Below are positions 1 to 64,000 of a DNA stretch of 64,000 nucleotides, piece after piece. The DNA is from Parietichytrium sp. I65-24A. Lineage: Eukaryota; Sar; Bigyra; Thraustochytrida; Thraustochytriidae. The stretch is from positions 248,001 through 312,000 of the forward strand of contig BLSF01000001.1 of assembly GCA_012862575.1 (NCBI GenBank), read 5' to 3'. The translations under genes were made by a program, and so were the position numbers. Within the stretch, counting starts at the first letter, position 1, and every line of letters starts with the position of its first letter. The notes under the pieces are model-generated. The model saw only the letters and a program-made list of their open reading frames with translations, did not search any database and was not told the DNA's origin.

Positions 1-385
1 GGCAATCACGGATGGCGATCTTGCTCGCCTAGCAATCTCGGTTGCGTCAGAGAATGCGCTGCAGATTGAGAAAAATCACAGCCTATGGAGACTGTGCAAG
101 CGGCCAAGGTCCTTGATCGAGTGCCACACGATGTATCTTGATCGATATCCAGAACAACTTGAACCCCGGCCCATGGTGCGTAGACAGCGCGAAAAGTACG
201 ATCCTCCACTGCTCAAAGCTCCGCTTTCAAGGTGGGGCATAACGACATTTACACACTCTAGAGCAAGCGCTGCACAGTATCTCAGACACTCGCAAAAACA
301 CCCGGGTGTAGCAGCTTTGTGCCCTGGTAATATTGGGCCAAAGGAATTGAAATTGGTGAATCGAAGCGAAAACATTTGAATAGTT
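1..385. other. Left edge, no supported gene
   Basis: This stretch lies downstream of the minus-strand helicase. Short open frames exist on both strands, but none has recognisable domain content. It may hold the 3' untranslated region of the helicase and the edge of an unseen neighbour. Confidence 0.4.
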
Positions 386-3330
386 TCAAGAAAAGAAGAT
401 CGATGCAAAGGAGTCAGCAGCCGGGGCCGCAAACTCAGCGTGTGGCTCCTGTGCGCCGTCGCTATGCTGAAGGCTGGTGTAACCAGCTGAAGCAGGAAAG
501 AACTCTTCTTGAGGAGGCAACTCAAAACCTCTCCCCGGTTGCCGCACTGTGTGCTCAGAAGAATGGGACGCCGAGCTTTGAAAACTTGCCTCGAAAAACT
601 CCGCAGTGGCGCCTTTGGGCTCATCCACGCGCTGCTTTTTGGCAGTGCTAAAGTAACTGGTGATAGAGGCATCTCTTGGTGACGGAATTTCTCTGGGAAC
701 AGGCCTCACTTCACGAAACGTGGCTTGTGTGACACGAAATCGCGGCCGTGTACCCTTTGCCTTTGGAGGCGCCCTTGCTTTATCGATGACGATGGACGAA
801 TCAGAGAGCACTCGCAGCAACTCTTCAGAGGGTTGAGTCTTGACCTCGGAAGGATAGTGCTCATCAAGACCGTGAAAGGTGGGATGAATTGCATAAACGG
901 AGAGCTCAGCCAGCTTTCGCTTTCGATCAATCTTGACTGTCTTGCTTTCCCCCGCCTTGAGTAGGAAGCAATCAAGTAACACCATTTCATAGGCGACAAA
1001 TACATGGTACCTGGAAAATTCGTGCGCTTGATCGAAAACGCTCGTGAGCTTCACTTGGAGCAGTCGTGGAGACACATGTCCCGGAAGAAAGCTCACCGCG
1101 AGCCGTATCTGGTTGAGCACCACTCTCCTGGCGTGAGCAAGTGCACTTTGGACTCTGCCACGACCAACCTCTGCTTGAATCACCTGTGCTTTTGTCGCAG
1201 CGGCAACCAAAAGCTCTCGAGCGGTGTGAACGCCAAGTTCTCTGAGGCGCAATGTAGACTTTGGCCCGATCCGGTCCAACTGAGCGAGTTCTCCAACTTC
1301 CGGCCAACACTTCGTTTCGATGCAACGCAGCAAGATTTCGATTTGAACAGCGAGGGAATGGTGCACGATAGATTTTGCGTACTCCAGAAACGCTTTGCAG
1401 ATCCTTGTACCTTCTCTTCCCACGACGCTAATTTCATTTCTCAAGGTGAAGTCGGTGGGAACGATCTGCCCTAAAAGAGCTTGGAACAGCTGGAACACTT
1501 TGTCGGGCACGGAATTTGTCCTGTCCTTGTTCTTCTTGCCCTTGAATCGCCCGAGCTCCCAACTCACCTTGTTGAGCCAGCTCTTCTGGTCTCTCCTCAA
1601 GACGAGATCGGAAAATTCATCTGCGTTAGCTACTGCACGAAGTGCCAATGCGAGCCCACTGTCACAAGTAGCTGGGCAGGATGGGCCCAGAAACTCCATT
1701 TCCGACGTTTCCAAAACTTTCTTGAATTCCAGACCAGTCTTCAGGCGCAAGTAGAATCTGCACACGATAGTCCCCAGACCTGTGGCGCAAAGTTTGCCTT
1801 CCTCCAGCGCCGCGCATCCTGCGCTCTGAATAATCTTGAAGTCATTCAAGAGTTTGTTTTGCAATTTCTGCGCTTCATTTGCCGAGAAGCAGGACTTGTA
1901 CAGGAATGTGGACGCGAGCCACTTTAGACCGTCAGAGACAGAAGTAATAGAACCAATCACAATTTCGTTCACCAGGACTTCCTGAAGCTCTGGGGCGAGA
2001 GAGCTGCGAATTGGTTCGAGACCTGCAAGGAGGGAGCTGTAGATCGATTCCTCCCCGCTCCTTGTGAGTATCACTGCAGTTCCAGAAGTGTCGTATCCAT
2101 AGCGCCCCGCACGACCAACCATTTGAAGTATCGTGGTCGTGGAGATCCGCTCCATGCCAGCAGAGCTACCTTTGTATGCCTTTGTGTTCTTCACGATGAC
2201 TAGGCTGGCCGGAAGATTCACTCCTTGGGCCAATGTAGTCGTGGCGGTCAAAACACTAATAAGCCCTGCTCGGAACAACTCCTCGACAACGCGAAGATCG
2301 CGGACACTCAGGGCAGCACTATGCCAACCGGTGCCGAACTTTTCGATGCACTCTCGGAGCGCCAAGTCATCCTGTATAAGGAGGCTCTGTTGCTGTCGAT
2401 GTGCAAGCATTTGTTGGGCTGCGAGATTCTGGTTTCCAAACCCGAGCTTCCCTAGATACTCTGCGAGTTCACGACAATTTTTTCGGCTCGCGCAGAATAC
2501 AATTGCGCCTTTTGACGGGTCTTTATATTGTGTCAGAACAGCTGGAACAGCCTTGTCCAGGCTCTTGTCAAAGAGAAACTCGTTCTGCGACCGGAACGGG
2601 GCAGGTACGCCGCGAATGACTGTGCGTAATGGGCACGACCGGTACTCTTCCCCAAAGCGCAGGATCCCCTTGTCTGGTTCAACGCCTAGCCAGGCAGCGA
2701 TGTGGTTCAGATTTGGTGCAGTTGCGGAAGCCGCTGCAAAACGGAGTTCCTGTTGTGTGTTGAGCTGATGCTTTATGAAACGCAAGCGGGAGACGAGCGC
2801 CTCCAGACAAGCGCCTCGTCGCTCCTCACCGAGCATGTGCACTTCGTCAATTATGAGTACTCCAAGATCCTGAAAGAATTCTTTTTGACCAGTCCACCTC
2901 CTGGAAAGGACGTCGAGTTTCTCAGGGGTCGTAAAGAGCACTTCTGCTTGCACCGCGCTTTGCGACGTTCCTTCGTCCCCCGTGAATATGAAGCATTTTA
3001 GGCCATACGACTGAAATGCGGTTGTCCAGTCTTCCTTTTGCTGTCTGCAGAGCGCTTTAGTGGGGCAGATATAAACTGCCTTTTGGCCATTTAGTCGGCA
3101 ACACCCTACATCACGGTGAAACATCGCGCTCGTTAGGATCTAATTCGAAATAACCATCATGCAACAGCAACCGATTCCTTACTCAGCATCGCCATCGCCA
3201 GTACCCAGGTCTTCCCCGCCCCGGTGGGAGCAGCTAGCACAAATGATTTGTCCGAGTGTAGTGCAACCGGTTCGCACTTTTGCTGCATGGCGTTCAAACG
3301 CACAGGGAGCTTGAGCGTCCTCTCTTCCAT
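386..3330 (-). CDS. HFM1: HFM1/MER3-type Ski2-like meiotic DNA helicase, one intron
   Basis: This is a superfamily 2 helicase with a Sec63 region. The family (MER3/HFM1) promotes meiotic crossovers in the nucleus. Exon 1 is 3183-3330 and exon 2 is 386-3105. The 77-nt intron (GTAAGG donor, CCTAAC branch, GTAG acceptor) restores a 955-residue frame. Walker A APTGAGKT lies at residues 34-41, DEVH at 136-139 and QMVGRAGR at 377-384. The region around 'SIVHHSLAVQIEILLRCIE' matches the HFM1 Sec63 region better than POLQ, HELQ or Brr2. The start at 3330 is the first in-frame ATG after an upstream stop, and it leaves a very short N-terminus, so a further 5' exon is possible. The C-terminal tail is low complexity and carries a PCNA-binding-like SITSYF motif at residues 863-868. 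The family is clear; a meiotic role is inferred from it. Confidence 0.85.
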
Positions 3331-3424
3331 CTTGACCCGCTCGTTCTGGTGCCTTTGCTGACCCGTTTACTTGGCTCCCCACTCCTCTTGGTTTTGCTGC
3401 AGCTTCACGAGAACTGAAAATATC

Positions 3425-3462
3425 CGGTTCCGAGGGTTCCGAGGGTTCCGAGGATTCCGAGT
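3425..3462. repeat. GGGTTCCGA-type short tandem repeat
   Basis: About four imperfect copies of a 9-nt unit sit about 95 bp upstream of the helicase ATG. Confidence 0.6.
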
Positions 3463-5292
3463 CTCAAGAACCCAGAAAGAACCCAGTAGGTCCGGGTAGC
3501 ATCGTCTAGGAAGAAGCATGAGCGATTTCGAAAAATTAGTTCTGATTGCGAGGTGCGGAGAGAGACTTATCTTAGCTGTGCCACGAGCGAATCTTGCGAG
3601 CGGCGCCGAATCTTGTGGAGTGATATGTTGTTCATGAAAACAAATGAGCTGAGATTTGGAAGATTAGAAAATTGAAAATATACCTTGGCAAAAATGATGT
3701 ACACAAAAATATTATATGCGGAAGGCGCAGACAGGCGCCAGTGCAGTTACGCGCTTCAAACTCTGAGTTTGATTCTATGTCGCAAAAAAGGACAGAGGAC
3801 CTAAGTGGAGAGGATTACAAAAGAAACTCAGCGTTCCTGTGACCAATACAACGAATAAGATGTCAGTTTTCGCAGTTCACCAGACACATATCACCACGCC
3901 AAACGTCGAAACGCGATCGCTATAGCTTCTTCCCCTCAGATTGCAGTTAAAAAAAAGACTCTTCACGAGTAGTTGAATATCAGACAGCTCCAATAGTTGT
4001 GATCCTCGTTGGGGGAGCTCTAGCGGTCGCGTTCTTGTCGGTCAATCTCTCTGGTCAAGTCAGTGCTCCAGCACGAGCCTTCTGATAGCAGTATCTCCAC
4101 GGATGCTCTCGGAACAGATCTTGGTAAAATTTATGCAATTCTTCACGAGGCGCCTTCCGGCAGGAGCAGCTGACAGACACAGAGAACGAGAGATCGACCC
4201 ACAAGCTCAACAACAAAAGAAATGTAGCTGTACATAACTCTTGAGCACGACGTTGCAATCGAGAAGTCCATGCATCAGAACAATTAGAGCCCGAAAACCG
4301 AGCGCAAGTCGCCATCCGCAAGTCCAAACACGTTCGCCTTCCCGCAAGGGGGCGCGAAGCAAGTCAAAAAGCCCAAGAGCCAATGCCCACGTACATGGAC
4401 ACTGTAGCACCGGCATGAAAGTCGACGAGGGATTCAAGTTGCATTCAAGACGCCACCTCGCCAACTGATTAAAGGTGCGACCCATCACCACCCGCTCCAA
4501 ACCAAACGCGTTGTGCACTCACCTTCGCGCAACTATCCCCGACACATTCCCATTCGCCCGACCGCGACTGCCCCACCGCCGGAGCCACTCAGCCAACATC
4601 TCACCGACACATTGCCGCCATTGCCCAACCTCGACAATTGGGCACTGCTTGCACTTCTTGCTGCTTGCACTGTTAGCTTGCGCAGCTTGCGGACTTGCCT
4701 TTTTCCTGTCCTGTCTTAGTACTCAACAACAGTACTTGCGCGAACCACTCGCTAAGCTAATTGCTTTCCATCGCTTTGCAAGGCTTCTTCCATCTCCTTC
4801 CAATGTCTGCCATCCACTTGCAACCTGTCATTTCTCACGACTCTTCCCGACCTCCCAAGCGCAACCTAACCCAATCAAACCTAGGGTAGATCGCGACTAG
4901 CTGAAAGTCCTCTTGGCACATCTTGGCACCACCATACCCCGCGTTATATGGGATGTGGTAAGGCTTCCACTGCATTGTAGTTAATGGATTTCGGTAGGTT
5001 AGGCCGGGGTGAATTTGGGATGAGTATGATATGCCGATTACTGGTGAGCTTACGGCTCGGAGATACCGGGAAAATAGCGGAGACTATCAGGGAACTATGT
5101 AAAACCTTGAAAGGTGGAACGCAAGAAAAGTCGATTATTCTAGGAAAATGGCACCACAAAAGGAACAAACTCGGAACATTTTCTTGCGATTTATTTTCAC
5201 ATTTTCGTGATTTTCTTCCCTCTTTTTTCACGCATTTCTTTCCCTTTCCAGCCACATAGAAAAATCTTATCAACGAGCATACGCAGTGAAAG

Positions 5293-5314
5293 AGTACCCG
5301 AGTACCCGAGTACC
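5293..5314. promoter_or_regulatory. GAGTACCC triplicate, candidate upstream element
   Basis: Three copies of GAGTACCC in a row lie about 210 bp before the eIF2B beta start. The same GTAC-centred core recurs in other upstream regions of this window. A regulatory role is inference. Confidence 0.35.
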
Positions 5315-5525
5315 CCGCGCACACCTACTCTGCTCGCGAGCACGGTACCTCTTTACATTCGCACAGCCATTTGGCAGAGATCCGGTCGAGATCCCAACAG
5401 ATTGGTCCGCGCAAGTGGAGGCGGGAAGCGGGATTTGACACATTTGAAGATCTGACACGATTTCACGTTCTGAGAAATAACGCAGCGATAGTGAGGGCCG
5501 GAACATAGCGGGAGAGGAGAGGGAA

Positions 5526-6707
5526 ATGGAGACTGAGGCTCGTGAAGATGCAGCAGCTCTGCGCGAAGTGCTGGGAAAAGGCGAAGCTGGACGCGATCTT
5601 TCGCGTAAAATGGACGAGTTTGTGACGGTGCTAAAACGGCGTAGGTTTGACAGTTCCATGGCGCTGACGAGGGAGACGCTCAATTTGGTGAGACTGCTAG
5701 TAGGGCTGCGGAATTGGGAGTCCCCGAAGGAGCTGCTGCAGGTAGTGAGGGCGTTCGGAAGGAGGTTGGTCCGGGCGAGACCGGTCGAGCTAGTGGTGGG
5801 AAATGTCATTCGACGCGTACTTCATGCAGTGAGGGAGGAATATCTTCGCATGCTAAAGGATGCGAATGGCCAAGAAAGCGGTGCAAGGACATCCAGCGGC
5901 CGGCCGCCGCTGATAAGCACGACGGGGTCGGAAATGGATCTCAAGACGTTGGAGTCGAAAAACGACTATTTGCCGAGCAGGGAGGTTGGAATGCATGACT
6001 TTGCCCTGCAGGAGGATCCTCGGTGGGATATGAAAGCGATCGTTATCGATGCAATCACAGAAATGATCACGGAGCTTGAGAACCTTATAATACCTATTTT
6101 GAAGCAGGCTCTGGAGCACATTCACGAGGATGACGTGATTCTGGTGTATGGCGAGTCCCGAAGTGTCAAATTGTTCCTAACAACCGCTGCTAAGAAGCGG
6201 CAATTTCGGGTCATCGTCGCGGAAGCTGCGCCAGATTACACTGGGCACAAGATGGCATCTGATCTTGCACAGAAAAACGTCAGTACGACCGTCATATCAG
6301 ATAGTGCCATCTTTGCAATGATGGCAAGAGTAAATAAGGTGATCATAGGCACACATGCTGTGATGGCAAACGGAGGTCTGATGGCTCGCAGTGGAACCCA
6401 CCTAGTTGCAATGGCTGCTCGCCATCACAGCGTCCCAGTCTTTTGTATTTCTGGCTTGTACAAACTTTGCCCAATGTTCCCGTACAACCGCGACGCTTTT
6501 ATCGACCTCAAGTCCCCTGGCCCTACAGCGTCTTACGCAGAACTTGGCGCAGTTTCGGATCGCGTGCAGGTTGTGTCTCCGTCCTTTGACTACGTGCCGC
6601 CAGAGCTTATCAGCCTCTTCGTCACGAATACTGGTGGGCATCAACCGTCTTACATCTACCGGCTACTGGCTGAATATTACGATCTCAATGCCGAAGAGGA
6701 GTTGTAG
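5526..6707 (+). CDS. EIF2B2: Translation initiation factor eIF2B subunit beta
   Basis: This is a regulatory subunit of the eIF2B guanine nucleotide exchange complex, which recharges eIF2 with GTP in the cytosol and is the target of the integrated stress response. The 393-residue intronless frame follows the beta subunit end to end. It has an N-terminal helical region with 'ARETLGLLRQ'-like and 'REEYLRML' blocks, then the ribose-isomerase-like fold with 'QALEHIHEDDVILVYGESRSV', 'SDSAIFAMMARVNKVIIGTH', 'VMANGGL', 'FDYVPPELISLF' and a C-terminal 'SYIYRLLAEYY'. Length is slightly above the human protein (351). An acidic and serine-rich insert follows residue 100. The start ATG has an A at -3. The gene ends 220 bp from the convergent DUF2039 gene. 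These blocks distinguish it from the alpha and delta subunits. Confidence 0.97.
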   Translation: METEAREDAAALREVLGKGEAGRDLSRKMDEFVTVLKRRRFDSSMALTRETLNLVRLLVGLRNWESPKELLQVVRAFGRRLVRARPVELVVGNVIRRVLHAVREEYLRMLKDANGQESGARTSSGRPPLISTTGSEMDLKTLESKNDYLPSREVGMHDFALQEDPRWDMKAIVIDAITEMITELENLIIPILKQALEHIHEDDVILVYGESRSVKLFLTTAAKKRQFRVIVAEAAPDYTGHKMASDLAQKNVSTTVISDSAIFAMMARVNKVIIGTHAVMANGGLMARSGTHLVAMAARHHSVPVFCISGLYKLCPMFPYNRDAFIDLKSPGPTASYAELGAVSDRVQVVSPSFDYVPPELISLFVTNTGGHQPSYIYRLLAEYYDLNAEEEL

Positions 6708-6927
6708 ATGATCGCTTTATCTGCTGCACAAAAAACTTGTTCTTGTGAGGGTCTATTGCGACGGAAATGCTCTTGATAGAAAAGCAATCAGATTTTCATT
6801 CTTCTCTCACAAGCTTCTTCTTTCTCCGTTTATACTCTCCAAATATGTTGATGCTAGCTACTTGGCTGATCGAGACAACATTGATGATTGACAGAAGTAG
6901 AAGTTAAATCAGGAATATGAAATATAG

Positions 6928-7785
6928 CTATACATCAACTGGCGCCTGGGGAGGCAAGGCTTCATCGACCGCGGCGTTTGCTTCAGAGAGCTTAGCAGAA
7001 GGATTCGTAGAAACGTCGACACCACTGCTGGCAGCAATTTCTTGTGATATAGGTTGCGCATCCGAGACGGTCTCTGCATGTGTGGCACCGTTGGACACCT
7101 CGTGTTCTGAATCAATGGTTTGGTCGCCCTCCTCATCCTCATCTTCATCCTCACCATCTTCTTCATCCTCCTCGCCTTCCTCGCTATCCTGGCCATCTTC
7201 TGCTAATTCGCCCTCGGCTTGGCCGCCAGCCGATTGTTCACCGTCTCCTTCTTCCTCGTCTCCTTCCTCCTCATCTTGCTCGTCCTCTTCGGTCTTAGGT
7301 GGCGTCAAGTACTTGAGGGAGAGCGAGCCGTCCTCTTGAACGTAAAACACGACCAGGTTGTTCTCAAACATCCTTGTGACCTTGCGGCGCTCCCTTTCCC
7401 TTAGGCTGGCAATGTATGCTCTGATGTCCTTCATGGAAGCCCTCTTGGCATTCTTGAGCTCCTCATCCTCTTCCTCCACATCATCTCGCGGCTTGGCGCA
7501 CATGCAGCACACCTTCTTTTCGTGTGAGCAGTCGTTGCACAGCGTGTGGTAAGCCCTGGTGATCGCAACCCTATCGCATCCCTTGCATTTCTTCGGAGCT
7601 TTAATGGGCTTGTACTTGCGAAACTTCTTCTTCCATTCAATTTTCTCCTCACACCTGGCGCACAACCCGCTGTGCTGAATGGAAAGGATCTTGGCCGTCT
7701 TCTTCGAGTTCTTGTTGTGCTTGAACGCAAAAGTATTCTGATACTTTTGCCCGCCACGGTGCGCGCCACCTTTCGCCGTCGACAT
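6928..7785 (-). CDS. C9orf85/DUF2039-family cysteine-rich protein with acidic tail
   Basis: This 285-residue homologue of human C9orf85 (DUF2039) has no settled biochemical function. The N-terminus 'GGQKYQNTFAFKHNK' is the family signature. It is followed by cysteine pairs at 42/45, 67/70, 83/86 and 93/96 that probably bind zinc, with 'WKKKFRKYKPIKAPKKC' between them. After about residue 100 the protein departs from the short family core and becomes highly acidic, with long Glu/Asp runs at about 170-230. The chosen ATG at 7785 gives the usual N-terminus; the frame stays open 20 codons further upstream. Charge and lysine-rich start suggest a nuclear or RNA-associated protein, but that is inference. 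Confidence 0.85.
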   Translation of the reverse strand: MSTAKGGAHRGGQKYQNTFAFKHNKNSKKTAKILSIQHSGLCARCEEKIEWKKKFRKYKPIKAPKKCKGCDRVAITRAYHTLCNDCSHEKKVCCMCAKPRDDVEEEDEELKNAKRASMKDIRAYIASLRERERRKVTRMFENNLVVFYVQEDGSLSLKYLTPPKTEEDEQDEEEGDEEEGDGEQSAGGQAEGELAEDGQDSEEGEEDEEDGEDEDEDEEGDQTIDSEHEVSNGATHAETVSDAQPISQEIAASSGVDVSTNPSAKLSEANAAVDEALPPQAPVDV

Positions 7786-8722
7786 TTTCCGCTTTCCTCG
7801 AACGCTAACTGACTGTGAGAGAAACAACCAATCAATACACCTCAAGATCCCCCCTCTCTCTTTCGTGAACGTAGACAGACTTTCGACTGCGAGTCACCCA
7901 CAAATTGCTACTTGCTACTTGCTACTTGCGCTCGCGATACTTTTTCGCCTATCGGACTTCTAGTGGTCCCCGCGCACCCTGCAGCTCGGCCAAGGTGTCC
8001 CCGCTTGCTTGACATAAGGAGAGTGAGTGACCTAAGTGAGATTAGTCCACCTCTTAATTCCCCCAGTGGTAAAGAGGGAATATGCATTCTTACGAGCCCC
8101 GGCTCGGCGGGTTCCTGGAACGGCGGGTTCTTGCTGTTGTTCGGGTTCTCCAGTCCTTTTCGGTAGGGGTGACTAACGATGGGTCCTAACGATCGGGGAA
8201 GTGAGGGATAGGAACCGTGCCACTAAAATGGGTTCCCTGAAAACGTTCCGCAAGAGCCGCTGCGGAACGCCTTTAGCTGGCCCTCCACTTGCACTGCCAG
8301 CACGCTTTAGCGAATACTCTAGCCGTCGAGAACCTTCCTCTCCGCTCATCTCGACCCTTACCACGTCTTACCATATGAGCTAACCACCCTCTCTGCGCCC
8401 ACACGCACACATACACACAAACACATACGACGCGGACTCGTGTGAGCAGTGGGCTCGAGTACCAGACGCGGCGCAGTGTTCATAACCATTACCATTCAAG
8501 GTACCCGCGTACACGCCGAGTCCGCTATTAGAGCGCCGTTGCGAAAAAAAAACAAAAAAAACAGCGACCTTGGTTTTGTTTGTTGTGTTTCAGTTTCATA
8601 AGGTGCAAGGTGAGAGTGGTGAGAGGGAGGAAGAGGAAGAGCAGAAGAGGAAAAGAGCGAAAGAGTGCGCGAGAAAAGAAGAAGGAGAAAGGAGAAAGGA
8701 GAAAGAAAGAAAGAAATCTAAG
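7786..8722. other. Divergent promoter region, DUF2039 / importin-4
   Basis: No gene is seen. A CA-rich stretch lies near 8400-8430 and GTAC-cored elements at 8457-8512, including GTACCCGCGTAC at 8501-8512. A long purine-only tract from about 8611 to 8718 runs up to the importin ATG and is probably its 5' leader. Confidence 0.5.
8501..8512. promoter_or_regulatory. GTACCCGCGTAC near-palindrome
   Basis: One example of the GTAC-cored element found in several upstream regions of this window. It lies about 210 bp upstream of the importin ATG. Confidence 0.3.
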
Positions 8723-11700
8723 ATGCAGGTGGCAGATGGCGGCGTGGTGCAGCAGATGGAGGCCGTGATGTTGGAGATGACGGTGCCCAATACGGAGGTG
8801 GTGAAACGCGCAGAAGGGCAGATCCGTAACGCGCTGAAGGACGCGGGCAGCATGCCAGTGCTGTTCCAGCTGCTGAGATTCTCGGCGCACGCGTCCGTGA
8901 GGCAGCTCGCGGCGGTGCTGCTGCGGCTGGTGCTGTCAAAGTATTGGCCGCAGCTGAGCGCTGACGCGAGACAGTCGTGGCGCAAATTTGTGCTGGAGGC
9001 GCTGGCCGCGGAGCAGGAGTGGATCGTGGCGGTGAACACAACGCACGTGGTGTCAGCACTTGCGAGGCTGGAAGTGCAGGAGGATCTGAACGGGTGGCCC
9101 GACCTGCTGACGTTTCTCATCACGTTTGCACGGTCCGACGATGCTGCCAAGCAGGAGCTGTCCATGTCGCTGTTCTTTGCGACCACGGAGACTGTTGGCA
9201 CGGCTTTCAAGCCTTACTTCAACGACCTCAAGGATTTATACTCGTCCATGTTGGTGAATTCTGATAATGCAAGAGTGCAGACTGCAGCCCTGAAAGCAAT
9301 CGCGGCACTGTTCCAGTACTTGGGGGATGGCGAGGATATTGTCAAGTTTCGCGAGCTCTTGCCTCTAATTATTCGCGCCTTGCATGCTCGCATGACCGAC
9401 GAAACGCTCTCAGTCAAGCTCCTGCAGCTCATATCTGACGTTGCTGGTCTACCAAATCCAATTCTGAACAAATACGTTAAAGATGCTGTTGCTGTATTAA
9501 TTGATGTGATACAGTCCGGGGAGGTCGAGATGGGCGTCAAGAAAGTCGCCATCGACACGCTCTGCACCGTCATCACATACAAATCCCGGTTCATAACGAA
9601 ACTCAACTTGTTGCAACCGCTTATTCAGGTCGGCGTACAGTGCATGTCATGGAACTATCCGCGTCACATCGAAATCGTTCTGGAGTCTGAGTTGACCCCT
9701 GAACAGCTCGTAGAGCGCGCGGAAATGAACGGAGATGATGGCGAGGAGAAGTGCGACTTTGGGCAAGCTATTTTGGAGTCCATCGCTGCAAACCTGCCAC
9801 CGAAACAGACCTTACAGCCTCTCGTCAGGATCGCCGCCCAAAAGATGAGTGTCAACTCCACTTTCAATGGAATCAATGAGAATGAGCCAGCCCCGGAGCA
9901 ATGGTAAGTTTGTGAATATGGTTCGTTGTGCTTTCTAGAATTATGTGGACTAACCGTGTAGCGCAACACAGGGTTGGTATCCAGATGCTGCTGTGGATCA
10001 CGGAGGGTCTCGCCGAGGAGCTCATGCTCGGAGACACTCTTGGAGAGTTGTGGAAACTTTTGAAACCCGTTGCAGAAACCAGCCCACATCCTTTAATTCG
10101 CAGTTCGGCTATGTTTTGCTTGAGCGGATGGATTGAGAGCCTTTCTCCAAGCGTTTGGAAGTATATGCCAACGATGATACCGACGGTGATCAACACCTTG
10201 GAGGGCGACTCGAGCGCTTCTGTTCGCCAACATGCTGCTGAGGTTATCGAAGCCATTTGTGACGGGATCGACGAAGACGACCTCAAGCCCTACGCCGATG
10301 AGCTGACCAAAAAGTTGCTGCAAGTAAGTGAGCGCAGAGTCGACGCCAAAACCACCAGTAGCGCACTGAGCGCCCTCTCTGCTGTGATGGTCGCCTTCGG
10401 TGCTCCCTACATGCAATACTTTGACCGGACATTTGCAGTCATTGAGCCGTACATTGTCATTACAGATGACCACTTGCTGCAAGTGAGGGGCCAGGCCATG
10501 TATGCACTCGGCGTTCTTGCCCTCACCGCTAGTCGCAAGGATGAAAACGGTAACAACAACTTGCAGCGTTTTGCTCCGTTGGTAGATCCTTTCATCTCCA
10601 ACGCTGTCGAGAGTCTCCAGCTCGAAGACATGGAACTTACAAGATGGACTTTTCTGGCTCTCTCAACGCTCTCGGACGCGCTGAGAAACCAAGTCGACCC
10701 TTTGGTTGACACTTTGGTGCCGCTCTACCTAGAAAGTCGTTTCTTCGACGAAGACGACGAGCTCGAGATCGACGACCCGGACAACGTCCTTGTACCTAAG
10801 AGCGTTCGCGAAACCTTTACTAGCGGTGACAACGACGCAGATGCGAACGACGACTACGAAGACGCCATTGGAGACGAAGAGGACGACGCTACATTCAATC
10901 CAGGTGTAAGGTTCGGCATCTCACAACGCCGCGAAGTTTTGGATGCGAAAGCAAGTGCCATTCTCGCTCTCAATCGACTTGCCAAAAACGCGTCTCCAGA
11001 AGCTATTCAGCCGCACTTCAAATCTTACCTGGATTATCTTCTGCCGTCTCTGCATCACACATACCCGGAGATTGGAGTCAATGCAGCTGCCGCACTTGCA
11101 AGCGTGGCCGTAGCAATGCAGCGGTGCTTTGCGCCGATCAACATGGATGATCACGCCACTAGGCAGGCTCAGGATTGGGCGCGATCGTGCTTTGTCGAAC
11201 CTGAACCTGAGCCACGATGGCTTCCTGGACTGCCGCCAAAAAATCCTGCTCCTGCGCAATTTCTCAAAGTGTTGAACGATGCGATTATCGGTGCACTCCT
11301 TTCTGGAATTAGACTCATTCAGGAACGCAGCGTGGTAGTCTCGTGCTTTGAAGCTCTTTGTGAGATGCTCAAGCAGGGAGGTCCGGTGATGCTTGGCGAC
11401 AAGGTGCAAGACATTGTTTCAGCCTGCCTCGATGTCGCGATGGACAAAGTCGCTTGTCAGCAAGGTCTTGCGGAAGAGGATGAAGAGGACGAGGAGGTGG
11501 ACGCCTCGGAAAGCCGCTTTGACGAAGTCTACGAGGGGTGCACGGATCTTCTTGCTTCTGTCGCCCAAGTTTGCGGGCCAAGTTTCCTGCCTTATGTGAA
11601 TACAGTATTCCCTGAGCTCGCGTCGAGGATGTCGCGTAACCCAAAGCGGAAGGCGGTCACTCTTACAGTTTTTGTTCTTGTGGTGATTGCTCTTGGACCT

Positions 11701-12360
11701 GGCGGGTGCGACAGCTTCGTGAGAGATCTTCTCGCGCACGTAATTCCATGTCTTCAAGATGAATTCTATCTCACACAGCAAAGGGCAGCATATCTCGTGG
11801 GATGTTTGATCGTATTGGGTCAAAAGCAAGTGGGCCAAGACCAGCAGGTTCTTTTTAGCACTCTTGGCGCTCTCCGAGGAATTCTCGAGGACGCAGGGCA
11901 GGTTGATGCTGTTGCCGCAAAGTACTCCAATAAGCGAGACGTCCCATTGGAAGTCATGGACTTCCAAAATGTAATTGACAATGGAGTTGGGGCGATTGCA
12001 CGCATATTAGCTGCAGGCGCAGAATCACTCCCCGTAGATCAGGTCATTCCTTCTTTCCTGGGGCTTCTTCCGCTCCGCGCTGATCACATGGAAGAGTACG
12101 CGGTGTTTCGTGCGCTCAACATTCTCGTTGCCTCGTCAAAGTCAAGCCCAATTATTTTGTCGGATCCGGCTCGGATGATCCACATTGTCGCGCGAACTTT
12201 AGAGAACCTCGAGCAGGAATCGGAGCCCATGGACTTCACTCGTGCGGAGATGCGGGCATTTGTTCAACAGCTTGTTAATCTTGCTGGTACTGGCGCGACA
12301 AGCGCAATCCAGCAGCTCTCCCAAACTCAGTCTGGTCTTCTTCAGGAACTTATGTCATAA
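8723..12360 (+). CDS. IPO4: Importin-4/Kap123-type karyopherin beta, one intron
   Basis: This nuclear transport receptor is made of HEAT repeats and carries cargo such as histones and ribosomal proteins through nuclear pores. Exons 8723-9903 and 9972-12360 join to 1189 residues. The 68-nt intron has donor GTAAGT, branch GACTAACC and acceptor ACACAG; the nearer TGTAG would break the frame. The N-terminus 'VPNTEVVKRAEGQIRNAL' is the importin-beta N-terminal helix pair, and 'VRQLAAVLLRLVLSKYW' matches the IPO4 block. The middle region 'PHPLIRSSAMFCLSGWIESL' and the length also fit IPO4 better than IPO5. Acidic loops lie at about residues 655-700 and 900-925. The ORF is open upstream of 8723, but that part encodes a purine-tract peptide of Lys, Arg and Glu and is taken as leader. 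The importin-beta family is certain; importin-4 is the best orthologue guess. Confidence 0.9.
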
Positions 12361-12676
12361 TTTGCAGCGGAAAGGAGAAAATTAGATTTGTTTGTTGTTT
12401 TGTTCCTGCCATCAGCAAGCCTCGCGCCAAACACTTTTCAAAGCACCCATATGGGCATATTGTCTTTACACAGATTACGTACGGGTACAAGATATGAACC
12501 AACTCTCGTCTCCGGGAGAACCTCACAATGCTGGGTGTGCATACGTCCATATGCACAACGAAATACGACCTCGTCGTATGATGAGGGCAACGGCCGCCTC
12601 ATGAGAGGCGTGTGTGTGTGTGTGTCTGGGTTGCCTTACAATCCCCATCAACAGCAAAATCTTATTCGAATGGCTT
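12361..12676. other. Convergent intergenic region
   Basis: Short 3' to 3' gap between the importin and AMPK beta genes. It holds a small GT repeat near 12610-12626 and no gene. Confidence 0.5.
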
Positions 12677-13742
12677 TCACACGGCCTTGCTGCCATCAGG
12701 CAAGGGGCTATAAAACACTGTTGTCACAAACTTCTCACGGTATCTCTGGGTCACCCCGAGGACCATCAGGTTCTCTTTTATAGCGCTGCAATACAAGTGA
12801 TTGAGGGTCACTCTCTGCGGCACCTGCATAGCTTTTGCTGCCATACAGTCATTAGACTGTGGGGTGTTGAGAATAATATGGCGTAAATGCGGAGGTAGAG
12901 GCGGTGGCTCCTTTGCATACCACTGCGAATCTGGCGAGAAATTACCGTACAAGTTATCGTCCAGCAAGTAGTTTTGATTATTGATCAGCCTGCTTTCTGT
13001 TCCAAAAGATGTCTCAAAGTTTGTGAGGTCGATAAAGTTATTGATGTAACCATGCGGGTCTGCTACGGTAGGCTGTGGCGTCAGGCATTCGTACAGTCAA
13101 ACGTCAGCGTCAGCGTCATCTTCGTCCTCGTTCTCGCTCAAGCAAGGCGTGGCACACACAAATACTTACCTGATCAGGCGCAAACCTCCACTCGTCATCC
13201 ACGATGAATTTGTAAGCGTGCCTGCCCCTCTTCAGATCCCGGATGTACAGAAAATCATTTCCAGAGCGGCGCATGGGAATCTTTTCGCTCCACTTATTGA
13301 AGGTCCCTGTGATATAGACGTTCTTGCCGCCTCCGTCCCACCTAAACACCATCGGAATATGGTCGTCCATCACGAGCTCCTCTAGTACATCGCCTGACGT
13401 TGTTCGCTCCGCGTCGACGCCTTCATCGCCGCCGCCTCCGGCGCTCTTCTCCTGCTCCTCCATGTGCACATCCGCATCATCAACGGCGTCTCTGGCCGAC
13501 TGCTCCACGACGTGCGTCCCGGCGTCCAAGTGGCCCCTTTCGTTTCGCGCACGGGCCGTCTCTTGCGCCTTCTGGCTTGCACGAGTCTGCTGGAATTCAT
13601 CTCGCTGCTTTGGGTACAAATGCTCGTTACTGCGCACGTGCCGCTGCTGCACGGACTGCGGGCCTTCCACGCGCCCTCTTGTCACCACAGTCGTTCGCTT
13701 CTGCGCGGCGGCTTCCTCCTCCTTGTTCACGAAATTTCCCAT
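12677..13742 (-). CDS. AMP-activated protein kinase beta subunit, one intron
   Basis: This is the scaffold and glycogen-binding subunit of AMPK/SNF1, the cellular energy sensor. Exon 1 is 13170-13742 and exon 2 is 12677-13072, joined by removal of a 97-nt intron (donor GTAAGT, acceptor CACAG) to give 322 residues. The protein starts MGNF, a classic N-myristoylation signal, which decides the start over an ATG six codons upstream. The CBM48 glycogen-binding module runs about 120-191, with 'VFRWDGGGKNVYITGTFNKW' and 'HAYKFIVDDEWRFAPDQ'. After the splice the chain continues 'PTVADPHGYINNFIDL', the expected join. The C-terminal alpha/gamma-binding region is conserved ('PPLPPHLRHIILN', 'TLNHLYCSAIKENLMVLGVTQRYREKFVTTVFYSP'). 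The first 110 residues are low complexity. Confidence 0.95.
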
Positions 13743-14750
13743 CTCGTTCTTCGCTCTCACACTCTCAGTCGTGATGCCAATGCCACCTTCTCTCCCGCCA
13801 CTGCGAGTCGAGATTCGGAGATCTTTCTTTCTTTCTTTCTTTGTTTGTTTGTTGCTTGCTTTCTCGACCTATCGACAACAACGATGTATGTATAAACGAT
13901 AAACAGTAAACAATACACAATACACAATACACAAACGCCAATGACAACGCCAAACTCGTGGGTGACTGATTCAATGACACACTAACAAAAACGTCTCGAG
14001 TGTCCGCGGAACAACTCTTCTGTTCCCTCACGAAGAGCCCACGAGACCGCTGCCCACTGCGCCGGAGAGTGTGACTGAGACTGTGCGAGAGAGAGATGAG
14101 AGAGAGATGAGAGAGTGATGCAGTGAAGAAAGTGCGTCGGAATGGGCGTGGCAAAGCGACGACGCGACGACGGCTGCCGCAAGTGAGAGAGCACAGCGCT
14201 GCGATTCACAACGAGTTAAGGGAATCGGTGTGACGCGCGTACGCGACTGTACCTTTTGCTCTACGAAGAGTCCCCGCGCACGTCCTCGCTCCTGCTTTTT
14301 CCCTACGCGCGTGGCTAGCTTCTTGTACGGAACTGGGTAAGACGTCGCATAGTCATTTCGACAAATAGTTCTACCTAAGAGGTGCTACCACAGATTTCTA
14401 TATGCGGATAGCAAATGCGCCAGGTCGGGTACGGAGGTGAGACGTGGGTGTGCGTTGTTACAGAACCGTCGCAGTGGGGCTTACCGGGCGGCGCTATCAC
14501 TAGCATAATGTGGACGACCTTCCCTGCATTAGGCAGTGGTCTAAAGTACACGCTGGAACGCCTCCAGGGAACAAGAGAACAACTCCTTTTAACGGCGTTG
14601 TTTCTTCTTTCTTCCTCTTTCTTGTTTCGTTTTTCTTTTTTCTTTTTCCTTTTCCCAAATTCCACTTGCACTTTCTCTGTTGTGAATTTTTGATTGATTT
14701 TGATTGATTTTGTGATTTTTGATTGATTGATTGATCACTGAGATAGAAAG

Positions 14751-14782
<32 letters not shown>

Positions 14783-15107
14783 ACTTTAACTTACAAGAAC
14801 AAACTTTTTCCACTCTGGAGGTGTGCACCACGTACATACGCCGTAGGTGTACGCGCTTGCAGGAGCAAAGTGCCATTTGATTATTATTTGTCAGACTAGG
14901 GACAGACAGAGGCGGATGGTATAGTCCCGACTCGGACGAGACGGGTGGGGAGTGATTGACTTGAAGATAGATAGATAGATAGTTACTGGCCGCGGCGGAG
15001 AGCAAAAAGAGCGAAAAGAGCGACAGGGGAATAGAAGAAGGAAGGGGTCCTCGGATACCTGGGACCCCTGGGGACGTTGCGGTGTTGCCGTAATTTTATT
15101 GGGCTTG
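13743..15107. other. Divergent promoter region, AMPK beta / ligand-gated channel
   Basis: No coding gene is supported. It contains a CTTT/GTTT-rich tract at 13827-13860, a CGCGTACGCG palindrome at 14236-14245, a T-rich stretch at 14586-14660, repeated TTGATTGATT units at 14690-14735, a GA repeat at 14754-14781 and a GATA repeat near 14965-14982. On the minus strand, 14738-14794 has the shape of a short intron. Confidence 0.45.
14754..14781. repeat. (GA)n microsatellite
   Basis: About 14 GA units. Read on the minus strand it is a CT tract between GTAAGT and CTCAG. Confidence 0.8.
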
Positions 15108-16601
15108 ATGGAGCTGGACCCTTTCCTAGGAAGCGGGGACGCAGAGGAGTCCTCGCCAAAACGAAAGCCGCGCTCCAGCTCTCTTGGCGCCAAAGTGCCG
15201 AAGATATCGTTCGTGGAGCTCGGCCCAACGCACTTGGCGTCAAGAGGTCGCGAGAGCGATGGGGGCCAGGAGGAAAGTTTGGAATCAGAGCAAGAGGCAG
15301 GAGGAGCGAAGGGCAACGGTAGTGCGCCAAAGGCACCACAGAAAACGCTTTTTGCGAGAATGACGCTGTTTAACATCCCTGAAATTGATACCAAGGGGCA
15401 GAACTTCACGGTGCAGCTGTTTTACGAGGTGGGGTGGGAAGCTCCGTCGATGGATGACGGGAAACCGGCTGCAGACGAAGACCGAAAGTTCGAGCATAGG
15501 GTGGGATTTGGGAACAAGCTTGGCGATGAAACGTCCGCGCTTCGATGGCATGACGAGGTGCATAATTATGAGGGTTCAGGGCGTAATATGATTCTCCATC
15601 GCTACAAAACTTCCGCCAAATTCATGTCGCAAGTCAATATCCGGCACTTCCCTTTCGATGTGCAGGATTTTACGGTGGTGTTGAGGACTGATCTACTGAA
15701 AGAAAAAGCAGCCCTTGCGTACATGGAGTTTTATGACTCAGATATTAAGGTGCAAAACTTTACCACGTCGAATGAATACTCCTTCGTGCGCGGAATCTTT
15801 GTGAAAGAAGAGGACGAGAGGAGCAATAGCAAATCAGGTGGTCAGAAGAGCTTCACACGGATCTCCTTCCAGGTAGTCGGATATCGCAAGCCAGGCTTCA
15901 TTATCAACAACGTATTCATCCCTATCATCATTATCTCGCTCCTGGGTCTCACTGTATTTACTTATCGCCAAGATGAGCGGAACGAGGATTTTGAAAAACG
16001 CTTCACAATCAATGGCAGCTTATTGCTGACGCTAGTGGCGTACAAGTTCGCCATCAGCTCAAACATTCCTGCGGTCACATATCTCACCTTTGCGGACAAA
16101 TACGTACTTTTGTCTATTTTTTACCAGGTTGCCTTGGTGATATGGAGTGCCATCTTGATCAACTTTTTTGACCCTGAGAACCAAGACAGGGCTGACGACA
16201 TAGCATTTATTGTGTTTGCCTGTGTCTGGGTTGTCTGGTTGTGCATATCCTTGTCGCTCATTTTCATAAAAAACCGGGATATTCATAAGCAAACGCTTGC
16301 AGAGCGAGACTGGGAGCCCAGGAGAAATGGATTTCTTGGGATGGTGAGGTCCATTCTTTTGGGTCCTATAGAGTGTCTTGTTGAAGTTCTGTTGCCGAAC
16401 CCTTCCACAAAGGCAGTAAAGGAGTGTGATGGTTGGCGGTTCGTCCCCAAGCGTCTAGATGAGTCAACTGCTCTTGACGAGACTCCGCCGAACCCTCGAA
16501 GTAGGCGCTGGCTAAGCTTGCGGTCACTGAGTCGTTCTCTCAGGTCACTGGGAAGGAATAACTCGAGCGATCGGCTGGTGAACAGTGAGAACAGCGCATA
16601 A
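15108..16601 (+). CDS. Pentameric ligand-gated ion channel (Cys-loop superfamily, without the cysteines)
   Basis: This predicted plasma-membrane channel has 497 residues. The extracellular beta-sandwich region (about 80-262) includes the superfamily Pro-loop 'RHFPFDVQDF' (FPFD at 181-184), but the two disulphide cysteines that flank it in animal receptors are absent, as in prokaryotic GLIC/ELIC. Four membrane segments follow at about 262-285, 298-316, 330-352 and 364-387, in the spacing of the family, with 'YRQDERNEDFEKRFTINGSLLLT' forming the M1-M2 link and the start of M2. A basic Ser/Arg tail closes the protein. The first ATG is at 15108, after a TTG-headed open stretch. Residues 1-80 are charged and low complexity with no signal peptide, so a 5' exon may be missing. 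The ligand cannot be told from sequence. Confidence 0.88.
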   Translation: MELDPFLGSGDAEESSPKRKPRSSSLGAKVPKISFVELGPTHLASRGRESDGGQEESLESEQEAGGAKGNGSAPKAPQKTLFARMTLFNIPEIDTKGQNFTVQLFYEVGWEAPSMDDGKPAADEDRKFEHRVGFGNKLGDETSALRWHDEVHNYEGSGRNMILHRYKTSAKFMSQVNIRHFPFDVQDFTVVLRTDLLKEKAALAYMEFYDSDIKVQNFTTSNEYSFVRGIFVKEEDERSNSKSGGQKSFTRISFQVVGYRKPGFIINNVFIPIIIISLLGLTVFTYRQDERNEDFEKRFTINGSLLLTLVAYKFAISSNIPAVTYLTFADKYVLLSIFYQVALVIWSAILINFFDPENQDRADDIAFIVFACVWVVWLCISLSLIFIKNRDIHKQTLAERDWEPRRNGFLGMVRSILLGPIECLVEVLLPNPSTKAVKECDGWRFVPKRLDESTALDETPPNPRSRRWLSLRSLSRSLRSLGRNNSSDRLVNSENSA

Positions 16602-17483
16602 CATCGCAAATCAAACATCGCATATCAACAACGCGTGATGTATAATACTTTCCCGTACTTTTTTTTTTCCAAAGTGTCGAGACATTTTAAGCCGTTTTTG
16701 TAGACCCTTCTGGAAATCTCTGTCGACAAGAACTTGCTATGAGTTGTGGCTGCGAGTTGTTTCAAGCGTGGCCCCGAATGCCCTCAAGGCGGCAAGAAGG
16801 CAACTAGCAGGCAATTAGCAGAGTAGAATATCGGGGAAGTGGCGCACAAAGCGTCAGATTAAACTTTGAAGTGGTGTGAGACCCTGTTCATTTCGTCTAC
16901 TTTGGAACCTTCGACCCCGTCTCGAGCATAGCTATGAATTTTTTGATTCGATTTCGCCCGAAAAAGATTTGTTAGAGTTGAGGAATGTGTGCGGCCACCT
17001 TGATTTGATGGCGTACATTTTATTCGCGATTCACAGAGGTCTTCATTCCCAATTCTCTACTGTCCAAGAAAATGGAAACCCACATGTCAGTTGGAGACCC
17101 GAGCTGGTCTGCGCCACAAAATTGTACCCGGAAAACCGTGTTCCCAGTAATCGTTCTTTCTCGATTGATCCAAAGCTTGTTTACTTTGTTGATCTTTGTT
17201 GTCTGTTTGTTGTGACCAAAAACAAAAACTTTCACTACGTCGACACCTAGGCTTCCTTTGTGTTCGAGCGACTTCCACACACATTCACACCATCCTACGT
17301 CCCAACTCCTGAGCCTTAATCTAGCACGCTAAAACCGGGACTAACGAAGCCCCCAGGTTCGTTCACGGCACTTCCTTCCAGCACGCAAACCATCCGTTGA
17401 CTTGATTTGTGCCCGACGCTCGCACACAGACTCTGGGCCGATTGACAACAGAGAGAAAGCGTAGACAGTGAGCAATCGAAGAT

Positions 17484-17556
17484 GATTGCAGATGATCGCA
17501 GATTGCAGATTGCAGACTGTAGATTGTCGACTGTAGACTGTAGATTGCCGACTGCG
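17484..17556. repeat. Degenerate GATTGCAGA/GTAGATTG tandem repeat
   Basis: Successive imperfect units based on GCAGATTGCAGA and GACTGTAGATTG fill about 70 bp. Confidence 0.6.
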
Positions 17557-18292
17557 ATCCTATGGCCTCGTGCAAGTGTGCTGTGATTTTCATTGACAGT
17601 GAATGACCGTGGCCGCGCAGATCCGGGCAAAGATACTTGGAGGAGTAAGGTTGGAGTGCAGATGGACCGCAGTGCTTTGCGATCGCAACTACGTACTCAA
17701 AGTGAGTATTTTCCCGTCGAACAAGGAACGCTGTTACTGAGCGGCATCCTCGTTCTACAACTCGTGTCACCAGATGTCGCCTCTCAAGTCTCTTCATTGC
17801 AGTCCGCTCGACCCTGTCAATTGGTTGGCGGGCTGGCTTCCCCGTGTGTGATGATGACCGGCCAGCGCTTTGGGTAGTATAAGGAGGGACAAAGGTCACC
17901 CAGCTGACAGACTGTGAGAAGTTACAAATTTAGCAGCGCATTCCACTTCCGAGTAAAAGTACATGAGTTCACCATCGACTCTTATCGACACCATCTCTGC
18001 CTTTGATTGCTCTGTTTGACAGCTTCACATTGATGAGAGAGCGTAAACCTCATCGCGACATGCGAGCGAGCAACAACGTGGATAAGCTTACCCAATGAAG
18101 TCCCGTGTTCTCTGAGTTGATTGGTCGCATTTGTGGACGGATCTACTCGAGCATTTCGGCGAACAAAAGCCACAAAAACTCGCGTGGCGACTCTACAAAC
18201 CGTAGATCGCCCGCGTGCCCCGTGCACTTCCGCAACAGTCGGCCAACGTGTGTATAATTTTTCAAAGCTGTTGAATTGAAAAGCAGTAAGTT

Positions 18293-18294
<2 letters not shown>

Positions 18295-18324
<30 letters not shown>
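18295..18324. repeat. (GA)n microsatellite
   Basis: About 15 GA units, similar in length and flanks to the one at 14754-14781. Confidence 0.8.
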
Positions 18325-18326
<2 letters not shown>

Positions 18327-18742
18327 TTTGTTACCTCGAGATGCTTGAATCCTCTTTGGTTGTTGTGAATGTTGTGAACATCGTCAGGGGCGGAGACCAA
18401 GTGACCGCAAAGAGCTCATCAACAGACAACACGCGCTAGTTCTAACAGCACCCAGTGATATATTCGTACCCAGTGTGTCAGATTGACTGTGAATAGCGAC
18501 TAGGGAGGAGAGTATTCATTCGTACATCGCACACCACACAATCTACACAAGCAGCGCCTCGTGCAATGCCAATGGCAGAAGCTAAGGGCTGATGATGGCT
18601 GATGATTCTGGCTCCAAGTGCCTCCCTCTCGATTCGGCAAGAAGGCACTGAGCGGAATCCAGTTCAGAACCGATTCAAGCCAATCTGTGAATAGATAGCT
18701 TGGGGCGTTGTCGGCAAGAGACTGCCGCACTGCCTGTCGAAA

Positions 18743-20653
18743 ATGACGTTGACTGTATCTGTTGTGAATCCTGACGACAATGAAGGCGGCATGGCGCGCA
18801 CGACGGCGCCTGAGGGACGCTCGAAGAAAACTAAAGTAGCAGCTTTGTTTGTGCTTGTGCTGGTCATCGCGGCAGGTGTCGTTGCCGGGGTCCTTTACAC
18901 TTCGAGGGATTCGGACGATACAAAGAATGATGGTGATGTGGAGAATCCTTTGACCTTCGCAAACCTTGAAATTCTTGCAAACGCCTATGTCGCCTCCGAG
19001 GAATGTGTGATCGAGGACGCTAGTGAGTCGTCCTCAGTGACTTCAAAGTGGACCAGGGATGACATTGAGTTTGCCCGTGTCAAAGGCGGCGCAGAGGGAG
19101 TCCTGCAACTCCTGCTCGACGGCGACAAACGTCGCGCGTTGGCAGAAGCTCCAAGTTGCACCGACATTCTCGCTTTTGAAAATGCTTCTGAAAGCGGCTG
19201 GACACCAGAACAAATTCTGTTGAAGGACACACTCGTGGAGGCCGCTTTTAGTCGATCCGCACCGGACGACTATGGCCGGTACATCCCTGTTCATACCATG
19301 TCAACACCTTTGGATTACTATCCGGTTCTTCTTTCAAGGTCGACTGATCTGAGAACAGCGGAAGAACTCGAAGGGGTTGTCGACTTTGCAAGAAGATTAG
19401 GCAGCTACATTTCAAGCCAATTGGAAGACATGAAGAAAGGTGTAGAGCTCGGATTCCTTGCCTACAAATCCACCATTCTGGCAGCAATAAGCTCTCTGGA
19501 CGCAATGCTTAATGTGACTGGATTTGCTGATTTGGAGTTTTGCGAAGGCCCATTCAAGCTTGCTGCCACCGAGGGTGTCGACCTTGCTGCATTCAACGCG
19601 TCTGCCAGCGCACTTTTTGAGGCCTTCAAGTCTATGCAGACATACCTGAAAGGCGACTACTCACAGGCCATTGCGGACGCTCCGGTGAGCATTACTGGTC
19701 GAATGCCTGCAAAGTACAAAAATTTGTACGAGGACTCGATCATTAGAATCCACACATCCTACTCCAAAAGCGCTCAGGAAATTCACGACCTGGGTCTCAG
19801 CGAGGTGGCCCGCATCAGAGCTCGCATGGTCGAAGTTGCTAACACAACTGAACTGGATGAGTACCTTGCGAGCCTCAAAGTCGAGCCGTCGAACCTCTAC
19901 CACAGCCCAGAAGAGGTACTAAGTCACTATGAGGAGATCGGGGCAGCCGTACAGGCAAAACTGGACTCGTTCTTTCTGAAGAACCCTGTTACCCCAGTCG
20001 AGTACGTGATTATTCCAAACTCCACGGCCACACCTGGAACGACAGCGTCATACGGCAGAAATCAAGTCAACTTGAACGCCAACTACTACTTCCTCCAATC
20101 ACGCCATGCACAAGTGTGCATCGCAGTTCATGAGGCTCAACCTGGTCACCATCACCACATTTCGCTGCTCAGTGAAACCGAGCGCCCGCACCCATTGTAC
20201 GACGCTGTCTGGTCCACGGCATTTACTGAAGGCTGGGGTCTCTACACCGAAGAGCTGGGAGAGCGGATGGAAATTTACAAGACCAATGCGGAGCTCTTTG
20301 GCCGCCTTCAAGGAGAAATGCTTCGAGCGTGCCGTCTCGTAGTAGACACTGGATTGCACGCGAAGGGGTGGTCCCGACAGGAAGCAATTGACTTTATGAA
20401 TGCGAACTTTGCTGCGACTCCAGAAGAAGTCGAGTTCGAGATTGACAGATACATCTCCATGCCCGGTCAGGCTCTCGCTTACAAACTTGGAGAGCGCTCG
20501 ATTCTTGAAGGCCGGAACGCGGCTGAAGCCCTTCTTGGCGACGCATTCGACATTCGCAAATTCAACTCTGCAATCATGGACATTGGCATGTCTTCTTCAA
20601 GCGGTTTGCGAAAGTATCTTCTGAGCAAAGCATCAACTTTCAAGAAGGATTAA
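18743..20653 (+). CDS. DUF885-family membrane-anchored metallopeptidase-like protein
   Basis: This 636-residue protein has a single N-terminal membrane segment at about 32-52 after a short basic tail (RSKKTK). That predicts a type II membrane protein with its large domain outside the cytosol. The domain matches the DUF885 family, seen in bacteria and many protists and thought to be zinc peptidase-like. The key motif HEAQPGHH is at residues 463-470, with a downstream acidic block 'TEGWGLYTEELGERM' whose first Glu is near 495. Several N-glycosylation sequons support exposure to the secretory lumen. The ATG at 18743 is the first in frame. Catalysis has been little studied in eukaryotic members, so peptidase activity is inferred from the motif. 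Confidence 0.85.
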   Translation: MTLTVSVVNPDDNEGGMARTTAPEGRSKKTKVAALFVLVLVIAAGVVAGVLYTSRDSDDTKNDGDVENPLTFANLEILANAYVASEECVIEDASESSSVTSKWTRDDIEFARVKGGAEGVLQLLLDGDKRRALAEAPSCTDILAFENASESGWTPEQILLKDTLVEAAFSRSAPDDYGRYIPVHTMSTPLDYYPVLLSRSTDLRTAEELEGVVDFARRLGSYISSQLEDMKKGVELGFLAYKSTILAAISSLDAMLNVTGFADLEFCEGPFKLAATEGVDLAAFNASASALFEAFKSMQTYLKGDYSQAIADAPVSITGRMPAKYKNLYEDSIIRIHTSYSKSAQEIHDLGLSEVARIRARMVEVANTTELDEYLASLKVEPSNLYHSPEEVLSHYEEIGAAVQAKLDSFFLKNPVTPVEYVIIPNSTATPGTTASYGRNQVNLNANYYFLQSRHAQVCIAVHEAQPGHHHHISLLSETERPHPLYDAVWSTAFTEGWGLYTEELGERMEIYKTNAELFGRLQGEMLRACRLVVDTGLHAKGWSRQEAIDFMNANFAATPEEVEFEIDRYISMPGQALAYKLGERSILEGRNAAEALLGDAFDIRKFNSAIMDIGMSSSSGLRKYLLSKASTFKKD

Positions 20654-21049
20654 GGTCCCCGTCAGCATCTGCCCAACACTGTCTGCAAAAGTGAGCCTGA
20701 TGTTTTCGCTGTCTGTACCGGGACGTGAATCTCAATTTCTGTGAGAGAAAGAGCAATTATAGTCTCAAGAAACTACACTTGCAACTGAACTTATTGTTTG
20801 TTTTGGTAACTATTCTTGTTTCTTTGGGACCGAGTTTTGGAGTCGTGTACCGGTACAGTATACTATTCGCGGTGGTTGCTAAACGTGAATTTGATTCGTC
20901 TCGCGAACTCAACTTGCAATCGAGCTTCGCCTATCTTTCCTCCTTAGAGTCAATCACACAAACTCAAATGCGAAAAGATATTGGCCAGAAACTTGAGGGT
21001 TTAGAGTTACACAAACTAATACGAAAACGAACGACTGTAAGAACAGCTC
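20654..21049. other. Convergent intergenic region
   Basis: A 3' to 3' gap between the DUF885 and PIG-T genes. One 110-codon frame crosses it, but it has no domain features and reads as chance. Confidence 0.5.
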
Positions 21050-22909
21050 TCACTTGAAAATTTGGGAGATCAGTGCCTGCAATTCAGCCAGTGCGTCGTC
21101 AAAGGTATCGCGGTCATTCTCGAAAACCCAAGCTCCGCCAAGCAAAACGATGAAAAACGCATTCTTAGCAGCATACATCAAACGTTTTCGCTTTTGTTGC
21201 CCCTGGGTATCCTTCGGTTCATATAGCTCTACGGGCCGTGCTGCAAGTGTGATCAACGCGCCCCAGAAATATGCCAGCACTGTGCTTGACAATGTTATGA
21301 CATTGTATGGCATGCTGAAATCCGGCAGCGGCATTGCAATGATCAGACTTTCGGTGTACGATACTTGCGGAAAACAGCCGCCTTGCAACATTGAAATTCG
21401 GGAAAGCAGAGGAGAATGCTTTAGAGTCTCGTTGGTCCTCCTTAAGCAGGCTTCATCGACTTCGTACTGCACCCTAATTGCAGGCATGTCAAAGCCTCTA
21501 TTCGGATCTGGAGGAAAAACCTCGAGGGGCAAGAACAATTGTTTGAAGGAGTAGGACAACTCAATAGTCGAGTGACTTTTCAGGTGTACTGTCGTCTCGA
21601 TCACAGTTGGAGATGCCGACACCCCCTCCCCAAGGGTTACGGAAGATAGCTTCCACGTCAAAGCCGATGGATAAGTGAGGCCATTTTCGTGAATGCGCAG
21701 ACTCGTGGGATCGAGCTTAAATGTGCTTGGAATTATAGTGAGTGCGCGAATTTTGAGAGGTCTGGCGTAGCTTTGCACGGTGGTGATGGACCCCCCTTCC
21801 AAGCGGCCATAGCCTGCCCCATATCTCTGGACCAGTGCCATTGGCGGCTCTGGTCGCACGGCCACACTAGATGGAAGGCTATCGAGAGTTTGGTTATTCT
21901 TCGCCATTGACCACAGGTCGATTACGTCGTAGTCCATTCCAACGGTACGTGGAGAACCGCCGACCGGTTCTTCAAGTTGTCGTTCTAGGTAAATGCGCGA
22001 GAAGGTGGACACCGGACAGTGCTGCGCACTGGTGAACTCCGAGAGGTCACGCTCTCCTAAAAGAACAGAGAGGCTATCAACGCTAGTTGGAACCTCGTCG
22101 AGGACGGCAGTAAACTTTAGGGTAAGCTCAACAGCTTGCTTGCGACAATCAGTCCACGCACTTGTTCCTTCTGCCTTAGACCACATAGTGCCACTCTCTG
22201 TGCAGACCTTTCTGAAATTAATCGAAAAGCTGTGATGCACGGCTCGAAATACGGTCGTTGGCACGATCAGGCGAGAAAGCCCGAATTCTTCTCTGCAAGG
22301 AAGAAACTTTAGCCAGGGTGTGAGATTCTCCGTGCACGATGCCTCTGAATTTAACTGTCCAAGCATTGCCACCAACTTTGTCTTTGTTTGCTGTGAGCTC
22401 CCTCTGGTACTGTTACGTGTACCAACATTCGGGATTGTTGCTGCGAGATTCTCTTTATCAAGCGCCTCCAATGAAGCACACGTCAAACCAGACAATGACC
22501 TTGTTAATCTTGTCCACCCCGATTCTTCTCCATACTCGGACTGGATCATCTGGTCTTCCAGCACAGCCATCAGCTCCACTCCAGGGGCCGCAGCATCAAA
22601 CTGACTCCCCCACTCTTCGGGGTCCCAAACGCCCCTGGAAAATGAGAGCCGCAGTTCTTCAACATGAAGGGCATCAACGAGCTGGCCAAACTGCTTCGGA
22701 AAGAGATTAAAACTCGACCAATCAAAATCCCTGTCTTGTGCCCATCTCGTCGTGAACTGAAACATTCCTATGACATTGTCCAGTCCTGAGCTCCCACGTG
22801 TCCGCCGCACCAAAAGCTCTTCATCGAATCTTTCCAAACTCCGCTTTTGTACTTCACCACAGCTCATCGCCGCCAGTGCGGCGCACAGGACCGCCTGCAA
22901 AACGCGCAT
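21050..22909 (-). CDS. PIGT: GPI transamidase component PIG-T/Gpi16
   Basis: PIG-T is a subunit of the ER transamidase that cleaves precursor proteins and attaches the GPI anchor; it holds the catalytic subunit PIG-K by a disulphide. The 619-residue product begins with a signal peptide (MRVLQAVLCAALAAMSCGE). The ATG at 22909 was chosen over an upstream GTG-headed extension. Family blocks are 'FQFTTRWAQD', 'FNLFPKQFGQLVDALHVEELRLSFSRGVWDPEEWG' and 'PVGGSPRTVGMDYDVID'. Near the C-terminus there are hydrophobic stretches: 'VITLSSTVLAYFWGALI', which is the expected membrane anchor, then 'NAFFIVLLGGAWVFE'. Intronless. It is divergent from the next gene across 0.9 kb. Confidence 0.93.
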   Translation of the reverse strand: MRVLQAVLCAALAAMSCGEVQKRSLERFDEELLVRRTRGSSGLDNVIGMFQFTTRWAQDRDFDWSSFNLFPKQFGQLVDALHVEELRLSFSRGVWDPEEWGSQFDAAAPGVELMAVLEDQMIQSEYGEESGWTRLTRSLSGLTCASLEALDKENLAATIPNVGTRNSTRGSSQQTKTKLVAMLGQLNSEASCTENLTPWLKFLPCREEFGLSRLIVPTTVFRAVHHSFSINFRKVCTESGTMWSKAEGTSAWTDCRKQAVELTLKFTAVLDEVPTSVDSLSVLLGERDLSEFTSAQHCPVSTFSRIYLERQLEEPVGGSPRTVGMDYDVIDLWSMAKNNQTLDSLPSSVAVRPEPPMALVQRYGAGYGRLEGGSITTVQSYARPLKIRALTIIPSTFKLDPTSLRIHENGLTYPSALTWKLSSVTLGEGVSASPTVIETTVHLKSHSTIELSYSFKQLFLPLEVFPPDPNRGFDMPAIRVQYEVDEACLRRTNETLKHSPLLSRISMLQGGCFPQVSYTESLIIAMPLPDFSMPYNVITLSSTVLAYFWGALITLAARPVELYEPKDTQGQQKRKRLMYAAKNAFFIVLLGGAWVFENDRDTFDDALAELQALISQIFK

Positions 22910-23842
22910 CCTCTTCAGCTCTCCCAAAAGTACGACCACCCCTCTTCAACGCTTAAACATACAAACCCTGTGCACTCAGCCCTCCGTGTCTTCCTTATTG
23001 CAACTGTTCAACTTCCAACAACTGGATTATACGAAACAAGTCTTATGCGCAATAGCTCACACTCCTGAAAGGCCTCTCAGCAAAGGAAGACTGACTTTGA
23101 GTACCGTACGCGGCGTACGCGAGTACCCAATGTCGTCCTTTACTTTAACTAGTAGAGAGCTCGTTACGAGAGACAAGCTATGAAATACAGTAGACATCTA
23201 GCTCACAATCTCGGACTCATCTACTATACATTCTTTATTTCTCTATATTGTAAACCGACCTAGATTTACATGCAAACAGCGCCTTGTTCGTTCCCCCAAG
23301 AAAATAAAAAGCTGTCTCTTAGCGCTTGCCTTAGTGCAGCTAGAGCAGGTCTAATAAAAAAGAGACGAGTTGCGAAGTTGAACGCAGAAGAAAAATCTTC
23401 ACAGAATCTCGACCCGAAGCTTCCAAAGGAACGGTACTCGCGCGCGAAGCAGCGGGCGAGGAAGACGGACAGGCAGGCGTCGCTGCTACGCTGAATACAA
23501 ACAAGGATTTCTCACGTTAGTATAGCGCCGAAGGAGTACTCAATACTGGTCCTTTTCGGCATCAAGTACGAAATACCCAAACCCGCGAGCGCTACGTCCA
23601 CGCCAACTGTGACTTCACTTGCACACTTCCGAATCTCAAATCCTCGATTCGCCGACCAACCGTGGGCCAAGGTCTCGCGGCTTCGTGGCAGTACTCGGAA
23701 CCGACAGAGTGAGTCTAGCTCTGCTATAGCGTACTCCGCAACGCTCTTGATGACTGTCCTGGCGAACTTTGAACTGTGAACTGTGAACACACACACACCT
23801 GTACGATAGCTTTGAGTGACTGCGAGTACTGGAAGGAACGCA
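22910..23842. other. Divergent promoter region, PIG-T / ATG11-like
   Basis: No gene is seen. A dense cluster of GTAC cores (GTACCGTACGCGGCGTACG then CGAGTACCC) lies at 23101-23127. The region 23170-23350 is relatively AT-rich. Confidence 0.5.
23101..23127. promoter_or_regulatory. Clustered GTAC palindromes
   Basis: Four GTAC cores in 27 bp, with GTACGC and GCGTAC arms in inverted arrangement. It is the densest example of the element shared by upstream regions here. Confidence 0.35.
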
Positions 23843-25195
23843 ATGGTGATCGCGGTGCACTTGATTTGCGCGGACTGCGGCAGAAGGCGAACTTGGAATG
23901 TGTCGGAAGAGGCAATCACGCTCGCGGCTCTTAGGCGGCAGGGACAGCTGGCATCGTGTGCGTTTAATGGTCACACCGGGCCACTCGGCGATCAAGACGG
24001 CAATATAAAGGAGGATGGTTTGAAGAGGCAGGAGGGCGATGACAATTCGGGCTGCCAAAGCTCGCAAAAGAGGCAGCTGGTGATGATCTCCGGGGACCCA
24101 CCGTACCAAGTGATGACAGAGGCATTGCTGGCGCGTGGGTTTGCGCGGGTCCCAGTGTGTAAAGTGCTGTGCTATTCAGGCGCGCATAACTCTAAGAAAG
24201 GTGACGGATGGCGCGACGTTGAAGCGGGTGCTTGTGATATGCAGGCGCTGCAAGCCTGCCTGCACGAGGCGCGGAACCAAGCCCAAGCCATACTGGTTGC
24301 AGTACAAAACATGGAGTACCATTGTGAAGCAATGCGGTCTGCCCTGGACAGGCTTAGTTCTGATGCGTTGTCTGTTGGTGCAGAGCTTAGGGAGGTCACC
24401 GAGAAGCTCGACTCAGACTTGCTCAAACTACAATGTACTACGACGCCAAAGTGGGTAGTGTCTGGCAAATTGGCGAACTTTACCGCAGAGTCCAACAAGG
24501 AAGAAACTTCGTCACTTCGTGATTGTGTAAATGAAGATAGTGTGCGCCAGTGGGTGGCAGAAGCCGAGAGATTAGATCAGTCTATATCCAACTCGTTGCA
24601 CGAATTGCTCGCACGCCGCGATGATGTTGCCAGGTCTTCCATCCAGACCTCGCATGCTTGGGCCACAGCTGACATAATTCCGGTGCTTGACCGTCTTGCG
24701 AGCTCAGCCTCTTCTGCCTCAAAGTCCACGCAAAGTGCAGTAAATGATCTTTGCAAGGTGTCTCTGGCGAACAGGCAGAAGGTTGCAGATTTGTACAGCC
24801 TGGTCTTCACAGCAGTAACGCACATAGAGGGGAAAGTTTCATCAATTGAGCGAGGTACGGGAAAATTGCGCCAAGGCTTGGAGGGCGAGCGCTGTATTAT
24901 ATCGCGCATCAAAGCTGTAAGAGATCTTCCGCAAATTTTTGATGCGGCACTTGACGAGGTCGAGAGGAGAGTAGAATTCAAGCAGCGCTATAAAATTGAA
25001 CTCGCGAAAGTTGCAGAGAGCCTAGCAAAGCTCTGCGAGGAAGAGAACCAGAGACGCGAGAAATACCATGCACAATACGGAAGACTCTTGCCACCAGGGC
25101 TGATCCCGGGAATGTCGGCCCGTGCGGTGGAGAGGGTCCCAAAGTGTGAACTTGTACAGCGGCAGTTTGATCAAGACTTGCCTAACTTGTCTTGA
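23843..25195 (+). CDS. ATG11/ATG17/FIP200-like autophagy scaffold, short form (tentative)
   Basis: This 450-residue intronless protein starts at the ATG of 'MVIAVHLICADCG'. Residues 1-115 look like a divided ubiquitin-like fold: a strand-turn start, a variable acidic loop, then 'QLVMISGDPPYQVMTEALLARG' and 'VCKVLCYSG'. This resembles the N-terminus of plant ATG11 and FIP200. Residues 130-430 are long helices of coiled-coil type with an APG17-domain feel, ending 'RREKYHAQYGRLLPPGLIPGM', very like the end of the ATG17/ATG11 domain. In that family the protein organises the ATG1/ULK kinase complex at the phagophore. Canonical ATG11/FIP200 proteins are much longer, so this would be a trimmed form lacking the C-terminal region. 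A generic coiled-coil protein is the alternative. Confidence 0.5.
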   Translation: MVIAVHLICADCGRRRTWNVSEEAITLAALRRQGQLASCAFNGHTGPLGDQDGNIKEDGLKRQEGDDNSGCQSSQKRQLVMISGDPPYQVMTEALLARGFARVPVCKVLCYSGAHNSKKGDGWRDVEAGACDMQALQACLHEARNQAQAILVAVQNMEYHCEAMRSALDRLSSDALSVGAELREVTEKLDSDLLKLQCTTTPKWVVSGKLANFTAESNKEETSSLRDCVNEDSVRQWVAEAERLDQSISNSLHELLARRDDVARSSIQTSHAWATADIIPVLDRLASSASSASKSTQSAVNDLCKVSLANRQKVADLYSLVFTAVTHIEGKVSSIERGTGKLRQGLEGERCIISRIKAVRDLPQIFDAALDEVERRVEFKQRYKIELAKVAESLAKLCEEENQRREKYHAQYGRLLPPGLIPGMSARAVERVPKCELVQRQFDQDLPNLS

Positions 25196-25367
25196 ATTTT
25201 CTTACGTAAACTCTCTTCTTTTAATCGATCGAATGGTCGGTCGCGCAGCCTCAAATATATGTAAATGTGAAAAAGATTCGTAGCATTGAGAAGCGTAGCA
25301 AGCAAAAGAATATCGATCTTAGGAATAGAGACAACGTAATTGCAAAAGTCAGTGTAAAATTTACTTG

Positions 25368-26468
25368 TTAGTCGTCCATAAATAGGCGAGCATACTTCCA
25401 ATACGGATCGTTGTCAATGTTATCGACGAGCTGATCAATCTCGTCATTTGTCACCCACGCGTAGTCCTTGACACCCTGTCCGAGCGCTACCTCTCCAGCA
25501 AGCCTCTGGCCGCGGTAAAAGAACATTTCTACTCCGTAAGCAGCCTGCGACTGCTTTCCTTCGTGCTTGGCCCACGTAAATCCTGCAGGAACGCGACCCA
25601 AGAAATAGAGGTCGATTGCGCTTCCGATGGAATCTCTAGCGCAGCGGTTGGCTGCATCAACCATTATCTCCCCATCGTTGCGAATTCCTGCAGGGAAGCG
25701 CCACACGGGCTTTCCTGAGCCGTCTCCGAAGAGATCGTCGTTCTGTAAGACCACAAGGTAGAGGCGGCGCTGCAGCCGCCTGCTCAAGGAGTGCACATCA
25801 TTGGAATGGTCAGCTGGAGTCACTCGAGGATTCGGCCTGAAAGACTTGGTTGGGCCCTCATCAGAAGACTTTTTCATGTCCAGCTGCAACGACCACGTCA
25901 CTTCGTCATCGTCGTCGTCATCCACTATTGGAGCGGCGGCAGCACCACTCTTTTCTGTTGCAGTGCTGCTGCTTTCGATAGAGTGGGATTTCTGTTTCTT
26001 CATAAACTCCTTGACGCGTTTATCGAATGCCAACGGTCCGAGCCGGCCATTGGTACCTCTGCTCAACAGCTCCAGCGCCCAAATGTCGTCTCTTTTCAGC
26101 GACCCGTCACTTCCCGACCTTGTGGAAAATTGATCCATGGGGTACATTTTGCGCGTCTTAAGCCATTGCTTCTCCTGCAGCTCTTTGAAGTCCACCTCCC
26201 ACGGCTCCAGGTCCGGCAGTAGCAACGGCAGGCGCTCAATCACTGCCGCACACGCGAGCTGAACCGGCTGGCCTTTCGCTTCGGCTCTAAACGCCTGCAG
26301 CGCGTCCAGTCTTGCGCGCTCCTGCGCATGCATTGCATTCTTACCGGCCACCTGCGCCGCGCTCTGGTACGGCGAATGCGCGCCAGCACGTGACAGCTTG
26401 GCCGACGTCGACAGTCCGCGCGCGAGTTTACTAAGCCTCGCGCCGCGCATCTCCCTAAGCAGAACCAT
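25368..26468 (-). CDS. MRPL46: Mitochondrial large-subunit ribosomal protein mL46 (MRPL46)
   Basis: This Nudix-fold protein of the mitochondrial ribosome large subunit has 366 residues. It begins with an Arg/Ser-rich amphipathic presequence (MVLLREMRGARLSKLARGLSTSAKLSR) fit for mitochondrial import. The mL46 signature 'PWEVDFKELQEKQWLKTRKMYPMDQF' lies at about residues 98-125. The Nudix-like core follows at about 230-366 ('RRLYLVVLQ', 'KPVWRFPAG', 'VKDYAWVTNDEI'). The catalytic Nudix box is degenerate, as is usual in mL46, so no hydrolase activity is expected. A serine and Asp-rich insert (run of six Asp) at about 175-215 is lineage-specific. It ends 172 bp from the convergent ATG11-like gene. 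Confidence 0.93.
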   Translation of the reverse strand: MVLLREMRGARLSKLARGLSTSAKLSRAGAHSPYQSAAQVAGKNAMHAQERARLDALQAFRAEAKGQPVQLACAAVIERLPLLLPDLEPWEVDFKELQEKQWLKTRKMYPMDQFSTRSGSDGSLKRDDIWALELLSRGTNGRLGPLAFDKRVKEFMKKQKSHSIESSSTATEKSGAAAAPIVDDDDDDEVTWSLQLDMKKSSDEGPTKSFRPNPRVTPADHSNDVHSLSRRLQRRLYLVVLQNDDLFGDGSGKPVWRFPAGIRNDGEIMVDAANRCARDSIGSAIDLYFLGRVPAGFTWAKHEGKQSQAAYGVEMFFYRGQRLAGEVALGQGVKDYAWVTNDEIDQLVDNIDNDPYWKYARLFMDD

Positions 26469-27765
26469 CCTGGCTCTCGAACTTTGAGCGATTGCCGAGG
26501 GGCGAATGGGCAGATGGATTCCAAGACGACCCTTAGGGATCTGAGTGGAGCGCGCACGACAGCCTTAAGTGCGCACGCAACGGATAGAGAAACAGCTAGC
26601 GATTCGTACGCGCTTTCCAACGACGGACAGCTTGCGCACTGCTCGCTCGGCACACGTCTGTACGCGAGGACACCGCAGAAAGTGTTAGCCGATTCGGTAG
26701 CTAGTGGTAAGCCACAGCAAGACGGGCAGCCGGAGAACAAAGGAGCTGTTCTTCGATGTAGGCCTGGTCAGCCTAAACTATAGAATATACGGCTGATCCG
26801 TGATAGGATTTCCTTAGTGCGCTTGGCGTGTGGTTTTCGCGAGTTGATGTGCTTACTAGTCGTCACATAGGCGTATGCGTAGAGTGCGTGTGGACTAGCA
26901 GGCTTTTTTTCTATTCTCCGACGAGAACCAGGCGATGGAATTGAATTGTCTGCTGCAATCATGTTGAATTTTGAGCTCCTTACTCTTTATATATTTTCTT
27001 ATTTAATTTCTTGGAAGAAATTTAATCAAAACTATACATTGATCACGAAGAGATTTTAATTTTTTTCTTCCATGCCTCTATAAATGGGCAGCCATTTCCG
27101 GAACCTCATTCCTGAGTCCGAGTGTCCTTCTCTCAGTGAACTCGGTGTTCTTATTTAATCTTCTTACACTCTAGCTACTCTATACATTACTCTCCCGCCC
27201 ACTACCAGAGATTGTCGAATCCTAACACTGCTACTGAGTAATAGCTAGCTAGGCTCATAGATAGGCTCAATGCCCGGCACCCCTTGGTATCCCTTGGTAG
27301 CACTCAACACCAGGCGGTATCAAGTATTAGGCGTATTAGGCGAAGAACCATCCGCACCAGTTCAGCTATCTAAAATAATAACACTCCCTCTCCAAAAATT
27401 TGAAAAGAGAAAGAAAGGGTGGAAAGGAGGAGAAAAAAAAAGAAAAGAAAGAAAGAAAGAAAGAAAGCGGAAAGAAAAGAGGGGAAAAGGGGAAATAATC
27501 CTTCAGCAAACAGGTCCTCCCTCACTTTCCCTCCCAGTACTCGGGGCTCCTCTTTGAAGATAAGGGAGCGTACGCTGTCGGGTGTACTCGCGCAAGCGCG
27601 TACTCCTAGTCTCCCCGGGACCTACTCTACCTGCGCTGCTGATTGACATTGATACAGCAAGCCAGTCTTGGGCAGATCCGCGACATTTTGACATTTTGAC
27701 ACTTTGACACTTTGGAGGTGTGGAAGGCGAATTCAGGGTTCGTGCCTCTGCGGTTACGGTGCGAG
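26469..27765. other. Divergent promoter region, mL46 / Wee1
   Basis: No gene is seen. It contains GTACGCG cores near 26605 and 26660, an AT-rich block at about 26970-27080 with an inverted-repeat look (ATTTAATTTCTTGGAAGAAATTT), a GAAA/AAAG tract at 27405-27490, and a GTAC cluster at 27569-27605. Confidence 0.5.
27569..27605. promoter_or_regulatory. GTAC-cored cluster upstream of Wee1
   Basis: CGTACGC, TGTACTCGCG and GCGCGTACTC follow one another within 37 bp, about 160-200 bp upstream of the kinase ATG. A regulatory role is inferred only from recurrence. Confidence 0.3.
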
Positions 27766-29976
27766 ATGGCGGAGCAGCAGTCGTGCCAGTCGTGCCAGTC
27801 GTGCCAGTCGCCCGTGAGAGCGGCAGACGCTGTGCCGCAGAAGAGGGCCACGCCCGACACGGCTCGCGCGAATCGAATTGGGAAAAATCGAAAGGCTCTC
27901 GCAGAGGGCGTGGCAGGGCTCGCTGTACGGCAGGCGGAGGTCAACTCGTGGCGGCGTTCATCGGCAGTGAAAGATGGCTCACTCGGGTTTGATGAAGATA
28001 TGGACGAAGGCGGCGCGGAAGAGCAGATGGAGAGGACCTTCTCGAGCGGTGGAACGAGGTCGACAGTCTCGTCGGCGCGCCCAACTCCAGATTCTAGTGC
28101 GTTTGAAAGACTAGCGGCGCTGCGGCGCAGGAGCCATAACTCTACGCCCGGGCTGTTTGGAATTACGCCCAGCAGAGCAGTGTGCCCTCCAACCCCACGG
28201 CGATCACAACTGCGCCTTTCCACGGGTACAGTGCATTCGATGCCTGGCCTGGACTCTTTGAAAAAGATGAACCACCCTCCTTCTCAAGCGCAAACGCCCC
28301 CACCAGCTCGTCGCCACTGCTCTTTCTCTGCGCGACAGTCTCTCGCAGCACCCTCTTCCTCAGAACGGAAAGTCATGTTCTCCGCCAGCTTTTCGGACGA
28401 GGAGAAAGGCCTCGTGTTTTCCAGTATTCAACGAAGGCGGCAACAAAGGAGGGAGAATGCCAGGGCTGCAGCCCAGGAGGCGCTACTAGAGGAAGAAGAA
28501 GCTGACATGGAGATGGAACACGAGAGCGAGGAGGCGGACCCTGAATCTGATCCGCAGCAGAGTGAGGAAGGTTGGGGAGAATTCCGAGAGTTGCGCTCGC
28601 GCAAGCTCTTGACTTCTCGTTCGCAATTGGCAAAGCCAGTCGCCAACGGTGTCGTGTCCTCTACCCCTCTCGCAAAACATGCCAAACGCCGGACGCGGAA
28701 CAGGAATAGAAAGTCTCTTGACGAGACGAGCCTTAGAGCACGCGTTGAACCCGTGCCCGCCTTCAACGCATTAAGTGAGAAAAAGCCCCGGAGGCCATCT
28801 TCTGGCGAGTCCGTGCGGTCCACAAAAGAGCTTGAGGCCCTAATACCAAACCTGGAGTTTGTGGAAATGATCGGGCATGGTACGTTTGCAAAGGTGTCTG
28901 TGGTGCAGGACAGAGATTCAAAGGAACTTTTTGCTCTCAAAGTCAATCGCGAGAAATTTCTCGAGTCGAACTCAAACCTCTCGTATCGACAATTTCATCA
29001 CAGCACTTTGATCTGGGCGTTACTTGGAGAACAGAGTATCCATGTTGTGCCAATCTACTGTGCCTGGACAGAGCCTGGGTGGATTTATGTACAGATGGAG
29101 TTTTGTCGGGGCGGCAATTTGCTCCAGTATGTGGATTTATGTATGAAGAACGAAGAAGGCGAGCCCACTGGCCAGTGGCAGGAGGAGCAGATATGGCGCT
29201 GTTTGGGAGACGCGTCCTCTGGTTTGGCTCATATCCATGAGCTAGGCTATTGTCACAATGACATCAAGCCTGGGAATTTGTTTGTTGGAGCTGGTCCTGA
29301 CAATGAATGGCGAGTAATGATTGGAGACTTTGGCAATGTGAAGCGCCATGGCGCGAATCTGGATGGCGACGAAGGCGACTTTCGGTATCTGAGCAAGGAA
29401 GCGCTGCAGGGGGGCCGATGTAATTATACCAGTGACATTTTCTCTCTCGGAATATCGTTCTATGAGGTGGTCGCAGATGTAGTGCTCCCCGAAACGGGCA
29501 TGTGGCACAGCCTTCGTGAGGGTCAGATTCCACCACTACCAGGTAGGATCTCTAAATCCCTATACGAGCTACTCTGCGCCATGATGAGCCCAAATGTCTC
29601 CGATCGACCGACGGCCACAGATTTAGTCTCACACGCAAAGGTTGCCCAGTTTCGCGAGACACTACTGATGGAAGGAGATTTGTACCGCAAGCTGGAGATT
29701 GAAAATGCTGATTCCGGCTCCGATAAAGTGAAGACCCCTGAGCACACGAACTCGACGTTCATTACCACTCCTTTAGCAGAGTCTCTCCTGAACGACGTAG
29801 AGATTCCCGGCGAAATGCGCACGCGCCACAGATTACGCCCGGAGAGTCCGCAAAGTCCAAGTGAGCCTCATGCCAAAGAAGGCGACGGCAAATTGGAGGA
29901 AAGCGATGAGGATCATCCTCAGGTAAGCCCTCGCAGGTGCCTCCTCTCGTATTTTGACAATATGGATTGTCAGTGA
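27766..29976 (+). CDS. Wee1/Myt1-family protein kinase
   Basis: This kinase family phosphorylates the inhibitory Tyr/Thr of CDK1 and holds cells out of mitosis. The 736-residue product starts MAEQQSCQSCQSCQSP. Residues 1-360 are disordered and rich in Ser, Arg and Glu, with several SP/TP sites typical of cell-cycle control. The kinase domain spans about 362-640: glycine loop 'IGHGTFAKV', catalytic 'CHNDIKPGN' (Asp near 499), 'GDFGN' (Asp 521), then 'EGDFRYLSKEAL'. The last block is the Wee1/Myt1 hallmark, where most kinases have an APE motif. No clear membrane segment follows, which argues for Wee1 over Myt1. Near the end, 29923-29973 is a 51-nt in-frame stretch with GTAAGC and TGTCAG ends. 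Removing it would use the same TGA and shorten the tail by 17 residues. Confidence 0.9.
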   Translation: MAEQQSCQSCQSCQSPVRAADAVPQKRATPDTARANRIGKNRKALAEGVAGLAVRQAEVNSWRRSSAVKDGSLGFDEDMDEGGAEEQMERTFSSGGTRSTVSSARPTPDSSAFERLAALRRRSHNSTPGLFGITPSRAVCPPTPRRSQLRLSTGTVHSMPGLDSLKKMNHPPSQAQTPPPARRHCSFSARQSLAAPSSSERKVMFSASFSDEEKGLVFSSIQRRRQQRRENARAAAQEALLEEEEADMEMEHESEEADPESDPQQSEEGWGEFRELRSRKLLTSRSQLAKPVANGVVSSTPLAKHAKRRTRNRNRKSLDETSLRARVEPVPAFNALSEKKPRRPSSGESVRSTKELEALIPNLEFVEMIGHGTFAKVSVVQDRDSKELFALKVNREKFLESNSNLSYRQFHHSTLIWALLGEQSIHVVPIYCAWTEPGWIYVQMEFCRGGNLLQYVDLCMKNEEGEPTGQWQEEQIWRCLGDASSGLAHIHELGYCHNDIKPGNLFVGAGPDNEWRVMIGDFGNVKRHGANLDGDEGDFRYLSKEALQGGRCNYTSDIFSLGISFYEVVADVVLPETGMWHSLREGQIPPLPGRISKSLYELLCAMMSPNVSDRPTATDLVSHAKVAQFRETLLMEGDLYRKLEIENADSGSDKVKTPEHTNSTFITTPLAESLLNDVEIPGEMRTRHRLRPESPQSPSEPHAKEGDGKLEESDEDHPQVSPRRCLLSYFDNMDCQ

Positions 29977-30193
29977 CAGGAGACGCAACTTTTTGTACAA
30001 TGATTTGTGAGAAAGAAAGGAAAAAAAAGTAAACTTGTACGATGACATGCTGAAAAGTTGTCTATTATCTTGTATGTTCTTGTTGATTACGCACTATCTC
30101 TTGTTTTTTCATTCACTGTCAAATTTATCAATTTTAATCACTCAAGCGATGCTACTTCACGGGATGTGGTGAGAGCTATGGAGGCAAACGAGT

Positions 30194-31717
30194 TTATGAA
30201 AAGATGTATGCGACCTTCTCTACAAACGTTCGCTCGCGTAGTCCAAGCAGCAGGGCCATGTCTGGAATTGGCAAAGTAGGAAGCTCGAACGGAAGGGACG
30301 GGAAGAACTCCCGAAGTTTCGCGAAGTTGAAGCGCGGAATGCGTATACGCGGCATTCGAACGCGAGAGAATGCTGCATAGAGGTGCCTGATCAAAAGGAC
30401 AAGGCCGCGCAACGTGTTGACGATGAGGGGGAAGAACACCCCGGAGAGTATCATTCCAAGAATGGTCAAAAAGACCAGAGCGATACAAACGTCGACGATG
30501 TCCTGCCTGTTTGTTTTGACAAAACGAACCAGGCGCTTTCCGCTCTGGCCAAAAATGTGCGGAGAATGAACAATAAAGTGCGCAACTTTCGCAGGAATAT
30601 TCGCGAACGAAGCGAAAGTAAGAGATCCTGCCCAAGCGAAGGACTTCACTGCCAAGGCACAGACTTTTGCGGGGAGGAAGACCAGGTAGAATATGCGGGC
30701 GACCCCGGTGTAAGTGGAGGAGAAAAGCCTCCAAAACCCCTTTTGTGCGTGCTTTAAGAACTTTCTTGCTTTTTTCCGCGTTTTCTTAATCAGACGGAGA
30801 AACACCTCAACCAAGAACCACAGAAAAGACCCCGACGACGAGTACGTCCACTTTGCCCACTCGACTAGTTTGACGTGAACGCGATGAATGTGCTCGAACG
30901 ACCGGTAAGCAAAAGCTTCGCTAAACTCCAGTACCCGAAACATTAGGCGATGAGGGAACTGCACAAAGTTGGTGAGAAACTCTAGAATCATTGGCCACGT
31001 GCGCATAAAGACACGGTGCGTGAAGATGACACTTCGAAAGCTGATGAAAATCGGCCAGATCAAGAATATGCGCATGACCCAAAGCACAGGGAAGCTTATT
31101 ACCGGAGGCACAAAGAAGCCCACAGCTCCCCAGATAGAGGTTTTAATTGCCTCCCACTCCAGATCCCATTGAATTTTTTTCTCCTCTTCTTTTTGCTTCC
31201 TAGCAGCGCTGGACACGGAAGAGTGTTTTCGCCTCTTCTCGTGCCTACTCCTGCTTCTGCTCTCTTTTTCATGCTGCTTTTGCAGGTGCTCCACCACCCT
31301 CTCTCGAATTAATTTTTGTAGGTCGCCTCCTTCTGCGTCCAGTTCGCCATCCTCCAATATAATCACATCTTCAACATTTCCATCTTCGATCAAGTCCAGC
31401 TCCCCGCCTTCTTCCACGATAACAGCCTCGTAAGCTACATCTTGGCTCGCATGATTCCTGCGCTTCCTCGAGCGGCTCCTCTTCTCCTTCTGCTCCTTCC
31501 TGATCAGCTTTGCTTTTTTACCGCCTTTGGGCCCGTCCTTCCCCTTCGCCTTCTCATCCCCGCGCTCTTGCTCTTGCTCTCGCTCTTGTCTCCTTCCTTC
31601 GGCTGCAGCACTCACATCTTCCTCCTCTTCTTCCTCCTCCTCCTCCTCCTCCTCTTCCGAACTCTCGGTCAGGTCCCACGTTTCCTCCAAGCGCCCCTCC
31701 ACCTCGCGCGCCGCCAT
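30194..31717 (-). CDS. Unknown multi-pass membrane protein with poly-Glu and basic N-terminal half
   Basis: I do not recognise this protein. The ATG at 31717 gives 507 residues; the frame is open further up but begins with TTG and is Arg-rich there. Residues 1-185 are soluble and highly charged: a run of 13 Glu at 21-33, Lys/Arg blocks with SRSR motifs (81-88, 153-165) and two acidic GEL(D) repeats at about 104-127. Residues 190-440 carry hydrophobic segments near 194-226, 296-310, 341-360 and 408-432, separated by amphipathic aromatic and basic helices that look membrane-lying. The C-terminus ends in basic repeats (RMPRIRIPRF). An ER or nuclear-envelope protein with a charged cytosolic head is plausible. 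Convergent with Wee1 at 217 bp. Confidence 0.7.
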   Translation of the reverse strand: MAAREVEGRLEETWDLTESSEEEEEEEEEEEEEDVSAAAEGRRQEREQEQERGDEKAKGKDGPKGGKKAKLIRKEQKEKRSRSRKRRNHASQDVAYEAVIVEEGGELDLIEDGNVEDVIILEDGELDAEGGDLQKLIRERVVEHLQKQHEKESRSRSRHEKRRKHSSVSSAARKQKEEEKKIQWDLEWEAIKTSIWGAVGFFVPPVISFPVLWVMRIFLIWPIFISFRSVIFTHRVFMRTWPMILEFLTNFVQFPHRLMFRVLEFSEAFAYRSFEHIHRVHVKLVEWAKWTYSSSGSFLWFLVEVFLRLIKKTRKKARKFLKHAQKGFWRLFSSTYTGVARIFYLVFLPAKVCALAVKSFAWAGSLTFASFANIPAKVAHFIVHSPHIFGQSGKRLVRFVKTNRQDIVDVCIALVFLTILGMILSGVFFPLIVNTLRGLVLLIRHLYAAFSRVRMPRIRIPRFNFAKLREFFPSLPFELPTLPIPDMALLLGLRERTFVEKVAYIFS

Positions 31718-31956
31718 TCTCCTCCTCCTCCGCCGCCGCCCGCACAACAAAGATGTTCTGCGCAGCAACTCGGTTCTTCCAAAAGCGCGTGGTCTCCAGC
31801 AGCTCACCGAGCGCCTGGGAAAGGCTTTTGATTTGCACACGGCCGAGCCACCCACCCCAACCAGCGGCTCCTCCGCACTCTTCCACCACAAGTCCCCGCG
31901 CAGAGTGTACTCCCGTCCCAGCCGTCCCAGTCGTCCCAATCGTCCCAGTCGTCCCG

Positions 31957-31997
<41 letters not shown>

Positions 31998-32509
31998 GGC
32001 TCGCCCGCGTGTGCGCCCTTCTACGGGGGATCTAAGGGTACTCACTAAGGAAGATGAGAAATGAGTGAGAGAGAAAACACGAGCGTGTGTACTGAGAGGA
32101 GACGCTAAGGGTGTTATAGTAGTCGATAGGGTCAGCGCGTGGAATCCCGTGGCAAAGAGTGCACGTAGGCTGGTTAGTTGAAATGGTATTTTCGGGTAAG
32201 GTGCGGTAGCAAAGGGTTGAGACTACGTGGGAAGATTAGCTCGTTGTTCGTTGATCGTGAACTGTTCTTTTGTGCTTAGCTGAGGGATTAGTGATTCTTC
32301 ATGAGAGGCTGAGTAGAAGATCGATAGGACTTGGCATTGTGATTTCTGTAGCAAGCTGGTAGCTTGGGCATTTGTGAATCCTCGTGCTAGATGATGAAAG
32401 CATGGAAGCAATAGCCTAGTTAAGATACACAATGACGTCATCGCAAGCGGCAAACAAACGAACGTGTTCTGATGGACCATACTCCGCACTAGCGCCAGCT
32501 GCGCCAGCC

Positions 32510-32550
32510 CATTTAAAATTTAAAATTTAAATTAATCTAAATTTTAAATG
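32510..32550. repeat. AT-rich perfect inverted repeat
   Basis: CATTTAAAATTT at 32510-32521 and its exact complement AAATTTTAAATG at 32539-32550 enclose a 17-nt AT-only loop apart from one C. It sits about 130 bp upstream of MCMBP. Confidence 0.7.
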
Positions 32551-32638
32551 AGACCAACCACTAAACTAAACAGAGAGCAATCAAGATAGAAAGATTGCAC
32601 AGAACAAGAACTGACAGCTGTGCATCGCCAAATTTTAG

Positions 32639-32659
32639 GGTACTCGCGGTACGGTACGC
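32639..32659. promoter_or_regulatory. GTAC-cored cluster just upstream of MCMBP
   Basis: GGTACTCGCGGTACGGTACGC holds three GTAC cores and ends 24 bp before the ATG. This places it at or near the transcription start or in the leader. Confidence 0.35.
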
Positions 32660-32683
32660 AGAGTCAAGCCTCAGTGAGACAAG

Positions 32684-34629
32684 ATGGAGTCGGTGATTGA
32701 GCGCCCGCACGAGACGGTGCAAGAGTGCTTCCAGAAGGCGCTGGCCAAGCACGGCGGGGACGCAGCGGCAGCGGCGCGCGCAGACTGGGGAGTGAAAGAG
32801 GCGTTGGAGAGCAAGTTTGGCGCGAAATGGGTGGATCGAGTGCCGTGGTTGACGGCCGAGGCGCTGGCGAGCGGCAAGGTGAAGAGTGGCATGTTGGTCA
32901 AGTTCAGAGGCATGGTGCAGGACCTGTTCGACCCAGAGTATTTCGAGTGCGCGGAGAAGAGGAATGGCGAATGGACCCCATTGAAGTATATGGATTATAC
33001 TACCGAAAAGGGCGACGAGCCTGGTGTGCTTGCGGAAAGATTGGTAAGTTTTATGGTGGAGAGGGGAGGTTTGTTGCTTGTCACTTTGCAAAGTGTGGGA
33101 GAGTGGGGCGTGACCTTACTCGTTTTGTTGTTGTTTTTCTTGCCTTTTTTGACACTCAGCCGCTCTACTGCGTACCGATTCCTGGAGAGACAGCATGGGC
33201 GAGGTCCAAGCGGCTCCAACTGGACGAGTCGCCTGTTGGCCCAAAAGCAGGCAAGGCAGGAGGGAGCCGCACGGAAAGTCTCGCGTCTTCCCGCAAGCGC
33301 GTCATGGCGCAGAATGAAGAAGAGTCAGCGGAGAAGAAGGCAAAGGCCTGCCCCGGACAAGGCGAGCCAGCAGGCAACTCCGAAGCGAGCTCTACAGAAT
33401 CTACAGAATCTTCGGCTCGACGCACCAAGTTGTCCGTTTTAGATGAGCTGAGATTGGCAATGCCATTCGAGTATCCGTCCGACGTGGGGTATTTGCCTTG
33501 CCTTGCAAAGATCTACGACCGCAGGCCTGATGAGCATGCGTTCTTCATGAACGAAGACGCCGATTTTGTGGGGATTTTAGAAATGAACATCATGAGTGGT
33601 CTCCCAACAGATGACAAGGAGGACGAATTTGAGTCCAAATTCTTGGCAATGGAGATCAATGCACGCGGACCACCAGCTGCTCTCGTCCCTAGGATTCACT
33701 GCATTTCGTGGGTCAAGGCGCCGCAAAAACAGCTGTTTGCTAAACAAGTCAAACAAACTAGGGAAAGCATCCGGGAGAAAATGATTTCCTGGATCGCCAA
33801 TCACAGCTTTGCAGGCGATCGTCTAGCCGCAGAGTACCTCCTTCTTTGGATGGTGTCTGGTGTGTATGCGCGCTCAGAGGGCACAATTTTGGGCAAGTTG
33901 AACGTGGCCTTTGCCGAAGAAAAGAAAAGTAATGATACAGGGATCACAGCAACACTTCCAGGGCTGCTCGAAGCTTTGCTCCCGCAACTCCAGGTATTAC
34001 CGCTCACAATTGCCAGTCTTAACTCCGAAAGGCTCGTTCCATATAAATGCAACGAGGCGAACCGTTTAAGGGCTGGCCGCTTGCAAACCAGCCTTGGAAC
34101 ACCACTTGTTGTGGACGAGACGACTATGGAGAGTGGTCAGCTTTTAGAGGCTGGAGTTCGAAACTTGGATGCCTTGAAAAAATTGGCCGCGGAACAGGTT
34201 GTGGACTATGATTTCCAATTTCACATGATCCCGTTTCCTGTGGTCACTCCAATGTGTGTCATGACTGAGAGCACCAAGCCACTCATTTCGGAGGTGGACT
34301 GCTGTATCAAGGTATTGCCACGAAAAGGTCAAATGCCGGATACAAGGATGGACGAGAAATCTCTCGACACCATCCGGCAGTATCTCCAACAAGTGAAGGT
34401 GGAAGCTGCAGAGCAGCTTGAGATTCCCCAACAGCTCAGCAATCTCTTGCAGGAGGACTTTGTGAAATTTAGGCAGCAGTTTCAAGACTTTCAGGCGAAA
34501 GATATGCACACTCTGTTGACTATTGCGCGGTTCATTGCACGAACTTTTGGCGCCTCAAAAATGACTAAAAAGCACTGGAAGCACGCCTGCGATCTCGAGA
34601 AAGACCGCCGCAAACGTATGGTGAAATAA
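32684..34629 (+). CDS. MCMBP: Mini-chromosome maintenance complex-binding protein, one intron
   Basis: MCMBP binds MCM3-7, supports MCM assembly and nuclear import, and promotes MCM unloading. Exons 32684-33043 and 33160-34629 join in phase 0 to 609 residues. The 116-nt intron has donor GTAAGT, a T-rich tract and acceptor ACTCAG. The N-terminal domain has 'KFRGMVQDLFDPEYF', and the splice brings it to 'PLYCVPIPGETAWA', as in the human protein. A low-complexity linker at about 135-220 is followed by the AAA-like core: 'LVPRIHCISW', 'SFAGDRLAAEYLLLWMVSGVYARSEG', 'DETTMESGQL' and 'VVDYDFQFHMIPFP'. The C-terminal 'LLTIARFIARTFG' block is present. Length and order match the family. Confidence 0.95.
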
Positions 34630-34959
34630 GAGCCACCAAACGGAGAGAATGAGGCACAAGCATCACAGTAAAATATTCTATTTCTTTCCGGACAGAGGAT
34701 GGGTGTGTCGCTGTGGTCACAAATAAATTCATTTGCTCTTGTAAAGGCTCTCATCAGCCTATGGCCGTGTCTTGACACTCTCTGCTCCTATCCATCCCCC
34801 TTTCCCACAGCACCTCCCAGTCTTTATTCTTCAGCACAATCGTCTTCAAACGACAAGAAAATTTCTTGATTCTCGTAAAAGATTTCTTTTCACATTTACC
34901 AAGCCAAATTGTACATAAAGGATCAAAGGAAGGAGATTTTTGTGCAACCACTCACTCAC
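34630..34959. other. Convergent intergenic region
   Basis: 3' to 3' gap between MCMBP and the SV2-like carrier, with no gene seen. Confidence 0.5.
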
Positions 34960-36666
34960 TCATTCCAGGTGTCGCTGACCCACTGTCTCCGGTAGTGAAT
35001 AAGCACACAAAGAGCCCAAGATCATCGAAACCCCTGCAGAAAAAAGCACCTTCGCAACATTGGACTCACCAGAGCCAGCGCTAGCGAGGAAGAGGCTGTT
35101 GACGATATTCGCGACGACGCTGCCTATGCGCCCGCTTGCCGTGGCGACGCCAAGCCCGGTCCCGCGGAGCCGCGAGGGTAGCAACTCGGCGGAGAAAACG
35201 TCCAATGAATTCCAAGCACAGGCTGCGCTTGCGTTAAAGGCAACTGCGGAGAGCATGACGAAAGTCCGATTCGAGGCGTTCAGAGCGAACAAAGTTGCCG
35301 AAAGGCCAGCGGAGAACATGGACCCGACGGTCATTTTCTTGCGGCCAACTCGGTCCAGGAAGAAGACGGCGGCAAGAAGTCCAGGCACTGTCGCGACGGT
35401 GTAAAATACAGAGGTGAGGTAGGGGTCCGAAAAGTTGACCTTTTTGAATAGGTCCGCAATCCATGAGGTGATGCCGTAGTGCGCAAAACTGAGAAAGAAG
35501 AAGACGCCACACAAAAAGAAGGTGCGGATTCTGAGCCCCGGTGAAAACAGCTCAATCACGGCCCTTTTGATCGACCGCGACTCCGCGGTGCTCGTCGCTG
35601 ACTCACACTGCTCCGCGCCAATACTCTGCAGGTCCACTCCTCTCGACAGCTTGCCGTCGGCGAGCATGTCTTCCACCATTTCGCAGAGCTCCTCCGCCTC
35701 TCGCCCGCTGTACGACGACTTGACAAACCGCAGCACGGTCTCCCTTGCCGCGGCAGCATTGCCGCTCGCCCAGAGCCACCGTGGCGACTCGTCCATCCAC
35801 ATCGCCGCGGCCACCGCGGCTGCCCCAGCCGGCACGGCTGCCAGCGCTGCAAACCAAGGCCACTTGCCGCTCCCTTCCTTGTCCTCCTCCGTCCCGTGCG
35901 ATTCGTCCGCGCCGCCGAGCACCATGTACGCAGCGGCGGCAGCGTAGAGAACGCCAACCGACCAGTACGCCGCGACGAGGTTCACCACCTTGGACGTGGC
36001 ATGGCGCGGGCCTACCTCGGCCGCCAGCGCGAAGGCGGCGGGCACCGAGCCGCCCACGCCCACGCCGCCCGCCAGCCTCGTGAGCGCGAGCCAAGGTATT
36101 TGCGCTGCGGCGGGCAGGAGCGGGGTGATGGCCGAGAGCACGGCAGCGGCCGCATTGAGCGCCAGCGCGGCCGCGAGAACGGGGCGGCGGCCCAGTCTGT
36201 CGCCCATCGCGCCGCTCAGCAGGCCGCCAAACAGCATGCCCGCGAACACGGCGGACGTCAGCGCCGCGCTCCACCCCGCCAGCGAGTCCACGCGCCGCCC
36301 GGACTCAGGGTCCCGCATGTCCGCGAGGATGTACCCGATCGCGCTCACCTCCACCGCGTCCGCGGCGTTCGCCACTCCCAGCAAGTGCGCCACTGCCCAT
36401 TGCCTGCGCGTCTGCCCCACCGCCTCCAGCGCAGCGTCCACGCCCCCCTGCCGACCTGCGTCTTCCCCAGCTTCCACATCTTGCGCATCTCGTCCATCTT
36501 GCGCATCTCGCCCGTCTGGATCCGCCCAAGCGCCGCCGTTGCCGCCGTTGCCCGCAGAACCCGCCCAGCGAGCAGAACCGTCAGGACCGTCAGGATTGTC
36601 AGGACCGGCGGAACCCGCGGGTTCGTCGTCCTCGGACGGCTGCAGGAGCCCGCGCGCCTCCAACAT
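34960..36666 (-). CDS. Major facilitator carrier, SV2/SVOP or SLC22-like
   Basis: This is a 12-helix membrane transporter of 568 residues. Residues 1-85 are a disordered Gly/Asp/Ala tail with a repeated GRDAQD unit. Membrane helices begin near 90. The MFS loop 2-3 signature GDRLGRR is at 155-161, and its second-half copy 'LDRVGRKKM' follows helix 8. The end 'AYSLPETVGQRHLE' is typical of the SV2/SVOP and organic-cation branch. A segment of the first half is very Ala-rich and GC-rich, reflected in long spurious antisense frames. The substrate is unknown: organic ions, sugars and polyols are all possible. Confidence 0.85.
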   Translation of the reverse strand: MLEARGLLQPSEDDEPAGSAGPDNPDGPDGSARWAGSAGNGGNGGAWADPDGRDAQDGRDAQDVEAGEDAGRQGGVDAALEAVGQTRRQWAVAHLLGVANAADAVEVSAIGYILADMRDPESGRRVDSLAGWSAALTSAVFAGMLFGGLLSGAMGDRLGRRPVLAAALALNAAAAVLSAITPLLPAAAQIPWLALTRLAGGVGVGGSVPAAFALAAEVGPRHATSKVVNLVAAYWSVGVLYAAAAAYMVLGGADESHGTEEDKEGSGKWPWFAALAAVPAGAAAVAAAMWMDESPRWLWASGNAAAARETVLRFVKSSYSGREAEELCEMVEDMLADGKLSRGVDLQSIGAEQCESATSTAESRSIKRAVIELFSPGLRIRTFFLCGVFFFLSFAHYGITSWIADLFKKVNFSDPYLTSVFYTVATVPGLLAAVFFLDRVGRKKMTVGSMFSAGLSATLFALNASNRTFVMLSAVAFNASAACAWNSLDVFSAELLPSRLRGTGLGVATASGRIGSVVANIVNSLFLASAGSGESNVAKVLFSAGVSMILGSLCAYSLPETVGQRHLE

Positions 36667-37203
36667 GTCGGAGCGAAGGGGATGTCAAAGTCCCGCCGAC
36701 ACGGCACCTGCGGAGAGTGCACGGGAAACGGGGGGATCTGTCGCCGCGCAGGTGCGCGCTGTACGTGTGGCGAAGGAGTTAGTGTGGGGGCGGGGTGTCG
36801 GGGTGTCGGAGTGTGAGTGTTGGTGAGTGAGTGAGTGAGTTGGTGAGTTAGTGAGTGAGTGGGAAAAAGAGACTTTGAGTGATAGTAATCAAGTGCGCAA
36901 GAGTGCGCAAAGTGCGAGCGGTTGCTCCGGGAGGATGTCTTGCTGTTTCAGGTAGATTAGTGCTATATGTTTTGGATGTTCCGGCACTCAATGTAATCCA
37001 GGTCGCGGCGCCATATATATGTGCGACGAGAGTGAAGGAAATAGGAAGGATGGGAAGCGGGACGTGGAGGCGGACTGGTGTGGAAGGGGATTGGTGTGAG
37101 AGTTTCCATTCTTGGTGAAGCGAACTTTGATCTACAGATGTACAGATAAATTGGGGTTGTGATTGGGCAATTGGAGGGACAGATGCATGATACAAACGGG
37201 TAG
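36667..37203. other. Intergenic region with GTGAGTGA repeat
   Basis: Gap between two minus-strand genes. It carries an imperfect (GTGA)n tract at about 36819-36862. No gene is seen. Confidence 0.5.
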
Positions 37204-38472
37204 TTAATTGATGAGCAAGCCGCAAGCGCGGATGACTCGGTACAGCAGGTAGACTAAGATCGGAGACCCAAACACAACGATGCAAAAGACGCTCCAAAAC
37301 CAGTAGCGCTTATCCTCAACGTCGCTGTCCAAGTTCATACCGAAAACTGCCGCAAGCAGAGCGCCTAGGGTTCCCACGGCTGTCACGGTGGAGACAACGA
37401 GCTCCACCCCCAGCACTTTATTCTGCGCAGTGCTGAGCCGCAAGACGGTGGCAGACCGCGCGGCAGCAAGACTATCTTCTAGCGTTTTCATCTCGCTTTG
37501 AATGCCATCAACAGCTTGCAAGTAAACCTCCAGAATCAGCTCCACCTCCTCGTGATCAAAGTCCCAGTCGTCCTCAAGTTCATCAGTATAGAGCTCAGGG
37601 TGCTTATGCACCTTTGTGAGCGCCATAAGAGCCATATCCCTGTCGGACTGCAGAATTTCGTTGATCGCTTTGCGGATTGCAACCACTTTCGTTTCCATGG
37701 CAGAAAGGTCTGCGTCCACGAGGCGCAGCTTTTCTAGAATCACGCCTCTGGTTGTCTTAAGCACATTTTCTATAGTGCCCCTGATTCTTGGTCGAAGGTG
37801 ACGAAAGTCTTGCTCCAGGAGCAAGCTCACCGTCGACAGAATCGATTCGCACATGCGCAACTCAAAAGGAGCATCAATCGCATCACGTTCCACTTCATTC
37901 ATGCGCTCCAAAAAGGTGCCTAACAGAGAGTCCGCTCCATCGGGTATGAAAACGAATGCCTTGTCGTAGAGCACGAGAGCCTTGATGTGATCCAGATTCA
38001 TCAAGATAGCGTGCCTCCGAACCAGAATCTCCGGGTCATGTGTATTAGAGAAGGTTGGATCAAACATTCGAATATCTCGGGGCTGCAGGGTGTTCTGGTA
38101 CCGGAGGATCTGCGTCTTTCGCCGTCGCGAGCTTCGATCTGGACGGGCCCCGAGAGCGACCTCCTCCGCAAACTTGACTTCCGGGTTCACAGGGGAGACA
38201 GGAATCATAGGCGGAACGGCAGCCCTTGCCTCTTCCAGAATCCTCTCCCTCGTCATCTCCAGGATCTTGTACTTGCCACTGCTCTCCACTTGCAGCACAA
38301 GCAGCGGCGGCAGCGATATTTTGAAGGTCGACGACAGCCTGCTCAGATTCGCTTTCAGCTTCTCCTGGCTAAACAGCTGGTCCAGCTCGTCGATACGGCT
38401 CAACGACGGCCTCGAGCCGGGAATCTGCACCACATTGTCCGAGTCCCGCGACACGCCCACACCACCCGGCAT
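37204..38472 (-). CDS. MRS2/CorA-type magnesium channel
   Basis: This magnesium transport protein of the CorA/MRS2 superfamily has 422 residues. The block 'RDIRMFDPTFSNTHDPEILVRRHAILMNLDHIKALVLYDKAFVF' is the MRS2/plant MGT form. A long helical region follows (about 200-345). Two membrane helices lie at about 350-377 and 390-412, with the pore motif GMN at 378-380. The loop after GMN is acidic (LDSDVED), as expected for ion attraction. The ATG at 38472 follows a GTG-headed extension. No strong mitochondrial presequence is visible, so a vacuolar, plasma-membrane or plastid site is equally possible. Confidence 0.9.
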   Translation of the reverse strand: MPGGVGVSRDSDNVVQIPGSRPSLSRIDELDQLFSQEKLKANLSRLSSTFKISLPPLLVLQVESSGKYKILEMTRERILEEARAAVPPMIPVSPVNPEVKFAEEVALGARPDRSSRRRKTQILRYQNTLQPRDIRMFDPTFSNTHDPEILVRRHAILMNLDHIKALVLYDKAFVFIPDGADSLLGTFLERMNEVERDAIDAPFELRMCESILSTVSLLLEQDFRHLRPRIRGTIENVLKTTRGVILEKLRLVDADLSAMETKVVAIRKAINEILQSDRDMALMALTKVHKHPELYTDELEDDWDFDHEEVELILEVYLQAVDGIQSEMKTLEDSLAAARSATVLRLSTAQNKVLGVELVVSTVTAVGTLGALLAAVFGMNLDSDVEDKRYWFWSVFCIVVFGSPILVYLLYRVIRACGLLIN

Positions 38473-40109
38473 ACTGCTTCTCCTCCTCTCTCTCCCCCTC
38501 TTGCACACGCACTATTTACCCCCACACCCACCTCAGCGCGCACTCCGGGAAAATGAGTCTCTCGCTGACTGCGTCTCTGTGTGTGTGACGAGACTTGCGG
38601 TATAGTTTGTTTCTAAGTTTGCACCTAAAACACGAGCTCCATTTTAGCCTCTAGGCTAAACTTGGACAGCGAACCAGAACCAGAACGAGGACCCAGCGCA
38701 GAGCTGCCAGAGCTGCCAGCTCCCTTAGTCGCGCTGTTCGAGCAACGATGGAGCCGCGGGAAGCGGACATGTCGGTGTACTCGAGTACGGCGAGCCTTGA
38801 GTAGTTTTGCAGTGAGCAAAGCGACGCAAAACTAGACTCGTCACGTCATAGCGCAAGGAGCTGGTTGCTGGTTGCTGGTCCTCGCGCATGGTGGCTCGAG
38901 TCGCCGTCGACGGGAAATGAATGAACGAACAGCGGGTTCCATCCGCGAGGAGAAGCGGCGCTGTTGGTGAATGGTAGCCCGTCTCTTGGACAGCTCACCC
39001 AAACCATCAACCACTCTTGAAGTGCCGATCGGTTCTCTTCCCACCATTCAAGTTCCAACAACGATTTTGGCCAAGCGCAACGAACCAGGGTGAGGGCAAG
39101 AGCGACAGCGTAAAAAAAACGATTCGAAGCAAGGTTGGGCGACAATGACTGGCAACGCGCGAGCAAAGTCAGAGTCGACGAACGCATCGAACCGGCTCAT
39201 TCCCACTCCACTTGCTGGTCACCAACAACGCGTTGCCCTCGTTCATTCGCCGCCAGCTACGCTTCATTCCCCATCGTCCATCCTGAGGACTCGTCCAACA
39301 AGATGCTTGCCCATTTTCATCCATTCTCATAAACATCTTGTTGGTCGACTGTTGCAGAATACAATTGGCTTTTTTGCCTCGTGAATCTACTCGTACCCCT
39401 TGCATAAGTTTATTCTGTTTTCTGTTTCTTGTTTTCTGAATTCTGAATTCTGGTTTTGAGATAGACTTGTGTTTTTTTGTTCGTCGTGTTGTTTTTTGTC
39501 ACCACATCGTTTTCTACCTTCAACAAAATCACTTTTTTGTCACCTTCGACGTCCATGGTGGTCCAATAAACACCAAAAAGTACAATTCACTGGTCGACTG
39601 GCAGGCAGCCTTCTTCCCCCGCACACGACCCGGTGCTCCCCACCTTTACAGCTCCCCCTTTGACCCTTGCTCGTGTAATGTCGCCACCTGACTGAGCTGC
39701 GCAGGGCCACTGAGGGGCGTCTCCATTAAGAGCAGTTGCTAGCGATAGCGTTGGCAACCGAGTAGGAGGTGGACGTGTCGAATCGGAAAGTTGGAAGAGA
39801 GAGTGGAGAGAGTAGTGAGAGAAAGGAAAGTGGAAGTGGAAATTAGTGGAACTTGATTTTGGAATATTTTTTTGTGATTGTGGTTTGTGGATTTCAGGCT
39901 GTGAGTGGAGTTGCTGTGCAATTGCATGTGCATGTGCAAGTGCATGTGCATGTGAGAGTGTGCCCGACAGTTTGTGTGGCGCGAAACTGGGACCCGCAAG
40001 GGCTTGCGAGTCAGGAGCAGAGGAGCTGGGGAAGCTCGGGAGCTTGCTCGAGTCGAGTGGCAGAGAAAGGGAAAGTGCCGTGTAGGCGGATTTCGAGTGG
40101 TGCGGATAA
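38473..40109. other. Divergent promoter region, MRS2 / AAAP carrier
   Basis: 1.6 kb without a supported gene. It holds GTACTCGAGTAC (a perfect 12-bp palindrome) at 38777-38788, T-rich leaders near 39410-39540 and GCATGTGCA repeats at about 39924-39952. Confidence 0.5.
38777..38788. promoter_or_regulatory. Perfect palindrome GTACTCGAGTAC
   Basis: A perfect 12-bp dyad of the window's recurrent GTAC element, about 300 bp upstream of the MRS2 start on the minus strand. Confidence 0.35.
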
Positions 40110-41540
40110 ATGACGGATTATGTGACGTTGAGTAGCGCAGACGGAGCGCAAGCTCTGTTGCAGAGGTCGCCCGCGTTGTTGCAAAGATCGCCGGCTATTG
40201 GGAGCCCGCATGGGTCCGATGGAGGGTCGTTTTATACGAGGTATCGAGGACCTGGGTACGTCCCACCGCCCCGAAAGCAGAGCTGGCATCATGCCGCATT
40301 TGTTCTGGTAGCGGAGCTAGTAGGCACGGGCGTGCTCGGCCTGCCGCAAACCTTTGCGGAGGTTGGCCTGGTAAACGGCGTGCTGCTATTGGTCACATTT
40401 TCAATCTTTAGTCTGTACGCAGGTCTCCTGCTTCACCGTCTTCAGGTTTGGTTCAAACAAGGCATCACTTATGGAGACATGGCTTTTGAGGTGTACGGGG
40501 CGACTGGGCAGCAAGTGGTCTTCTCCTTTATCTACGTCGCTTTTTTTGGAAATCTGGCCATCTACTTGCTGACTTGCGCAGAAACGCTGCAAAACGCATT
40601 CTACGACCACAAGGAATGGGACAAGATATGGCTCACGTTTGCGACGGCTGCGTTCTTGCTGCCATTTTGCCAGCTTCGCACTTTGCACCATGTTTCCTTC
40701 GCTGCGGGGGCCTCCGCCATTGCAATCTTTGCCGCGCTCGGCATCATCCTCGTCTCTGCACTGACTGATAGCCGTGACCCCACCACGGTGGTGCTGGGAG
40801 ACGACCAGTTTTCCAACGCCACTGTGGATACTGTTTTGCTGGAAGATCCAGAGCCAAAGAGCTTTTTGCGGGTTATGGCCACGGTCACCACCGCAATTTT
40901 CGCATTCGGCGGCCAGGGCCTTTATTTTGAAACCATGGCAGAAATGCGCAACCCTTCGGAGTTCCCTAAAGCGGTTACGCTCACGACTGTGGTGATTTTG
41001 GCGCTTTACTTGATCGTATCAATCACCTCATACAGCGTGTATGGAGAATCTGTCAAGTCCAATATCCTCTACGCTCTCCCTGAGAACAACGCAAAACGAG
41101 TTGCAGCGGCGCTCGCCTTCTTTCATGTTTGCATCTCCTATGTCCTTGCCCAGCAAGTGATTGGCCGGGCTATCCATGTCCGCATTGCCCATCACGACAT
41201 CGTGGACTCTGGCACGCGCAAAGAGAAAGCTATTTGGTTTGGAATCACCGTGGGACTTTTATGCGCAGCGCTCCTGATTGCAAATCTTATTCCAAACTTT
41301 AAGCACCTAATGGGCCTCGTTGCGGCTCTCTCCACTGCGCCACTGACGTTTGGGATCCCAGCGTTGATGATTTATCATGGCGCAAAAAGTTTGCCTCCTC
41401 CAAGGCTAGCGTTCAAGAAGAGAATCAGCTCGTGGGAGTATCCAGTTCTGGCGTTTTTCGTCTTGTTGACTATATATCTGATGACGGTCGGGCTAATCGG
41501 GAACACCTCTGAGCTCATTCGGACATGGGGGCAGAATTAA
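40110..41540 (+). CDS. AAAP-family amino acid transporter (AVT/SLC32-36-like)
   Basis: This 476-residue carrier of the amino acid/auxin permease family has about 11 membrane helices. It moves amino acids across vacuolar or plasma membranes with protons. The first helix 'FVLVAELVGTGVLGLPQTFAEVG' is the family signature. Helix 6 to 7 contains 'TTAIFAFGGQGLYFETMAEMRNPSEFPKAV', which matches AVT proteins, and a further block is 'YSVYGESVKSNIL'. The cytosolic N-terminus (1-60) has a direct repeat ALLQRSP ALLQRSP at 15-28. The ATG at 40110 is the first in frame. The substrate and membrane are not determined by sequence. Convergent with the giant gene at 139 bp. Confidence 0.9.
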   Translation: MTDYVTLSSADGAQALLQRSPALLQRSPAIGSPHGSDGGSFYTRYRGPGYVPPPRKQSWHHAAFVLVAELVGTGVLGLPQTFAEVGLVNGVLLLVTFSIFSLYAGLLLHRLQVWFKQGITYGDMAFEVYGATGQQVVFSFIYVAFFGNLAIYLLTCAETLQNAFYDHKEWDKIWLTFATAAFLLPFCQLRTLHHVSFAAGASAIAIFAALGIILVSALTDSRDPTTVVLGDDQFSNATVDTVLLEDPEPKSFLRVMATVTTAIFAFGGQGLYFETMAEMRNPSEFPKAVTLTTVVILALYLIVSITSYSVYGESVKSNILYALPENNAKRVAAALAFFHVCISYVLAQQVIGRAIHVRIAHHDIVDSGTRKEKAIWFGITVGLLCAALLIANLIPNFKHLMGLVAALSTAPLTFGIPALMIYHGAKSLPPPRLAFKKRISSWEYPVLAFFVLLTIYLMTVGLIGNTSELIRTWGQN

Positions 41541-41679
41541 AGGTCTGAGCTAAGCACAAATACACCGATGCATGCCTGCAATACAAAGGCCTCCGTCTCA
41601 CTTGTGTGGGCAGGTCTGAAATGTTGGGGAATCCAAAAGTCATAGTCACAGCCGTCATGTATTTAAAAGAAGTTAATGG

Positions 41680-44600
41680 CTATTGATCAAAGTCGTCGTC
41701 GTAATACCGCTCTTCTCCCATCTCCACTTCATCAGCGCCGCTCACAGCTCTGTTGGAAGCGTTCAAAATCCCCTGTTCTTCGTCTTCCTCGTCTTCCTCG
41801 AAGTGGTCATCTCCCTCGTCTTCCCCATCATCTTCTTCTCCTTCTTCTGCACCTACTTCCTCGTCGTCACCATCACCATCATCTTGGTCGTCTCGAATAT
41901 CGGCGTGCCTTCTTTCAGAATCACTGCGCTCCTCCGTCAGCTTCTCGTCATTGGCTGTGCCCCACTCATCAGAATAAGACGAACGCGCTGCAACAACCTG
42001 ATCCTCTGAACTGTCTTCTTTGTCAAGATCATTGGCTTGGGAAGTGTGGTCGTCAAGGCTCGGGTTTTCTAGACCTGTATCCCAGTTCGGAGGGATTGAT
42101 TCATCGTCTGGCGAATCGTCAAGACTTCGCGACTCAACTTCCTCAATCTCAGTAGATTGAGCATCCGTATCCCCAAGACTCTCAAGCAATGTCTTGACGT
42201 TTTCGATGAGATCATCCCCCTTGCTTGCTGTTTGAGACAATGCAGCCTGCGATCCAGGCCGTTCATTTGCACCTGAGTCTTTCGCGTCAATTTTCTGGCT
42301 CGCGTTTATGCTGCCATCTCGTTGTGGGACATCAGTAGTAATTGAAGGTTGTGCTGAGACTGGAGATGCAATTGCCGAGTTTGAAAATTCAGACTTGGGC
42401 TCTGTACTTGAGGCAATGATGGGAGATGGCCTGTGTTTCGCAGGGCGGGCGGAAGCTGGACGAACTGGAACTTGAAGTCTTTCCAGCGGCTCATGGGAGA
42501 AAATTCCAGATGACTCCAATGCTTGGAATGCATTTATGCGGATTACGCGTTGTTTCGCCACTGCACCGGCATTGGGCCGTTTCTTAATACTCGCTGCTTT
42601 TCTGACAGGCGCCTTTGGAAAGCGGTCGACATTCTGCTCCATGCGTTTCAGGATCACTCCGATTCGCCTGCTCCGTTGCACTTCGGCCTCGCTATCAATT
42701 TTCCTTTGGTCCAGTTTTACAGAAATTCCGGCTTTGGTCAAGACACCTTCAAAAGGCGCAGGCAGCGGGTCTTTCGAAGAGTAGAAAGGGATGTGAAGCC
42801 AGGGACTGCTCAAATCTGCGCAAGCCAAAAGAAAGCTGCCTCGAGACATTTGAACTGGGAGTCTCGATTTGCTGCGTTCGATATAGCTACTTACAACATA
42901 GTACTGGTTTCGCAGCTTTTCGAGCACATCTGAAAGACTTTGCCGCGCTTCGTACAAGCTCTTCACCGATACGTTCTTGTGCAGTCGCTCAATCTTTTCT
43001 CGCATCTGCTCAGCAACCTTGTACAGTGAGATCACATCCTGTATGTCCTGCATAATGCTGGTACTTATGATTGGGTTCGATTCAAGGTGTGCGCTGTACT
43101 CCATTTTTTTCCGTTGTCGTACCAAATTTTCCAAAATAAAAGTTTGCCTCCGGATGCATGACATGCGAGATTTCGAGTTGCTCGATACAGATTGCAATAA
43201 TGCAAGATCTTTTAGCCGCTCCAGATAAATAACCTCCATCATTGCATCAAAGCTTTTGCTGGATGTGACTTTTCGCTCGAAGAACACGTCTACAGATCCG
43301 AACAAGCGATACATCTGCGACTTGGTCAGCCTTGTGTCAAGCTTTTCTAAAAACTTGATGAAGGACGCAAACGATGCGCCATGCTCAAAGTGTTTCCAGG
43401 ACTGAATGCCATCGACTAACATGGCATCGGCAACATCGTACAATCCCTCTCGCAGTGAATTTTCCCCCTCCTCTGGCTGGCAATGCGCCATTTGAGACTC
43501 TGCGTCCTCTAGTTTCTTTGTAAACTGGTCCGCCGAGACAAACTCCTTTCCATCTGAAAGATGAAGGAAGAGCGCATTGTAGACTGCCCATGGCATCTTA
43601 AGTCCAAGGATTCGTCGTAGCCCAGTTTCCAACGTCTTTCGATCCATTCTTTTAGCTGGATCGCTCGAAAATAAACTTTGTTCCTTGTTTTTGTGGAGCT
43701 CTTTCGAATCTAGCCTATGGCAAGAATCGAACATGGCATCGAAAAAGTCTCTTTTGTTGGAGGCTGGCGCGCTCTCCAAGATGCATTCGTTGACAACTTC
43801 AAGAAGAATCACGCATGCTTCTTCTGTGGTGCAAGAATCGGGAACCCGGCGGAGGCTTCTGTCGCCTTTGGAGCTTGAAACATCTTGAGGAGCTCTTTTT
43901 GATTTACGCGCAGATGCAGGCCTCTCAAATGCTCTGGTGGGAGAGCGAATCTTTTGATGGTTTGCCAAGGGCAAGTTGACTGCATCGATCCCCTGATGTT
44001 CTTTTGGGTCGCTTTCCTCTTCCATTCGTACCCATGAATCTCGGCCGACATGGAATACAGAACCAATGGTGGACCCCTTTGCTGAGAAGCATAAAAATGG
44101 CCGCGAAATGATGACGTGGTCATTGACTAAATATGGTGCGTTAGAGTCTTGAGGCGATTGCTTCCCCTTCGGCGATCTTGATTCATTTACAGATGGAGAT
44201 GGCTCAAGGTTCCTTCTTTCAACACCACCTTGTTGGTTCTCTCGCCTCTCATCTTCTTCCACTGCCCAACTTGCGCAGCAATACGACCTTGAGTGAATAC
44301 CATTCGCAGAGATTTTCAGCTGGCTTCTCATCAATGCACCGGGCAGTCCTGAAACGGGACCGAACGTTGAATCGTAATCCACGGCAGGAAGTGTCACTGT
44401 GGTAGAGTGGGATCTGACCTTGGCTGGAGCAGATTTTAGCGTAAAATCCAGCAAGTCCTGCGCAAGCCCGAGGAGGCCTGCTTGAGCGTCTACACCACAG
44501 CAGCTATGGATCCATTCGGGAGGGAACTCGATCATGTACAAGGACTGATTCTCATTAGGAGCGGAAATCTGTACCAAAGTGGATGATGCTGCCGCCAATT

Positions 44601-47600
44601 TGCTTATCACATCTTGGGATGATGAGTCGGATTCTCCGGAGCTTTCAGGACTCACTTCCATTGAGTAGACTTTGACCTCTGCGGTGTTGCGCGCGAGGTC
44701 TTCATTTGACGTGACGATAGACACACCTTGATACTTGATGCTGCTCTCCGTCTGTAGATCCAGCTCCACCCAGTCTCTAGATCTGTTAGGTCCCGTATAG
44801 AATCGAGACCTTGACCGATCCATCTGATAAGAAAAGGGCAAGTACTTTGGCAGATCTAATATAGGCGCTTGGGCTTGATCGTTTTCGTTCAAATCGTTCC
44901 AAGTGTTGGATACTTGATTTGCGACGGGCAAGGTCTGAAGTGAAATTCTGGTATCTTCGATACCAACAGAAAAACACCGGAGCTCTCCCCAGAATCGATT
45001 GATTGGGACCCAATCTCCCGGCGACACAAAGCGCTCTCCGTCAGTTGCCCCCGGACTTTCTTTGCGCACCTGAATGACTCCATATTCCAGAAGCCTTCGG
45101 CTACTTTCTGACGTCCCAGAAACATCCCAAATGCTACCATCCTCAAGTTGCAGACAGAGACGATAAGCATGGGTCTTATTTTCGCTCTTCTCGACCGGCG
45201 GGAGGGCAACAATATCAGTGACAAGGTATTTGCGATGTTGAGATAGGCTCTCCTTCACGTGCATTCCAACAACGACTCTCGTCCGAAACAGGCGACGGAG
45301 CGGCCCAGAGTTTAACACACCTTCCCCGAACGTGCTCCGCGATTGAGAACAGAATTGGCTACAGCCGTTCAGGTGGGCAAGTTCGGGGTCAAAGAGAGGT
45401 GCGGCAAGAGACAGCTCAATTGCGGACAGGCCACCATTTTGAGGGCAGCTTTGAAGCCATTCGTTCATGTCAAGCGGATGAAATGTCGCGAAACACTCCC
45501 CAAATTGACCGTAGAGCGGATCGTTCGAGTTCTTTGCAACAGCGTTCGCAACAGCAGTTTTTATACAGCTGCTCGCAAGCGAGAAGCGGTGCTGAATACG
45601 AGTACTCTGTTTCATAAAACGCCTTGTTTGAAAGTCGTGCAGGAGAGCTGGAGTGTTGACAGTTCCAGCTGGAAGGTACAGCGAAGTCGCCATCAGCGCT
45701 TTGACTACGGCAGCACTGGAGCTTTGGCTTCTGCTTTGCTCCGCCAACATGCTTTGAAGTGGATTGTCTACTTGCGCGATCTCAATCTTGGGTTTTACTC
45801 GTTTGCAGTACGCGTCGCGAAGTTCTCTCCAAACGTTTTCCTGCAGGATTCGGGGCCTCGAATCGTATTGGAAATAGCCTCCAAACCCAAGCTTCTCCGC
45901 AGCAACACAGGGGAGGAAGATTGGCTGGGACCACTCCTCCTCCAACTCAAAATCGGCGACGTGCTCAGTGAAGACACTCTCTCCTTTCTCAGAATCAAGA
46001 TCGTACAACGATCCAGCCACTGATGAGCTAGGCCGGTCTGGGAGCGGAAAAGAATGTTCAGTGCTTCGCTTTCCTGTTCGATCACGAGCCGCGGATGCAA
46101 GATCGTCTGGTGTGATTTTTTTCTCGGTTTGGCCGTTGAACTTTTCTTTTGAGATGCGTCGTAATGAGGAGAGCTGCGCTCTGGCCTTCTTTTCCAACTC
46201 GGCGCTTGAAAATCGCGGTCCTTCGAAATTGAAAACCTCAAAGCAGCCAATGAAAAATCCACAGAACACTACTTTGGAGACCGATCCGACTTCATATTGG
46301 TCCAAGCAACGCCAGGCTTTGTACTCTTCCAGACGGGAAAGCCGCAACTCATTTCCCTTTTGTTGCTTCCTGAATATAATCCGCAAAGTGGACAAATAGT
46401 CTGACACCGACACGAGCCCATCTTGGTTGAGATCAAAATCGTCGTACACGGTCTCGATGCTGCAGTCCGATTTAATGATAGACTTGCACACCGCCTCAAA
46501 GCTCCTGCGTAGCTTCCTTGCTAATGTCTTACCCTTTGCAGAGTTCGCCCACCAGTACGAAGACCTCTTACTTTGCAATGATGCGCTGGTTTGCTTCGCC
46601 TTGGGCTGCTCGGATGGGTGTGATTTTAAGAGGTGAAGATCCCCTTCGTCTGTGATCCATCGACGAGGTGTCTGGCAGAGTGAGGAGAGCAAGGTGAGAA
46701 TAGCCGCCTCGTTGTCAGCGCACGGTCCAATGACGCCGCAATGCAGCTGGATTGGGCGAGTTGCCCTTCGCAGGGATCCTCGTGAGTTTTTCCCGCGCTT
46801 CAGCTTGGGGTTTGTCGCGGCGACACGTCCAAACCCCTGTCCAACGTACATTTTCTGCGTAGTGGTAGTACTCAAATGCTGAAGCGCGCCTGGGCCGTGA
46901 GCGTCCATCGTACAGATCAAATGCACCCTGTTCACATCATCTTGGAGGACCACGTCGTCCAGTACTCGCTGCAAAGCCTTCGGGCCAACCTCCTGCCTCT
47001 TGCACGGCTGTCTTATATCCAGGAGAGTCGACGTTACGCTTTTGTCGTCAATGAAATGCATCACACTTTTATATTCTCGTAGTCCAATCTTCACGGACCG
47101 ATTCATCCACTTTACTACTTGCAAACTGAAACCAAATAATATGATATTAAAGCGGATGGTTGCTCCCCAGCGTTTAAGTTCTCGCAATACCGATTTAACC
47201 TCAGCGAGCGCGAATTCAAGTCTGCTCATTGATTCACCCGATACTGACATTGGGGCCAACATTGCTTTCGATACCTCAATCAGTACAATAAAATCGGAGT
47301 CATTACGGACCTGACCCAGCAAGGGGCTCTCGAGTATCAACGCCGTCTTGCTTTCATGCGTTCTTTTTCGTAATAGCGGGGACTGCTTACTTTCTGAAGT
47401 ATTGTCCTTTAGATTCTTGGCGTCAAGCACTCCACTTGACTTGTGAGCGTTCTCAGTGCTTTTCCCTTGGTACGAGCTTTGGCCCTCGTCTTCGCTCCTC
47501 GTATCTTTTGCCAAAATAATATCCCCCACGCTGGAGCCTCCGTGCGGAGATTCAGGTACTGGTGAAGATAACTCCTCGAATGCTTTAGAAAAATATGCCT

Positions 47601-47850
47601 CAGCGGCTGCGCGGGTGACGCTAGATTCCTTCGTTGGCTCAATGCCCATGGCATGTAATAAGGGGTAGATCGCCTGCGGAGAAAGTTCCGGAGCAACGCG
47701 CACTTCTAAAACCTTGACGAATTCAGCAACTGACAAACTCTTCTTCTCTTGAAACAGCTCCACAAGCTCCAGGCCACCTTCGCAAAGCCCGTCGAGTATT
47801 GCTCTCAAGGCAAACGTTACAGCGTCACTGTCAAAGTTAGCCGCCTCCAT
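41680..47850 (-). CDS. Giant EF-hand protein with degenerate vWA-like and discoidin-like regions
   Basis: I do not recognise this 2056-residue intronless protein as a named family. From about residue 185 to 345 there is a von Willebrand A-like fold ('FIVLIEVSKAML', 'RFNIILFGFS') whose metal site is degenerate. A canonical EF-hand calcium loop DLNQDGLVSVSD sits at 473-484, followed by a second helical pair. Around 1010-1060 'RDWVELDLQTESS' and 'VKVYSMEVS' recall a discoidin/F5-8 sandwich. Residues 1300-1650 are helical with further EF-hand-like pairs and short coiled coils. The last 350 residues are disordered and end in long Asp/Glu runs. The ATG at 47850 is used; the frame continues upstream from a GTG. 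A cytoskeletal, ciliary or calcium-scaffold role is possible, but unproven. Confidence 0.8.
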   Translation of the reverse strand: MEAANFDSDAVTFALRAILDGLCEGGLELVELFQEKKSLSVAEFVKVLEVRVAPELSPQAIYPLLHAMGIEPTKESSVTRAAAEAYFSKAFEELSSPVPESPHGGSSVGDIILAKDTRSEDEGQSSYQGKSTENAHKSSGVLDAKNLKDNTSESKQSPLLRKRTHESKTALILESPLLGQVRNDSDFIVLIEVSKAMLAPMSVSGESMSRLEFALAEVKSVLRELKRWGATIRFNIILFGFSLQVVKWMNRSVKIGLREYKSVMHFIDDKSVTSTLLDIRQPCKRQEVGPKALQRVLDDVVLQDDVNRVHLICTMDAHGPGALQHLSTTTTQKMYVGQGFGRVAATNPKLKRGKNSRGSLRRATRPIQLHCGVIGPCADNEAAILTLLSSLCQTPRRWITDEGDLHLLKSHPSEQPKAKQTSASLQSKRSSYWWANSAKGKTLARKLRRSFEAVCKSIIKSDCSIETVYDDFDLNQDGLVSVSDYLSTLRIIFRKQQKGNELRLSRLEEYKAWRCLDQYEVGSVSKVVFCGFFIGCFEVFNFEGPRFSSAELEKKARAQLSSLRRISKEKFNGQTEKKITPDDLASAARDRTGKRSTEHSFPLPDRPSSSVAGSLYDLDSEKGESVFTEHVADFELEEEWSQPIFLPCVAAEKLGFGGYFQYDSRPRILQENVWRELRDAYCKRVKPKIEIAQVDNPLQSMLAEQSRSQSSSAAVVKALMATSLYLPAGTVNTPALLHDFQTRRFMKQSTRIQHRFSLASSCIKTAVANAVAKNSNDPLYGQFGECFATFHPLDMNEWLQSCPQNGGLSAIELSLAAPLFDPELAHLNGCSQFCSQSRSTFGEGVLNSGPLRRLFRTRVVVGMHVKESLSQHRKYLVTDIVALPPVEKSENKTHAYRLCLQLEDGSIWDVSGTSESSRRLLEYGVIQVRKESPGATDGERFVSPGDWVPINRFWGELRCFSVGIEDTRISLQTLPVANQVSNTWNDLNENDQAQAPILDLPKYLPFSYQMDRSRSRFYTGPNRSRDWVELDLQTESSIKYQGVSIVTSNEDLARNTAEVKVYSMEVSPESSGESDSSSQDVISKLAAASSTLVQISAPNENQSLYMIEFPPEWIHSCCGVDAQAGLLGLAQDLLDFTLKSAPAKVRSHSTTVTLPAVDYDSTFGPVSGLPGALMRSQLKISANGIHSRSYCCASWAVEEDERRENQQGGVERRNLEPSPSVNESRSPKGKQSPQDSNAPYLVNDHVIISRPFLCFSAKGSTIGSVFHVGRDSWVRMEEESDPKEHQGIDAVNLPLANHQKIRSPTRAFERPASARKSKRAPQDVSSSKGDRSLRRVPDSCTTEEACVILLEVVNECILESAPASNKRDFFDAMFDSCHRLDSKELHKNKEQSLFSSDPAKRMDRKTLETGLRRILGLKMPWAVYNALFLHLSDGKEFVSADQFTKKLEDAESQMAHCQPEEGENSLREGLYDVADAMLVDGIQSWKHFEHGASFASFIKFLEKLDTRLTKSQMYRLFGSVDVFFERKVTSSKSFDAMMEVIYLERLKDLALLQSVSSNSKSRMSCIRRQTFILENLVRQRKKMEYSAHLESNPIISTSIMQDIQDVISLYKVAEQMREKIERLHKNVSVKSLYEARQSLSDVLEKLRNQYYVVSSYIERSKSRLPVQMSRGSFLLACADLSSPWLHIPFYSSKDPLPAPFEGVLTKAGISVKLDQRKIDSEAEVQRSRRIGVILKRMEQNVDRFPKAPVRKAASIKKRPNAGAVAKQRVIRINAFQALESSGIFSHEPLERLQVPVRPASARPAKHRPSPIIASSTEPKSEFSNSAIASPVSAQPSITTDVPQRDGSINASQKIDAKDSGANERPGSQAALSQTASKGDDLIENVKTLLESLGDTDAQSTEIEEVESRSLDDSPDDESIPPNWDTGLENPSLDDHTSQANDLDKEDSSEDQVVAARSSYSDEWGTANDEKLTEERSDSERRHADIRDDQDDGDGDDEEVGAEEGEEDDGEDEGDDHFEEDEEDEEQGILNASNRAVSGADEVEMGEERYYDDDFDQ

Positions 47851-48687
47851 CTCGGCTGATGCCTCTGAACTGACTGTGAGCGCCACGCCCGCACCACTCC
47901 GAGCGCCGAAGGTCCGACTACGCTCGCCAGATCATGCGCTTCCACCAATTCCCGGCCGCCGCCAACCCCTCCACCTTTTGAAGCGAATCAATCAGGACTC
48001 CTGAGCGCCACGCAAACCTTCTTTGCAGACCACCGATTCCTCGACTGGCACACCGACGGAGTGCCGGCCGAGCGAGCGAGCGAAAACGAGCGAATGAATG
48101 AATGAATGAATGAATAAGGTACTCGACCACCGATGGATCCGATGGAAAACAATGAAAACGATGGAACCGATGGAATAGCGGGCGCAAAGCAGACCGCCTC
48201 GGTCTCCCGCAAACTTGTTTGAGTTCTTTTTCTACGGCCGTTCCGTGAGCACTTACTCCATTCGTTTTTGTGTGACCACGTTAATCAATTAATGTGCATC
48301 GACTGCATCGTTGATCATCGTTGTTGTCCGTTACAGCTCGTCACGAAGACGGCTTCGTGTCGTGCTGCTGACATATTGTGGCGTGCATGGTCGCACAGCG
48401 ACGTAGAGGAATTGCGCCTTATGTTTATGTTGACGTCACAGTGACGGACAAGTGGCGTGATCCGATCCACTTTGCCCGTAGTACCCATCATGGATGATGG
48501 ATCATCATGGGTGATCATGGCTGGCTTCACTTTCTTTACTTTTTTGTGTGTTGGTGCATCCTCGAAGGACGTTTCTAGCTAGAGTATACATGCGAGGTGA
48601 AGTGCGTCGTACGCAAAAGTGTACGCGGGGATCTGGCGTGGGTTTCTGTGTGTCAGCTGGCTGCTGAGGGGAACAGAAGAGGGTGAG
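47851..48687. other. Divergent promoter region, giant protein / SLC17-like
   Basis: No gene is seen. A GAGC/GAAT tetranucleotide array runs at about 48070-48115. Two GTACGC cores at about 48609-48626 lie 60-80 bp before the SLC17-like ATG. Repeats of ATCATGGATGATGG lie near 48486-48520. Confidence 0.5.
48070..48115. repeat. GAGC/GAAT tetranucleotide array
   Basis: Runs of GAGC then GAAT units, about 11 in total. Confidence 0.7.
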
Positions 48688-50142
48688 ATGCGTGAAGGTA
48701 GACGCAGACGCACCGCATCGGGGGAGCTCGCACAAGGCGGCAATAGTTTTGGAAGGTCGTCAGGACTGATGAGTGGAGATAAATTTGGGAGCCATGGGCG
48801 CCGTGAAAAGCAAACAAAGATGCTCGTGTTTCTTTGTAGCCTTTGCACAGCCCTTTCGTATTGCGACAGGGTGAACATGAGCGTGGCAGTGGTGGATATG
48901 TCCAAGGACCTAGACTGGACCATGACGCAGCGATCCCAAGTGCTCTCGGCGTTCTTTAGTGGGTACATTTGGTCGCAAATTCCTGGTGCGTTCATTGCGC
49001 AAAAGTACGGAGGTCACGTGGTGCTGGGATTCTGTGCGTTCATGTGGAGTATTTGCACGATAATTGTTCCGCCTCTGGCTTCCTACTCTCATCAGTATGT
49101 ACGCTTTGGGCGCATTGGGTTGGGCTTTTTTGAAGGCGTGGTCTTCCCAACAATTTATCATCTATTTTCGAGCCGCATCCCAGAGGATGAGCGCTCGCAG
49201 AGCCTTGGGAGCATAAGTATCGGAGTATTCGGTGGGGCAATCTTCTCGTTCTTGTCTTCGCCTATCTTGATGCACCACTTTGGTTGGCAGTCGGTGTTTT
49301 ACTTTTTTGGCGGACTGGGGCTGGTTTGGTCAGCAATGTGGTTTGCATTCACGATCTTGTACGAGACTAAGGAGGGAAACGCTTCGCGGCTCCCATGCCT
49401 ACCAAATGCAAAGTTTATGGAGTCCGCCGGCCAGGTCGGTCTAGGGCTGGGCCAAGTTGGCCCGACAGTGAGTCCTCCGGCTCAGCTTAGTCTGAGTTCG
49501 CCGGGCCGTTCTTTGGGGGTTCTGGCACAGGCCAAGCACATAGTGTTTCGCAAAGTGAGTTTCGCGATATTCTATGCGCATTTCTGCCACAACGTGGGCT
49601 CTTTTGTGATCATGTCTTGGCTGCCCACTTTCTTCGAGGACGCGTTTGGGCTTGGAGGGTCTTCCCTTGCAATGACCTGTTTGCCGTATATTGCGATGAG
49701 CATAGCAGTCACCTTCACGTCAAAATACGCAGATCGGCACATTGCGAGCGGGGAATCATCATTATGCCAGGTACGGCGATTTTCTTCCATCGTTGGTTTT
49801 CTTGGAGCAGGAACGTTTATGCTGCTGATTGGCACGGCGACATACCCGCCTGTAGCGATAGCGTATATGTGCATTGCTCTGGCCTTCAACGGAGCAGGCC
49901 CAGTTGCTGGATACGAGGCTGCCAAGCTGGACGTCGCCAGCCCAGAGTATGTGGGCAAGTTGCAGTCGATCAGCAACACGATTGCCGCTTTTGCAGGCAT
50001 CGTGGGAGTGCCCATGGTGGCTTATATTAAGACGACCACCGGAAGCTGGAATAGCGTATTTTGGTGCATAGGTCTTGTATTCTACTCAGCAGCGTTTGTG
50101 TTTTACATATTCGGGCACTACACTGGCCGCGTAATTACTTAA
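48688..50142 (+). CDS. SLC17/ANTR-type anion:cation symporter (MFS)
   Basis: This 484-residue major facilitator protein belongs to the SLC17 family, which moves phosphate, organic anions, glutamate or sialic acid. The block 'YCDRVNMSVAVVDMSKDLDW' at 58-77 is the family hallmark. It is followed by 'WSQIPGAFIAQKYGG', 'FGRIGLGFFEGVVFPTIYHL', and in the second half 'HNVGSFVIMSWLPTFFEDAFG' and 'GAGPVAGYEAAKLDVASPEY'. About 12 helices are seen, with a hydrophilic loop at about 230-285. Residues 1-44 are basic and could be a cytosolic tail or, less likely, a plastid or mitochondrial transit sequence. The ATG at 48688 follows a GTG-headed extension. The substrate is not resolved. Confidence 0.9.
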   Translation: MREGRRRRTASGELAQGGNSFGRSSGLMSGDKFGSHGRREKQTKMLVFLCSLCTALSYCDRVNMSVAVVDMSKDLDWTMTQRSQVLSAFFSGYIWSQIPGAFIAQKYGGHVVLGFCAFMWSICTIIVPPLASYSHQYVRFGRIGLGFFEGVVFPTIYHLFSSRIPEDERSQSLGSISIGVFGGAIFSFLSSPILMHHFGWQSVFYFFGGLGLVWSAMWFAFTILYETKEGNASRLPCLPNAKFMESAGQVGLGLGQVGPTVSPPAQLSLSSPGRSLGVLAQAKHIVFRKVSFAIFYAHFCHNVGSFVIMSWLPTFFEDAFGLGGSSLAMTCLPYIAMSIAVTFTSKYADRHIASGESSLCQVRRFSSIVGFLGAGTFMLLIGTATYPPVAIAYMCIALAFNGAGPVAGYEAAKLDVASPEYVGKLQSISNTIAAFAGIVGVPMVAYIKTTTGSWNSVFWCIGLVFYSAAFVFYIFGHYTGRVIT

Positions 50143-50352
50143 GAACTAATTTGTAAATTACTCTGCTCTGACGACCAAGTCGAAAGAACACGAAAAGCTA
50201 ATTCTCAGTTGGTTTTTTCTCTCTCTCTCACATGTCAATCTACTAGCTAATAGCTACTCTAGAGGTATTTTCACCCTCGAACAAAGCTTTTTCGTTCGGG
50301 AAGCACGAATGCGGGAAGCATTTGACGTGAGCGAAATAGTACCCGTTTGTAG

Positions 50353-51717
50353 TCACAGGTAGACAGAGTCCATCTCCTCAACGATCTCGCGACCACTTTT
50401 GAACACTCGCGCGTGCGGCGGTCTAAATTTGGCCCAGGGCGAGATCTTCTCGGGGCCTTGGAACCAGACGGCGCGTTTGCGGATGTCGCTGGTCTTGACT
50501 TGGCTGGGATCAAACACATTAATAAGTAAAAGCCTCGCTCTCCCCACTCGCGTGAAGAGTATCCCCTGCCAGCTCCCCCTGAGGGGTTGATGCCATGTCC
50601 CCAGCCGTTGAGCAAGGGGTTTGTACTTGAATTCGAATTTGGGGTCAGGGTTGGCCCAGTGCCACACAACAAACACTGCGCCGGGCAGAAGGGTCAACGA
50701 GCTAGCGAGGTCTCTTCCGTGCGAAACATGCAGCGCTGCGTGTAGAATGGTGTTCAAAACCATCTGCGAGTAGAGCGGTTCTTCGAGCTTGGCAAAGTCG
50801 TCCAGCGACCACTCAAAATCGGCATTCTTGTGCGCCACCATGCGCGACAGGTACCGCGCCGAGTCGGACCCAGGCGTGAGAAAGCTGCCGTCCCACCCGA
50901 TGTGAAACACGCGCGGCACCTCGGGAACGAGGACATCACGCCCTTTGGCGAATTGCTTGGTGCGCATGTGCCAGTCCCAGTGATCATCGGGCCAGTTGTC
51001 TTTCAGCTCTTCGTCCCATACGCGGCGCATAAGCAGCCACCCCAACCCGGGAAAGAAATCCGTGCGTCTCACCGCGTGCGCGTCGATTGCCAACTCGGAG
51101 AAGCCATTATCATTCCACGCGCTCGCCGCCCACAGGCTGGGGTCGCGCTCGATCACCAGCGCCGCCAGCGCCATGAACTCCGCAAAGTCCTCCGCCACCT
51201 CTAGGTCGTCTTCCAGCACCACGACCGCGGCCGTTCGCCCGTCCTGCGCATCAAAGTGCTCAAACGCTGCGCCAAGCGCCCACTTGAACTGCCGCGCGAT
51301 CCTCTTTCCCGCTGCGACCTTCGATCCCCCGCCCATGGCCCCGCTCGCATCGCAGCTGCCACCATCCAAAGCCCCGACTGCCTCATGTTCCCGGGCCACC
51401 AGCGCGACGCCCGCCTCTCTCGCCACGCTGCGCACTTCCTCGCTCGCTCCGTCCTGCGCCAGCAGCACGCGGTGGCGCCGCACTCCCCTCGCGCGGAGGA
51501 TCCCTCGCACCGTGCGCCTCAGCTCCGCCGCGCGCCGGTGGCACACCACCACCACCGCCACTCCTTCCGCCCAGGCCCCTTCGCCCCGCGCATCCCCTCT
51601 CGCAGCTCCCGCATCTCTCCCATCTCTTGCATCTCTTGCACATGCCGCGAGCAGCAGCAGCAGCAGCAGAGACAGCAGTGGCAGCAGCGGCGGGCAGCGG
51701 GGAGCGGCGGGGAGCAT
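50353..51717 (-). CDS. MGAT1: Alpha-1,3-mannosyl-glycoprotein beta-1,2-N-acetylglucosaminyltransferase (GnT-I)
   Basis: GnT-I transfers GlcNAc from UDP-GlcNAc to Man5GlcNAc2 in the Golgi, the first step towards complex N-glycans. The 454-residue product is a type II protein: a Leu-rich anchor at 11-25 (PLLSLLLLLLL), a GC-rich stem, then the GT13 domain. Visible are 'VVVVCHRRAAELRRTV', the metal-binding EDD at 169-171 within 'VVLEDDLEVAEDF', 'WAASAWNDNGF', 'DFFPGLGWLLMRRVWDEL' and 'WDWHMR'. It lies directly downstream of the TrpRS gene on the same strand, and its ATG shares one base with that gene's TAA (TAATG). The placement of the anchor makes this ATG the natural start. The first 400 nt are very GC-rich. 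Confidence 0.93.
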   Translation of the reverse strand: MLPAAPRCPPLLPLLSLLLLLLLAACARDARDGRDAGAARGDARGEGAWAEGVAVVVVCHRRAAELRRTVRGILRARGVRRHRVLLAQDGASEEVRSVAREAGVALVAREHEAVGALDGGSCDASGAMGGGSKVAAGKRIARQFKWALGAAFEHFDAQDGRTAAVVVLEDDLEVAEDFAEFMALAALVIERDPSLWAASAWNDNGFSELAIDAHAVRRTDFFPGLGWLLMRRVWDEELKDNWPDDHWDWHMRTKQFAKGRDVLVPEVPRVFHIGWDGSFLTPGSDSARYLSRMVAHKNADFEWSLDDFAKLEEPLYSQMVLNTILHAALHVSHGRDLASSLTLLPGAVFVVWHWANPDPKFEFKYKPLAQRLGTWHQPLRGSWQGILFTRVGRARLLLINVFDPSQVKTSDIRKRAVWFQGPEKISPWAKFRPPHARVFKSGREIVEEMDSVYL

Positions 51718-52793
51718 TAGGGCAGGCGGTGGAGAATGTGTAGTCCGCAAGCGGCGTGCAGGCGGTCGAGGACGGGCTGGGCGGTGCGGGCGGCAGCGCG
51801 GGCGCCTTGGTTGAGGACGTCGTGGAGGTAGGCGGGGTCGGCGATGAGCCTGTCGATCTCGGCGCCGAGAGGGCAGATGGCGGCGATGACGGCGTCGGCG
51901 AGGACGTCCTTGAAGTCGCGCATGCCCATGCCCTCGTGGGCGGCGCAGACGTCCGAGATGGACTGGTCCTGCAGAGCGGCGAGGATGGAGACCATGTTGA
52001 GCAGCTCGGGGCGCGAGGTCAGGAGCACCTCGGAGACAGGGCCCATGGAGTCGGACTTGGCGCGTCTGATCTTCTGGCGGATGAGGTCCGCAGAGTCGTT
52101 GAGGTTGATGCGGGAGTAGTCGGATGGGTCCGACTTGCTCATCTTCTTCTTGCCGTCGCGGAGACTCATGATGCGCGCGCCGCCATGGGGAGGAAAGATG
52201 GGCTTGGGAGGGACGAAGAGCTGCTGCTTGTACTGGTCGTTCATGCGCTGCGCGATATCACGGGCGAACTCGAGGTGCTGTGTCTGGTCCTCGCCCACGG
52301 GGACGTGTGTCGCCTCGTAGAGCAGGATGTCGGCGGCCATAAGAGACGGGTACGCATACAAGCCCAGCTCCGGAGACTCTCTGCTCTTTGACTTTTCCTT
52401 GAACTGTGTCATACGGTTAAGCCAGCCCATGGGCGTGTGGCACTGCAGCATCCACGCCAGCTCCGAGTGGCCCGGCACCATCGACTGCTGGAAGATGGCC
52501 GATTTGGACGGGTCCACCCCGCACGCGAGCATCGTCGCAGCTAGCCCTATGATGCCCTGCTGCAGCTCTGCTGCGGACCGCTGCGAAGTCAGTGAGTGCA
52601 AATCTGCTACCATATAAAAGACTTGCTGCTTTTGGGCATTGTCCTTGTCGGCGCCCACCTTAGCTTCGAAAAAGTCCTGCAGCTTGACCCATGTCCTGAG
52701 CGCTCCGAGATAGTTTCCTAGTGTAGGCACGCCTGTTGGCTGAATACCTGACAAGACCCGGCGCACTGTGGCGCTGCCCGCTTTGCTCGCCAT
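51717..52793 (-). CDS. Bacterial/organellar-type tryptophanyl-tRNA synthetase
   Basis: This enzyme charges tRNA-Trp. At 358 residues it is the short bacterial-type form used in mitochondria or plastids, not the longer cytosolic eukaryotic form. The HIGH-like motif is 'PTGVPTLGNYLG' at 19-30 and KMSKS is at 217-221 in 'GKKKMSKSDPS'. Other class I blocks are 'FYMVADLHSLT', 'DPSKSAIFQQS', 'MTQFKEK', 'YPSLMAADILLYEATHVPVGEDQTQHLE' and 'PPHGGARIMSL'. The ATG at 52793 leaves only a short basic N-terminus (MASKAGSATVRRVL), a weak targeting signal, so an upstream start or exon is possible. Its stop overlaps the start of MGAT1 by one base. Confidence 0.92.
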   Translation of the reverse strand: MASKAGSATVRRVLSGIQPTGVPTLGNYLGALRTWVKLQDFFEAKVGADKDNAQKQQVFYMVADLHSLTSQRSAAELQQGIIGLAATMLACGVDPSKSAIFQQSMVPGHSELAWMLQCHTPMGWLNRMTQFKEKSKSRESPELGLYAYPSLMAADILLYEATHVPVGEDQTQHLEFARDIAQRMNDQYKQQLFVPPKPIFPPHGGARIMSLRDGKKKMSKSDPSDYSRINLNDSADLIRQKIRRAKSDSMGPVSEVLLTSRPELLNMVSILAALQDQSISDVCAAHEGMGMRDFKDVLADAVIAAICPLGAEIDRLIADPAYLHDVLNQGARAAARTAQPVLDRLHAACGLHILHRLP

Positions 52794-54586
52794 TGCGGGT
52801 ATACAAACTAACAACTAAAAATTTTCCAGTCCGACAAGCAAGCCGAAGCCGATTGGACATAAACAAAAAGTTCGTGTGCGGACCGAAAGCCTTCAACGTA
52901 AAGCAAAGTAAAAAAAGCCGGACTCTCCGCTCCAACGACTGACACTTTCCCAGGAGCAAAGCTCCTTCTTCACTCCCTTATCTGTTCTTGCCTTTCTCAA
53001 CAAACAACCAGGCGCCCCGGCAGTGCACTTGCTGCCTGTGTTCATCCACACTATCGCACGCTGCACTGTCAGTCGCCTGGGCAGCTTCCCTTCCTTCAGA
53101 AGCAGAACAAACCACCAGTCCCACACAAACCTCGCAAAACCCACAAAAATCTCACGAGTCGCCTTGGAGGTCTGTGTCTGTGTCCTGTGTCCTGTGTCCT
53201 GTGTCCTGTGTCCTGTGTCCTGTGTCCTGTGTCTGTGCCACTCGTGCAGGAAGCGAGAACAGGACAACGAGGTCCATCGATCGATGCAGATACCAGCTAG
53301 CCTGAGTACGCCAGAGTAATTTATAGGGCAGTCAGTACAAGGTGCAGTGCTTTAATGTGCTTTACATTCTTTACATTGACGAAAGCTATTCCGCACTCTC
53401 TACTTAGTAGAGAGATCTCTAGAGTCTAGCTTTTTACTCGCGCTGGTGAGGTGAGGTGAGAGAGAGAGTGGGTGGAAAGGGTGGAAGATCGATCGACTTA
53501 CCGCGACTCTCACAACGACGATGATCACATGCCAAGTTCTTTGTGTGTGTGGTATTTTGCTTGGGCTTCAAGTTGCAACTGCCGCTTCGTTCGCAGTCAG
53601 TCAATTCATCAGTCCAGCTGTCTCAGCCTTCTCGTTGGCTCTTGCTGCTGGTGAGTGGTGGAGTGATCGTGAACCTCCTTTTGCCATTCCTATTCTTCTT
53701 CACCTGCGCATGAACAGTAATGGCCTGGACTTTCGAAAGAAGCTGCGCTGCACTTGAGGGAACGAGCAAATTATTGCACTCACTGTCAGTGCTGTCGCGG
53801 CTGTGGAAATTATGCGAAAAGAATTGGCCGAAAGGGAATGACTGTTGAGTACGAGGTATGTACTGACAGCGAGTACTGCCCGGAAATTTGTCTCGCTGTT
53901 TTGTTTCAGTATGCTTCAGTGGAGACTATTTTTAATCAAAAAGTTGTTCATTGCCAGCCAGGTCAAGGCGAGTTACTTCCAAGTTCATTGGAAGAAGTTT
54001 TTCCTGCATAACGTCGCAGGCAGTTCACTGCCAACAAACTCTCCAGCAAGCTTTCTTTTTTTGGTTAAAGCCGCCATGCTGTCATGTCAGAGTGTGGGTC
54101 TTCGTGGCAATGATTGATGAGGCGCGCCGTATTCGACAGCCAGAACTGCGGAATGAGTTGTTGCGGTGGATGCTCGCGCGTATGTGCGTGATACCGTCTA
54201 AGACGAGACCCGCGTAAGTTGCGAATTCAAAGTGATTAGAGTGATGGAGAGCGAACCAACCGACATATGGTGTTTGTTGCTCCTGAATGCAGGGCTTGCC
54301 CGTGTTCAATAGCATAGAAGTTTGGCAGCTAAGCTGCCCGAGATTTGCATGACATTGGAATGCAGCTACTCAGCCGCCTCGTGACATCTGTGATTTGCAA
54401 TGCTTAGTAGAGTAGGATCCCATACTTGCACATGCTCGATGCGGCACGGGAAGGCGGAGTCAGTCAATCTAAAGAGCAGTGCACCAAATTGGAAATTCAT
54501 TCAAGTTCAAATTTCATGATCATGGGAAGTGAAAAAAGAAACAAAAAAGAAGAGAATCAGAAAAGATGCGCTCAGTTGGTGTATGG
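52794..54586. other. 1.8-kb gap upstream of TrpRS
   Basis: A TGTCCTG heptanucleotide array lies at about 53180-53229. Frame 53521-53757 starts with a hydrophobic, signal-like peptide and has a GTGAGT at 53651, but no downstream exon can be tied to it. Otherwise nothing is recognised. Confidence 0.4.
53180..53229. repeat. TGTCCTG tandem repeat, about 7 copies
   Basis: Perfect head-to-tail copies of a 7-nt unit, flanked by TGTCTG variants. Confidence 0.9.
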
Positions 54587-56545
54587 TCAGTAGGGGAGAA
54601 GGCTGCGCTTCGCATTATTGCCAAAGTAGGAAGTTGGGTCATTGAGACGATGTTCCAGGAACGCGCGATCGCTTTTCTGAGGATGTGTGTCTTGCATACG
54701 CCATTGCAAACGCGCTGCCACGCCGCCATCTTTACTTGACCATTGATGGAGGATCCCGGATCCGTATTGAACGTGCAGGCTCTCATCGTCCTTTACCCCG
54801 GCAAGGCGGAGACGAACTGGTGCGGACCATGCACTGCCAAGCATGGATGACACCTGCCCAGTGGGAACCGGAACAAACTCCGAGCCCGCGACTGCGAACA
54901 TTGCGCTACTTGCAACCCCAGCAGCTTCTTGAGCTGATGCAGAGTCTCCGTTTGCATTCCCTCCCGCGAACCCTAGCTCTAATGCATGGATCTGCGAAGC
55001 GTGGTGACTGAGCTCTGGAGACTCTATTGTATCTCTCCTTGCATTTCGCACAGCGCGAGCGCGAACGTATGCAAAGAGCACGAAGCCGGCCCCTAACACT
55101 GTGGCGATGACCAAGGTGGAGAACCATCCAAACAAGTATCCTGCTCTTTCGATGGTCGTTCCAAGGAGGAAGCCTGAAAGCCCACTCGCTACGTATCCTC
55201 CCGCAGTCATCGTGCCGCACGCAATTCCAACGATATGGGTTGGAAGGTCAGTTGGCACCGTGTACGACAAAAGAGTATAGTTCCCCAACAGGAAAACGCA
55301 AATGAAAAATACAGCAAGCGCAATAACGGCAGCTGACTGCAATCTGACAGTGTACAGGAAGACCAGCGCACCAAGCTGGCAAATGGAAAAGAGGAGAATC
55401 GGAGGGATCCTTTGCTTGTTGAAGCACGCGTCAGAGATCCCACCGCAAAGAATACCCCCAAAGAAGCCACCAAAAGTGACCGCGCCACCAATCAGCGCCT
55501 GTGCCTCGGTGTCCACCGGGTGGCCTTGTGAACTTCCAACAAAAGAGTACATCCACGTCAGCAAGCCGTCTCGCACCCAAGAAGAGCACATGATCGCTAT
55601 GAGGTAGTACGGGAACGAAGGGTTGGAGATGAGCTCGATGAAGGGATGTGGCTGTTTAGGCCCGCGGGGGTCAGGCTCTTGCGCGTTGAAATTCTTCTCA
55701 GGCTCGCCATCGCTTTTGTCCGTCAGGAGAAGGTCGGCTTCCACCTGCACCGCCGCAGGGTCCGCAGAGGTAGACGCGCTCCTGGTTCTCACAGTACTCA
55801 TTTCGCTCATTAAAGGAGCTGCTTGCTCAGGGATCTTGGAAGCTGGGGGCACAATGTTTCGGGGAACAAGAAACACGATTACGATCGAGCATCCCAGCAA
55901 ACCAAACCCAGGAATCAGAAACACATATTCCCAGCCAAAGGCCTCCATAAAGCGTGGGCACACGGCCAAAGCGAAGAAATAGCCCGAAGTGATAAGTACG
56001 TTGAAGAGCCCGCTGAACACTCCACGCTCATCTTGCATGTACATGGTTCCGTTCACTTTGATGATCGCAGCGGTTCCAAACCCTTGAAAGAGGATGTTGA
56101 GCGCATACAAGAGCGCAAAAATGACCAGCGATGCAGGGCCATTCAAGGTCGCGAAATAGACTCCAAGCCCAATGTTGGAAGCTGCTGCACCGAGTGTGGC
56201 AATCACAAGAGACCTTTTCCCTCCAAGCTTGTCCGCGAAATGCCCTGTGAATGGCGCAGTGAAAGCATAGGTCCAGAACCCGGCAGTGAAGACTGCTCCA
56301 AAATCGGTGATGGAAAGCCCTAGCTGCTCGCGGACCGGCTTTGTGTTTCCCGCGATGATATTGTACCGTGTGGTGTAAAAGAGGGCATAGGTGATCCCCA
56401 AGGGCAGCCAAATACTCAACCTTCGCCAGCGTCGAGTTCGAGTGTGTAGCTGCCTCGATACTTTGTTGAGCTCGACATCGTACAGGCACACCAACAAGCA
56501 GCTCCCTACGACAATGCCCAGGACGACATCTCCTACCGACACCAT
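54587..56545 (-). CDS. Major facilitator carrier, organophosphate:phosphate antiporter-like
   Basis: This 652-residue membrane transporter has 12 main helices plus an extra N-terminal hydrophobic segment at about 6-23 ('VLGIVVGSCLLVCLY'). The first MFS helix has 'ITYALFYTTRYNIIAGNTKPVREQLGLS', a pattern close to GlpT/UhpC and SLC37 proteins. Helix loop 2-3 reads 'GHFADKLGGKRSL'. The central cytosolic loop (about 255-325) is acidic and low complexity. After the last helix there is an unusual 150-residue hydrophilic C-terminus. Sugar-phosphate or related antiport is a family-based guess. The ATG at 56545 follows a GTG-headed extension. No introns were seen. Confidence 0.8.
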   Translation of the reverse strand: MVSVGDVVLGIVVGSCLLVCLYDVELNKVSRQLHTRTRRWRRLSIWLPLGITYALFYTTRYNIIAGNTKPVREQLGLSITDFGAVFTAGFWTYAFTAPFTGHFADKLGGKRSLVIATLGAAASNIGLGVYFATLNGPASLVIFALLYALNILFQGFGTAAIIKVNGTMYMQDERGVFSGLFNVLITSGYFFALAVCPRFMEAFGWEYVFLIPGFGLLGCSIVIVFLVPRNIVPPASKIPEQAAPLMSEMSTVRTRSASTSADPAAVQVEADLLLTDKSDGEPEKNFNAQEPDPRGPKQPHPFIELISNPSFPYYLIAIMCSSWVRDGLLTWMYSFVGSSQGHPVDTEAQALIGGAVTFGGFFGGILCGGISDACFNKQRIPPILLFSICQLGALVFLYTVRLQSAAVIALAVFFICVFLLGNYTLLSYTVPTDLPTHIVGIACGTMTAGGYVASGLSGFLLGTTIERAGYLFGWFSTLVIATVLGAGFVLFAYVRARAVRNARRDTIESPELSHHASQIHALELGFAGGNANGDSASAQEAAGVASSAMFAVAGSEFVPVPTGQVSSMLGSAWSAPVRLRLAGVKDDESLHVQYGSGILHQWSSKDGGVAARLQWRMQDTHPQKSDRAFLEHRLNDPTSYFGNNAKRSLLPY

Positions 56546-57995
56546 TTCTCCTCTCTGAAAGCAGACGAATTTAGAGCGCACCTACCATCTATCCTGCCGC
56601 GACTCTCGCGGACCGTTTGGGGTTTGGTCAGATAGAGTGCACTGCCTGCCTGAGAGTACGCCTTTCACCTTGTGGCGTGCATACACGCCAACACGTTTGG
56701 CACTGGTAGGCGTTTCGGTGACTAGGGTCAGACTGCCAGTGGGTGGGTGGGTGGACGGCTCTCACTTTTCCCCCACTGCAACTTGCAGCCGCCTGCGTTC
56801 CCTGCAGCTAGCAGGCAGCTATGGGCTAGACGCTTGCGTACTTGCCGCTACTCGTAGGGTGGCATCCCCGCCATTTTGCCGGTCCCAATGTAGTGCCAGA
56901 TGTAACCTACAGCTCAGTCTGCAAGCGTCAAACGATAGCGGCGACGCTAACTTGTTAGTGGCACTCTCGCACCAACCTTTCCTTTTGCTTCGGCGTTTTC
57001 TCACAGGCTCATCGTAGACTCACCAGCCAACTTGCTTATCTCGACCAGCTCCATTGGCTGATTGGGCTTGTGGAGCTTGAGCGTCTGCGCATGTCTGCCA
57101 CCCGCCCGCACTTTGTTTTCGTTTTCATTCACCCCGTCTGTCGCGCAATGTCACATCTCACTCACAGGGTAAGAGTCCGGGTTGAAACTCTGTGTCGCTG
57201 TGCTGGTGGACAGTGTGGACAGTGTGGAATGGACAGACACCAACCTCCGTCAAACTAACCTTTCTCATTATCAATTGAGCGGCCGATTGATTGACATAAC
57301 GCCAGCGCCACATGCGACGCCACTTCTCGTCGAGGAGAAATTTCGTTGGGTGGTTTCAATAAACAGTTTTGTTTTTCTTTGACGGTGATTTTCAAGAGTA
57401 AATGTTCTGCCAGTGAATGAATGAATGAAAATAAATGCATGCGCAACTCGAACCACCTACTCTGTGGCACTTTTGACAAGTTTTTTTTAACTCACTTTCA
57501 TGTCTTTGTGTTTCCATTGCACAAACTGTGAAACCACGTGAGTAAACCACAAAAAGTCACAAACTCCGTTTCAGATGGCGCTCCGGGCCGAGGAGATGTG
57601 GTTTCTTTTGGTTGTTTTTAATTTTTTCGTTGTTTGTTGTTCGTAATACAATAATGTGACCAGGACGTACCCATCCCCAGCGGAAGCGAACAACAGGTAC
57701 TTCGTCATACTTCGTCCTATGCTTTCTCTGTCTATCTCTACCTTTCGTCTACCTAAGAGAAAGTACTGAGTCATAGCCAAGACAATACAGGAAAACCTAA
57801 ATTCTAATTTATAGCTCGCCAATTAGCAATTGGTAGGCGGGAAAGCGTCCTCGCGCACCTCGCGCACCTTGGTTGGGCGTGCTCAGTGTGAATCTCCTTT
57901 GTCGGCGACACCTGCGCGCATTGCCAAACGCCAAACGCATTGAGAACGGCGCTCGGCGCCTTAGAAGAGTTGGAAGAGTCGGAAGAGTCGGAAGG
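56546..57995. other. Divergent promoter region, MFS / ArfGAP-FYVE
   Basis: 1.45 kb with no supported gene. Just before the ArfGAP ATG a GGAAGAGTC unit is repeated about three times (57965-57992), probably in the leader. Confidence 0.5.
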
Positions 57996-58670
57996 ATGGC
58001 GAGCGTGGCAGCTGTGAAGGAAGCGAACCGCTCGTGCTGCGACTGCGGAGCGCACGACCCACAATGGGCGTCCGTGTCGAACGGCTGCGTGGTGTGCATT
58101 ACGTGCGCCGGAGTGCACCGCGGTCTGGGAGTGCACATTTCGTTTGTCAAGTCGCTGACGATGGACGCGTGGCGCGGGGACGAAGTGCAGCGCGTGGTGC
58201 TGGGCTCGAACGAGTTTGTGAATCAGTTCTTTCATTCTCACGGGCAACCATCAAGCGGACAGGAGCGGTACCTGAGCGATGCTGGCGGGCTGCTGCGGGC
58301 GACGATTTCCGCTGCGATGGAAGGGGTTCCTGCGCCTGCGACAGTAGAAGAGCTTGGCCTGGCGGAAAGGCAGCTGCTCGCGGAGGAGCGCCGCGGGTTT
58401 CGGCATCGGATGCTGGCAGCTGGCGCCACGCTGGACAATTCTGACGCTCGGCCTTGGGTGCCAGACAGCGAAGCGGAGACGTGCATGGTGTGCGGCAGGG
58501 CGTTTTCCATGCTTGTAAGGAGGCACCACTGCCGCGCGTGTGGCAGATGCTGCTGCTACAAGTGCGCTCCAAGCGACAATACCAAGCCAATCCCGCAGCT
58601 TGGCTATCGCCAGCCTGTTCGCCATTGCAAGCAATGCTTCCGCAGTGCTCACGTCGATTTTGGCGAATAA
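57996..58670 (+). CDS. Small ArfGAP-FYVE fusion protein
   Basis: This 224-residue protein joins two lipid-traffic domains. Residues 5-80 are an Arf GTPase-activating zinc domain: C14-x2-C17-x16-C34-x2-C37, followed by the catalytic arginine finger R42 in '[22 protein letters not shown]'. The ArfGAP fold is cut short after 'NQFF', lacking much of the usual C-terminal helices. After a helical linker (90-150), residues 154-214 are a FYVE domain with all three signatures: WVPD at 154-157, RRHHCRACG at 175-183 and 'PVRHCKQC' at 208-214. FYVE binds phosphatidylinositol 3-phosphate on endosomes, so the protein probably acts on Arf there. The ATG at 57996 follows an open TTG-headed stretch of repetitive sequence. 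Confidence 0.9.
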
Positions 58671-59361
58671 GTTATTGTCGACTTGCCGTCAGAAGGCAAG
58701 CTGGACCAAACTTTTGTATAAAATGATGAATACCATGTAACACTGGCGCGCCAGAGGGTGAACGATTTGCCCCATTGTAACTTAGCGTTAGTTTTGAAAG
58801 GAAAGTCAGAAGAAATTTGTATTGTTGATCTGCTGTACACCAAAAGGAAAGGATCCGACTGTGTAGTTTTTGCCACTGACAATGTATCCGAGCTATCAAC
58901 TCTCCATCGAGTCTGTAGATTAGGTTAGATCAGTACTCTCTCAACAGATTGGCACAGTTCAAATAAGAAAAGGAAGATCGATAAAGGCAAGATTGTTCAA
59001 TAATTTTCATTCTCCGATAAACGAAGATTCTTGAGTCCAAGGGGACAAAGCGCATTAACAGTAAGCAAAGTAAAAAACAACAACGGATGAAAACGCGGCA
59101 GAGAAGGAAAGAAAGAGGCAACGACATCCCCACTTTCTTTCCTTCTCTCTCTCTCACTCCGCGCGTCTGAGAGAGTGGTGGGGGAATCAAAATCAGAACC
59201 TTGTCTATACCAGCAAGGCAGATACACAGGGTGCGCGTTCAAAGCGCATCAAGTAGGCCACTTCCTTGAGCCTTCGCCTCTCCGCCGCGCACCGATGGCG
59301 AGGCGCAAAAGAGGAAAGCGCAGGAAAGAGGTCAGTCAGGATATACATTTCGAGCTAGTAC
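58671..59361. other. Convergent intergenic region
   Basis: 691-bp 3' to 3' gap with a pyrimidine-rich run near 59131-59160. No gene is supported. Confidence 0.5.
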
Positions 59362-61161
59362 TCAAGCACAGAGAAGCTTGCGGTCGCAAGCGCTCAGACA
59401 AACACCAAACGCCTGCAAGGGGGAGAGAGGCCAGGCAACGTCCATTGTGAAGACCTCCAGATTTTCACTCTCGGCGATTTTGCCGAACTGAAGAGCAACG
59501 TTGTCTCCGCAATCGTTCATGAGTAGCTGAAAGTTTTTGTTGGACGGAAGAGTAACTCTACCGCCGAAATCAAGAGAAAAGGCATTGATCGCAGGGAGCC
59601 AGTAAGGGCTCTTGTTGCATCCGAAAAGGTACTTTTCAACAACATTCGCCGCTGAGTTTCCTTGGCCGGCGTCGCGAAGGACAGTGGAAAGGCTCTGCTG
59701 CTTACGCCTCGGTTTGTGAGGTACCGTCGACCAAGCGGACGGTGTTTCTTCCTCGTAACCTCCATCGATGGCAGATGCCTCTTCGTCGCCGTCTTCGAAC
59801 TGATTGTTATTTGGACGAGACGTGGACGAAGAGCCAAGGGATGTGTTGAACAACTCGCTTTGAAAATCCAATCCAAGTGTGCCCTGCCTTGGGGGAGATC
59901 GGTTCGACACAGAATGCTTCTTCGCTGGCACTGATCCGCAAGGAAAAGGCACCACGTTATTGAGGTTCTGAACTTCCTCTTCGTCTTTTGAGAGATCAAT
60001 TACTTTGCAGACTCTCGGAAAACAGACATGAATGCGGCGAGGTCCCACCGCACGACCTATGCGGTTCTGCGTGTAACGGATCGCTCCGAGCTCGCAGCAG
60101 GATGCACGATCGCTCTGCCCGTCCGCCATGTGCGGAGCAACCAAAGTATGTTCAAGGCCAGTGAAAGAGCTGTAGAGGGACCCCATGTAGTTCCGCGAGT
60201 CCGACTTGAAATCGTGACCGTCCGCGTCCATTGTGATGTCCAATTGGGTGCATCCCCAACGGTTGATGTGTTTTTGCGAGACAGCAAGAAGGATGTCGCC
60301 TTGCTTGGGCTCGTCAACCGGGGGAAGAGGACCAAGCGGGTATTTCAGGGTTGTCGGTGACTGGAGATACAGTTCGTAACGAGTTGCAGCACCGTGAAAG
60401 CCCTGGCGGACAGCGCGAACGTAGCATCGCACCACTCCTGCATTCAAAGGCACTGGGCATGTGATAAAATTGCGGCGGAAGGAGAATTGGTGAAACCGAT
60501 GGGAGCCGATCTTGTCTCGGGGAACGTAATTGACCCGATCGAGAGGGCCGCGGCACAAGGGGCAAGAGGAGCTTCCAACTGATTTGATCTCACTCCATTC
60601 GTAGATGCACTTGCCGTGCACTGGAGACTTGTTGCATCTGTTTGCGCATGGCACTTGCATGCATGGATTCTTGTCTGTGAACGGCCCAAGGCAAATGAAG
60701 CAGACGTCCTCATCTTCCTGCTCGGGAGAGGCGCAGGAGTCCGTGTCGCCTCGTGTAGACTTTGAATCGCTGCAACACGCATCGAGCTGCATCGATTCGC
60801 TGTCTGACTGGCGGTCCTCGAAAGGAGCATTATTGCTCAGAAATACCTTGGTGCTGCCAGAAGGTTGAGTAGCCGCGAGTTGGTCAAATGAAGCGAGTGG
60901 AGATGTGGAAGAAGACGAGGACGAAGAGGAGGACGACGAGGACGGAAACGGAACAGACTGCATGTCGCCCTGCTGCTTCCTTTTGGGTGATTTCGCCAAA
61001 GACATGATCATACCTACCAAACTAGCTGCTCTAGAGCGCTTATGCCCTGAAGCTGTACCTACGGACGTCCCGTCCGACTCGCTGTTCCCTTTAGCAACGT
61101 CGGGCTCCTTCCATCTCGAGTCTGCGTCCACGCTTTGCATCGTAGCATCTTGGTGCGTCAT
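59362..61161 (-). CDS. RING-finger/Tubby fusion protein, candidate E3 ligase
   Basis: This 599-residue protein joins a RING-type zinc finger to a C-terminal Tubby domain. Residues 1-150 are disordered with a poly-Ser run (74-85) and basic patches. The RING-like finger has ligands at C154, C157, C172, C176, H182, C185, C200 and C203 (C4HC3, near the RING-variant class) and ends CPLC. The Tubby region (about 236-599) begins 'VVRCYVRAVRQGF' and holds an acidic insert at about 415-500. It ends with the hallmark 'FSLDFGGRVTLPSNKNFQLL', 'VALQFGKIAESENLEVFTMD' and 'LQAFGVCLSACDRKLLC'. Tubby domains bind PI(4,5)P2 and can move from plasma membrane to nucleus. The RING would bring an E2 enzyme. Tubby identity is certain; ligase activity is inferred. 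Confidence 0.92.
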   Translation of the reverse strand: MTHQDATMQSVDADSRWKEPDVAKGNSESDGTSVGTASGHKRSRAASLVGMIMSLAKSPKRKQQGDMQSVPFPSSSSSSSSSSSSTSPLASFDQLAATQPSGSTKVFLSNNAPFEDRQSDSESMQLDACCSDSKSTRGDTDSCASPEQEDEDVCFICLGPFTDKNPCMQVPCANRCNKSPVHGKCIYEWSEIKSVGSSSCPLCRGPLDRVNYVPRDKIGSHRFHQFSFRRNFITCPVPLNAGVVRCYVRAVRQGFHGAATRYELYLQSPTTLKYPLGPLPPVDEPKQGDILLAVSQKHINRWGCTQLDITMDADGHDFKSDSRNYMGSLYSSFTGLEHTLVAPHMADGQSDRASCCELGAIRYTQNRIGRAVGPRRIHVCFPRVCKVIDLSKDEEEVQNLNNVVPFPCGSVPAKKHSVSNRSPPRQGTLGLDFQSELFNTSLGSSSTSRPNNNQFEDGDEEASAIDGGYEEETPSAWSTVPHKPRRKQQSLSTVLRDAGQGNSAANVVEKYLFGCNKSPYWLPAINAFSLDFGGRVTLPSNKNFQLLMNDCGDNVALQFGKIAESENLEVFTMDVAWPLSPLQAFGVCLSACDRKLLCA

Positions 61162-61840
61162 CCCCGCTGCCTGGCTTCCTCCTTCCTTTCACTCCCTTCT
61201 TCTCTGCCCGTCCCAGCCGGCCTGAGCGGTCGCACACCTCTGCCGCACTTTTTCTACTTTGCAGTGGCAACGCGCCGACCTAGCGGCTTGGCCTCGTCTG
61301 ATGATGTGGCGGCTCTATCGACTCGCGCTTTCGCAGTGCAACTGCTCCTTCCCTTTCTTCCTTCCGTCTCTGCGCAACAACTTGCCGCGCCGATGGATGC
61401 TCAGATGCTCTCTCTCTCTCCTCTCCTGGTCTGTCTGTGCGCTGGTCTCTCTGGTTCTTGTTGACGTATTGCGTTCGCTCAATCTCTCTCTCTATCTCTC
61501 TATCTATCTCTCTATGTCTCTTCCTTTCCTCCTATTTCTATTGCACAGTCAGTAACTTGGTCGCGCTTCAAAGGGTGAGCAAGAGCCGAGTTGAGAGGTT
61601 TGAGAGGGAGGTATTAGTCCTCCTTACAGATCGGGGTAGGTGGATGGGTAGGCAGACGGGATAGGGGAGCTGAATGAGCCGAGTACAGACAGCGACTGCT
61701 ATGCGGGGCTATGATTGCGGGTAGCTATCTCGCGGATGTATGTTCACGATTTCGACGGTTCGTAGCGGCGTGCTATGCAGGAGGGTAGCAGGGGTGAGAG
61801 GAGGAGGAAGGACGCTGGAGCTCCCTCCCTCTCACGTATC

Positions 61841-61868
61841 TCTCTCTCTCTCTCTCTCTCGCTCTCTG
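61841..61868. repeat. (CT)n microsatellite
   Basis: About 13 CT units with one variant base near the end. Confidence 0.8.
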
Positions 61869-62980
61869 TGCCTCTCCTTGTGACTCGAGACTCTAGCTAG
61901 GGACTGACTCGTGATGGTGACTCGTGCGGAAAGGGTCAGAGTCAGACATTGCAGAAGAAGTTACAGTCGTTGATTGCTTTCATCATGCGTTCATCCATTC
62001 CATGTTCATTCGGTTGTTTATCGATTATTATTGTTATCTTGTTATCAAACGCAGTGATCAAAAGCCAAAGCCGCGGTGGGTGGGTGGGTCGCTGCTTCCT
62101 TCGAACTGATGATGAAAGTCAATTCTTCGTCCTTCCTTCCTTCCTTCCTTTCTTCCTTTTTCTCTGTCTCCCAGAACTCCCAGCACGGTCACGATTTGGC
62201 TATTGAACAGCTAACATGCCGTATTACTGAGTAGTACCTGCCGTTGCTTCTTGGTTAGACTGCGAGAGAGTGAGTGCGTGAGTGAGAGGAAGAGGAAGAG
62301 ACTTGTGAGGGCAGGCGTAGTGTGCGAGCTGACTGACGCGAGGGCTAGCTAGCTAGCGACGCTCGTCCGTAGCAAAGGGCGCCCGCTTGCTTGTTGGCTG
62401 TTGATTTGTTGTGTTTGTTTGGATTGTTTCTGTTTCTGTTGGGCGTCAAGCCATCTGCATCTGAAATGATTGAGAGGCCTAGCTAGCACAAGTCATCTGC
62501 ATTGGCTTTTGGCTTTCGGCTTCCGGCGTTTGGCGTGCTCGTATACTCACAGTCGGTCCTTCTGACTAGTCAAGCCCCAACACTGAGCTCTGAACTCTGG
62601 CAGCGGATTGCATCTGTGATCTGTGGTCCGTCCGTCTTTCTGCTCTGTTGATTCTGTTGATTTTGTTGACTGCGAATTTCAATTTATTCTAAACATCATT
62701 TCGAGTTCCGGACAGGGCGGCATCAGCACATAAAAGTAGAAGAGAAGAGAAAGCAGGGGCGAACGAGGACGGCCCAAAAGATACAGGCAGCAGCTTATCA
62801 TAGCCGTACAAGCTTCGAACCGATGAAATGTCTGGCGGGAGGAGGAAAGCGAGGAATTGTGTTCCAGCTAGTGGTGATACTCGCGGTACTACGCAGGCTT
62901 TTGCAGGACGATGTACGAGGGCTTGAGCCTTCTGCTAACATGCAAGCAAATGCTTATTTGCAGGCGCTCTCCCTTGTAAT

Positions 62981-63007
62981 GGTACTCAGTACTCGAGTAC
63001 TAGTACC
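62981..63007. promoter_or_regulatory. GTAC-cored cluster
   Basis: GGTACTCAGTACTCGAGTAC followed by TAGTACC: four GTAC cores in 27 bp, including AGTACTCGAGTAC. No downstream gene is known, so its role is unclear. Confidence 0.3.
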
Positions 63008-64000
63008 TCGACCGTCGATACTCAGGACAGCACCAGAACTCTCGGTTTCAACTTTCATCCCTTTTCCCAAACTCTCCAAACTCCTCGAGAATGTAGGAAA
63101 TCCTCAACTCGTTCCAACAAAGATAGCGAAAGTCTCCAAGCGACAGAGCACGACTCAACGTGAGCTGTGTTTTGGTCTTTTGTCTTTTGAACAGGACTTG
63201 ACCGAAGAAGAAAGGAAAAGTCCGCGTTGACAGTGAGTGAGTCAGGCCCCTTGACACCCGTGCGTCTCCAAGTGATAAGTTATGGTGCTGCTAGTACCAG
63301 TGCACAGCGCCTGGTGATGATTGAGCGCTTTTGTTGACTCACGGCTCTCACGGCAGCACGGTGGCGGCAGGATGGCATGAATCATGCACGAGTAGCGAGC
63401 GCGTAGCGCAGAGAGCGTTTGGCGCTGGTTGGCCGAGTCAGAAGTCAAGTTTGTTAATCTGTCAGCCAACCAGATAGCCACCTTCGATTTGGGCATTCAC
63501 AGTCAATCATGTTCACTGTCAGTCAACGCTCCCGATCATCTTCTTCCTCCTCCTCAAGCGACTTCGTAGCTCGGTCTAATCTTCCCATGCAAGAAGCTCT
63601 TTCTGCTCTTCCTAATCTCTTCTCATGCGAGCGCACGGGTAGCGCGGGTTTAACCATCGCTCTAAATGACGGTACTAGTACCTCGGCGGCTGGCCCGTAG
63701 TCGTCTCGTAGCACAGCGGTGAATGTGGCGGCTGAGCGAAAGCGTGAGAGTCTGTGCATCACGAGCGAGTTAGCGAGCGGGGGAGCGCCACGATTCCGAG
63801 TCAGAGAACTCACTCACTCACTGATATCATCATGATTTTATGGCCGTCAAGTCTTGTCAAAATCAGTCGATAAACCTTTCCATGCAAGTCCGCCCGATTC
63901 AGAGACAGGCTGGCTCCCCTTGTTTTGCTTCATGGGTTTCAAACAGATCAGGGCATTGAGGGCCACGAGGTCCAAATAGAGTTCGTGACGGTATACTGTC

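Follow-up and report, generated by a model that had tools for sequence, protein, structure and literature searches.

A one-nucleotide overlap between a tryptophanyl-tRNA synthetase gene and an MGAT1-like gene in Parietichytrium sp. I65-24A, with a probable promoter inside coding DNA

In a 64-kb stretch of DNA from Parietichytrium sp. I65-24A, which is called the window below and to which the coordinates refer unless a contig is named, two protein genes lying on the same strand abut with a 1-nt overlap. The first encodes a bacterial/mitochondrial-type tryptophanyl-tRNA synthetase (TrpRS), and the second encodes an MGAT1-like glycosyltransferase of the GNT-I type. The minus-strand junction reads ...CGCCTGCCC TAA, with ATGCTC... 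sharing the A at 51717. The TAATG overlap claimed in the preliminary description of this DNA was confirmed from the minus-strand sequence, with 51717 as the common base. The positions of the features are given in Table 1. The eIF2B-beta encoded in the window was most similar to metagenome proteins and MMETSP transcripts (three at 57-65% identity) and, of the records that carry an organism name, to Hondaea fermentalgiana (52%), in line with a labyrinthulomycete host. No Rfam family was found in the 64-kb window at the gathering score. Fold prediction revealed no stable RNA fold at the junction (z = +1.0), and approximately 20 nt preceding UAAUG were unpaired in the predicted fold.

Table 1. Features at and around the TrpRS/MGAT1 junction (window coordinates).
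Feature	Position	Strand	Basis or remark
Presumed TrpRS promoter (outward GC-skew hub)	53165		372 bp upstream of the TrpRS ATG
TrpRS ORF, bacterial/mitochondrial type, 358 aa	51717..52793	minus	PF00579 and TIGR00233
Upstream arm of the junction hub (last 160 TrpRS codons)	51720..52199	minus	Extreme third-position C over G
ATG-free stretch before the MGAT1 ATG, 203 nt	51718..51920	minus	Candidate leader of an internal mRNA
TAATG junction	51715..51719	minus	TrpRS stop TAA 51719-51717; its last A is the first base of the MGAT1-like ATG, 51717-51715
GC-skew switch (outward hub), proposed MGAT1 promoter/TSS region	51641..51649		Hub at 51641, cumulative-skew minimum at 51649; resolution about 100 bp
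GNT-I (MGAT1-like) glycosyltransferase ORF, 454 aa, N-terminal signal anchor	50353..51717	minus	PF03071, hydropathy
A+T-rich space, presumed shared 3' end	50143..50352	minus	After the MGAT1 stop, up to the stop of the convergent plus-strand ORF 48688-50142

The TrpRS gave an equivalog-level match to TIGR00233 (284.5 bits, cut-off 176.75), which covered positions 4-328 of the 328 positions of the model and placed the model end at residue 351 of 358. Because the model was matched to its last position, the C-terminal end of the protein can be regarded as normal, as had been stated before. The best named homologues among the matches listed were alphaproteobacterial (50-54% identity), and the protein had a single match in the assembly (42.5 Mb, 172 contigs). 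The PF00579 domain was found at four places in the assembly, the window TrpRS included. By inspection, the other three genes appear to encode a bacterial-type TyrRS, a eukaryotic-type TyrRS and a eukaryotic-type TrpRS. The last of these, located elsewhere in the genome, was read in the same way as the cytosolic TrpRS; given these labels, the window gene would be the only mitochondrial TrpRS found. The organelle to which this enzyme had been ascribed thus fits as the mitochondrion, with a separate eukaryotic-looking TrpRS also present.

As regards a mitochondrial presequence, only about 11 residues lie ahead of the conserved core of the TrpRS, and a stop closes the frame after no more than 7 codons in the direction upstream of its ATG. 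An out-of-frame ORF whose ATG precedes that of TrpRS by 67 nt (52660-52860, minus strand) overlaps the TrpRS start and has an Arg-rich, presequence-like beginning. Taken with a GTGAG donor at 53155, this ORF hints at an intron in the 5' region or at another start for TrpRS. A short tandem repeat with the unit GGACACA (53170-53236, minus strand) is located directly upstream of the TrpRS 5' region and adjoins the skew hub at 53165.

The MGAT1-like protein matched PF03071 with 165.5 bits (cut-off 25.4) over residues 47-331 and, more weakly, PF05060 (MGAT2) with 38.3 bits (cut-off 27); GlcNAc transfer to the Man5 N-glycan, the GNT-I reaction, is its candidate activity. Among the matches listed, its best homologues were 37-38% identical. 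An acidic EDD (DXD-type) motif and an SAWNDNG block are present, with E169, D171 and S199-G205 invariant in seven aligned sequences; we take both elements to have a catalytic role. GNT-I domains in the assembly comprised that of the window protein and two on contig C13, which were 37-40% identical. The latter two lie in tandem in one intronless ORF of 1100 aa (L003, 688-3990, G000:C13), which is, to judge from its sequence, a fused duplication of a Golgi-type transferase. GNT-I-like proteins with 34-38% identity are also encoded on contigs filed as bacterial MAGs (L029, L030 and L031), one of which is a 226-kb Hyphomicrobiales contig. These genes are either bacterial relatives of the Golgi enzyme or contamination.

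The start of the MGAT1-like protein deserves closer attention. Its hydropathy peak of 2.36 over residues 8-26 is that of a type II Golgi signal anchor, from which Golgi localisation is predicted. When the protein starts at 51717, a tail of 10 residues precedes the anchor. A short tail followed by an anchor was also found in the GNT-I relatives P0002, P0003 and P0005 and in the C13 paralogue, and it was absent in P0001 and P0006. Because the former proteins begin alike, the start at 51717 is credible by architecture. The frame is open from stop to stop over 634 codons (52257-50353), of which 180 lie upstream of the ATG, inside TrpRS. The ATG at 51717 is the first in this open frame, and the next one, counted on the translation, is residue 128. 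Since residue 128 lies inside the Pfam match, no other ATG of the open frame yields the whole protein.

The nucleotide context of this ATG is poor. It has C at -3, and its score was below those of all 62 other starts scored, a comparison set that includes at least one false start (the second half of an importin-like gene); a purine was present at -3 in 56 of the 62. Among all ATGs in a 264-kb sample, 86% scored at least as high. The view that both ends of the junction are credible held for protein architecture, with the end of the TrpRS model and the MGAT1 anchor, but the start context of the MGAT1 ATG was poorer than all the others scored. The freedom from ATG of the 203 nt before this start was mildly unusual, as a fraction of 0.0475 of synonymous resamplings was free of ATG there.

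Gene spacing was studied in the same 264-kb sample, which consisted of 200 kb of contig C1 and the window. When ORFs of at least 200 aa were called by length alone, 74 ORFs with 28 pairs of same-strand neighbours were obtained: TrpRS/MGAT1 (-1), the intron-split importin-like gene (35) and 26 other pairs at 170-6108 bp, all inter-ORF gaps here and below being upper bounds because of introns. With ORFs of at least 150 aa (89 ORFs, 27 same-strand pairs), one further close pair appeared, with a gap of 16. This pair, at G000:C1:158904-161145 (585 and 155 aa), either abuts like the first or is one gene split by an intron. When ORFs were called by codon score instead, the set comprised 64 ORFs with 24 same-strand pairs; the 22 pairs besides TrpRS/MGAT1 and the intron-split gene were at 156-21,543 bp, and some of them were not true neighbours because at least three window ORFs (21050-22909, 48688-50142 and 57996-58670) were missed by this set. 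The TrpRS/MGAT1 pair is a spacing outlier, and genes in the 264-kb sample are not generally packed so tightly.

The importin-like gene (8723-12360) is split into ORFs 8723-9907 and 9943-12360 by a 68-nt intron at 9904-9971 (GTAAGT...CTAAC...CAG), which was read by eye and provides one example of intron signals in this genome. Two plus-strand ORFs, 32684-33442 and 32827-34629, overlap in different frames and look like one gene with an intron; this gene is presumably MCM-binding-protein-like.

The first 100 nt past the TrpRS stop contained 33% AT, versus a mean of 57% and a minimum of 42% for the 62 other ORFs. Because TrpRS lacks such an AT-rich 3' flank, its transcript probably reads through MGAT1. 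In the A+T-rich space that follows MGAT1, 150-bp windows taken within 50100-50324 had a GC of 0.39-0.42, and most simply the two genes would share a 3' end located past the MGAT1 stop. A search for a poly(A) signal downstream of 61 ORFs revealed no clearly enriched word.

GC skew was then considered as a mark of gene starts. In the 264-kb sample, the coding-strand skew averaged over 62 ORFs was about -0.05 upstream of the ATG and climbed to about +0.2 around it, and 41 outward skew hubs were found versus 14 inward ones. Twenty-five of the 41 outward hubs were located within 500 bp of a called start, whereas the random mean was 9.8 and none of 1000 random sets reached 25; this link between skew and transcription start sites (TSSs) is calibrated on the start codons of crude ORF calls rather than on mapped TSSs. 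The result was similar with ORFs of at least 200 aa called by length only (26 of 41 versus a random mean of 11.2) and with the other length-only ORF set (30 of 41 versus 13.0). The other 16 of the 41 outward hubs were farther than 500 bp from any called start.

The hub at the junction has arms of -0.38 and +0.30 and ranks 11th of the 41 by step and first by GC (0.70). At the MGAT1 ATG the skew step was 0.57, the third highest among called starts, a value reached at 0.8% of 10,496 positions sampled on both strands. In 2000 synonymous resamplings of the junction, the step had a mean of 0.20 and a maximum of 0.38. Since the resamplings never exceeded 0.38, the observed step is not forced by the proteins. 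The difference C3-G3 over the last 160 TrpRS codons was 0.49, the highest of 62 ORFs, with the next at 0.25. Along the TrpRS gene, third positions shift from G-rich to C-rich, with C3 changing from 0.30 to 0.82, and uniform codon preference would not give such a shift. The hub is located about 70 bp downstream of the MGAT1 ATG, whereas in the other 20 of the 21 window ORFs the best step was at -495 to 0 (median -225 over 63 ORFs). The C-rich Leu/Pro codons of the MGAT1 anchor may shift the skew switch into the ORF.

Because an outward skew hub, as at gene starts, is built here from synonymous sites in the end of TrpRS, MGAT1 is probably transcribed from a promoter of its own, perhaps a bidirectional one, within the TrpRS coding end. 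In either direction, the junction DNA may have acted as a gene start. A pair of inverted skew peaks is described as the mark of bidirectional promoters in mammals (PMC3882496). Two inverted peaks likewise surround the presumed TSS at this locus; in contrast to the mammalian promoters described in that source, however, the upstream arm consists of another gene's protein-coding DNA, and the TSS is presumed from sequence.

We give about an even chance to an arrangement of nested, 3'-coterminal mRNAs with the MGAT1 promoter inside TrpRS. A long mRNA would start near 53.2 kb, carry the TrpRS coding region and continue through MGAT1 for want of a visible 3' end between the two. A short MGAT1 mRNA would be transcribed from within TrpRS, where a promoter, perhaps bidirectional, would lie among the final few hundred bases of coding DNA, and the ATG of TAATG would be the first AUG of this mRNA. 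The overlap, both protein families, the skew signature and the missing AT-rich flank were all observed; the last two speak for this arrangement, and the 203 nt without ATG before the MGAT1 ATG are also counted for it. Its TSS, shared 3' end and antisense arm are presumed. Against it are counted the poor context of the MGAT1 ATG, the position of the hub about 70 bp inside the ORF and the 16 of 41 hubs that lie away from starts. If nested mRNAs are indeed produced, the exact TAATG would be largely a packing coincidence.

The poor context and the position of the hub could also mean that the MGAT1 start was misassigned. An upstream exon would then be spliced into the open frame (to 52257), the genes would overlap via splicing, and TAATG would be a chance motif. 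We consider this unlikely and keep it in view because the MGAT1 context scored below all 62 others. Upstream of the ATG the frame stays open over 180 codons, and introns do occur in this genome, as in the importin-like gene. Possible splice sites are the GTGAG donor at 53155 and, at 51777, a CAG acceptor preceded by 15 bases of which 10 are pyrimidines. However, the TrpRS coding sequence and the first 318 nt of MGAT1 contained no GTRAG or GTRNGT donor, these being strong donors only, and the short tail and anchor shared with P0002, P0003, P0005 and the C13 paralogue argue for the start at 51717.

Termination-reinitiation, in which ribosomes that end TrpRS on a bicistronic mRNA restart at the overlapping AUG, as in influenza B M1/BM2, appears rather improbable. 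The resemblance in layout is close: in segment 7 of influenza B, the identical UAAUG joins a long ORF1 to ORF2, and reinitiation there is reported for about 10% of ribosomes (PMC3035654). The very poor scanning context of the MGAT1 ATG (none of the 62 other starts scored lower) would be tolerable if initiation were driven by proximity, and this reading is kept alive because such a context suits coupling better than scanning. The lack of an AT-rich 3' flank between the two ORFs is also in agreement with it, as are the approximately 20 unpaired nt before UAAUG, the BM2 signal being described as largely unstructured. Furthermore, 80S-ribosome reinitiation, which is said to be independent of cis-elements, was induced in yeast under selection (PMC11952965). 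On the other hand, of the features of a viral TURBS, the stop/start overlap is present and the UGGGA core is absent: UGGGA, UGGG and GGGA, the motif as defined in the viral cases, were all lacking in the 150 nt before the MGAT1 ATG. In the viral cases, the 18S-complementary motif is described as essential. The locus differs from M1/BM2, as described, in lacking a UGGGA-type motif upstream and in consisting of nuclear genes of a cellular organism. The skew hub points to a separate start, pairs so packed are not general in the sample, and ORF1 is long (358 codons).

Of the options offered in the preliminary description, a promoter within TrpRS thus gained support from the GC-skew and third-position signature, whereas reinitiation by the viral route did not, since the last 150 nt contain no UGGGA core. 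Since no AT-rich 3' flank follows TrpRS, the bicistronic RNA suggested there is plausible as a molecule; what lost ground is the idea that MGAT1 is translated from it by viral-type reinitiation. We consider it improbable that the locus is a true cellular UAAUG bicistron outside green algae, a nuclear mRNA of a stramenopile from which the mitochondrial TrpRS and the Golgi GNT-I would be produced, the latter by reinitiation without the viral UGGGA tether and mitochondrial translation capacity would be coupled to N-glycan processing.

An assembly or consensus artefact, by which an intergenic stretch was lost or a base error made the overlap, is very unlikely. It would explain why the pair is a gene-spacing outlier, and errors may be more frequent in GC-rich CTG-repeat DNA such as that of the junction. 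However, both frames are intact on either side, TrpRS ends at the end of the family model, and the loss of a spacer would have had to leave behind an exact stop and start.

Green-algal nuclear bicistronic loci (Chlamydomonas and Auxenochlorella; PMC11291117) resemble this one in having same-strand ORFs with almost no spacer, and at some Auxenochlorella loci described in that source the stop and start codons overlap. Yet the green-algal ORF1 is described there as short, with a weak context and few ATGs, whereas here it is long and has a strong context and 18 internal ATGs. Translation of MGAT1 by leaky scanning past ORF1, for which the short inter-ORF distance would speak, is nearly excluded by the strong context of the TrpRS start (57 of the 62 scored lower) and the 18 further ATGs before the MGAT1 ATG, and ORF1 with its stop measures 1077 nt against published medians of 357 and 291 nt.

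Overlap of the stop and start codons of co-directed genes is also described for prokaryotes (PMC6728339). In contrast to those pairs, as described, the setting here is eukaryotic, and a mitochondrial-type tRNA synthetase is joined to a Golgi-type enzyme without evident operon logic. Transfer of a bacterial operon was rejected, as TrpRS was found on none of the 11 GNT-I-like loci L029-L039 (tblastn, E <= 1e-3), nine of which came from the genome scan, all titled bacterial, and two from the viral scan. Fused TrpRS-GNT-I proteins were likewise rejected: PF00579 was present in none of the best 120 of 137 GNT-I matches and PF03071 in none of the best 120 of 8000 TrpRS matches, in a search whose length limits would miss many fusions. 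Among the titles and abstract beginnings of the open-licence papers listed, none concerned polycistronic nuclear genes in thraustochytrids, and no report of an arrangement of the TrpRS/MGAT1 type in this lineage was found among the papers listed. The arrangement is unusual and not unprecedented, being of known kinds, namely, abutting genes and internal or bidirectional promoters.

If MGAT1 is driven from within the TrpRS coding DNA, the same bases both act in regulation and encode a conserved protein end. Synonymous sites would then record the internal promoter, and the strand-skew mark could help to find hidden promoters without RNA data. If the locus is a reinitiating bicistron instead, it would show the UAAUG device in one of its rare cellular uses.

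Another outward GC-skew hub was found in the window at 36711, near the start of ORF 36666-34960. It is located between two tandem genes (gap of 537 bp) and has the strongest step of all called starts.
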